From positions 1-40,352 of the forward strand of contig JACUUH010000019.1 in NCBI GenBank assembly GCA_014859375.1: DNA of 40,352 bases. Reading direction: 5' to 3'. Under the pieces are notes generated by a model, which saw only the letters and a program-made list of their open reading frames with translations, had not been told where the DNA came from and searched no databases. Positions 1-40,352 of the stretch are shown piece after piece; within the stretch, counting starts at the first letter, position 1; each line of letters opens with the position of its first letter. A program made the position numbers and the translations under genes. This stretch comes from Gammaproteobacteria bacterium. GTDB lineage: Bacteria; Pseudomonadota; Gammaproteobacteria; Nitrosococcales; Methylophagaceae.

Positions 1-26
1 ATTTAATAAATAAAAACCAAACTAAG

Positions 27-56
27 AAAGCCCGGCATTCGTGTCGGGCTTTTTTA
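27..56 (+). terminator. Rho-independent terminator of a gene left of the window
   Basis: A 7-bp GC-rich stem (AAGCCCG with CGGGCTT) is extended by a G-T wobble and two more pairs, closed by a TTCG tetraloop, and followed by a T-run. It lies upstream of the first gene, so it should end a gene on the plus strand that stops before position 1. Confidence 0.85.
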
Positions 57-96
57 TTGCCTTGTTTTTTTGTTAGGAAATTAAGCATATTAGCGT

Positions 97-112
97 TGAT
101 CGATTTCGATCA
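97..112. promoter_or_regulatory. 16-bp perfect palindrome, possible operator
   Basis: TGATCGA-TT-TCGATCA is a perfect inverted repeat located about 115 bases before the start codon of the SnoaL-like gene, in the gap after the preceding terminator. Its position suits a repressor or activator site for the three-gene cluster that follows. No regulator gene is adjacent, and I do not recognise the motif as a known consensus, so the role is inference. Confidence 0.35.
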
Positions 113-227
113 TGACACTTATTACAAGTAAGTGCGTAAGCGGCTGAATAAACACAAAAATAGTACTTTTACAAATAGTCGAAACAGGCTAAAATTTGCG
201 CTTTTTTCATTCTCAGGAATAGCCTCG

Positions 228-635
228 ATGAACCAAGCTACTGCTCAATTACTTCAAGACTACTACGCAGCATTTAATCGCCAAGATATGGATGCATTTT
301 TGGCGATGCTGACAGATGATGTCATCCATGACATCAATCAGGGTAGCCGTGAAGTAGGTAAAGCTGCATTCTCAACATTCATGGATCGCATGAATGCCCA
401 TTACAAAGAACAAATCGTGGATATTTCAATCACAACCAATGACGCTGGTGATCGTGCTGCTGTTGAATTCACTGTATTAGGTGAATATCTATCTACAGAC
501 GAAGGTTTGCCAGAAGCAAACGGTCAAAAATACAATTTACCGGCAGGTGCATTTTTTGATATTCGTGATGGTAAAGTTGCTCGTGTTACTAACTATTACA
601 ATTTAGAAGACTGGATTGCTCAAGTAGTAGGCTAG
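228..635 (+). CDS. SnoaL-like / ketosteroid-isomerase-related protein
   Basis: This 135-residue protein has the layout of the NTF2-like/SnoaL fold. An N-terminal helix carries the YYAAFNRQD pattern, followed by a conserved DDVIHDIN segment and a C-terminal strand region ending in VARVTNYYNLEDW. It fits the group annotated as steroid delta-isomerase-related proteins, whose substrate is unknown; real steroid isomerisation is not implied. I chose the ATG at 228 because AGGA lies 9 bases upstream. The in-frame ATG at 132 lacks a Shine-Dalgarno sequence and would add a low-complexity, non-family leader. The next gene starts 5 bases after this stop, so the two are very likely co-transcribed with the amidohydrolase behind them. 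Confidence 0.8.
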   Translation: MNQATAQLLQDYYAAFNRQDMDAFLAMLTDDVIHDINQGSREVGKAAFSTFMDRMNAHYKEQIVDISITTNDAGDRAAVEFTVLGEYLSTDEGLPEANGQKYNLPAGAFFDIRDGKVARVTNYYNLEDWIAQVVG

Positions 636-640
636 GCAGC

Positions 641-1228
641 ATGTTGACCTTAAAGCGTCTATCTGGTGATGCATTAGTACGGTATATACCTGAACTCGCA
701 CACCTGCGAATTCAAGTGTTTCGTGATTTTCCTTATCTTTATGATGGCGATTTAGCCTATGAAGAAACCTATTTACAAACTTATATTCAAGCACCAGATA
801 GCGTCATTGTCTTAGCATTTGATGGCGATAAAGTCGTTGGTGCATCAACAGGTATTCCACTTAAATACGAAACAGATGACGTTAAAAAACCATTTATCGA
901 TGCCGGTTATGATGTTGATAAAGTGTTTTACTGTGGTGAATCAGTATTAATTTCAAGCTACCGTGGGCAAGGTGCAGGTGTGGCCTTTTTTGATCAGCGT
1001 GAAGCCCATGCCCGTGATATTGGCAGCTTTGAGTTTTCCTGTTTTTGTGGCGTACAACGTCCGGATGACCATCCCGCACGGCCAGCGGATTATGTACCTT
1101 TAGATAACTTCTGGCGTAAGCGAGGTTATGAAAAGCATCCAGAACTCAATACAACGTTCAGTTGGAAAGAGTTGGGTGAAGATGATGAGTCACCTAAGCC
1201 AATGACCTTTTGGATGAAAAAACTTTAG
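641..1228 (+). CDS. GNAT family N-acetyltransferase
   Basis: This 195-residue protein shows a GNAT core. Strands around residues 55-70 carry VIVLAFDGDKVVGAS, and the acetyl-CoA pyrophosphate-binding stretch ESVLISSYRGQGAG (Q/RxxGxG/A type) lies near residues 100-113, followed by FFDQREAHA. An unusually polar C-terminal third (DDHPARPADYVPLDNFWRKRGYEK) ends in a Trp/Phe-rich tail. The family transfers an acetyl group from acetyl-CoA to an amine; the acceptor is unknown here. It begins 5 bases after the SnoaL-like gene and precedes a nitrilase-type amidohydrolase, which hints at one small-molecule pathway involving amine acylation and amide hydrolysis. Confidence 0.85.
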   Translation: MLTLKRLSGDALVRYIPELAHLRIQVFRDFPYLYDGDLAYEETYLQTYIQAPDSVIVLAFDGDKVVGASTGIPLKYETDDVKKPFIDAGYDVDKVFYCGESVLISSYRGQGAGVAFFDQREAHARDIGSFEFSCFCGVQRPDDHPARPADYVPLDNFWRKRGYEKHPELNTTFSWKELGEDDESPKPMTFWMKKL

Positions 1229-1245
1229 CGTTTTTGTTGCTGCCC

Positions 1246-1319
1246 TTCGACCAGCTCAGGGCGAACGGAACTAGCGAATTAAGATTGTCTTATTCTCCGT
1301 TCATGGTGAGCTTGTCGAA
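1246..1319. repeat. REP-like palindromic repeat pair
   Basis: Two roughly 24-base arms (1246-1269 and 1296-1319) face each other around a 26-base spacer and pair at 19 of 24 positions, with a small bulge in the middle. The right arm recurs at 10791-10816 with one mismatch over 24 bases. The CAGCTCA/TGAGCTTGTCGAA pattern matches a class of short interspersed palindromes I know from many gammaproteobacterial intergenic regions. It sits between the GNAT stop and the amidohydrolase start and may act as an RNA stabiliser or attenuator within the operon. Confidence 0.8.
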
Positions 1320-1359
1320 GAGTCGAAGCATGATACAAACAGAAAAATTGGAATGATAT

Positions 1360-2235
1360 ATGAGTAAAATAAAAGTAGCCGCAGCTCAATATGACATTAG
1401 TTTTTTTGCTCAATGGTCAGATTTTGCTGATAAATTGACGCAATGGGTGAGTCAAGCTGCTGATCATCAGGCTAAATTATTGGTATTACCTGAATATGGC
1501 AGTATGGAATTAGCGTCATTATTTGGTGAAGCTATCTACAAAGATCTCAATGGCCAACTGCATGCCATGCAGCAAGTCTATCCTGACTGGCAAGCATTGC
1601 ATCAAGAACTTGCACACAAATTTGATCTGATGATTTTAGGTGCATCCTATCCAGTATTACAACATGATGGCTCATTCCGAAATCGCGCTAATCTTTATGG
1701 CCCAGACGGTTTACTTGGCTATCAAGATAAACTAATCATGACGCGCTTTGAGAACGAGCAATGGTTAGTCAAAGCTGGTGATGAAATAAAAGTGCTCGAT
1801 ACTGATATCGGTAAAATCGGCATTAATATTTGTTATGACTCCGAGTTTCCATTAATCGCACGCCAGCAAGTGGCAGCAGGCGCTAACTTAATCTTGGTGC
1901 CAAGTTGTACTGATACTGAAGCAGGCTTTCATCGTGTCCGTATTGGCTGCCAAGCCAGAGCACTTGAAAATCAATGTTTTGTGGTGCAATCACCAACTTT
2001 TGGACAAGCCGAATGGTCAGAAGCGGTTGATGTTAATACAGGTCGTGCCAGCATCTATACACCGGTTGATTATGGCTTTCCTGATAATGGTATTTTGGTT
2101 GAAGGTTCAAAAAACACCGCACAATGGGTTTATGCAGAATTGGATTTAGATAGCATCGAGCATGTTCGTCAGCAAGGGCAGGTGTTTAATTATCGTGATT
2201 GGGGAAAACAAAACAGCTTAAAAACCTCATTTTAG
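1360..2235 (+). CDS. Carbon-nitrogen hydrolase (nitrilase superfamily amidase)
   Basis: This 291-residue, single-domain protein is of normal family length. The Glu-Lys-Cys catalytic triad is visible: E45 in LVLPEYGSME, K124 in GYQDKLIMTRFE and C158 in GINICYDSEFP. The family hydrolyses non-peptide C-N bonds, usually amides, through a cysteine thioester in the cytoplasm. The substrate cannot be read from the sequence. It follows the GNAT and SnoaL-like genes in the same direction, separated by a palindromic repeat. The start at 1360 places the first strand (IKVAAAQYDI) at the expected N-terminus. Confidence 0.9.
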   Translation: MSKIKVAAAQYDISFFAQWSDFADKLTQWVSQAADHQAKLLVLPEYGSMELASLFGEAIYKDLNGQLHAMQQVYPDWQALHQELAHKFDLMILGASYPVLQHDGSFRNRANLYGPDGLLGYQDKLIMTRFENEQWLVKAGDEIKVLDTDIGKIGINICYDSEFPLIARQQVAAGANLILVPSCTDTEAGFHRVRIGCQARALENQCFVVQSPTFGQAEWSEAVDVNTGRASIYTPVDYGFPDNGILVEGSKNTAQWVYAELDLDSIEHVRQQGQVFNYRDWGKQNSLKTSF

Positions 2236-2291
2236 TACTGTTGATGGAGTTCTGTTAGCACACAAATCAATGGTGTAAGTTGCCGAATAAC

Positions 2292-4070
2292 TCACATTCT
2301 GCTTAGTGGCCAACCAATGATCAATACCAGCAAGGTGACTGATCCGATAAACAGGTTCATTGGTAAACCCACCTTTAGAAAATCACTAAAGCGATACCCA
2401 CCGGGGCCATAAACCATCAGATTAGTTTGATAACCCAGTGGTGTTGCAAAGCTTGCCGAGGCCGCCATCATAATAGCAAATACGAAAGGTTCATTATTGA
2501 GGCTGGCTTTTTCTGTCATCTCCAGAACAATAGGCAACATCAATACGGCAGCGGCATTATTGGTAATGGTTTCTGTTAACAGCGAAACAACCACATAAGT
2601 GAGGATCAACATCAGCCACGGAACGCCACCACTTAAATCGATGATGCTAGCGGCAAGGAATGCGGCTACTCCCGTTTTCTGTAGTGCTGCGCCTAGGGCA
2701 AAGGCAGCTGCAATAGTAATAATTACCGTTAAATCCAGGCTTTTTTCAGCCTGACTGACCGAACAGCAACCGGTGATTAGCATCAGTCCAGCACCGATCA
2801 ATGCGGCATTCAACATACTTATCAAACCAAGTCCTGCGGCAGCGACCACAGTTATTAGAATCAGCCATGACAACCAGGCGAGTTCATGTCGTGGGGTTTG
2901 GGTATCAAGATCATTGATCAACAAAAAATCCTTGTTGTAGCGTTGTCGTGTGACAAAAGCGGGTCTGGCTTCCAGCAGCAAAGTATCACCTGCTTCCAGA
3001 CGGATAGTGCCGAGGTTGCCTCTGACACGCTCACCATTTTTGGCTACTGCCAACACCACAGCACCATAACGATCATGAAATTTTGCATCGCGGATGTTCT
3101 TGCCCAATGCGGCACAGTGAGGTGAGACAACAGCTTCGACCAAACGTCGCTCAGCACGATCTTGATTTAAGGGGTTTACGTTACCATTTTCGGATGATGG
3201 AATAATCCCGTTGATTCTTAGTAAATCCGAGATTGCCTGAGTATCACCGGCAAAAATAAGACGGTCACCGCTATGCAGAATTTCCTCTGATGGTACAGCG
3301 GTTATGATAGTGCCCTGACGTTCAACTTCCACCAGGTAAACCCGTTCCAGATGGCGAAGTCCAGCCTGAGCAACTGTTTTGCCTACTAATGGACCATTTG
3401 GATCTATCGTGACTTCAAGTGTGAATTCCCGAAGGTTGCCAAAAGCCTGCTTGTCGCTACGATCAGGCAACCATTTTGGAAACAAAAACCAGATAAAGAT
3501 CAAGCCAGCCAGTGCTACCGGAATACCGACTGCAGTGATCGAAAATAGGGAAAACCCTGCTTCACCGGTCAGAACCTGATATTGTCCATTGACCACCAGA
3601 TTGGTACTGGTACCGATCAGTGTCAGTGTTCCCCCAAGGATGGCTGTATAACTTAGTGGGATCATGAGTTTTGACGGTGGGATCTGAATTTTACGTGACC
3701 AGGCATGAATGGCTGGAATCATTGTCGCCACTACTGGTGTATTGTTCAAAAAGGCGCTTAACACAATGACAGGGGCAAAGATTCTACCGAGTGCGGAGCG
3801 AACCGTCTTGGGCTGTCCCAACACGTTATTTACCAGAAGATCGATGCCACCAGAGCTGTGTATGCCTGCTGCGACAATAAACATTGCCGCTACGGTGATC
3901 AAGCCAGAATTGGAAAATCCGGCCAAGGCCTCACCACCAGACAAAATACCGAAAGCACTGAGAATGGTTAGCACCGCCATCATTACCAAGTGCGGGCCAA
4001 TTCTGGTAAATGTTAATACTCCCAATGCCCCAATGGTCAGGCTTAACGATAACCAACCTTGCCACTCCAT
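2292..4070 (-). CDS. SLC13/DASS-family anion permease with two RCK_C domains
   Basis: This 592-residue integral membrane protein has two membrane halves flanking a soluble insert. The N-terminal half carries SAFLNNTPVVAT and the hairpin signature GTSTNLVVNG. The insert holds two TrkA-C/RCK_C domains in tandem (about residues 195-280 and 295-380). The C-terminal half carries TETITNNAAAV and ATPLGYQTNLMVYGPGGY. This layout is that of the SLC13-type permeases of bacteria and algae that take up sulfate, carboxylates or other anions with Na+; the substrate is not predictable. I chose the ATG at 4070 because GGAAGG lies 7 bases upstream. An ATG at 4103 would add 11 residues but has no ribosome site. 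The gene is divergent from mrp and seems to stand alone. Confidence 0.88.
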   Translation of the reverse strand: MEWQGWLSLSLTIGALGVLTFTRIGPHLVMMAVLTILSAFGILSGGEALAGFSNSGLITVAAMFIVAAGIHSSGGIDLLVNNVLGQPKTVRSALGRIFAPVIVLSAFLNNTPVVATMIPAIHAWSRKIQIPPSKLMIPLSYTAILGGTLTLIGTSTNLVVNGQYQVLTGEAGFSLFSITAVGIPVALAGLIFIWFLFPKWLPDRSDKQAFGNLREFTLEVTIDPNGPLVGKTVAQAGLRHLERVYLVEVERQGTIITAVPSEEILHSGDRLIFAGDTQAISDLLRINGIIPSSENGNVNPLNQDRAERRLVEAVVSPHCAALGKNIRDAKFHDRYGAVVLAVAKNGERVRGNLGTIRLEAGDTLLLEARPAFVTRQRYNKDFLLINDLDTQTPRHELAWLSWLILITVVAAAGLGLISMLNAALIGAGLMLITGCCSVSQAEKSLDLTVIITIAAAFALGAALQKTGVAAFLAASIIDLSGGVPWLMLILTYVVVSLLTETITNNAAAVLMLPIVLEMTEKASLNNEPFVFAIMMAASASFATPLGYQTNLMVYGPGGYRFSDFLKVGLPMNLFIGSVTLLVLIIGWPLSRM

Positions 4071-4309
4071 AAACATGCCTTCCAATCTTGTAAAACATGG
4101 CATTATGGCTGAGATAGTAAAAAACTAAAACTACTATAAAACTATTTATATAGACTAAATTATTATATGTGTTTGCAATCTGATGTTAACGATCTATAGT
4201 TACTAAGATTTGAATAGTATCCACAAAACATTTATGGATGAAGCTAGCAGCTACACAGTATAGAATGTACGCTGTTAGCAAGTTATGCAGAATTCATAAG
4301 GAACACACG

Positions 4310-5395
4310 ATGTTAAACCAGTCTCAGATTGAGCAATTGATTAACGATTATCACGATCACACTTCCCAAATGACGTTAGGCGATAGCAAGGCCAAAGTTG
4401 CTGTCACTATCAACCAACAAAAGCTTGATGTGACTGTAACCTTAGGCTATCCAGTCAATGGTTATGTTGATGTTATCAAAGCAGATTTAGAAACCTTACT
4501 TAAACAACAATCAGGTTTTGATTCGGTTAGCGTCACAGTTGATTGGAACATTACCAAACACAAAGTACAGCAAGGTGTTAAAGCAATTAGTAATATTAAA
4601 AACATTATCGCTGTGGCATCAGGTAAGGGGGGTGTCGGTAAATCAACTACATCGGTCAATTTGGCACTGGCACTAGCGGCTGAAGGTGCTAATGTCGGTA
4701 TTTTAGATGCGGATATTTATGGTCCAAGCCAACCACGCATGTTAGGCACAACACAACGTCCTGAATCTGCTGATGGCAAATCAATTGAACCTATCATTAG
4801 CTATGGCATTCAATGTATGTCGATTGGCTTTTTGATTGATGAAGAAGAGCCGATGATCTGGCGTGGCCCGATGGTGACACAAGCTCTGGAACAAATGCTC
4901 AACGATACTAATTGGCAAGATCTGGATTATTTAGTGATCGACTTGCCACCTGGCACCGGCGACATTCAGTTGACCTTGTCACAAAAAATTCCTGTGAGTG
5001 GCTCGGTTATTATTACTACACCACAAGATATTTCATTACTTGATGCACGTAAAGCGTTGAAGATGTTTGAAAAAGTAAACGTGCCAGTGATGGGTATTAT
5101 TGAAAATATGAGCACCCATGTCTGTAGCCAATGTGGTCATGAAGAACATATTTTTGGCGCAGGTGGCGGTGAAAAAATGGCGAAACAATATGGCGTTGAT
5201 TTATTGGGCGATTTACCGCTTGATATTGCCATCCGTGAAGATGCTGACGGTGGACATCCAACAGTTGTTGCCAAACCAGATAGCGCTATAGCTGCAGCCT
5301 ATCGCACAATTGCAGTGCGTATTGCTGCACGTTTGGCCAGGCAAGGAAAAGATTTTTCATCTGCATTCCCTAATATCGTGATCAAGAACGATTAA
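4310..5395 (+). CDS. apbC: Mrp/ApbC iron-sulfur cluster carrier ATPase
   Basis: This 361-residue P-loop protein of the Mrp/NBP35 family loads or carries [4Fe-4S] clusters to apoproteins in the cytoplasm. An N-terminal DUF59/MIP18-like domain spans about residues 1-85. The deviant Walker A motif GKGGVGKST is at 105-113, a DLPPGTGD switch follows, and the CSQC pair that binds the bridging cluster is at C272/C275. The start at 4310 has AAGGA 7 bases upstream; an in-frame ATG at 4238 would give an unrelated 24-residue leader and is rejected. dcd follows after 44 bases. ThiC and IspH, encoded further along the window, are iron-sulfur enzymes of the kind such carriers may serve. Confidence 0.94.
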   Translation: MLNQSQIEQLINDYHDHTSQMTLGDSKAKVAVTINQQKLDVTVTLGYPVNGYVDVIKADLETLLKQQSGFDSVSVTVDWNITKHKVQQGVKAISNIKNIIAVASGKGGVGKSTTSVNLALALAAEGANVGILDADIYGPSQPRMLGTTQRPESADGKSIEPIISYGIQCMSIGFLIDEEEPMIWRGPMVTQALEQMLNDTNWQDLDYLVIDLPPGTGDIQLTLSQKIPVSGSVIITTPQDISLLDARKALKMFEKVNVPVMGIIENMSTHVCSQCGHEEHIFGAGGGEKMAKQYGVDLLGDLPLDIAIREDADGGHPTVVAKPDSAIAAAYRTIAVRIAARLARQGKDFSSAFPNIVIKND

Positions 5396-5439
5396 TCACG
5401 TTATCATTAGGGCTATTCACAACAACAAGTAACTAAACT

Positions 5440-6006
5440 ATGAGTATTAAATCGGATAAATGGATTCGCCGAATGGCGCAGCAACATGACATGATTTCAC
5501 CGTTTGAACCGGGTCAAGTTCGTAACACCGAGCAAGGTAGGATCATTTCTTATGGCACATCAAGCTATGGATATGATGTGCGTTGCTCAAATGAATTCAA
5601 AATTTTCACTAACATCAATTCAGCCATTGTTGATCCAAAGAATTTTGACGAAAACAGTTTTGTTGATGTCAATTCAGATGTGTGCATTATTCCACCAAAT
5701 TCATTTGCGTTAGCACGTACTGTTGAAACCTTCAAAATTCCACGTAGTGTATTAACGGTTTGCCTTGGTAAATCAACTTATGCACGCTGCGGCATTATTG
5801 TGAATGTGACGCCATTAGAACCTGAATGGGAAGGGCATGTCACCTTAGAGTTCTCAAACACAACACCATTACCTGCAAAGATTTATGCTAACGAAGGTGT
5901 GGCTCAAATGTTGTTTTTTGAATCAGATGAAATTTGTGAAACATCCTATGCTGACCGTGGTGGTAAATATCAAGGTCAAACAGGCGTGACCTTACCGAAG
6001 TCATAA
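5440..6006 (+). CDS. dcd: dCTP deaminase
   Basis: This 188-residue homotrimeric enzyme makes dUTP from dCTP for thymidylate synthesis. The full-length family pattern is present: [15 protein letters not shown] near the N-terminus, the active-site block [19 protein letters not shown] followed by the catalytic Glu region [13 protein letters not shown], and the C-terminal [14 protein letters not shown] lid that closes over the triphosphate. It lies downstream of apbC and 17 bases before the WD40 lipoprotein gene, in what looks like one transcription unit. Confidence 0.97.
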
Positions 6007-6023
6007 AACGGAATTGAACAGTC

Positions 6024-7070
6024 ATGACAACGCGCAATTACCTATCACGATTATTAACACTGGGTTTTATGGCTGTGATATTGGCTGGCTGTAGCAATGA
6101 ACGCGCTTCAGATGAGCAATGGGCACACAGTGATTTAAGTAGCTACGCAGCGGCCTTTTCTCAAGATGGTAATTATGTTCTGGTTGGTGATACTGATGCG
6201 CCCGCCAGATTATGGGATATTGAAGCCAATAAGGTTATTTATAGCTGGCAGAACATGCCAGATGCGGCCGGTACAACCACCTTAGTTGGTTTTTCAGCCG
6301 ATGGCAAAGTGGCTGCAACTGTTGAGCAAGACACGATTGTATTGTGGCAAGTCGCTAACGGCGAGCCAATGTTACGTCTTAGTTTTCCCGTCAACATAAA
6401 AGCCATAGCCTTGTCACAACATGGTGATTATCTGATGTTAGCGCTGTATGACCGGACAGCGGTTTATTTTGATGTTATTGAGAATCGTGTTCTAAAGATA
6501 TTCGAGCATGATGGCAAAGCAGTTAATTCACCGATTAATCAGCTGATTAATACCGTCGCTATTTCACCAAGCGGTAAATATGCATTAACGGGTGGTGATG
6601 ACCAAACTGCACGCTTGTGGAATTTGGAAACGGGTGAACAGCTCCGTAGTTGGAAACATGAGAATTCAGTCAATATCGTTGATTTTTATCCTAAAGGTGG
6701 CTTTGTTATTACTGGTGCGGGTAATGGTCAAACCCACTTTTGGAATATGGTCACAGGTGAAAAACAATACACATTAAGAACATCAGCATGGCCGAAAGAT
6801 ATGCCTTTGCCCAATTACCCTTCTTTTAAAACAACAACATCGGCGCTCGATTTTTCGCCTGATGGCGCTTATTTAGTGACGGGACATCCCTCGCAAAAAT
6901 TATGTTTATGGCGCGTTGCTGATGGTGAAAAACTCGATTGTTGGCAAGTTTCTCGAAGACAGGCATTACGGCCTGGTGTCGTATTACAAGCCGTTGCTTT
7001 TTCGCCTGATGGCAAAGCGGTTTATAGCGAGTCGGGCAATGGTATTGGTCAAAAGTGGTTATTACGCTAA
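6024..7070 (+). CDS. WD40-repeat lipoprotein
   Basis: This 348-residue protein starts with a lipoprotein signal peptide: a basic N-terminus, a hydrophobic stretch, and the lipobox LAGC with the lipidated Cys at residue 23. The rest is made of WD40-type blades recognisable by ARLWDIE, IVLWQVANGE, ARLWNLETGE, THFWNMVTGE and LCLWRVADGE endings, often preceded by FSPDGxYxxTG. It should be a periplasmic beta-propeller anchored to a membrane, probably a protein-binding scaffold; no catalytic residues are expected. It sits between dcd and the Nif3-like gene, whose start codon directly follows its stop (TAAATG). The specific partner is unknown. Confidence 0.85.
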   Translation: MTTRNYLSRLLTLGFMAVILAGCSNERASDEQWAHSDLSSYAAAFSQDGNYVLVGDTDAPARLWDIEANKVIYSWQNMPDAAGTTTLVGFSADGKVAATVEQDTIVLWQVANGEPMLRLSFPVNIKAIALSQHGDYLMLALYDRTAVYFDVIENRVLKIFEHDGKAVNSPINQLINTVAISPSGKYALTGGDDQTARLWNLETGEQLRSWKHENSVNIVDFYPKGGFVITGAGNGQTHFWNMVTGEKQYTLRTSAWPKDMPLPNYPSFKTTTSALDFSPDGAYLVTGHPSQKLCLWRVADGEKLDCWQVSRRQALRPGVVLQAVAFSPDGKAVYSESGNGIGQKWLLR

Positions 7071-7391
7071 ATGTATAAAATTGTCTTCTATGTGCCAGAA
7101 ACACACAAAGAGCCAGTTAAAATTGCCATGTTTGAACAAGGTGCAGGTCGTTATCAGGGCTATGATTGTTGTGCTTGGGAGACAAAAGGCATAGGTCAAT
7201 TTCGGCCATTAGCTGGCAGTCAGCCTTTTATCGGATCGTCCAATCAACTTCAACAGGTCGATGAATTTCGCGTTGAAATGATGTGCTCTGAACAACATAT
7301 TAAAGCCACATTAAACGCATTGATTGCTACACATCCCTATGAAGTGCCTGCTTATGAAGTCTGGCCTGTTAAAACATTAGACGACTTTTGA
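7071..7391 (+). CDS. Stand-alone Nif3 C-terminal-domain (YqfO-type) protein
   Basis: This 106-residue protein matches the small ferredoxin-like/PII-like insert domain found inside Nif3/YqfO proteins but lacks the metal-binding Nif3 halves. Recognisable parts are the N-terminal VFYVPETHKEPVKIAMFEQGAG, a GxYxxYDCCAWETKGIGQF segment, a FRPLAGSQPFIG turn, and a C-terminal ATHPYEVPAYEVWP. The biochemical role is unknown; its resemblance to CutA/PII folds suggests trimer formation and small-ligand binding. The ATG immediately follows the TAA of the WD40 lipoprotein gene, so translation is probably coupled. Confidence 0.85.
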   Translation: MYKIVFYVPETHKEPVKIAMFEQGAGRYQGYDCCAWETKGIGQFRPLAGSQPFIGSSNQLQQVDEFRVEMMCSEQHIKATLNALIATHPYEVPAYEVWPVKTLDDF

Positions 7392-7422
7392 TTTTATTTA
7401 TTTTTTAGTGAGTTTTGTTGTT

Positions 7423-10080
7423 ATGTCAACGTCCACATCTGCACAACCTAAAGAGACCTTTTTAGCTGACTATCAAAAACCGGCTTATCTTGTTGATAAA
7501 ATAGTGTTATTTTTTGATCTGGAACCATCACGCACCAAGGTACGCAGTATCTTATCAATGCGTAAAAATCCTGATAGTGCAGACTCAGTCTGTGTCCTTG
7601 ATGGCGAACAACTGGAATTAGTTTCCGTTAAGATTGATGGTCGTGAATTGGTCGGTAATCAATATCAACGAACTGATAAAGCTCTATTATTGGTTAGTGT
7701 GCCCGATAAATTTGATCTTGAAATCGAAACCATTATTCAACCTGATCAAAATACAGCGTTAGAAGGCTTATATCATTCGGGCAGTTTGTTGTGTACGCAG
7801 TGTGAAGCAGAAGGCTTTAGACGTATTACCTATTATCCGGATCGTCCTGATGTAATGGCAGCATTTACCGTTACGATGGCGGCAGATAAAGCGCAATGGC
7901 CTATTTTATTATCAAACGGTAATCTGGAAGCACAAGGGATCTTTGATGATGGTCGTCACTGGGTACGTTGGCATGATCCGCATCCCAAACCAAGTTACCT
8001 ATTTGCTCTGGTGGCGGGTGATTTATATTGCCAACAAGATAACTTTGTCACCATGTCGGGTCGTGATGTGACCTTGCAAATTTTTGTCGATCATGAAAAT
8101 AGCCATAAATGTGATCATGCTTTGATGTCACTTAAACAAGCAATGTTGTGGGATCAACAAAGCTATGGCCGCGAATATGATCTAGATGTGTTTATGATCG
8201 TTGCCGTTAATGACTTCAACATGGGCGCTATGGAAAATAAAGGGCTGAATATTTTTAATTCAGCCTGTGTCTTAGCTAGTCAGGAAACAGCAACAGACCA
8301 TGATTACCATACAATTCAAAGTATTGTTGCTCACGAATATTTCCATAACTGGTCAGGCAATCGTGTGACCTGCCGTGATTGGTTTCAATTGAGTTTGAAA
8401 GAAGGTTTCACTGTTTTTCGTGATCAGACATTTAGTGCTGATATGCATTCTGCTGCCGTGCAACGTATTGATGATGTTGATCAGTTACGTACCATGCAAT
8501 TTGCTGAAGATGCCGGCCCAATGGCGCATCCAGTTCGACCTGCATCTTTTATTGAGATCAGTAACTTTTATACCGTCACCATCTATGAAAAAGGTGCTGA
8601 AGTGGTTGGCATGATCAAAACCATTGTCGGTGCTGACGGTTTTAGAAAAGGTACCGATCTGTATTTTGACCGTCATGATGGTCAAGCTGTTACTACCGAT
8701 GACTTTGTCAAAGCGATTGAAGATGCCAATAATGTTGATTTAAGCCAATTTAAACGCTGGTATTCACAAGCGGGTACGCCTGTCGTAAGTGTGTTGGGTC
8801 GCTATAGTCAAGTCGAGCAGACCTATAGCTTAACCTTAACGCAAAGCTGTCCAGCTACACCGGGTCAAGCGACTAAACAACCGTTCCATATTCCGTTTGC
8901 AGTCGGTTTATTAGACCAAAATGGCGCCAGTTTGCCATTACAACTTGAAGGTGAAGACAGTGCTTGTGACAGTGACACTCGGATATTATCACTGACCGAA
9001 ACAACACAACACTTTACCTTCATCAATATCGAATCAGAACCTGTACCATCATTACTTCGTGGTTTTTCTGCACCAGTAAAATTGGATGTCGAACGCAGCA
9101 ATGCCGAGTTAGCATTTGTGATGGCTAATGATAGTGATAGTTTTAATCGCTGGGATGCAGGTCAAACCTTATTGATTAATGTGCTATTAGATTTGATTGC
9201 AGATGCACAGGCTGGTCGCCAATTAAACGTACCGCACATGCTTATTGAACAAATGAGCAACGTTCTGGCTGATGCTGATAACGATCCAGCATTGGTTGCT
9301 AAAATGCTAACGTTACCAAGCGAAAATTATCTTGCTGCACAGCGTCAGCCAGCAGATGTTGACGCCATTCATCACGCTCGAACCTTTTTGAAAGAGACCT
9401 TGGCAAATCAACTCAAAGCTGAATTTTCGGAGTTGTATAGCACGCTTAGTGTTAAAACACCGTATGCGTTTAATGCAGAGCAAATGGCACGACGTAGTTT
9501 AAAAAACACCTGTCTAAGTTATTTGATGGCAACCAACGATCCAATCCAAACTCAACGTTGTCTTAAACAGATGAAACAAGCTGACAATATGACTGATATG
9601 ATTTCAGGGCTTGGTTTATTGGTTGATCATGCAGGGCCAGAATGCGAACACGCCTTACGTGCTTTTTATGAACAATGGCAACATGATCGCCAAGTGGTCG
9701 ATAAATGGCTTAGTGTACAGGCACAATCATCGTTGCCTGATACCTTAATTAAAGTTAAAGCTTTGATCAAACATCCAGCATTCAGCATTAAAAACCCAAA
9801 TAACGTACGTGCATTAATCGGTCAATTTTGCCGGAATAATCCGATCAACTTCCATAACAAAGATGGCTCTGGCTACACTTTCTTAGCCGAACAAATCATT
9901 GCATTGGATAAACTCAATCCACAAGTGGCATCACGCCAACTAGGTGCCTTTAATTCATGGCGACAATATGATGACTATCGTCAAGGTTTGATCAAACAGG
10001 CACTAACGACTATTGCATCACAACAAGGCTTATCACCTGATGTCTATGAAGTCGTCACAAAATACCTGGCAGATAAATAA
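7423..10080 (+). CDS. pepN: Aminopeptidase N
   Basis: This 885-residue cytoplasmic M1-family zinc metallopeptidase removes N-terminal residues from peptides. The GAMEN exopeptidase motif is at 268-272. The zinc site HEYFH is at 304-308, with the third ligand Glu about 19 residues further on in SLKEGF. The N-terminal beta domain and the large C-terminal helical domain of the proteobacterial PepN type are both present, and the length is normal. I prefer the ATG at 7423, with AGTGAG about 10 bases upstream, over an in-frame GTG at 7408. The stop overlaps the start of the HIT gene (TAATG). Confidence 0.97.
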   Translation: MSTSTSAQPKETFLADYQKPAYLVDKIVLFFDLEPSRTKVRSILSMRKNPDSADSVCVLDGEQLELVSVKIDGRELVGNQYQRTDKALLLVSVPDKFDLEIETIIQPDQNTALEGLYHSGSLLCTQCEAEGFRRITYYPDRPDVMAAFTVTMAADKAQWPILLSNGNLEAQGIFDDGRHWVRWHDPHPKPSYLFALVAGDLYCQQDNFVTMSGRDVTLQIFVDHENSHKCDHALMSLKQAMLWDQQSYGREYDLDVFMIVAVNDFNMGAMENKGLNIFNSACVLASQETATDHDYHTIQSIVAHEYFHNWSGNRVTCRDWFQLSLKEGFTVFRDQTFSADMHSAAVQRIDDVDQLRTMQFAEDAGPMAHPVRPASFIEISNFYTVTIYEKGAEVVGMIKTIVGADGFRKGTDLYFDRHDGQAVTTDDFVKAIEDANNVDLSQFKRWYSQAGTPVVSVLGRYSQVEQTYSLTLTQSCPATPGQATKQPFHIPFAVGLLDQNGASLPLQLEGEDSACDSDTRILSLTETTQHFTFINIESEPVPSLLRGFSAPVKLDVERSNAELAFVMANDSDSFNRWDAGQTLLINVLLDLIADAQAGRQLNVPHMLIEQMSNVLADADNDPALVAKMLTLPSENYLAAQRQPADVDAIHHARTFLKETLANQLKAEFSELYSTLSVKTPYAFNAEQMARRSLKNTCLSYLMATNDPIQTQRCLKQMKQADNMTDMISGLGLLVDHAGPECEHALRAFYEQWQHDRQVVDKWLSVQAQSSLPDTLIKVKALIKHPAFSIKNPNNVRALIGQFCRNNPINFHNKDGSGYTFLAEQIIALDKLNPQVASRQLGAFNSWRQYDDYRQGLIKQALTTIASQQGLSPDVYEVVTKYLADK

Positions 10081-10514
10081 TGTTCGAATTAGACCAACGA
10101 TTAAACAACGACACCCTGATACTAGGTCACTTTGCCTTATGTGAGGTGTTGTTGATGAATGACGCGCGTTATCCATGGGTGATCTTGGTGCCACGACGTC
10201 AAGAAATCACCGAAATTCATCAACTTGATGTCAGTGACCAACAGCAACTAATGACAGAATCGTCATTTGTTGCCTCTAAACTTGCTGCAATGGTACACGC
10301 CGATAAAATGAATGTAGCGGCATTAGGCAATGTCGTTTCACAGCTTCACCTTCACCATGTCGCACGATTCAAAACTGATCAAACTTGGCCAGCACCGGTG
10401 TGGGGAACAGGCACCGCTGTCCCCTATAGTGAAGCAGAGCAACAAGCATTGATCACGCAACTGCAACAGCTATTTAAAGAGCTAATGAACAATGGCGACA
10501 ACAGTACGCTTTAG
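10080..10514 (+). CDS. HIT-family hydrolase
   Basis: This 144-residue histidine-triad protein is of the proteobacterial diadenosine-tetraphosphate-hydrolase-like subgroup. The active-site strand reads Q88-L-H90-L-H92-H-V: the first His of the classical HxHxH is a Gln, as is common in this subgroup, while the two His residues that matter most are kept. An N-terminal segment (LGHFALCEVLLMNDARYPWVILVP) forms the usual HIT core strands. The start ATG overlaps the pepN stop by one base and the gene overlaps the next gene by 23 bases, indicating a pepN-HIT-DUF2835 operon. Confidence 0.92.
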   Translation: MFELDQRLNNDTLILGHFALCEVLLMNDARYPWVILVPRRQEITEIHQLDVSDQQQLMTESSFVASKLAAMVHADKMNVAALGNVVSQLHLHHVARFKTDQTWPAPVWGTGTAVPYSEAEQQALITQLQQLFKELMNNGDNSTL

Positions 10515-10713
10515 ATTAAACATTCCTCGTGAACAGGCGATGCGTTACTACAATGGCACCGTCAGATTTGTCATCGTACATGCCGAAAATGGTCAACGTA
10601 TTCAATTTCCAGCCCAACATATCCGACCCTTTATCACCCAATCAGGCGTTCAAGGCATCTTTAGTATCAGTTTTGATGATCACCATAAGATGATAGGAAT
10701 CGAACGAGTTTGA
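10492..10713 (+). CDS. DUF2835 family protein
   Basis: This 73-residue small basic protein carries the family pattern: FRLNIPREQAMRYYNGTVRFV at the start, a central RIQFPAQHIRPFIT and a C-terminal GIFSISFDDHHKMIGIERV. The family is widespread in gammaproteobacteria and has no known function; the predicted all-beta small domain resembles nucleic-acid- or ligand-binding folds only in a general way. It overlaps the HIT gene by 23 bases in another frame, so translation is probably coupled. A 9-bp hairpin lies 16 bases after the stop. Confidence 0.85.
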   Translation: MATTVRFRLNIPREQAMRYYNGTVRFVIVHAENGQRIQFPAQHIRPFITQSGVQGIFSISFDDHHKMIGIERV

Positions 10714-10729
10714 GCGTACTTTCAAGCTA

Positions 10730-10751
10730 AGCATATTTGGTTAAATATGCT
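10730..10751 (+). terminator. Possible weak terminator hairpin after the pepN operon
   Basis: A perfect 9-bp stem (AGCATATTT with AAATATGCT) has a GGTT loop and lies 16 bases after the DUF2835 stop. It lacks a proper T-run, so it may only protect the 3' end of the transcript rather than terminate it. Confidence 0.4.
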
Positions 10752-10790
10752 GTTATGTACCCAAGTGACTTGAAGATGCTTGCAGCTTTT

Positions 10791-10816
10791 TCCGTTCGTG
10801 GTGAGCTTGTCGAACC
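10791..10816. repeat. Single REP-like arm
   Basis: The stretch starting TCCGTTCGTGGTGAGCTTG matches 23 of 24 bases of the right arm of the repeat pair at 1296-1319. No facing partner arm lies within the surrounding 200 bases, so this copy is solitary. Confidence 0.75.
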
Positions 10817-10991
10817 AAGAGCCCTTTAAGGGGTCAAAGGGTCTTTAATACTTTAAGGTTCAAAGCCCTTTCCTGTGAATAACTCATAAATCAATAGGAT
10901 CGTACTCGATTGATTTTTATGGAGTACGTATAAGCTTACCTTGCAAACTAAAGCAGTTAATTTATTAGTCCTCATTCAGCTGAATTGTCTT

Positions 10992-11016
10992 GTTCCGATG
11001 CGAGAGCATGGGAGCG
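10992..11016. repeat. Short interspersed repeat, copy A
   Basis: This 25-base unit matches the reverse complement of 12532-12556 at 20 of 25 positions, including a shared GAGCATGGGAGC core. The two copies flank the metal permease gene in inverted orientation. Its internal ATGC-GAGA-GCAT hairpin is short. Confidence 0.55.
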
Positions 11017-11034
11017 TGTAATAAAAAGTTGCTG

Positions 11035-11162
11035 ATTAACCTCAGTTCTGGATAAGAATAGTCAGCTACCCTATAACCAACAATGACTGACCAAGAAATA
11101 GCTGGTAAAACCACTAAAACAAAGGTGCTGGATGGCTGTGCTTATCCAGAACTGAGGTTAAT
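11035..11162. mobile_element. 128-bp MITE-like element with 22-bp perfect terminal inverted repeats
   Basis: The left end (11035-11056, beginning ATTAACCTCAGTTCTGG) and the right end (11141-11162) are perfect reverse complements over 22 bases, enclosing 84 bases with no coding capacity. The outermost bases read ATTAA and TTAAT, so a palindromic TTAA target duplication cannot be separated from the inverted repeat. It is either a non-autonomous mini-transposon or an insertion sequence reduced to its two ends by deletion. The parent family cannot be named from this alone. Confidence 0.75.
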
Positions 11163-11212
11163 TATGGCAATAATGTTCTAAATCAACGTTGCTAGACGTG
11201 ACACATTTTTGC

Positions 11213-12463
11213 TTAGTGAGAAGCGAGATAGCGTTTTTTATGAAATGACAGCCAGCCGTTACGCATAATAAGACCTGCCAGCACAATAGCACTAAGTACA
11301 TAGAGTGTATCGATATTTTCAGCGTGCAGATGCATCGCTTCGCCAGTGGGTATAAACATCTGCCAACCCATATTATTCACCAATAAATTGAGTAAATAGC
11401 CTAGACCAATACTGGCCGATAAAATACTGAACAGATACAGTCCTAATGAGCGTTGACCGAGTTCGCGGTTAATCATACCCATGGTGGATATATTGGTAGC
11501 AGGCCCGGCTAGCAGGAATACGAGGATCGCACCTGGCGATAAACCAGCAGCCAGAAAACCCACGGCAAGCGGTGTCGAAGCGGTGGCGCAGATATACATC
11601 GGAATTCCTATTAATGCCATCACCAGCATGGCGATAAAACCATCTCCCCATTGGATAAGAAATGATATTGGCACCCATGTTTGAATGGCCGCAGCCAGAG
11701 CAAGACCTAGCAGTAACCAGAGCGTAATATCATTCAGAAGTTGGCCACTGGCATACGAAAACATGGCAGATAATCTGCTCGGAATCTTGATTTTCATCGA
11801 CGCACTATCACAGCAAGAAGTCATTTCTGGTGGTGTTTGTGAGCTGTAGCAATCAGTAGTGCTAGTAGCAGTCGGTGATGAGCAGCACGATGATTGGTCG
11901 GCTGTTTGCATTTTGTCACAACAATTAGCTGCGGTGGTGTCGACGTTACTGTTGTTGCAACAATCAGTTACTACGGGGATTGATGATGCGCTACAACACT
12001 CATTTTTATCTAAATCAGACACAGCTTGTGATTGGGTGGTGGGTGCATCTGGTGTATCAAACGCTTTGATCATTAACCCCGCATAGATTGCACTGGTGAT
12101 GGCTGCAATCGGTCTGACTATGGCAAATACGGGGCCAAGCAGGGCATAGGACACCGACACCGAGTCGGCGCCGGTTTCTGGTGTTGATACTAAGAACGAC
12201 ACTGTGGCGGATTTAGATGCACCGCTACGACGTAGCCCGAGTGCAGCAGGAATGACCCCGCAGGAACATAGTGGTAGCGGGGCACCGATAAATGCAGATT
12301 TTACTATTGCACCTATGCTGTTTTTGCCCATATGTTTTTGCAATAGTGAAACAGGCACCAGCTCGTGCATGATCCCCGCTACCAGCAACCCTAGTAATAG
12401 CCAGGGAGCTGATTCCATAAACAAAGCAAAAAAGTTGGTGAGTAACAGGCTTAAATCATTCAT
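11213..12463 (-). CDS. SO_0444-type Cu/Zn efflux permease with Cys-rich loop
   Basis: This 416-residue membrane protein belongs to the DUF318/ArsP-like permease family. The N-terminal half has four to five membrane segments, including the conserved GAPLPLCSCGVIPAA (C66, C68) and STPETGADS blocks. The C-terminal half repeats the fold with GIPMYICATASTPLA and LLAGPATNIST. Between them a cytoplasmic loop carries Cys pairs at 156/157, 168/169, 181/182, 193/194 and 217/218 plus a single C205. The family is annotated as Cu/Zn or arsenic efflux. The vicinal Cys pairs look like a metal-capture arm for soft metals such as Cu(I), As(III) or Zn. No regulator gene is adjacent, and short inverted repeats flank the gene. 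Confidence 0.85.
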   Translation of the reverse strand: MNDLSLLLTNFFALFMESAPWLLLGLLVAGIMHELVPVSLLQKHMGKNSIGAIVKSAFIGAPLPLCSCGVIPAALGLRRSGASKSATVSFLVSTPETGADSVSVSYALLGPVFAIVRPIAAITSAIYAGLMIKAFDTPDAPTTQSQAVSDLDKNECCSASSIPVVTDCCNNSNVDTTAANCCDKMQTADQSSCCSSPTATSTTDCYSSQTPPEMTSCCDSASMKIKIPSRLSAMFSYASGQLLNDITLWLLLGLALAAAIQTWVPISFLIQWGDGFIAMLVMALIGIPMYICATASTPLAVGFLAAGLSPGAILVFLLAGPATNISTMGMINRELGQRSLGLYLFSILSASIGLGYLLNLLVNNMGWQMFIPTGEAMHLHAENIDTLYVLSAIVLAGLIMRNGWLSFHKKRYLASH

Positions 12464-12530
12464 AGCAGTTCATTCGAATCCAATAGTTGTATGATTGTAC
12501 AGTTTTGTGCGCTATCAAAAGCAATGAACT

Positions 12531-12556
12531 GGCTCCCATGCTCCTGCGTGGGAACC
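12531..12556. repeat. Short interspersed repeat, copy B, forming a hairpin
   Basis: TCCCATGC and GCGTGGGA pair over 8 positions (one wobble) around a TCCT loop. The unit is related to 10992-11016 in reverse orientation. Hairpins of this CCCA-GC-rich type recur in intergenic regions of many bacteria. It sits between the permease start and the 3' end of the GGDEF-EAL fragment and could also slow transcription. Confidence 0.6.
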
Positions 12557-12566
12557 GATATCACTA

Positions 12567-13916
12567 TTATGTGAGAATGGGTGGGCCAGTCAAAAAATGA
12601 GGTTCAGGTCTACCAATATAATACCCTTGTGCATAATCAACACCAAAAGCATGTAACAAGGCTAATATTTCTGCATTTTCGACAAATTCAGCAATGGTTT
12701 TTTTACCCATGCCTCTGGCAACATCGACCAAGGCTTTTACGAAGAGTTGATCATCAGGGTTATGAGCTAGATCTCTAATGAATGAGCCATCAATTTTAAC
12801 AATATCAACGGGTAACTCACGCAGATAGTGGAAAGAAGCAAAGCCAGTGCCAAAATCATCTAATGAAAAACGACAGCCTAGCATTTTTAACTGAGTCATC
12901 ATGTGTTTAGCATGTTTGATGTCAGCTACGGCAGCAGTTTCAGTTAATTCAAAAATTAGATGTTCTGGGTTGGCCTGACTCTCTTTTAAAAGACGTTTGA
13001 TTAAGGGCACTAGAAGATGATCGTCAGCAGCATGTCCAGATAGATTGATTGATAATGAAATATCTGCTCCCTGCTTATCAAGTTGTGCTTGTTTTTCAAT
13101 GCTTTGTTGTAAGACGTGATGATCAATATCATGAATTAAGCCAGTCTGTTCTGCGATTTGGATAAAAGAGTCTGGATAATGAATGGTGCCATCATCATCC
13201 TGCATTCGAATCAAGACTTCATAATGCGATACCGTGCGAGTACGAATATCCATGATCGGTTGGTAATGGAAAATGAAACGATTATGTGCCAATGCCGCTT
13301 CAATTTTATTTTTCCATAAAACACGAGATTCCAGTTGGTCGCGGGTTTTATCATCGAGAGCAAATTGATGCCATGTATTTTTGCCTTTGGCTTTTGATTG
13401 ATACATTGCTAGATCAGCATTACTAATGAGCTCATCGACGGTTAAATCTGATTGAGGGAATGAAACTAAACCGATGCTAGCAGAAATTTTATAATAGACA
13501 TCTTTCACTTGCATTGTGATCTGGTTAATTGATTGGCACACCTTGTTGGCAAATTGAGCAGCACCAATATCTGTTGTTTCGGGCAATAGAATCGCAAATT
13601 CATCACCACCGAGACGTGCGACAATATCAGTAGCTCGGCTGATATCAAGTAATGTTTGAGCAACTTGTTTTAATAAGTTATCACCGATTTTGTGTCCACA
13701 ACTGTCATTAATATCTTTAAATTGATCCAGATCTAAAAATAGCAATGTACCGTGATGCCCAAATCGAGCTGATAAATCCAACATTTTTTCAAATTCATGA
13801 TTAAATCGGCGTCTGTTATACAGGCTTGTTAATGTGTCATGATCTGCAAGCCAAATGAGTTGTTCTTCGCTGTGTTTTTGCTCAGTGATATCGAGACCAA
13901 TTGAAAGAGACTGTAA
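12567..13916 (-). pseudogene. PAS-GGDEF-EAL cyclic-di-GMP protein, 5' end deleted by an IS256 remnant
   Basis: The open frame encodes the tail of a PAS/PAC domain (SIGLDITEQKHSEEQL), a complete GGDEF domain beginning DHDTLTSLYNRRRF, and a complete EAL domain. The GGDEF domain has an LGGDEF active site and an RATD inhibitory site five residues before it. The EAL domain has EVLIR, ELTET, DDFGTG, KIDGSFI and an AEFVE...QGY end. Both catalytic centres look intact, so the protein would have made and degraded cyclic di-GMP. The frame meets a stop (13917-13919) just inside the IS end near 13907, and the original start is gone. The first in-frame ATG (13784) has no clear ribosome site and would remove the front of the GGDEF domain. 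Expression of a 405-residue EAL-competent fragment cannot be excluded. Confidence 0.8.
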
Positions 13917-14127
13917 CTAATTTTGTGTAACTGCTTATCGCACTTTACTCTATTGAGACTTTAAGGATAGGCAATGCAAATGAACAAAAAAGAATTAGAA
14001 GCTTTCGCACGTGAAGCGGCCAAAGGCATTAAAACGCCAGAGGATTTAAACGAATTTAGCCAAATGTTGAAAAAGATAACCGTTGAAGCGGCATTAAACG
14101 CGGAGCTGGATGAGCATTTAGGCCTTA
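13907..14127 (+). mobile_element. Left-end remnant of an IS256-family insertion sequence
   Basis: The element starts at GAGACTGTAACTAATTTTG, has a 67-base leader typical of the family's left end, and includes the first ~50 codons of a Mutator-type transposase. Sequence then switches abruptly into the 3' part of a porin gene on the opposite strand near 14124-14128. The rest of the transposase (more than 300 codons), the right inverted repeat and any target duplication are missing. Confidence 0.8.
13974..14126 (+). pseudogene. N-terminal fragment of an IS256-family transposase
   Basis: The start MQMNKKELEAFAREAAKG followed by KTPEDLNEFSQMLKK and VEAALNAELDEHLG is the characteristic amino end of Mutator/IS256 transposases, which use a DDE core further downstream. 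AAGGA lies 6 bases before the ATG at 13974. Homology stops after LDEHLG, where the family usually continues with Tyr. The frame then runs on to 14222 through antisense porin sequence. No catalytic residues remain, so the fragment is inactive. Confidence 0.85.
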
Positions 14128-14933
14128 CCAAATTGCCATTTTTCGGCATTGTGTTGCAGCGAGACAATGGTGTAATCAATAGCCAGTACACCATCATTAA
14201 AACCAATGAGAGGAATCATTGAATCTGACAGAGTAGCATCAAAATCAAGCTCTAAAGAAGCACCACTGAGGGCAAAAATCCATTCGCCACCATTATATTC
14301 GTACATGATGCGACCTATAAGTGCGAGGTCATTGTTATCTAGGCTCCCCTCCCAATCTTGTCCCATATAAACAATTTCGATATTTTTATCGGGAATGGGG
14401 AAACCTATACCACCCTGAACTAACAATGTGCCATTTTCAAACTGATAATCACCATAAAATTGGATCCCATCAGACGACATCGAAATATTACGCACTTTGT
14501 CGAAGTAAATGGTTTGAGGGGTAAATACACCTTGACGTGTATGGGCGACATCACGAGTATCGTTATAGAGGCCTAATGGATTCTTTATTCGCCCTAGGTA
14601 CGCCCCTAGTTGGAAGTTATCACCCTGAACTAAATTGATGTCTGCTAAAGCATAATCGAGCCATAATGAACCGTTGTACATTTCGCCAGCACGTCTTGAA
14701 ATAAGCTGACTTGCCAAACGGATCTTAGGAGATAGTTGAAAGCTGGCGTTGATGCCTAATTCGGTAAAATCAAAGCTACCATTCTCGCTGTCGCCAAAAA
14801 AGTTATTGTCAGTGGTCTGGATGAATCCTTGAGAGGCAAAGCCGTGAATTTGCATTTTATCTTGCAAAAGTGTATCGGCAAATGCTGAAAATGATAGGAA
14901 AGTCAGTAAATAAGAGCTTATTAACTTTTTCAT
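14118..14933 (-). pseudogene. Porin-like outer membrane beta-barrel protein, C-terminus lost
   Basis: A signal peptide (MKKLISSYLLTFLSFSAFA, then DTLL) is followed by alternating amphipathic strands typical of a phosphate-selective-porin-like barrel (HGFASQGF, FTELGINASFQLSPKIRLASQLISR, LGAYLGRIKNPLG). The frame keeps about 268 native residues to KWQFG and then ends with three codons contributed by the IS256 remnant. Related barrels are usually well over 350 residues and end in a strand with an aromatic C-terminus, which is missing, so insertion into the membrane is doubtful. The ATG overlaps the stop of the upstream PstS-like gene (ATGA), a sign of an operon in which the GGDEF-EAL gene was probably third. 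Confidence 0.75.
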
Positions 14934-15352
14934 AACAATTCACCTATTGGCTTCACCGAGCTATTTAATTGATCTGATTCGATATAGCCGATAGCGCCAG
15001 GCGTATTAGAAACTTGCTCGCGCATTTCTTGAACAGAACTTACAGAAGTAGGGGCAATCCCCGTCCCAGAAAAGATTTGACGATCCCATATCCCTCTTAA
15101 TTGATATGGAAACATACCAAGGACATGCTTGCAAAATGAAGTGTGCAGGGAATTATTATCGTCAATAACAAATAGATGTATAGGATTACCATCGGGCCAT
15201 TGCTGAGTGCGCATTGCGAAAATGGACCGAATATTGTTACGAGATAGTTCAAAATTTGGGATATCGGGATGTACGATGAGTATCTGTGCGACACTAGTGG
15301 GCGTAAAAAACTGAAGCCAGGCGATAAAGATAATTTTGATCAGTTTGTCCAC
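14930..15352 (-). CDS. Short periplasmic PstS-like substrate-binding protein
   Basis: This 140-residue protein has an N-terminal signal peptide (VDKLIKIIFIAWLQFF, cleavage after SVAQ or nearby). The mature part resembles the small phosphate-ABC-transporter-binding-like family: LSRNNIRSIFAMRTQQWPDGNPIHLFV at the start, FPYQLRGIWDRQIFSGTG in the middle and GAIGYIES near the end. It is far shorter than a true PstS and no ABC transporter is present. I chose the GTG at 15352 because AAGGA lies 6 bases upstream; the in-frame ATG at 15385 would place polar residues before the signal peptide. By its context with a porin and a PAS-GGDEF-EAL protein, it may sense or bind an anion for a signalling module. 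Confidence 0.78.
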   Translation of the reverse strand: MDKLIKIIFIAWLQFFTPTSVAQILIVHPDIPNFELSRNNIRSIFAMRTQQWPDGNPIHLFVIDDNNSLHTSFCKHVLGMFPYQLRGIWDRQIFSGTGIAPTSVSSVQEMREQVSNTPGAIGYIESDQLNSSVKPIGELL

Positions 15353-15417
15353 GAACGATCCTTCGGTTCTTGTTGAAGCAAACATACTGAATTTGATTGC
15401 ACACCTGTTTTTTTTTG

Positions 15418-15891
15418 CTATGACAATCTGGAAAGTGGTTTAGATTGGCTATTTTCAGAGTAGTGCAACCGTGTCCGAGACATGATGTCCAGCCAACTTT
15501 GCTTGTTTTTCCCAAAGTATAACCACCAATAGCCCATACCAGCGGGCAGCCATGAAATAATGCCAACGACAAAGCGAATAAAGGCTTGTCGCCATGTGAT
15601 ATTGGTATCAGAGCCGTTGACTAAATAGACTTTCCAACTGCGCATGCCTAGCGTTTGACCACCATGTGTCCAGAACCAGCCATAAAAAATAAAGCTGATT
15701 GTGACTAGGTATAAAGGGAAGAACGGATTACCTGATTCGATAGCATTAGCATTATTTACTAGTGCGTTGAAGCCGACTGCGAGCGCACTTGCAAACAATA
15801 AAACTGATAATAGTAATAAGGTGTCATAAATCATAATGCCGAGATAACGGAAGATACTTGGTTTGCAATAGCTTTCTGGCGTGTCTGTCAT
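15418..15891 (-). CDS. RDD family membrane protein
   Basis: This 157-residue protein has three to four hydrophobic segments. The family signature is kept in its usual order: an RYLGIMIYDTLLLL start with the Arg and Asp in the first helix, GGQTLGMRSWKVYLV in the middle, and SWLDIMSRTRLH at the end. The function of RDD proteins is mostly unknown; some affect Na+/H+ exchange or osmotic tolerance. It is divergent from purL (80-base gap) and may share a promoter region with the operon-like block at its 3' side, from which it is separated by 65 bases. Confidence 0.88.
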   Translation of the reverse strand: MTDTPESYCKPSIFRYLGIMIYDTLLLLSVLLFASALAVGFNALVNNANAIESGNPFFPLYLVTISFIFYGWFWTHGGQTLGMRSWKVYLVNGSDTNITWRQAFIRFVVGIISWLPAGMGYWWLYFGKNKQSWLDIMSRTRLHYSENSQSKPLSRLS

Positions 15892-15971
15892 AGAAATAAT
15901 CGTAATTTATTTGGGCTGAATGAGTGACATAAAGTATCATTATTCCTTTATTTATGTGAATTGGGTTCACC

Positions 15972-18900
15972 ATGTTGCAATTGTTCGGCCGTTCGGCATT
16001 TTCTTCTTTTCGATTAGATAAATTAGTAGCCTCAGTTCAGGCTGAGGTTGCCAGTGTTGTGGCAATTCGTACTGAATATCGCTATTTCATTGAAGTTGAA
16101 GGCGATGCATCACTCACTGATGCGGATAAAACAGTGCTTGAAACCTTGTTAGAAGCCGAATCACGTGACAGTGTTGCTGCTCAAAATGACGTGTTTTATT
16201 TGGTGACACCGCGTCCGGGAACCATTTCTCCCTGGTCGAGCAAGGCAACCGATATTGCGCATAATAGTGGTTTAAAAGATGTCGTGCGTATCGAACGTGG
16301 CATTGCATTTTTTGTGCAAACATCGGCTGAATTATCAGCACAACAATGGCAGTTAGTTGCGCGATCGTTACATGATCGCATGACTGAATCCGTGTTCAAT
16401 TCGGATGAGGAAGCAGATCGTTTATTTGTTCATGGTCAATCACGCCCTTTAGTCACGGTTGATATCTTAAATGGCGGTCGCGATGCATTAGTCGAAGCTA
16501 ATAAAACTATGGGTTTAGCCTTAGCAAATGATGAGATCGATTATCTGGTTGATAACTTCACAGCTTTAGAACGTAATCCTAATGATATCGAATTGATGAT
16601 GTTCGCTCAGGCTAACTCAGAACATTGCCGTCATAAGATCTTTAGTGCTGACTGGATCGTTGATGGCAAGCAAAAATCACATACCTTGTTTAATATGATT
16701 CGTAACACTCATGCCTTAAATCCGTATGGGGTGGTCACGGCATATAGTGATAACTCATCCGTTATTGAAGGGGCAAAATCGCATCGTTTTCATGTTGATA
16801 TGGCAACAAATCAATATAGCTATCAGGGCGAACAACAACATATCTTGATGAAGGTTGAGACACATAATCATCCAACTGCGATTTCACCCTTCCCAGGTGC
16901 TGCTACAGGTGCTGGTGGTGAAATTCGTGATGAAGGTGCAACTGGTCGTGGTTCTAAACCTAAAGCGGGATTAACGGGGTTTTCAGTATCAAACTTGACT
17001 ATTCCTGGTTTTGAACAGCCTTGGGAAACACCATACGGTAAACCTGCTCGAATGGCATCAGCACTAGAAATAATGCTTGATGGGCCACTCGGTGGTGCGG
17101 CATTTAATAATGAGTTTGGTCGTCCAAATTTGTGTGGTTATTTCCGTACTTATGAAGCCTTGGTACCGTCTGCTGATGGCTTTGAAGTACGGGGTTATCA
17201 CAAACCTATTATGGTCGCTGGTGGTATGGGCTCGATTCGACCCCAACATGTTAAAAAGAATATTTTTGAGCCGGGTGTGCAACTTATCGTATTAGGTGGC
17301 CCTGCAATGTTGATCGGTTTGGGCGGTAGTGCCGCCTCATCGGTAGCATCAGGCACCAGTGATGAAGGTTTAGACTTTGCTTCAGTACAACGTGGCAACC
17401 CTGAAATGGAACGTCGTTGTCAGGAAGTTATTGATCGTTGTGTGGCATTAGATGATAAAAATCCGATTGTGGCTATTCATGATGTCGGTGCCGGTGGTTT
17501 GTCCAATGCATTCCCTGAATTAGTCAATGATAGTGGTCGTGGTGGACGCTTTGAATTACGTGTTGTACCAAATGATGAATCAAGCATGTCGCCAATGGAA
17601 ATTTGGTGTAATGAGTCACAAGAACGTTATGTATTAGGGATAAACCCTGAAGATGTTGAGTTGTTCCAAGCCATTTGTGAACGTGAACGTTGCCCATGGG
17701 CTATTGTCGGTGAAGCCACATCAGAACAACATTTATTAGTGGGTGATGCCGAGTTCGATCAAAATCCGGTTGATATGCCGTTGTCATTGTTATTAGGCAA
17801 GCCACCTAAAATGTTACGTGATGTTAAACATCACACCTTTGAAAAACCAGAATTAGATTTATCGGCAGTTGAACCGGTTGCAGCGTTAGAGCGTGTATTA
17901 AAACTGCCTACGGTTGCCAGTAAGAATTTCTTGATCACCATTGGTGATCGCAGTGTGACGGGTTTAGTTGCACGTGATCAAATGGTCGGCCCTTGGCAAG
18001 TGCCTGTGGCGGATTGTGCGGTGACGTTGGCTGACCATCACGGCTTTGATGGTGAAGCAATGTCGATGGGTGAGCGTTCGCCATTAGCGTTGATTGATGC
18101 ACCGGCATCAGGCCGTATGGCGGTGGGTGAGGCAATTACTAATATCGCAGCAGCATGTATTGCCAAATTAGGTGATATTAAATTGTCAGCTAACTGGATG
18201 GCGGCATGTGGCCACACTGGTGAAGACGCGATTTTATATGACACAGTTGAAGCCGTTGGTATGGAGTTATGTCCTGCTTTAGGTATTGCGATCCCTGTTG
18301 GTAAAGATTCATTGTCAATGAAAACCGTGTGGCAAGATGAGGGTGAAACCAAGTCGGTTACATCTCCTTTATCATTAATTGTTTCTGCCTTTGCTCCTGT
18401 TACGGATGCAGCTAAAACCTGCATACCAGCTTTACGTAGTGATTTAGGTGATACCGATTTAATTTATATTGATTTGGGTAAAGGTCAAAATCGTTTAGCG
18501 GCTTCAGCTTTGGCTCAAGTTTATAATCAAGTTGGTCATCATGGCCCTGATTTGGATGATCCTGTTTCATTAAAACAATTTTTTGCTGCGATTCAGCAAT
18601 TAAAACAAGATGATTTAGTGTTGGCCTACCATGATCGTAGTGATGGTGGTTTGGTTACAACCTTATGTGAAATGGCATTTGCAGGTCACTGTGGCCTTGA
18701 TGTGACATTATCTGGTTTAGGTGAACCACTACCTTTGTTATTTAATGAAGAATTGGGTGCGGTGATTCAAGTACGGCATTGTGATGTTGAAGATGTGCTT
18801 GCGATCTTGCGTGAACAGGATCTTGCCCATTACAGCCATGTCATTGGCAATGTGCGTGATGATCAACAGATCGTTATTACGGTAAATGGTGACAAGGTTA

Positions 18901-19856
18901 TCAATCAATCACGGGTTGAACTGCATCGTTTTTGGGCTGAAACCAGCTATCGTATGCAAGCACTTCGCGATAATCCAGACTGTGCACAACAAGAATTTGA
19001 TGGCTTGTTAGATGCTGAGGATCCGGGGTTATTTGCCCGTTTGAGTTATGATCCAGCAGAGCATATTGCGGCTAGTTATATCGTCAGTGGACACCGTCCA
19101 AAAGTGGCTATTTTGCGTGAGCAGGGGGTCAATGGCCAAATTGAAATGGCTGCATCGTTTGATCATGCTGGCTTTAATGCAATTGATGTTCACATGAGCG
19201 ATATTCTGGAAGGTCGTGTGACATTGAGTGACTTCAAAGGTCTGGTTGCCTGTGGTGGATTCTCTTACGGTGACGTTTTAGGTGCTGGTCGTGGTTGGGC
19301 AAGCACTATCTTGCATAATGATAAGGCCAGGGCAGAGTTTTCAGACTTTTTTAATAGACAAGATACCTTTGCATTAGGTGTCTGTAATGGCTGTCAGATG
19401 TTGTCGCAGTTGAAACAATTGATCCCAGGTAGTGATCATTGGCCACGTTTCGAACGTAATCTTTCAGAGCAGTTTGAAGCGCGTTTCTCATTAGTAGAAA
19501 TTATGGAATCGCCATCTGTACTGCTACAAGGTATGGCAGGTTCAATCATGCCAATCGCCGTTGCACATGGCGAAGGCCGTGCTGATTTCTCTGCAACAGG
19601 TAATCAGGATGATGCCTTAGTTGCGATGCGTTATGTCGATAATTATGGCAAGGTGACACAGCAATATCCTCAGAATCCGAACGGTTCACCCGATGGTATT
19701 ACTGCATTAACTACAACAGATGGGCGTGTCACCATTATGATGCCGCATCCGGAGCGTGTGATTCGTACAGTGCAACATTCCTGGCACCCTGATGATTGGG
19801 GTAAAGATGGACCATGGTTACGTTTATTCCACAATGCTAGAAAGTGGGTAGGCTAA
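15972..19856 (+). CDS. purL: Phosphoribosylformylglycinamidine synthase (single-chain)
   Basis: This 1294-residue large PurL converts FGAR to FGAM in purine synthesis using ATP and glutamine. The order is an N-terminal PurS-like domain, a linker, two AIRS-like ATP-binding halves ([35 protein letters not shown]) and a C-terminal class I glutamine amidotransferase. The amidotransferase has nucleophile C1138 in GVCNGCQ and the His/Glu pair in MMPHPERV. Length agrees with the gammaproteobacterial enzyme (about 1295). It is a monocistronic gene ended by a strong terminator. Confidence 0.98.
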
Positions 19857-19863
19857 CACGACA

Positions 19864-19895
19864 AAAAGCCCGAATTTATACTCGGGCTTTTTTAT
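19864..19895 (+). terminator. Rho-independent terminator of purL
   Basis: A stem AAAGCCCGA / TCGGGCTTT with an ATTTATAC loop and a T-run lies 8 bases after the purL stop. The A-run before the stem means it can also serve the convergent Smr gene on the other strand. Confidence 0.92.
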
Positions 19896-19931
19896 GACTA
19901 TTTGTGTTATCAACGTCAGAAATTGTCAACC

Positions 19932-20501
19932 TTATTCTGCTAGCGTACTTGTTCTTTTTAGTAATAAATAGAGTGCGCCTGTACCGCCATCTTCTATTGT
20001 TGCACTACAGAATGCCAAAACAGCGGGGTTTTGGCGCAACCAGTGATTCAGCCTAGTTTTTAATACCGGTTTATTATCTTTTGAACTCCAGCCTTTACCA
20101 TGAATAATGCGTGCACAACGGATCTGTTGTCGTTGACATTGATCAATAAACTCAGCCAGAGTAATTTCAGCTATGGCAAGTGTGAAACCATGCAGATCTA
20201 ATTCCGCTTCGAGATGGATCTTGCCGTTACGTAACTTGGAGAATGTACGATGTTGGATACCAGAACCCTGGTATTCTAAATATTCTTCATTTCCGACGGT
20301 TTCTGGTGGCAACATGTCAGAAAAATTAGCTTGATGACTTCGGTCGTTGCTTGTTCTGTGTTGCAATTTTTTAGCCTCAGGCTTAGGTGCAGTATGTAGC
20401 ACACTATCGTAATGAATAGGTTTGGCATCGCTCATTTCTGAACGAAACAAATTAAATTCATCATCTGGAGTGTCGTGTTTATCTATCATATTACTGTGCA
20501 A
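19932..20501 (-). CDS. Smr-domain protein
   Basis: This 189-residue protein has a charged, probably disordered first half and a C-terminal Smr (small MutS-related) domain. The domain shows ELDLHGFTLAIAEITLAEFI, the central RCARIIHGKGWSS (HGxG loop) and GGTGALYLLLKR at the end. Smr domains nick DNA or cleave RNA; the stand-alone SmrA/YdaL and SmrB/YfcN groups of Enterobacteria have this size and order, and SmrB acts on mRNA at collided ribosomes. Which group this belongs to is undecided. It is convergent with purL. Confidence 0.85.
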   Translation of the reverse strand: MHSNMIDKHDTPDDEFNLFRSEMSDAKPIHYDSVLHTAPKPEAKKLQHRTSNDRSHQANFSDMLPPETVGNEEYLEYQGSGIQHRTFSKLRNGKIHLEAELDLHGFTLAIAEITLAEFIDQCQRQQIRCARIIHGKGWSSKDNKPVLKTRLNHWLRQNPAVLAFCSATIEDGGTGALYLLLKRTSTLAE

Positions 20502-20562
20502 TCTCGCTTGTATTTTTAGATAGTGCTTGCCAAAGAAATCATTTTTACTTTACCATGTTATC

Positions 20563-20646
20563 CACTTGTCGGGGTGCCATTAAGTTGGCTGAGATTAAAC
20601 CCGTTGAACCTGAAGAGGCTAGCACCTCCGTAGGAAACAAGCGAGT
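20563..20646 (+). ncRNA. TPP riboswitch (THI element)
   Basis: The conserved thiamine-pyrophosphate aptamer elements occur in order: GGGGTGC (20571-20577), GGCTGAGA (pyrimidine-sensor loop), ACCC, TTGAACCTGA, and a CACCTCCGTAGGAAACAAG end. A terminal helix can form between CTTGT (20565-20569) and ACAAG (20637-20641). It lies 120 bases upstream of thiC and should repress the thiamine operon when TPP is abundant. Confidence 0.95.
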
Positions 20647-20727
20647 ATATCGCAAACAGCATTGGTCATTAATGCATAAGGTCATAGCGTATATTCATCT
20701 CCTTGTTAGCCAGTCTTGGCTCAACGT

Positions 20728-22578
<1,851 letters not shown>

Positions 22579-22584
22579 TCAAAC

Positions 22585-23670
22585 GTGAAGCATTATCTAA
22601 TTATAGGAAGCGGCCTAGTCGGCCGCTTGCTAGCGTGGCGTTTGATATTACAGGGTCATCAAATATCACTATTATCCAGTGACGATAAAACAGGTACCAC
22701 TAGCGCTGGTTATATAGCTGCGGCAATGATCTCACCAGCAACTGAGGCTGTTCAAACTGAAACCAAGGTCAAACAAATCGGACTGGTTTCAGCACACTTA
22801 TGGCCCAAATGGTTAGCTGAACTACCTGAACAGATCTTTTATCAGAATAATGGCACCTTAGTGGTTGCCCATCGTGGTGATCAATCTGAAATGGCTCGTT
22901 TTAAGCGACGTGCCCAGCATGTGTTAGCAGATGATGATTATGTTGAGTTAAATCACGAACAACTAAACGTTAAAGAACCTCAATTAGCACAGCAGTTTGA
23001 ACAGGCCTTGTTTTTTGATGGTGAAGCGTGTCTGGATAATCGCCATTTATACCGAGTACTGACGACATTTCTAACAACATCGTCACGGTGCGATTGGCAA
23101 CAGTGTAATGAGATTGAATCGTTATCACATGCGGTGATTAAACAATTATCGCAACAGTATTTTAACTGTGATTCTGATGTTTATGAGGCTGTGATTGATT
23201 GTCGTGGCAATGGATCTAAAGCCGATTTATCTGGATTACGTAGTGTTCGTGGTGAAGTGATACGTGTGCATGCGCCTGACGTTGATTTTAAGCATGCAGT
23301 TCGGCTTATCCATCCTCGTTATCCGATGTATTTAGCACCGCGGCCTAATAATGAATATGTGTTAGGTGCGACTGTGGTTGAAAATGATGATATGTCACCG
23401 GTTAGTGTCCGCTCAGGGTTAGAGTTAATGTCAGCCTTATATAGTTTACATAAAGGCTTTGCTGAAGCTCGGGTATTAGAAATGGCAGCGCATTGTCGAC
23501 CTGCTATGACTGATAATATGCCAGTGATTAAACGAACTGAATTTGGTTATCAAATCAATGGCTTGTATCGGCATGGTTATCTGTTCTCACCCGCGATCAT
23601 CAGCGATTTTTTAGCCTTATTGGATGGAAAGCAACACTCAATGACGTTTGGAGGCCTTTTTAATGCCTGA
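22585..23670 (+). CDS. thiO: Glycine oxidase ThiO
   Basis: This 361-residue FAD-dependent oxidase makes dehydroglycine from glycine with O2 for thiazole formation. The Rossmann motif GSGLVGRLLAWRL is at the N-terminus. The usual ThiO/DadA blocks follow: GYIAAAMISPATEA, a central RSVRGEVIRV, and a C-terminal HCRPAMTDNMPVI...YRHGYLFSPA. Using ThiO rather than the radical enzyme ThiH fits an aerobic organism. The 3' end overlaps the thiS start by 8 bases. Confidence 0.93.
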   Translation: MKHYLIIGSGLVGRLLAWRLILQGHQISLLSSDDKTGTTSAGYIAAAMISPATEAVQTETKVKQIGLVSAHLWPKWLAELPEQIFYQNNGTLVVAHRGDQSEMARFKRRAQHVLADDDYVELNHEQLNVKEPQLAQQFEQALFFDGEACLDNRHLYRVLTTFLTTSSRCDWQQCNEIESLSHAVIKQLSQQYFNCDSDVYEAVIDCRGNGSKADLSGLRSVRGEVIRVHAPDVDFKHAVRLIHPRYPMYLAPRPNNEYVLGATVVENDDMSPVSVRSGLELMSALYSLHKGFAEARVLEMAAHCRPAMTDNMPVIKRTEFGYQINGLYRHGYLFSPAIISDFLALLDGKQHSMTFGGLFNA

Positions 23671-23875
23671 CACGATAGATATTGTAGTTAACGGTGAATT
23701 AAGCAATGTAAAGATAGGAGCAACAATTGCAACGTTGTTACGTGATGAGCGAATTATGAGCGGACGATTTTTAGTGGTTGCCAATGATGAAATAGTATCG
23801 AAATCAGCCTATGCAGAGACTGTACTTAATGCTGGCGATAGAGTCGATATTATGTCGGCGATAACGGGAGGTTAA
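23663..23875 (+). CDS. thiS: Sulfur carrier protein ThiS
   Basis: This 70-residue ubiquitin-like carrier ends in the required Gly-Gly (SAITGG), where ThiF adenylates and sulfur is loaded as a thiocarboxylate. The start at 23663 has GGAGG 8 bases upstream; an in-frame ATG at 23648 would be on the wrong side of that site. It overlaps thiO and is one base from thiG. Confidence 0.93.
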
Positions 23876-23876
23876 T

Positions 23877-24674
23877 ATGCAAGCATCATCCTGGCAGGTC
23901 TATGGTACTGAGTTACACAGTCGTTTATTTATTGGTACCGCATTATATTCATCACCCCAAGTCATGATCGATGCGATTAAAGCATCTCAGTCCCAAGTTA
24001 TTACAGTGTCATTGCGACGCCAAATACCATCACAAGCAGCTAGTTCTAATCAGTTTTGGCAATTGATCCAATCGTTGAATTGCCATTTATTACCTAATAC
24101 TGCTGGGTGTTATAGCGTCGAAGAAGCGGTTAAAACTGCAAGAATGGCCAGAGAATTATTTGAAACAGATTGGATTAAATTGGAAGTATTAGGCGATAGC
24201 TATAATTTGCAGCCCGATCCCTTCGCTTTAGTTGAAGCAACCCAAATTCTGGTATCAGAAGGCTTTAAAGTATTTCCCTACTGCACCGATGATTTGGTGT
24301 TATGCCAAAAGTTAGCCGATGTGGGCTGTGAAGTGTTAATGCCGTGGGGGGCGCCAATTGGAACAGGGCAAGGTCTGATTAATCCTTATGCATTAGAAAC
24401 GATTCGTAAACGTTTGCCAGAACTAACCTTGCTGGTTGATGCTGGCATAGGTAAACCCTCTGATGCAGTGCAGGCAATGGAGTTAGGTTACGATGGTATT
24501 TTGCTCAATACTGCGGTGGCAGAAGCGTTAGAACCCGCTCAAATGGCGAGTGCTTTTGCTCAAGCTATAAATGCTGGTCGCTTGGCCTATGAAGCTGGAG
24601 TCATGCCAAAACGCGATAATGCCAAACCCAGCACACCCACATTAGATCAACCTATTTGGCAACAACATGGTTAA
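23877..24674 (+). CDS. thiG: Thiazole synthase ThiG
   Basis: This 265-residue TIM-barrel enzyme condenses DXP, dehydroglycine and ThiS-thiocarboxylate into the thiazole phosphate. The Schiff-base Lys is K101 in [10 protein letters not shown]. Phosphate-binding ends [15 protein letters not shown] and [13 protein letters not shown] and the [14 protein letters not shown] block are all present. Ribosome site GGAGG lies inside the end of thiS, so translation is coupled. Its last 8 bases overlap thiDE. Confidence 0.96.
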
Positions 24675-26124
24675 ACCTGCTGTTTTATTAATTGGTGGTT
24701 TAGATCCACAAGGCTGTGCCGGTATTAGTGCCGATATCCAAACAACAACCATGCACGGCTGTCATCCGGTACCTTTGATCACCTGTTTAACTGAACAAAC
24801 ACGTGCAGGGCTTACGGCAATAGGTGCATTATCTCAAGCCCAATTTATGGGGCAATATCATTCCTGTGTCGCTGATATTGATGTTGTCGCAATCAAAATT
24901 GGCATGATTCCAACGTTAGAAATAGCACAGTGTGTAAATCGTATCATTGATCATCATCGCGTCCCTGTTGTGTTGGATCCGGTATTGGCTAGCACTTCTG
25001 GTGGCGTGACTTTGCCCCAGGAAGTACAAGACTATATTGTCGATACCTTGTTCGCCAAGGTAACTTTATTAACACCAAACTTGCCCGAACTTTTACAGCT
25101 TACACACCAAACGGATTTGAATGATCCTGATTTGAACGTTCTTAAACAGCTTAGTGAAACCCTATTATCTTCAGGTCTTAATGCCTGTTTGATAAAGGGC
25201 GGTCATGCTGATTCAAATTGGGCCACAGATTATTTTAATGATTCTGTTGATGCGTTTTATTGTTATCATCCAAAATCACAAGGCAATGTTCGTGGTACTG
25301 GCTGTGTTACAGCATCCAGTATTGCCTGCCTACTTGCCCTTGGATACGACATAAGAGACAGCGTTGTTTTAGCCAAAGCCTATATTAATCGAGGCATTCG
25401 ATTAGCTGAAAAAGTGGGATGTTATTCGGTTATTTTTCATTCTCAGGCAGACATGCAGTTAGTCGATATGCCGAAGCTGGCATATTCAGCTCAATTAATT
25501 GGCAAGCAGTTTCAGTTTGCTTCATGTCCAAAACAATTAGGTATTTACCCTGTGGTTGATAGCAGTGATTGGGTTGATAAACTGGTTAATGAAAATATCA
25601 CAACGATTCAACTACGCATTAAAAATGTTAGTGATGATGTTAAATACAGTGAAATTAGACAAGCCGTTGCCTATTGTGACGATTCGATAGCTTTGTTTAT
25701 CAATGATTATTGGCAATTGGCAATTGAGTTGAATGCCTATGGCGTGCATCTCGGCCAGGAAGATTTAGATGATGCTAGCCTGATTGAAATTGAACAAGCA
25801 GGTTTGCGCCTTGGCGTATCAACACATTCTTATTGGGAATTGGCGAGGGCGTTAGCTATAAATCCTAGTTACATCGCTTTAGGTCCTGTCTTTGCAACGA
25901 CAAGTAAACAGATGCCATGGACACCACAAGGTATTGAGCGAGTTAAGCAATGGACGCAATTATTAGGTGATCGTTATCCACTGGTGGCGATAGGTGGCAT
26001 TAATCAACAACGTGCCCAGCAACTCAAACAGACTGGGGTTGGTTCAGTAGCGATGATTAGCGCGATTACTGAAGCAGAAGATTATGTTGAGGCAACGCAA
26101 CAATTAATAGCGTGCTGGCAATAA
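24667..26124 (+). CDS. thiDE: ThiD-ThiE fusion (HMP-P kinase / thiamine-phosphate synthase)
   Basis: This 485-residue protein joins an HMP/HMP-P kinase to a thiamine-phosphate synthase. The kinase covers residues 1 to about 270, with [17 protein letters not shown] at the start, [16 protein letters not shown] and the anion-hole block [14 protein letters not shown]. The synthase starts near residue 290, with [42 protein letters not shown] and VAIGGI. The kinase half uses [10 protein letters not shown] where typical ThiD has GSDPSGGAG, a known divergent subtype. The two activities act in sequence and then yield thiamine phosphate. It is the last gene of the riboswitch operon and overlaps thiG by 8 bases. 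Confidence 0.93.
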
Positions 26125-26190
26125 TCTCAGTGTTTCGCTGAACTGATTGATAGACTACACAGTACGAGACCTGATACGGATCAATTACAC

Positions 26191-26976
26191 TCATTTTTTG
26201 ACATCAGGTTTAACATCACCCCAGGTTGGTTTTGGTGTCATTTCATCATCTGCATAGGGAGATGCAGAATAGTCGCTACTGAAATCATTGATTAAGCCAT
26301 CATTATAAAGACCACTACCAGTTATTGTATTAGGCGCTAGTTTATCTACTGGAACACTTAAATCCTCAACGCGTTTTGAGTTTTTGTAGAGTTTAATTTG
26401 AATTTCTAAATCGGATATTTGTTGTTTAAGCTTTTGGTTTTCTAATTCAAGTTCAGCTACTTTTTCAGTGAGTAATTTAGATTCAGGTGTTTCAGGAGGT
26501 ATTTGATCTGAGGCTGTGGTGTCAGCGGTATTACCTGTACTATCAGTAGCAATTCCGCCTGTTTTTGCCGCTTCAACCATGCCTTTTGATATTTGAGATA
26601 AGCGTGATGGTTTGTCACCATCAGTATTGTCACTATTCAATGATTGCCCCGAGTCAGGTGAATTTGAATGATCACTGATAGCAGATAAAAATCCACTGGA
26701 GTTATCTGCTGATTGTGGTGGTTCGGCCATTTCTTGTTCTAATGTCGTTTCTTCACTCAGTTCAAGCGACTGTTCCGGTTGATTATTTCCAGTGAAAAAT
26801 ATGAAATAGGCACCGGTAGCAAGTAGGATAACTAATACAGAAATGATTGAAATAAGAACAATCCTATTGGAAAGCAATTGTTTAATACGCGATGGTTTTG
26901 CATTCGCTTCAGACTCTGGTGAATCTCCATCGTCAGAGCCAACTTCAAGTACATCATCGTCAATTTCTTCAGCCAT
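26191..26976 (-). CDS. Single-pass membrane protein with periplasmic coiled coil, function unknown
   Basis: I do not recognise this 261-residue protein. An acidic cytoplasmic start (residues 1-20) is followed by one membrane helix (39-61), a long Ser/Asp/Gln-rich low-complexity region (62-160), a coiled-coil candidate with heptad Leu/Ile (about 166-202, KVAELELENQKLKQQISDLE) and a Pro/Asp-rich tail. N-in orientation is inferred from basic residues before the helix. A GGAG site lies 6 bases before the ATG. It begins 77 bases after the antiporter stop in the same direction and may be co-transcribed with it, possibly as an accessory or an envelope scaffold protein; this is inference. Confidence 0.75.
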   Translation of the reverse strand: MAEEIDDDVLEVGSDDGDSPESEANAKPSRIKQLLSNRIVLISIISVLVILLATGAYFIFFTGNNQPEQSLELSEETTLEQEMAEPPQSADNSSGFLSAISDHSNSPDSGQSLNSDNTDGDKPSRLSQISKGMVEAAKTGGIATDSTGNTADTTASDQIPPETPESKLLTEKVAELELENQKLKQQISDLEIQIKLYKNSKRVEDLSVPVDKLAPNTITGSGLYNDGLINDFSSDYSASPYADDEMTPKPTWGDVKPDVKK

Positions 26977-27052
26977 TACATACTCCTGTTGATTACGGTG
27001 GTACTGATTTACGTATAGTTAGTAGTGTTGTTATAACGCAGGTGTCGACTTG

Positions 27053-28876
27053 TTATGTCATCGCCTTTTCAGGTTCATCTTGCACTAGGGCAAGAATAGT
27101 CCAGCCAGCTTCTGGAAGCAAAGTCTCATCGCCAGTAAAAAAGCGTAATTGTCGTTTGGCGTTGAACATGAACAATGGAATAGCACGTTTACCATATTGT
27201 TGTTTGTAATCATGGTAGTTAAAACTATCAGTCAAGTTTGTTTGTTTAATCTTGGCACCTTGACCAATCCAGCTTGCCAGCTGAGAGTAGCCAAGATCTT
27301 TTGCAAACAATGTGTTATAGCGATGACTGACCGTTTTACGGGAGTGTTGTTTTTCTTTATTATCTTTTTGATCGTCGCTCGCTAATATGTAGATTTTATT
27401 AGCACCAAACTCCGCCTGATAACGCTGACCAGCCAGCGCATTACGGTCTTTTTGCGGGGTTAATGCCAACAAATGACCTAAACCAACCAAGTCTAAATGT
27501 CGGTCGGCATGTTCAGATACTGCGTTTCCGTAATAGGTTGACAATCCTTCCATACGTGCTGTCTTGATGTTGGTCCAGCTACCGTCAGTGACTATTGAGG
27601 TAAACCCGTTTTTCTTAAGTGCTTTAGCTATTAATCGAGCAACGGGGTTAGCACCAATAATTAAAAAACCATTATCTTCAGGCTCTGCTACACCTAAGCG
27701 TTGTGCTAGAAATTTTGAGGTTGCGCTCTGTAATACGACTGTTCCAATGATGATAGAAAAGGCAAGTGGGACTAATAGTTCAGCATTTTCAACGCCGATT
27801 TCTTGCAGGCGAAGTGCAAATAATGCTGTGACTGCGGCAGCAACAATACCGCGAGGTCCAATCCAGGCGACCATGAATTTTTCTTGCCATTTCAAATCAG
27901 AACCAAAGGTAGAAATAATGACTTTTATCGGTCTGGCAACGAATTGAATAAACAGAAATAACCCTAACGCACCCCAACCTAATATTGCAAACTGGTCGAA
28001 GTTCAGGCGGGCAGCAAGCAATATAAATAGACCTGAAATCAATAAGATACTGAGACTTTCTTTGAAGTCTAAAATGTCTTCAACCGGTACGTTTTTCATA
28101 TTGGCTAACCAAATTCCCATCACGGTCACTGTCAGTAAGCCTGATTCTTCAGTGAGATGGTTTGACAAAGCAAATACCGCAAAAACCAGCGTTAGCGTTG
28201 CCACATTATGCAAATATTCAGGTAGTAAGTGTCTGCGTAAAATAAGACCGAATAGATAGCCTGTAATAGCACCGATAATGATGCCGGTTAATAAGGTACT
28301 ACCAAACATAAATAGGGTATGACTAATTGAGGCGTGACCTTGCAATTTGAACGAGACGATAACTTCGAACACTAATACCGCGAGAATGGCACCAAGCGGA
28401 TCAATCACAATACCTTCCCAACGTAGAATGTTGGCAATTTTGGCGTTGGGTCTGACTGTTCTTAGCATCGGCACAATCACTGTTGGTCCAGTTACCACCA
28501 TCAGCGCACCAAATAATAACGATAAATCCCATGCAAAGCCGATGATATAGTGTGTGCCTAGGGTAATGGCGGCCCATGTGCTTGCTACACCGATGGTTAG
28601 CATATTTCTGACTACTGTTTGTAGACCACGAATTTCTTCAAATTTTAAGGTTAATGCGCCTTCAAACAGAATGATTGCAACCGATAATGACACGAAGGGA
28701 AACAGTAAATCACCAAATAACTGCTCTGGGTTCAGCCAACCCATGAGCGGGCCAATCACGATTCCTGCAACTAATAGAAATAAGATGGCAGGCAGTTTTA
28801 CCCACCATGCAAACCATTGGCAAATAATAGCGATTATTCCTATTGCTGATAGTGTGATAATCGTTTCTTGGTGCAT
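27053..28876 (-). CDS. CPA1-type cation:proton antiporter with TrkA-N domain
   Basis: This 607-residue protein has 12 to 13 hydrophobic segments followed by a soluble Rossmann-like domain. The membrane part carries VTGPTVIVPMLRTVRP and IDPLGAILAV, the CPA1 ion-binding regions, and a GPRGIVAAAVTALFA block. The C-terminal part from about residue 400 starts GFLIIGANPVARLIAKAL, a degenerate GxGxxG nucleotide-binding loop, so nucleotide control of the exchanger is likely. It should exchange Na+ or K+ for H+ across the inner membrane. The unknown coiled-coil gene follows, and the MotY-like gene lies upstream in the same direction. Confidence 0.9.
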   Translation of the reverse strand: MHQETIITLSAIGIIAIICQWFAWWVKLPAILFLLVAGIVIGPLMGWLNPEQLFGDLLFPFVSLSVAIILFEGALTLKFEEIRGLQTVVRNMLTIGVASTWAAITLGTHYIIGFAWDLSLLFGALMVVTGPTVIVPMLRTVRPNAKIANILRWEGIVIDPLGAILAVLVFEVIVSFKLQGHASISHTLFMFGSTLLTGIIIGAITGYLFGLILRRHLLPEYLHNVATLTLVFAVFALSNHLTEESGLLTVTVMGIWLANMKNVPVEDILDFKESLSILLISGLFILLAARLNFDQFAILGWGALGLFLFIQFVARPIKVIISTFGSDLKWQEKFMVAWIGPRGIVAAAVTALFALRLQEIGVENAELLVPLAFSIIIGTVVLQSATSKFLAQRLGVAEPEDNGFLIIGANPVARLIAKALKKNGFTSIVTDGSWTNIKTARMEGLSTYYGNAVSEHADRHLDLVGLGHLLALTPQKDRNALAGQRYQAEFGANKIYILASDDQKDNKEKQHSRKTVSHRYNTLFAKDLGYSQLASWIGQGAKIKQTNLTDSFNYHDYKQQYGKRAIPLFMFNAKRQLRFFTGDETLLPEAGWTILALVQDEPEKAMT

Positions 28877-28947
28877 GGATAATTCCGTAAAGTATGAAGA
28901 TAGTAAGGATCTAAGAGCGATATCACTCGAATAAATTATGGCTGATG

Positions 28948-29799
28948 TTAGCGGATTAAGGTGATCTCTGCTCGACGATTAAGCGCGCGGCCTTGGTCAG
29001 TTTTATTCGATGCCAATGGTTTTTTCTCAATGTAGGCGGACGTAGTAATTAATTGTTCAGGAATTTGGCATTTTTCAACTAAAAATTGTTTTACCGCAGC
29101 CGCTCGCTTTTCTGAAAGTGGCGCATTCAAGCGTTTACGGCCATGATTATCAGTGTGGCCGCTGATTATGATACGTTTAATACTGTCATCAACTTTTACA
29201 TAATTAGCCAAACGAGTCAGCGCTTTTTCTGCATCAGCATTCAAACTGGATTGTTCTAATCCAAAGTGAATGGTTAGCTTGCGCACAGACTCAAAGTTAT
29301 CGGGATGAAGATTTGCAATACAGTGTTGAAACCCTGAAATAGAATCGGAGAGATGTACGGTCGACATCAGCACGTCAACACCGCTGTATGAATTGGGGCT
29401 ATGGTAGCGAAGCGCTGGCAGTAGCCCTTGCTGAAGTTGTGTTAATGCCTGTTTGGCGAGTTGGCCTTTAAGTTCAAATACCGTTTGTCCTGCTTCAGTT
29501 GGAACGGATGTTAAAGCAATACGTTCATCACTGTTTTGCCAAAGAGCTGCAGCAATCTCAAATTGAGCATTATTTTGACTGGCGGGATAATGAGACGTAG
29601 TAAAACTGAGGGTGAGATCATCACCTGTCGCTTGACTGAACTTAGCTTCACCATAATCGGGAATGTGTTGGATAAGGCTACATTCCAACGGTGTTTCAAT
29701 TACCTGCCAGTGCGTATCAGTGATAGGGGATTGAAATTGTTGTGCATGAGCAACTGAGCCTAAACTCAATACGATTAAAAAAATACGTAGTGTTATCAT
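28948..29799 (-). CDS. motY: MotY-like OmpA-family flagellar T-ring protein
   Basis: This 283-residue periplasmic protein starts with a signal peptide (MITLRIFLIVLSLGSVAHA). The N-terminal domain matches the MotY_N pattern, with WQVIETPLECSLIQHIPDYG and a conserved HCIANLHPDNFE. The C-terminal OmpA/MotB peptidoglycan-binding domain has ISGHTDNHGRKRLNAPLSEKRAAAV and ends GRALNRRAEITLIR. In vibrios and pseudomonads MotY forms the T-ring that holds the sodium- or proton-driven stator, so the organism probably swims with a polar flagellum. No other flagellar gene is nearby, which is common for motY. Confidence 0.85.
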   Translation of the reverse strand: MITLRIFLIVLSLGSVAHAQQFQSPITDTHWQVIETPLECSLIQHIPDYGEAKFSQATGDDLTLSFTTSHYPASQNNAQFEIAAALWQNSDERIALTSVPTEAGQTVFELKGQLAKQALTQLQQGLLPALRYHSPNSYSGVDVLMSTVHLSDSISGFQHCIANLHPDNFESVRKLTIHFGLEQSSLNADAEKALTRLANYVKVDDSIKRIIISGHTDNHGRKRLNAPLSEKRAAAVKQFLVEKCQIPEQLITTSAYIEKKPLASNKTDQGRALNRRAEITLIR

Positions 29800-29805
29800 A
29801 AGTCA

Positions 29806-30321
29806 TCAATAGGTAATGAGAGAGTGGATTGGGTAATTAGCGAGTTTATCTCGCCCATTCAATGCTAACAGTTCTATCACAAAAGCACAGGCTACAACTT
29901 CACCTCCTAATCTTTGTACCAGCTCGCAACTTGCCTCAGCAGTGCCACCAGTAGCGAGTAAATCATCTATCAACAGAATACGGTCACCCGGTTTAACTGC
30001 ATCAATATGTGCTTGTAGACTGGCAGTACCATATTCAAGATCATAGTCGACGCTTTGTACATCATAGGGTAACTTGCCGGGTTTTCGAAGTGGAATAAAT
30101 CCAACATTCAACTGCCAGGCGACAAGGCTACCAAAGATAAAGCCGCGTGCTTCCATACCCGCAACAGCAGTAATATTACTGTCAATATAGGGCTCGGTGA
30201 GTTTTTCTACAGCTAACCGTAACATTGCTGGATCTTGCACTAATGGCGTGATGTCCTTGAATATAATTCCCGGCTTTGGATAATCAGGAATATCACGAAT
30301 TTTTGTTTTCAATTTATCCAT
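29806..30321 (-). CDS. apt: Adenine phosphoribosyltransferase
   Basis: This 171-residue type I phosphoribosyltransferase salvages adenine to AMP. The start MDKLKTKIRDIPDYPKPGI and the PRPP-binding loop ILLIDDLLATGGTA are decisive, and EARGFIFGS supports the assignment. I use the ATG at 30321; an open frame extends 46 codons further upstream without family homology and into the promoter of the divergent lipoprotein gene. It lies 6 bases upstream of motY in the same direction. Confidence 0.95.
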   Translation of the reverse strand: MDKLKTKIRDIPDYPKPGIIFKDITPLVQDPAMLRLAVEKLTEPYIDSNITAVAGMEARGFIFGSLVAWQLNVGFIPLRKPGKLPYDVQSVDYDLEYGTASLQAHIDAVKPGDRILLIDDLLATGGTAEASCELVQRLGGEVVACAFVIELLALNGRDKLANYPIHSLITY

Positions 30322-30394
30322 AATGAGCAATCTTGTGTTAGTTAACATACTATATCGGCTGAAATCGTCGCTACTGTAATTATAGAGATAAAAA

Positions 30395-31048
30395 ATGACT
30401 AATAACCAACAGATTAAAAACAGTTTGAACATGTTAAGCGTGTTTGTGTTGATGACCATGTTAACAGGCTGCTTTGGACTTGGCAGTAAAGCAGATGATG
30501 ATGGTGAACCGCATTTTTATATAATTGATGTAGATAGAGGCGTTGTTGCAAGTGAGTTTCCTAAAAATCGCGTATTGCTGATAAAGCCAGTTCGACTAAC
30601 ATCGCATTACCGTTCGAAATCGTTAGTATTTCGTATTGGTGAAAATGAATATCAGACTCAAAAAAATCACATGTTTTTTTCTGAACCACAGATCATGTTT
30701 ACAGAACAACTTAAACGCTGGTTACAAAAAAGTGGACAATTTAGTCACGTCACCACCGATGAAAGTGTTGCTACCGATATAGTTCTCGAATCAGCAGTGA
30801 CAGCGTTATATGGCGACAAGCGTGAGGCATTTTCCCCGCAAGCAGTTTTAGAAATGCAATTTTTCTTGACCGATGGTGAACAAAATACATCCCAAGCCTT
30901 ATTTCAAACAGGCTTAAAAGTGGAGGTAGATGTAGAGAAAACTACCGCTAAAAATGTTGTTAAAGGCTGGAAACAGGGACTTGAACAACTGTTGGCGACC
31001 TTAGAGGATGATTTTAGCGGTTATTTTTCAAAACGTAACCCCCAGTAG
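30395..31048 (+). CDS. ABC-type transport auxiliary lipoprotein-like protein
   Basis: This 217-residue lipoprotein carries a signal peptide and lipobox LTGC (lipidated Cys at about residue 26). The mature part resembles the PqiC/ABC_trans_aux group: FYIIDVDRG near the start, RYRSKSLVFRIGENEYQ-type strand (here HYRSKSLVFRIGENEYQ), then MFTEQLKRWLQKSGQFSHV and a C-terminal long helix. Those proteins pair with MCE lipid transporters in the periplasm or outer membrane. No mlaE/mce gene lies here, so the partner is unlinked. It is divergent from apt and ends 94 bases before gyrA. Confidence 0.72.
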   Translation: MTNNQQIKNSLNMLSVFVLMTMLTGCFGLGSKADDDGEPHFYIIDVDRGVVASEFPKNRVLLIKPVRLTSHYRSKSLVFRIGENEYQTQKNHMFFSEPQIMFTEQLKRWLQKSGQFSHVTTDESVATDIVLESAVTALYGDKREAFSPQAVLEMQFFLTDGEQNTSQALFQTGLKVEVDVEKTTAKNVVKGWKQGLEQLLATLEDDFSGYFSKRNPQ

Positions 31049-31142
31049 TGCTATCGCTAAAAGGTGCATGAAAATACCCATAATGTTATTATCGTTGCTT
31101 TGGCAAAATGAGTTGCCGGATGTTTTTTGGATGATGTTATAA

Positions 31143-33722
31143 ATGACTGATGAAATTGCTTTAGAACTCGATTCAATTAGTATTGAAGATGAAATGAAGA
31201 GCTCATATCTCGATTATGCGATGAGCGTAATCGTAGGTCGGGCACTTCCTGATGTACGTGATGGACTTAAACCTGTTCATCGTCGTGTTCTCTATGCAAT
31301 GCGTGATTTAGGCATTAACTGGAATGGTTCCTATAAAAAGTCGGCACGTGTTGTCGGTGACGTCATCGGTAAATATCATCCACATGGTGATACCGCTGTT
31401 TACGACACGATGGTGCGTATGGCACAACCCTTTTCCATGCGTTATATGTTGGTTGATGGTCAAGGTAACTTTGGTTCGGTCGATGGTGATTCACCTGCCG
31501 CGATGCGTTATACCGAAGTTCGCATGGCAAAAATCACACATGAAATGTTGGCTGATTTAGATAAAGAAACAGTCGATTTTATTCCAAACTATGATGAATC
31601 TGAATCAGAACCAGCGGTTCTTCCAACAAAGATCCCTGCATTATTAGTCAATGGTTCATCAGGTATTGCTGTGGGGATGGCGACTAATATTCCGCCTCAT
31701 AACCTCACTGAAATATTGAATGCCTGTATCGCAACGGTCGATAATCCTGCTATTGATATCGAACAGTTGATGGAATATGTGCCAGGTCCTGACTTCCCAA
31801 CAGCAGCCATGATTAATGGTGCCAGAGGTATTGCTGAAGCGTATCGTACCGGCCGTGGACGTGTTCATATTCGTGCCAGAGCTGATATCGAAACAAATGA
31901 TGCAACAGGCCAGCAAAGTATTGTTGTTCACGAATTGCCCTATCAAGTTAATAAAGCACGTTTACTTGAAAAAATTGCAGAACTGGTTAAAGAAAAGAAA
32001 ATTGAAGGTATTTCAGCCTTACGCGATGAGTCAGACAAAGATGGTATGCGGATGGTGGTTGTGCTGAAACGTGGCGAAGTACCTGAAGTAGTCTTGAACA
32101 ACTTATATAAACAAACACAAATGCAAACAGTGTTTGGCATCAATATGGTGGCGATTGTTGACGGCCAACCTCGTTTATTAGGCTTAAAACAAATTCTTGA
32201 TGCGTTTATTCGTCACCGCCGTGAAGTAGTCACACGTCGTTCTTTATATGATCTACGTAAAGCCCGTGACCGTGCCCATATCTTAGAAGGTTTAGCGACT
32301 GCATTAGCTAATATTGATGAGGTTATCGAGTTAATTAAATCGTCAGATAGTCCTACTGATGCTAAAGAAGCCCTATTAGCTCGTGGTTGGGCATCAGAAA
32401 TGATACTCGAAATGTTGGGTGCTGCTGGTGCTGCCGCTTCTCGCCCTGAGGGACTGGATGAAGACCTAGGCTTAGTTGATGGCGCTTATCATTTATCGCC
32501 AGTCCAAGCTCAAGCTATCCTGGATATGCGCTTGCATCGCCTTACTGGATTAGAACAAGACAAGATTTTGCAAGAATATCGTGAAGTTTTAGAAGAGATT
32601 GCAGAACTATTGGCGATTTTGAGTGATCCTGATAATTTAATGGCTGTTATTCGTGAAGAATTAGTTAAAGTTAAAGAAGAATATGGTGATCAACGTCGTA
32701 CCGAAATTATCGATGCACATCTTGACTTAACACTTGAAGATTTAATCACTGAAGAAGAGATGGTGGTCACCCTATCTCATGCCGGTTATGCCAAAACACA
32801 GCAATTAGACACCTATCAAGCACAACGTCGTGGTGGTAAAGGTAAATCAGCGACAGCAATGAAAGATGAAGATTTTATTGAACATTTATTTATTGCCAAT
32901 ACTCATGACACCTTATTGTGCTTCTCAAGCAAAGGTCAGGTTTACTGGAAAAAGGTCTATGAACTACCGACAGGTGGACGTGCTGCTCGTGGTAAACCGA
33001 TTGTTAATTTGCTACCACTTGATGAAGACGAACAAATCAATGCAGTGTTAGCGGTGAGAGAGTTCGAGGCAGATAAGTTTATCTTTATGGTGACTGCATC
33101 AGGCACAGTCAAGAAAACACCTCTTGTAGATTATTCACGTCCGCGAGCTAACGGTATTATTGCTGTTGATTTAAAAGATGATGATCAACTGGTTGCGGTG
33201 GCGTTAACCGATGGTCAGTCTGATATCATGTTATTTAGTTCAGGTGGTAAGGTTATTCGCTTTGATGAAACAGATGTTCGCTCTATGGGTCGTGTATCTC
33301 GTGGTGTGCGAGGCATGCGTTTACCTGAAGGCGAACGAATTATTTCGATGATCATTGCCAATGAAGATGATGGTGCGATCTTGACTGCAACCGAGTTTGG
33401 TTATGGCAAACGTACACATCTTGAAGAATATCGCGTTCAAGGTCGTGGAGGGCAAGGTATTATTTCTATTCAAACGTCATCTCGAAATGGTAATGTTGTA
33501 GGCGCGGTTCAAGTTAAAGATGAAAATCAAATCATGCTGATTAGTGATGGTGGAACCTTGGTTCGTATACCAGTGAAAGATGTATCTATTGTCGGTCGTA
33601 ACACCCAAGGCGTTAAATTAATCAACTTAACCAAAAATGAAAAACTGGTTGGTTTGGAACGAATCCTCGAAGAAGAGGAAGAAACTGATGATGGTGAGCT
33701 TGACGGCACAGTAGAAGAGTAA
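31143..33722 (+). CDS. gyrA: DNA gyrase subunit A
   Basis: This 859-residue protein has the full gyrase A layout. An N-terminal breakage-reunion domain carries catalytic Tyr123 in RYTEVRM, a long coiled coil follows, and the C-terminal six-bladed DNA-wrapping domain contains the GyrA box QRRGGKG. An acidic tail ([17 protein letters not shown]) follows, as in Escherichia coli. In the quinolone-resistance region the residue equivalent to E. coli Ser83 is Thr84 and Asp87 is kept as Asp88. pheA starts 69 bases after the stop; serC, often between them in pseudomonads, is absent. Confidence 0.98.
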
Positions 33723-33791
33723 AGGCTTTACTTTTGAATACGGCACATGGTTTGTTAGCATCTTAAATCGGGAATAAATGGTTAAATATCT

Positions 33792-34877
33792 ATGAGTGAA
33801 TACGGCGCCTTACAGGTAATTCGACAACAAATTGATAGTATTGACCAGCAATTACAAGATTTGCTTAATAAACGCACAGCGATGGCTCAGGAAGTAGCGC
33901 GTATTAAAATCGAACAGGGTGCTGATGCTGATTTTTATCGTCCTGATCGTGAAGCGATGGTGTTACGTCGCGTGATTGAACGTAATGAAGGGCCACTTCC
34001 AGATAAAGAAATGGCGCGTTTATTTCGAGAGATCATGTCAGCTTGTTTGGCAACAGAAAAACCCTTGGAAGTCGCTTACCTCGGACCAGAAGGTTCTTTC
34101 ACCCAATCGGCAGCATTAAAACAATTTGGCGGCTCGGTGTTGATGCAACCGATGACGACCATTGCTGATGTGTTTCATGCTGTTGAAACAGGTAATGCTA
34201 ATTATGGTTTAGTGCCCGTTGAAAATTCTACCGAAGGTATGGTGTCACATACCTTAGATCGATTTATTACATCTCCACTTAAAATAAACGGAGAAGTAAC
34301 CTTGCGCATTCATCACTATTTGCTCAGTAAAGCATCTGATTTAACTCAATTGAAAACAGTTTATGCTCACCCACAAGCACTGGGACAATGCCGTAAATGG
34401 CTGGCAGAGCATCTTCCCAATTGTGAATTAGTACCAATGAATAGTAATTCGGAAGCGGCTAAAAATGTGATGACTGATGCTAGTGCTGCTGCCATTGCTG
34501 CTAATCAAGCGGCTGATATTTATGATTTGTCAGTATTAGCCAGTAATATAGAAGATGAAATTGATAATACCACGCGATTTTTAGTAATAGGCTCGCAAGA
34601 TGTAGGACCATCTGGTTGCGATAAAACCGCCTTATTAGTCTCAACCAAGAATAAACCGGGCGCGTTGCAAATATTACTCAAGCCTTTGGCTGATAGTGGT
34701 ATCAGTATGACACGAATAGAATCCCGTCCAGCTCGAACAGGTATTTGGGAATATGTTTTTTTTATTGATATTGAAGGCCATTGTAACGATCCTTCGGTGT
34801 CAACAGCGTTGCAACAATTAGAACAAGAATCATCCATGTGTCGTGTTTTAGGTTCTTACCCAAAAGCGGTAATATAA
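33792..34877 (+). CDS. pheA: Chorismate mutase/prephenate dehydratase (P-protein)
   Basis: This 361-residue bifunctional enzyme takes chorismate through prephenate to phenylpyruvate for phenylalanine. An N-terminal AroQ chorismate mutase helix region (residues 1-90, [20 protein letters not shown]) is followed by prephenate dehydratase ([33 protein letters not shown]). A C-terminal ACT domain for feedback inhibition carries [11 protein letters not shown] and [15 protein letters not shown]. ispH starts 4 bases after its stop. Confidence 0.96.
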
Positions 34878-34881
34878 AACT

Positions 34882-35835
34882 ATGAAATTAATTTTGGCCA
34901 ATCCACGTGGTTTTTGTGCTGGTGTTGATCGTGCAATTGAGATTGTAGAACGTGCAATCGAGTTATTTGGTGCCCCTATTTATGTACGCCATGAAGTTGT
35001 ACACAACAAATTTGTAGTTGATGGCCTGAGAGATAAAGGCGCAGTCTTTATTGAAGAAGTATCTGACGTACCAGATAACAGTACGCTGATTTTCAGTGCG
35101 CATGGTGTTTCTCAAAAAGTGCGACATGAAGGCAAACAACGTGGTCTTAAAGTGTTTGATGCCACCTGTCCCTTGGTGACTAAAGTCCATATGGAAGTAT
35201 CAAAATATCAAAATCAAGGTCAAGAATGTATTTTGATTGGCCATCAAGGTCATCCTGAAGTTGAGGGCACGATGGGGCAATACACATCAGAACAAGGTGG
35301 AATGTATCTGGTAGAAACTCCCGAAGATGTCGAGAAGTTACAGGTTAAAAATCCTGATAATTTAGCCTTCGTAACTCAAACAACATTATCGGTTGATGAT
35401 GCATCTATTGTAATTGATGCGTTACGGGCACGTTTTCCATCAATTGAAGGCCCTAGAAAAGACGATATTTGTTATGCCACCCAAAATCGCCAGGATGCGG
35501 TCAAAAATTTAGCAAAACAATGTGATGTTGTATTAGTTGTAGGCTCAAAAAACAGCTCGAATTCTAATCGCTTACGTGAGCTTTCGATCAAGCTGAATAC
35601 CCCTGCATATCTGATTGATAATGCTGATGATATTGAACTGGAATGGTTCAATGGCAAAACGACAATAGGTCTGACTGCTGGTGCATCTGCACCAGAGATC
35701 TTAGTTCAGAATGTCGTTGCACGTCTTAAAGAACTCGGTGTATCACAAGCTGATGAAGATCAAGGCTTGCGTGAAACAGTTGAGTTTTCCTTGCCTGGTG
35801 AACTAAAAATTGATAGTTCACAACTCACTAAATAG
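34882..35835 (+). CDS. ispH: 4-hydroxy-3-methylbut-2-enyl diphosphate reductase
   Basis: This 317-residue iron-sulfur enzyme is the last step of the non-mevalonate isoprenoid pathway, giving IPP and DMAPP. The three cluster Cys residues stand at the same numbers as in E. coli (C12 in [11 protein letters not shown]96 in [10 protein letters not shown]197 in [11 protein letters not shown]). The catalytic Glu block [14 protein letters not shown] is also present. It sits 4 bases after pheA and 9 bases before the ABC permease, so the four genes may be read together. Confidence 0.98.
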
Positions 35836-35844
35836 TGGATTACC

Positions 35845-37254
35845 ATGCCTTTTCTGCCCGTAATTTTATGGACTGATAGCTTAATTTATCTGTTATTGGC
35901 TGTGGTTGTAGCAAGTGTGTTTTATGTCAGACAGCGACCCCATCTTATTACCCCTTGGCAGGCAGTTATAAAACGTAAGCGAGGCATGATATCGATCATG
36001 ATTTTGCTGGTTTATGTCATCGTAGGCTTGTTGGACTCGATTCATTTTAGAGCAGCACTTGAACCCGATGACAACGGTAATCAGCATTATTCATCTGAAG
36101 TATTAACCGTACTTGATCTGGCTTTAATGCCTTTACGCCAGCAAGTTGAGAAAACCTATTCATCACCGTTAGCGACACGGTTATTTGTTAGAGAAATGAT
36201 TGAGTCTGACAAGGGTAAGCTTGACTATGATTATCCAAAACTGACCTATGCTGGTTCCCATTTAATATCAGAACAAAACAAATGGGCTGATATCAGTTCG
36301 ACTTTGGTTGATACATCACTTTTAGTAGTACTTATTTGGCTGGGTTTGTTGCTATTACTGGTCTTAATTCTTGCTCGATGGCGGCAGCTGAGTTTTACTG
36401 AGGCTGGTCTTGGCATTCTAACGGGTAAATCTGACTACCCAATTAAAACAGGCTTGATAACGCTATTGATCATAGGCTTATTTGGTTCAAATCTAATGGC
36501 ATTAAGTGTTGATTATCATGTCTTTGGTACCGATAAAGTAGGGCAAGATGTGTTATATCAAACTCTTAAAAGTGTGCGAACAGGACTGGTCATTGGCACG
36601 CTGACAACCTTGGTAATGTTGCCGTTAGCATTACTAATGGGAATTTCTGCTGGTTACTTTAAAGGCTGGATTGATGATCTTATTCAATACATTTATACCA
36701 CGCTTAACTCAATTCCAGGTGTGTTGCTGATTGCTGCAGCTGTGTTGATGTTGCAAGTTTATATGAATAATCATCCCGAAAATTTTGTGACCGTGGCAGA
36801 ACGTGCAGATATGCGTTTACTGTTTTTATGTATTATTTTGGGTATGACCAGTTGGACCGGCTTATGTCGTATTTTGCGTGGTGAAACTCTCAAACTGCGT
36901 GAATCTGATTATGTGTTAGCTGCCAGAGCACTGGGAGCCGGAAGTTTTACTATCCTTCATCGCCATATTTTGCCGAATTTAATGCACATAGTTATGATCG
37001 CAGTCGTGTTAGATTTCAGTGGCTTAGTATTGGCTGAGGCGGTTTTGTCTTATGTTGGTGTCGGTGTTGATCCATCGATGATCAGTTGGGGCAATATGAT
37101 TAACAGTGCTCGGTTGGAGATGGCGCGTGAGCCGATTGTATGGTGGTCTTTAACTGCCGCATTTGTTTCTATGTTCGTATTGGTGTTGGCTGCAAATTTA
37201 TTTGCCGATGTGGTACGAGATGCCTTTGACCCAAGAATGCAGGCAATAAAATGA
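35845..37254 (+). CDS. OppC-type peptide ABC permease with expanded N-terminus
   Basis: This 469-residue permease has a normal binding-protein-dependent core from about residue 225: VFGTDKVGQDVLYQTLKSVRTGLVIG, the EAA-type loop SDYVLAARALGAGSFTILHRHILPNLM, and a last segment ADVVRDAFDPR. The OppC_N-like start KRKRGMISIMILLVYVIVGLLDS is near residue 44. The two are separated by about 150 extra residues including a periplasmic stretch (70-150) and one or two further membrane helices, where ordinary OppC proteins (about 290-340 residues) have little. No OppB partner and no binding protein are encoded beside it. Its TGA overlaps the ATG of the ATPase gene. Confidence 0.85.
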   Translation: MPFLPVILWTDSLIYLLLAVVVASVFYVRQRPHLITPWQAVIKRKRGMISIMILLVYVIVGLLDSIHFRAALEPDDNGNQHYSSEVLTVLDLALMPLRQQVEKTYSSPLATRLFVREMIESDKGKLDYDYPKLTYAGSHLISEQNKWADISSTLVDTSLLVVLIWLGLLLLLVLILARWRQLSFTEAGLGILTGKSDYPIKTGLITLLIIGLFGSNLMALSVDYHVFGTDKVGQDVLYQTLKSVRTGLVIGTLTTLVMLPLALLMGISAGYFKGWIDDLIQYIYTTLNSIPGVLLIAAAVLMLQVYMNNHPENFVTVAERADMRLLFLCIILGMTSWTGLCRILRGETLKLRESDYVLAARALGAGSFTILHRHILPNLMHIVMIAVVLDFSGLVLAEAVLSYVGVGVDPSMISWGNMINSARLEMAREPIVWWSLTAAFVSMFVLVLAANLFADVVRDAFDPRMQAIK

Positions 37255-39266
37255 CCTCAACATTATTATCAGTACGAGGTTTAAAAACATGGTTTGGTTC
37301 AGATAAACAAGCGCTACGTGCTGTCGATGGCGTTGATTTTGATATCGCACGCGGCCAAACCTTTGCTTTATTGGGTGAGTCTGGCTGTGGTAAGTCGATG
37401 ACCGCATTATCATTAATGCGACTTAATCCGCCGATGGTGAGCCATATTCAACAAGGTGAAATATCGCTTGCAGGTCAGGATTTATTAGCCCTGTCTGAAA
37501 CGGAAATGCAACATATTCGTGGTCGACGCATCGCCATGATTTTTCAAGAACCACAAAGTTCATTAAACCCGGTTATGACCGTAGGTCAACAAATAACAGA
37601 GTGTTTAAGATGGCATTTTCACGTTAATGAACAGCAGTGTCAGGATCGCATTATTGAACTGTTAAATGCTGTTGGCATTCCAGATCCTGAACAACGCAGT
37701 AAAGAGTTTCCTCATCAATTATCGGGTGGAATGAAACAACGGGTGATGATCGCAATGGCTTTAGCAGGCGAGCCAGAATTACTGATTGCAGATGAGCCTA
37801 CTACTGCGCTTGATGTTACGATTCAAGCTCAGATATTAGATTTATTAAAACAAATTCAACGTGATACCGGTATGGCCATTTTATTGATCAGCCATGATCT
37901 GGGTGTGGTTGCCCAAATGGCGGATCATGTAGCTATTATGTATGCCGGCCAAATTGTTGAATCTGCAAGTCGCGAGCAGTTATTTAAACATCATCAACAT
38001 CCTTACACTGATAAGTTATTTGAAGCCTTGCCATCAGAGCAAAAACGCGACCAACGTTTAACAATTATCAAAGGCACTGTACCGATATTAACGCAACAGT
38101 TTAGTGGCTGTCGTTTTGTTGATCGATGTGAACATGCATTTGAACGCTGTCATCACGAAATTCCTCTGTGGCTTGAGCATCAAGGTCATGGTGTGCGTTG
38201 TCATTTATATGAATCGCCCGAATTATTAAACAGTAATATTTTAGATCACGTTAAACATTCATCGCCTTTATCAGATGTGTTGCCAGCAGATAAACATATT
38301 CTCGATGTGACAGATTTATGTGTGCATTTTCCTATTCGCAAAGGTTTATTTCAGCGGACAGTAGGGCAGATAAAAGCGGTTGATGGGGTCAGTCTCACTT
38401 TAAAGCAATCAGAAACACTGGCATTAGTTGGCGAATCAGGTTGTGGTAAAACCACTGTTGGCAAGGGAATATTACAATTGGTACCGGTGACATCAGGTGT
38501 CGTTGATTTTCAAGGTAATCGTTTAACTGGTTTAACACAACGCCAATTAAAAACACATCGCAGTTCCTTACAAGTTATATTTCAAGATCCGTATTCATCG
38601 ATGAATCCTCGTATGACGGTCAGTCAGATCATTGAAGAAGGCATGGTGATTAAAGATCCGCAACTACGTGACAAACGGGTTAAACAATTACTTGAACGTG
38701 TCGGCTTACGCCCTGAAATTAAACACCGTTATCCCCATGAATTTTCTGGCGGTCAACGCCAACGGATATGTATTGCAAGAGCATTAGCAACGGATCCTGA
38801 CGTTATTATCTGTGATGAACCAACGAGTGCATTGGATGTGTCAGTGCAAGCTCAAATTCTAAATTTATTACGTGAAATTCAACACGAATTTGGCCTATCA
38901 TTTTTGTTTATTACTCATAATATAGCGGTGGTTGATTATTTGGCTCATCGTGTTGCTGTGATGTATCTTGGACGTATTGTTGAACAAGGTGATCGACTAC
39001 AGGTTCTGAAAGCGCCTAAACATCCCTACACCCAGGCATTATTGGCAGCAGTGCCCGACATTGATAACACCAGCGCTAAAGAATATATTCGATTGGAAGG
39101 CGAGTTACCATCACCAGCAAATCCACCGCAAGGTTGTCATTTTCATCAACGTTGCCCGAAGGTGATGGCTAAATGTTTAGAGCATTATCCAACGATAACT
39201 ACATTAGAAAATGGTCAAGAAGTACGCTGTTTTTTATATGAAAATGAACAAATGAAAGAGGAATAA
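37251..39266 (+). CDS. Double ABC ATPase of a peptide-type transporter (YejF/GsiA-like)
   Basis: This 671-residue cytoplasmic protein joins two OppD/OppF-type ATPase halves. Walker A motifs are GESGCGKS (G42-S49) and GESGCGKT (from G394). Signature motifs are LSGGMKQR and FSGGQRQR, and the Walker B ends are [14 protein letters not shown] and [13 protein letters not shown]. Each half is followed by an oligopeptide-type C-terminal Cys region ([15 protein letters not shown] and [15 protein letters not shown]), which in some relatives binds a cluster. It powers the permease it overlaps by 4 bases; the direction is probably import of peptides or similar compounds. Confidence 0.93.
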
Positions 39267-39267
39267 G

Positions 39268-39513
39268 ATGGATAAACAAACACAACTTGAACTGGAAGCA
39301 GCGGCGTTTCGTCGTTTACTCGCACATTTAGATGAAAGAAAAGATGTTCAAAATATTGACCTGATGAACTTGGCAGGCTTTTGCCGTAATTGCCTCGCAA
39401 AGTGGTATTTAGCTGAAGCTGAGCAAAAAGGACTCGATCTCAATTATGATCAGGCGCGTGAAGTCATTTACGGCATGCCATATCAACAATGGAAAGATAA
39501 ATATCAAATCTGA
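39268..39513 (+). CDS. DUF1244 family protein
   Basis: This 81-residue small protein matches the family by AFRRLLAHLDERKDVQNID, the two conserved Cys residues in GFCRNCLAKWY and the C-terminal YGMPYQQWKDKYQ. It is found in many proteobacteria without a known role; the CxxC-like pair could bind a metal, which is a guess. The ATG follows the ATPase stop by one base with GAGG just upstream, so it is the last gene of the ABC operon. Confidence 0.9.
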   Translation: MDKQTQLELEAAAFRRLLAHLDERKDVQNIDLMNLAGFCRNCLAKWYLAEAEQKGLDLNYDQAREVIYGMPYQQWKDKYQI

Positions 39514-39904
39514 TTATGGTCATGGTCTTCATGGCACAGACTATGTAAAAGTTTGGCCAATAAATCTATATCAGTGTGATTTTATTCTTTGGGACGAGCG
39601 ACTGTGACGATAGAAATGGTAGAGCGAATTTGTTGCAAATAATTTCGACAGCAACTGTACATCAACAGATGGAAAAACAGTCCGATACGTTTACTGATTG
39701 TGGTGCGCTGATACGACCTGTTGAAACGCATGTTGATTACCTGTGATAAGTTGCTTTATCAGCTGTGAGTCATCATTTTTCTTTAATTTAGAAAAAAATT
39801 CCATTGCGTTTGTAACAATCCAAAATCAAGTGTGTCTACGTTAGCAAGATTGGTCATATTTGGCTGGTTGTTTTTTATACTACTTAAACTTAAAGGAAAA
39901 TATT
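39514..39904. other. 391-base gap before the oxazolin gene: promoter region, no clear gene
   Basis: I see no conserved gene. Two short open frames exist on opposite strands (39576-39746 plus, and about 39587-39733 minus) without family homology or a convincing start. A small inverted repeat TGATAA / TTATCA with a GTTGCT loop is near 39744-39761. The last 100 bases are A/T-rich and carry the candidate promoter described separately. Confidence 0.6.
39811..39838 (+). promoter_or_regulatory. Candidate ECF-sigma-type promoter of the oxazolin gene
   Basis: TGTAAC (39811-39816) and TGTCTA (39833-39838) are separated by 16 bases. This fits the AAC-type -35 and GTC-type -10 elements used by many extracytoplasmic-function sigma factors. 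A housekeeping alternative is weak: TATACT at 39876-39881 has TTGGTC 20 bases upstream. Genes of the DUF692-dependent peptide systems are often under ECF sigma control, which is why I prefer it, but the call is inference. Confidence 0.45.
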
Positions 39905-40246
39905 ATGTCTATTTCTACAAACAAAACAACAATCGCATTAGCTGCAAGTGCGGCATTAACAGCTGGTCTAGCGCTTTCGCCAATGACTGTAAGTGCAGAC
40001 ACAAATCCATTTGCATCAACAGAACTATCAAGTGGCTATATGCAACTTGCTGAAGCTGAAAAAGCAAACGAAGGCAAATGCGGTGAAGCTAAATGCGGAG
40101 CTAACAAAGAAGGCGAAAAAGCCAAAGAAGGTAAATGTGGCGAAGCTAAATGTGGCGCCAATAAAGATGGTGCAAAAGCAGCAGACGGTGAAAAAGCCAA
40201 AGAAGGCAAATGTGGCGAAGCTAAATGTGGCGCTGACAAAAAATAA
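39905..40246 (+). CDS. hvfA: HvfA-family oxazolin: secreted RiPP precursor with three EGKCGEAKCG modules
   Basis: This 113-residue precursor has a Sec signal peptide (residues 1-31, cleavage in VSA before DTN). A short conserved leader-like block follows (FASTELSSGYMQLAEAE, 36-52), then a Lys/Glu/Gly-rich core with three EGKCGEAKCG modules (residues 56-65, 75-84 and 100-109). All six Cys are in the modules (C59, C64, C78, C83, C103, C108). In the HvfA/bufferin group, such Cys are modified by a multinuclear non-haem iron oxygenase (MNIO, DUF692) into heterocycles that bind copper or related metals. The ATG at 39905 has AGGA 7 bases upstream; an in-frame ATG at 39860 lacks one and would disrupt the signal peptide. 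A strong terminator follows the gene. Confidence 0.85.
   Translation: MSISTNKTTIALAASAALTAGLALSPMTVSADTNPFASTELSSGYMQLAEAEKANEGKCGEAKCGANKEGEKAKEGKCGEAKCGANKDGAKAADGEKAKEGKCGEAKCGADKK
40070..40231 (+). repeat. Tripled 30-base EGKCGEAKCG coding module
   Basis: Three 30-base units at 40070-40099, 40127-40156 and 40202-40231 encode identical decapeptides. The second and third differ from each other at only one base, while the first uses TGC codons and a different Gly codon. Linkers are 27 and 45 bases and share GEKAK before the later modules. This points to stepwise duplication of a module plus linker, with the later copies most recent. Confidence 0.9.
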
Positions 40247-40274
40247 GATCAGGTCAGCCGTACTAACTATAGTT

Positions 40275-40307
40275 TAAAAAAAGGGCTCAGTTTGAGCCCT
40301 TTTTTGT
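40275..40307 (+). terminator. Rho-independent terminator after the oxazolin gene
   Basis: A stem AAGGGCTC / GAGCCCTT with extra A-T pairs and a short AGTTT loop is followed by a T-run. It lies about 30 bases after the stop and 22 bases before the next start, so read-through is needed to express the following gene from the same promoter. Confidence 0.92.
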
Positions 40308-40328
40308 ATCATATCAGGAGAATAAAAC

Positions 40329-40352
40329 ATGTCTATGTGTAGTTTAGCAAGC
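40329..40352 (+). CDS. First eight codons of the next gene, candidate MNIO (DUF692) enzyme, cut by the window end
   Basis: An AGGAG site (40316-40320) lies 8 bases before ATG, and the frame reads MSMCSLAS up to the window edge. That is too short to identify by sequence. In HvfA-type loci the enzyme that modifies the peptide normally follows the precursor, so an MNIO (HvfB) is the expected product. A second small peptide, an ECF sigma factor or an unrelated gene remain possible. Confidence 0.4.

Follow-up and report, generated by a model that had tools for sequence, protein, structure and literature searches.

Among the known systems closest to the locus reported here is the oxazolin system of nontypeable Haemophilus influenzae. 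The modification originally described for oxazolin is now assigned as 5-thiooxazole, and HvfBC is described as converting the six Cys residues of full-length HvfA to copper-binding 5-thiooxazoles ahead of Sec export, while HvfX is called uncharacterised (PMC13419390). Antoine et al. 2025 place precursors with the same motif in a Buf_EGKCG/oxazolin group; according to this source, oxidored_molybd genes and ferric-reductase genes are present in a few EGKCG clusters, and some bufferin precursors are encoded away from MNIO genes (PMC12452194). The words "Methylophaga", "MsrP" and "sulfoxide" are absent from the main text of that paper.

Several described regulons join such genes to methionine sulfoxide reductases. 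In H. influenzae, RpoE2 controls msrAB and a DoxX/UPF0276/DUF2063 cluster (PMC7907618), which we take to be hvf, and in the RpoE2 and Neisseria meningitidis sigE regulons alike a single sigma factor governs methionine sulfoxide reductase together with a DoxX/DUF2063 cluster (PMC7907618, PMC2893595). Caulobacter sigma-F controls YedY, DUF692, DUF2063 and DoxX genes from GTAACC-N16-CGAA (PMC3511200). In Escherichia coli, MsrPQ is induced by copper and reactive chlorine and preserves the activity of a periplasmic copper chaperone (PMC9302797). As far as these sources reach, EGKCG/oxazolin precursors have already been published, and so has joint regulation of Msr-type and hvf-like genes, in Haemophilus and in Caulobacter; Neisseria has a comparable regulon.

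The locus described here probably supplies the precursor for an oxazolin-type (HvfA/Buf_EGKCG) system that is split in Methylophaga-like bacteria, with hvfA-hvfX-msrP-msrQ at one locus and hvfBC supplied in trans. As in H. influenzae, the precursor is of the exported type and carries six Cys and three repeats, and the genome also encodes an HvfB-type MNIO, an HvfC-type partner and an HvfX-type DoxX protein. Unlike in H. influenzae, the repeat is EGKCGEAKCG rather than AEGKCGEGKCG, hvfBC lies at another locus and msrPQ follows hvfX (PMC13419390).

An HvfA-family precursor gene at the end of the window

The window analysed is the whole of one contig, C63 (40,352 nucleotides), from a draft genome of 2.35 Mb in 106 contigs. 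Judged from its sequence, the last complete gene, hvfA, encodes an HvfA-family (oxazolin, Buf_EGKCG) RiPP precursor of the exported type. The open reading frame, on the forward strand, runs from an ATG at 39905 to a stop codon that ends at 40246, and its product has 113 residues. The N-terminus, judged by eye, is Sec-like and ends in VSA, and the translation carries a NPFASTELSSGYMQLAEA block ahead of the core. A PF....L.SGY block in this position is common to all eight precursors aligned, three of which come from other lineages. Three exact EGKCGEAKCG repeats follow on the same strand (40070-40099, 40127-40156 and 40202-40231) and hold all six Cys of the protein. The DNA pattern for the decapeptide matches at these three positions (40070, 40127, 40202), compared with no match in 100 dinucleotide shuffles of the window.

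The product scores 53.3 bits against NF050137, the NCBIfam model for the KCGExKCG repeat domain of the HvfA family (cut-off 19.5). Against the stricter HvfA equivalog NF050188 it scores 50.3 bits, below the cut-off of 95, which the HvfA of all four relatives tested also missed (31.9-60.7 bits). Pfam has no model that matches the precursor at an E-value of 0.01. The first-pass annotation, made from the letters of the window, had described a secreted-type precursor of this length with three identical decapeptides enclosing every Cys and had assigned it to the HvfA/oxazolin type; both statements hold. Relatives of hvfA were found in 19 of 24 same-genus genomes, and the five misses are genomes that are 67-86% complete. 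By analogy with the H. influenzae peptide, HvfA is probably modified, exported and copper-binding.

The truncated gene is hvfX, followed by msrP and msrQ

The gap behind hvfA holds an intrinsic-terminator-like hairpin at 40277-40305 on the forward strand, which folds as AAAAAAAGGGCUCAGUUUGAGCCCUUUUU (-18.4 kcal/mol for a 69-base stretch, z -3.4). A similar hairpin with a T-rich tail stands 3' of hvfA in 28 of 30 related loci (35 were supplied, and five in which hvfA was not located were dropped). The terminator that had been proposed behind the precursor gene is backed by folding and by conservation, but the consensus terminator scan lists none at 40277-40305, we think because the T-run is pulled into the stem. 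If it acts, the hairpin would probably keep the precursor in excess over hvfX-msrPQ.

A new gene does start behind the hairpin, as had been noted, with an ATG at 40329 preceded by AGGAG, and the contig ends 24 bases into it (40329-40352, forward strand). C63 ends in the same 55 bases with which contig C53 begins, an overlap of the kind we would expect at a break in a de Bruijn graph. On C53 the gene continues as hvfX (C53:32-616; full protein 194 residues, DoxX-type), followed by msrP (C53:625-1584; 319 residues), msrQ (C53:1585-2208; 207 residues) and then aceE. HvfX is 94% identical to that of the nearest relative, which scores 230.2 bits against NF050144 (cut-off 80); the MsrP and MsrQ of the same relative reach 460.6 bits (cut-off 207) and 176.2 bits (cut-off 130). 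MsrP also matches the solved chain 1xdq, which we take to be E. coli YedY.

The contig overlap, together with the HvfX and MsrP matches, identifies the truncated gene as hvfX, not as the MNIO that the first-pass annotation had supposed. The genes it expected past position 40352 were found in part: the DoxX-type gene is there as hvfX, and the DUF692 and HvfC-like genes are on another contig, C80. No DUF692 gene appears over 10.4 kb of C53 open reading frames, where one had been predicted within a few kilobases. Since the maturase is encoded at another locus, both here and in relatives, its absence downstream does not refute the RiPP reading.

Msr genes beside hvf genes in relatives

Related loci were fetched by HvfX alignment, and the best 80 of 531 confirmed stretches were examined over up to 8 kb on each side, less at contig ends. 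Among these best 80 of 531, msrP stands beside hvfX in 38, and 36 have hvfX with msrP while hvfB is absent from the stretch. These 36 contain hvfA in 35 cases, an ECF sigma gene in 35, an anti-sigma gene in 34, msrQ in 34 and aceE in 33; the single one that lacks hvfA and the ECF gene begins inside hvfX. Gene order is conserved in 35 loci of the same set of 80. Two further members of the set, neither labelled Methylophaga (L179, L191), carry hvfABC-hvfX-msrP-msrQ in one run, and hvfB is present in 24 of the 42 among the 80 that lack msrP.

Msr genes adjoin hvf genes outside the family too. Besides L179 and L191, the genome G039 has the order msrP-msrQ-hvfA-hvfB-hvfC, and in G250, which belongs to another family, the hvfX and msrP matches lie 24 bases apart. 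HvfA of G039 contains no Met after the start, although msrPQ adjoins its gene, and so HvfA itself need not be an MsrP substrate.

It could be that hvfA and msrPQ are merely neighbours and that MsrPQ is ordinary envelope repair, the proximity having no functional meaning. In its favour, of 41 class-level genomes that have MsrP as well as HvfX, 37 carry the two more than 10 kb apart or on separate contigs. These 41 belong to a sample of 62 genomes, out of 232 searched, whose HvfX reaches 130 bits or more, with ten genomes whose HvfX exceeds the family cut-off at lower scores lying outside it; MsrP is beside HvfX in 4 of the 62, three of them in this family. We nevertheless regard mere proximity as unlikely, given the order conserved in the 35 loci among the best 80 of 531, the msr/hvf adjacency in four other genomes and the published common control in Caulobacter and Haemophilus. 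The variety of msr/hvf arrangements, few as they are outside the group, speaks for a functional connection of the Msr pair with the hvf genes.

A stronger form of this connection would join HvfX and MsrP(Q) in a single redox module, spanning membrane and periplasm, that maintains the copper-thiooxazole peptide itself, keeping the peptide or the copper redox-active. The 16 kb around hvfX-msrP in G250 gave no msrQ match, as though HvfX were able to replace MsrQ. We hold this idea to be very doubtful; if true, it would give a function to the uncharacterised HvfX family. At L109 (6462-8047), hvfX and msrP are adjacent, and 16 kb around them contained neither an msrQ match nor a precursor gene.

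A probable control region, conserved in relatives and partly deleted in this genome

In relatives, genes for an ECF sigma factor and an anti-sigma factor lie upstream of hvfA and diverge from it. A tblastn search of 35 loci gave 34 anti-sigma matches, all with an H-x3-C-x2-C motif, and the anti-sigma of one relative (G174) passes the NCBIfam anti-sigma-E model NF052368 with 53.8 bits (cut-off 50). The pair resembles RpoE2-HrsE of H. influenzae and sigE of N. meningitidis, which likewise combine an ECF sigma with a ZAS-type anti-sigma (PMC7907618, PMC2893595). In those systems MsrAB is at a separate locus, whereas here MsrPQ is inside the hvfA-hvfX run. The Caulobacter sigma-F regulon differs in having DUF2282 precursors, NrsF as the negative regulator and YedY at a separate locus (PMC3511200); sigma and NrsF genes are also named for the Buf1 clusters of Antoine et al. 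2025 (PMC12452194). The stretches around the hvf/msr genes of G250 and G039 gave neither an ECF nor an anti-sigma match.

In the window this pair is broken. What is left on the reverse strand is a remnant of the ECF sigma gene (39691-39804), with 37 codons and then a stop, and one of the zinc-type anti-sigma gene (39537-39698), which has lost its N-terminus and the first Cys of H-x3-C-x2-C and has an early stop. Compared with the locus L118, a deletion of 571 bp took most of the pair, ending at a short near-repeat (39697-39701). The presence of several separate lesions argues against a mere assembly artefact. The same ECF query has only one other match in the genome, 28% identical. Since the pair is a deletion remnant, control of the operon would have been lost or taken over by something else, and the functional operon supposed by the first-pass annotation is uncertain in this strain.

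An ECF-type promoter-like site, GTAACA-N16-GTCTA, lies upstream of hvfA at 39812-39838 on the forward strand; it is the only match in the window, and both boxes are intact. Motif and spacing are conserved: among 38 regions upstream of precursor genes (the window among them, as well as two tandem pairs and an orphan precursor from a different locus) the site is exact in 36 and found in 37 with one base allowed. The two regions that are not exact are L075, which has GTATA, and that of the second gene of a tandem pair. The -35 box resembles GTAACC of Caulobacter sigma-F (PMC3511200), and GTCTA resembles the neisserial sigma-E -10 sequence CGTCTAAH (PMC2893595). With a leading T (TGTAACA-N16-GTCTA), the pattern has a single match in its own genome, the hvfA site, and 40 matches in 25 genomes (17 of the 25 with a match) versus 8 for the reversed control.

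Two other candidate elements were rejected. A sigma-70 scan of 39500-40352 returned two sites, both on the reverse strand, against 2.4 expected in shuffles. A 5'-leader hairpin behind the -10 box (39838-39880) folds in single sequences, and the alignment consensus keeps only three of its pairs. In same-genus genomes, a second exact TGTAACA-N16-GTCTA is often seen 547 bases off in the opposite direction (for example G015:C4:41837-41864), apparently within the sigma gene coding sequence, where it may be an internal promoter or just conserved codons.

The maturase genes at a second locus

A single MNIO gene, hvfB, was found in the genome at C80:29270-30058, adjoining hvfC. HvfB scores 449.7 bits against NF003818 (cut-off 360) and aligns with solved DUF692 and MbnB chains; HvfC scores 300.8 bits against NF050145 (cut-off 142). 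Thus hvfA, hvfB, hvfC and hvfX do not form one operon here: hvfBC is on C80, and hvfA-hvfX spans C63 and C53. An MNIO was found in 23 of 24 same-genus relatives, and in all 19 genomes with both, hvfA and the MNIO gene are on different contigs, which in a draft assembly gives by itself no distance between them; one of these assemblies is listed with three contigs. Distances come from longer contigs. In Methylophaga aminisulfidivorans MP, a strain that NCBI now lists under M. thalassica and that has sigma and anti-sigma matches next to hvfA, hvfA and hvfB are about 600 kb apart on one contig of 2,266,798 bases, and in G250 hvfABC is 506 kb from hvfX-msrP, again on one contig. In the class-level sample of 62 genomes with strong HvfX, HvfB is within 10 kb of HvfX in 46, elsewhere or on another contig in 13 and undetected in 3. 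The split is a minority arrangement in this sample and appears to be fixed in the Methylophaga-like group.

Promoter-like copies also precede some MNIO genes. In G002 the exact TGTAACA-N16-GTCTA stops about 55 bases short of an MNIO match, in G015 the pattern lies about 460 bases before one, and a copy with one mismatch precedes hvfB on C80 and in the nearest relative; a site with at most one mismatch occurred within 450 bases in only 2 of 19 upstream regions, some of them from outside the genus. Such copies would tie the hvfA and hvfB loci into one regulon.

A MITE-like element with perfect 17-base inverted ends is present in two copies, one in the window (11040-11157, 118 bases) and one on C80 (L004 4908-5134, 227 bases). 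On C80 the element separates hvfB from a conserved gene; the nearest relative lacks it at this position. The C80 copy, the 571-bp deletion and the two further lesions in the anti-sigma remnant would fit a decaying cassette, in which HvfA is either an unmodified Cys peptide or silent. Such decay is improbable in our view, as hvfA, hvfX, msrP, msrQ, hvfB and hvfC are all open reading frames that share about 90-98% identity with their counterparts in the nearest relative, and the promoter-like site has kept both boxes. Finally, a canonical hvf operon in which the truncated gene is the MNIO, a reading favoured by the 46 of 62 class-level genomes with HvfB within 10 kb of HvfX, is almost certainly wrong and, barring an assembly error in the 55-base overlap, already refuted, since C53 continues with hvfX-msrP-msrQ-aceE, hvfB lies inside C80 with other genes on both sides, and hvfA and the MNIO gene are on different contigs in all 19 relatives with both.

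A proposed split copper-buffer and repair system

In the split oxazolin-type system that we favour, HvfA would be synthesised in the cytoplasm, where its six Cys may be oxidised by HvfB with HvfC from the second locus, to 5-thiooxazoles by analogy with H. influenzae. The peptide would then be exported through Sec and bind copper in the periplasm. The same operon would yield HvfX, a DoxX-type membrane protein, and MsrPQ, predicted to reduce methionine sulfoxide in periplasmic proteins. Because MsrPQ responds to copper and reactive chlorine in E. coli, we read the operon as a joint copper-buffer and oxidation-repair unit, in which metal buffering and repair are produced together. In relatives it is probably read from a sigma-E-type promoter by the divergent ECF sigma, held by the zinc (ZAS) anti-sigma.

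Within the open-licence PMC literature, the following appear to be new: the hvfA-hvfX-msrP-msrQ run shared across the group, together with its ECF/ZAS pair and promoter-like site; the maturase in trans for that run; and, in this genome, the deletion of the control pair. With precursor, HvfX and MsrPQ in one run beside their own sigma pair and the maturase encoded elsewhere, the Methylophaga-like group offers a natural and non-pathogenic test case in which to examine the role of HvfX, modification in trans, and how methionine sulfoxide repair relates to copper buffering. Searches that start from MNIO neighbours will miss split-off precursors of this kind.

Additional genes

Two further genes were observed in the course of this analysis. 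One relative (G006) has a second, short HvfA-like gene at another locus (L072 7004-7177), with its own GTAACA-N16-GTCTA. On C80, the gene upstream of hvfB (L004 4154-4903) encodes a conserved, exported-looking protein of about 250 residues, which has no Pfam or NCBIfam match. It lies upstream of hvfB at 15 of 34 MNIO loci searched, with one genome entered twice, and every one of the 15 belongs to the Methylophaga group.
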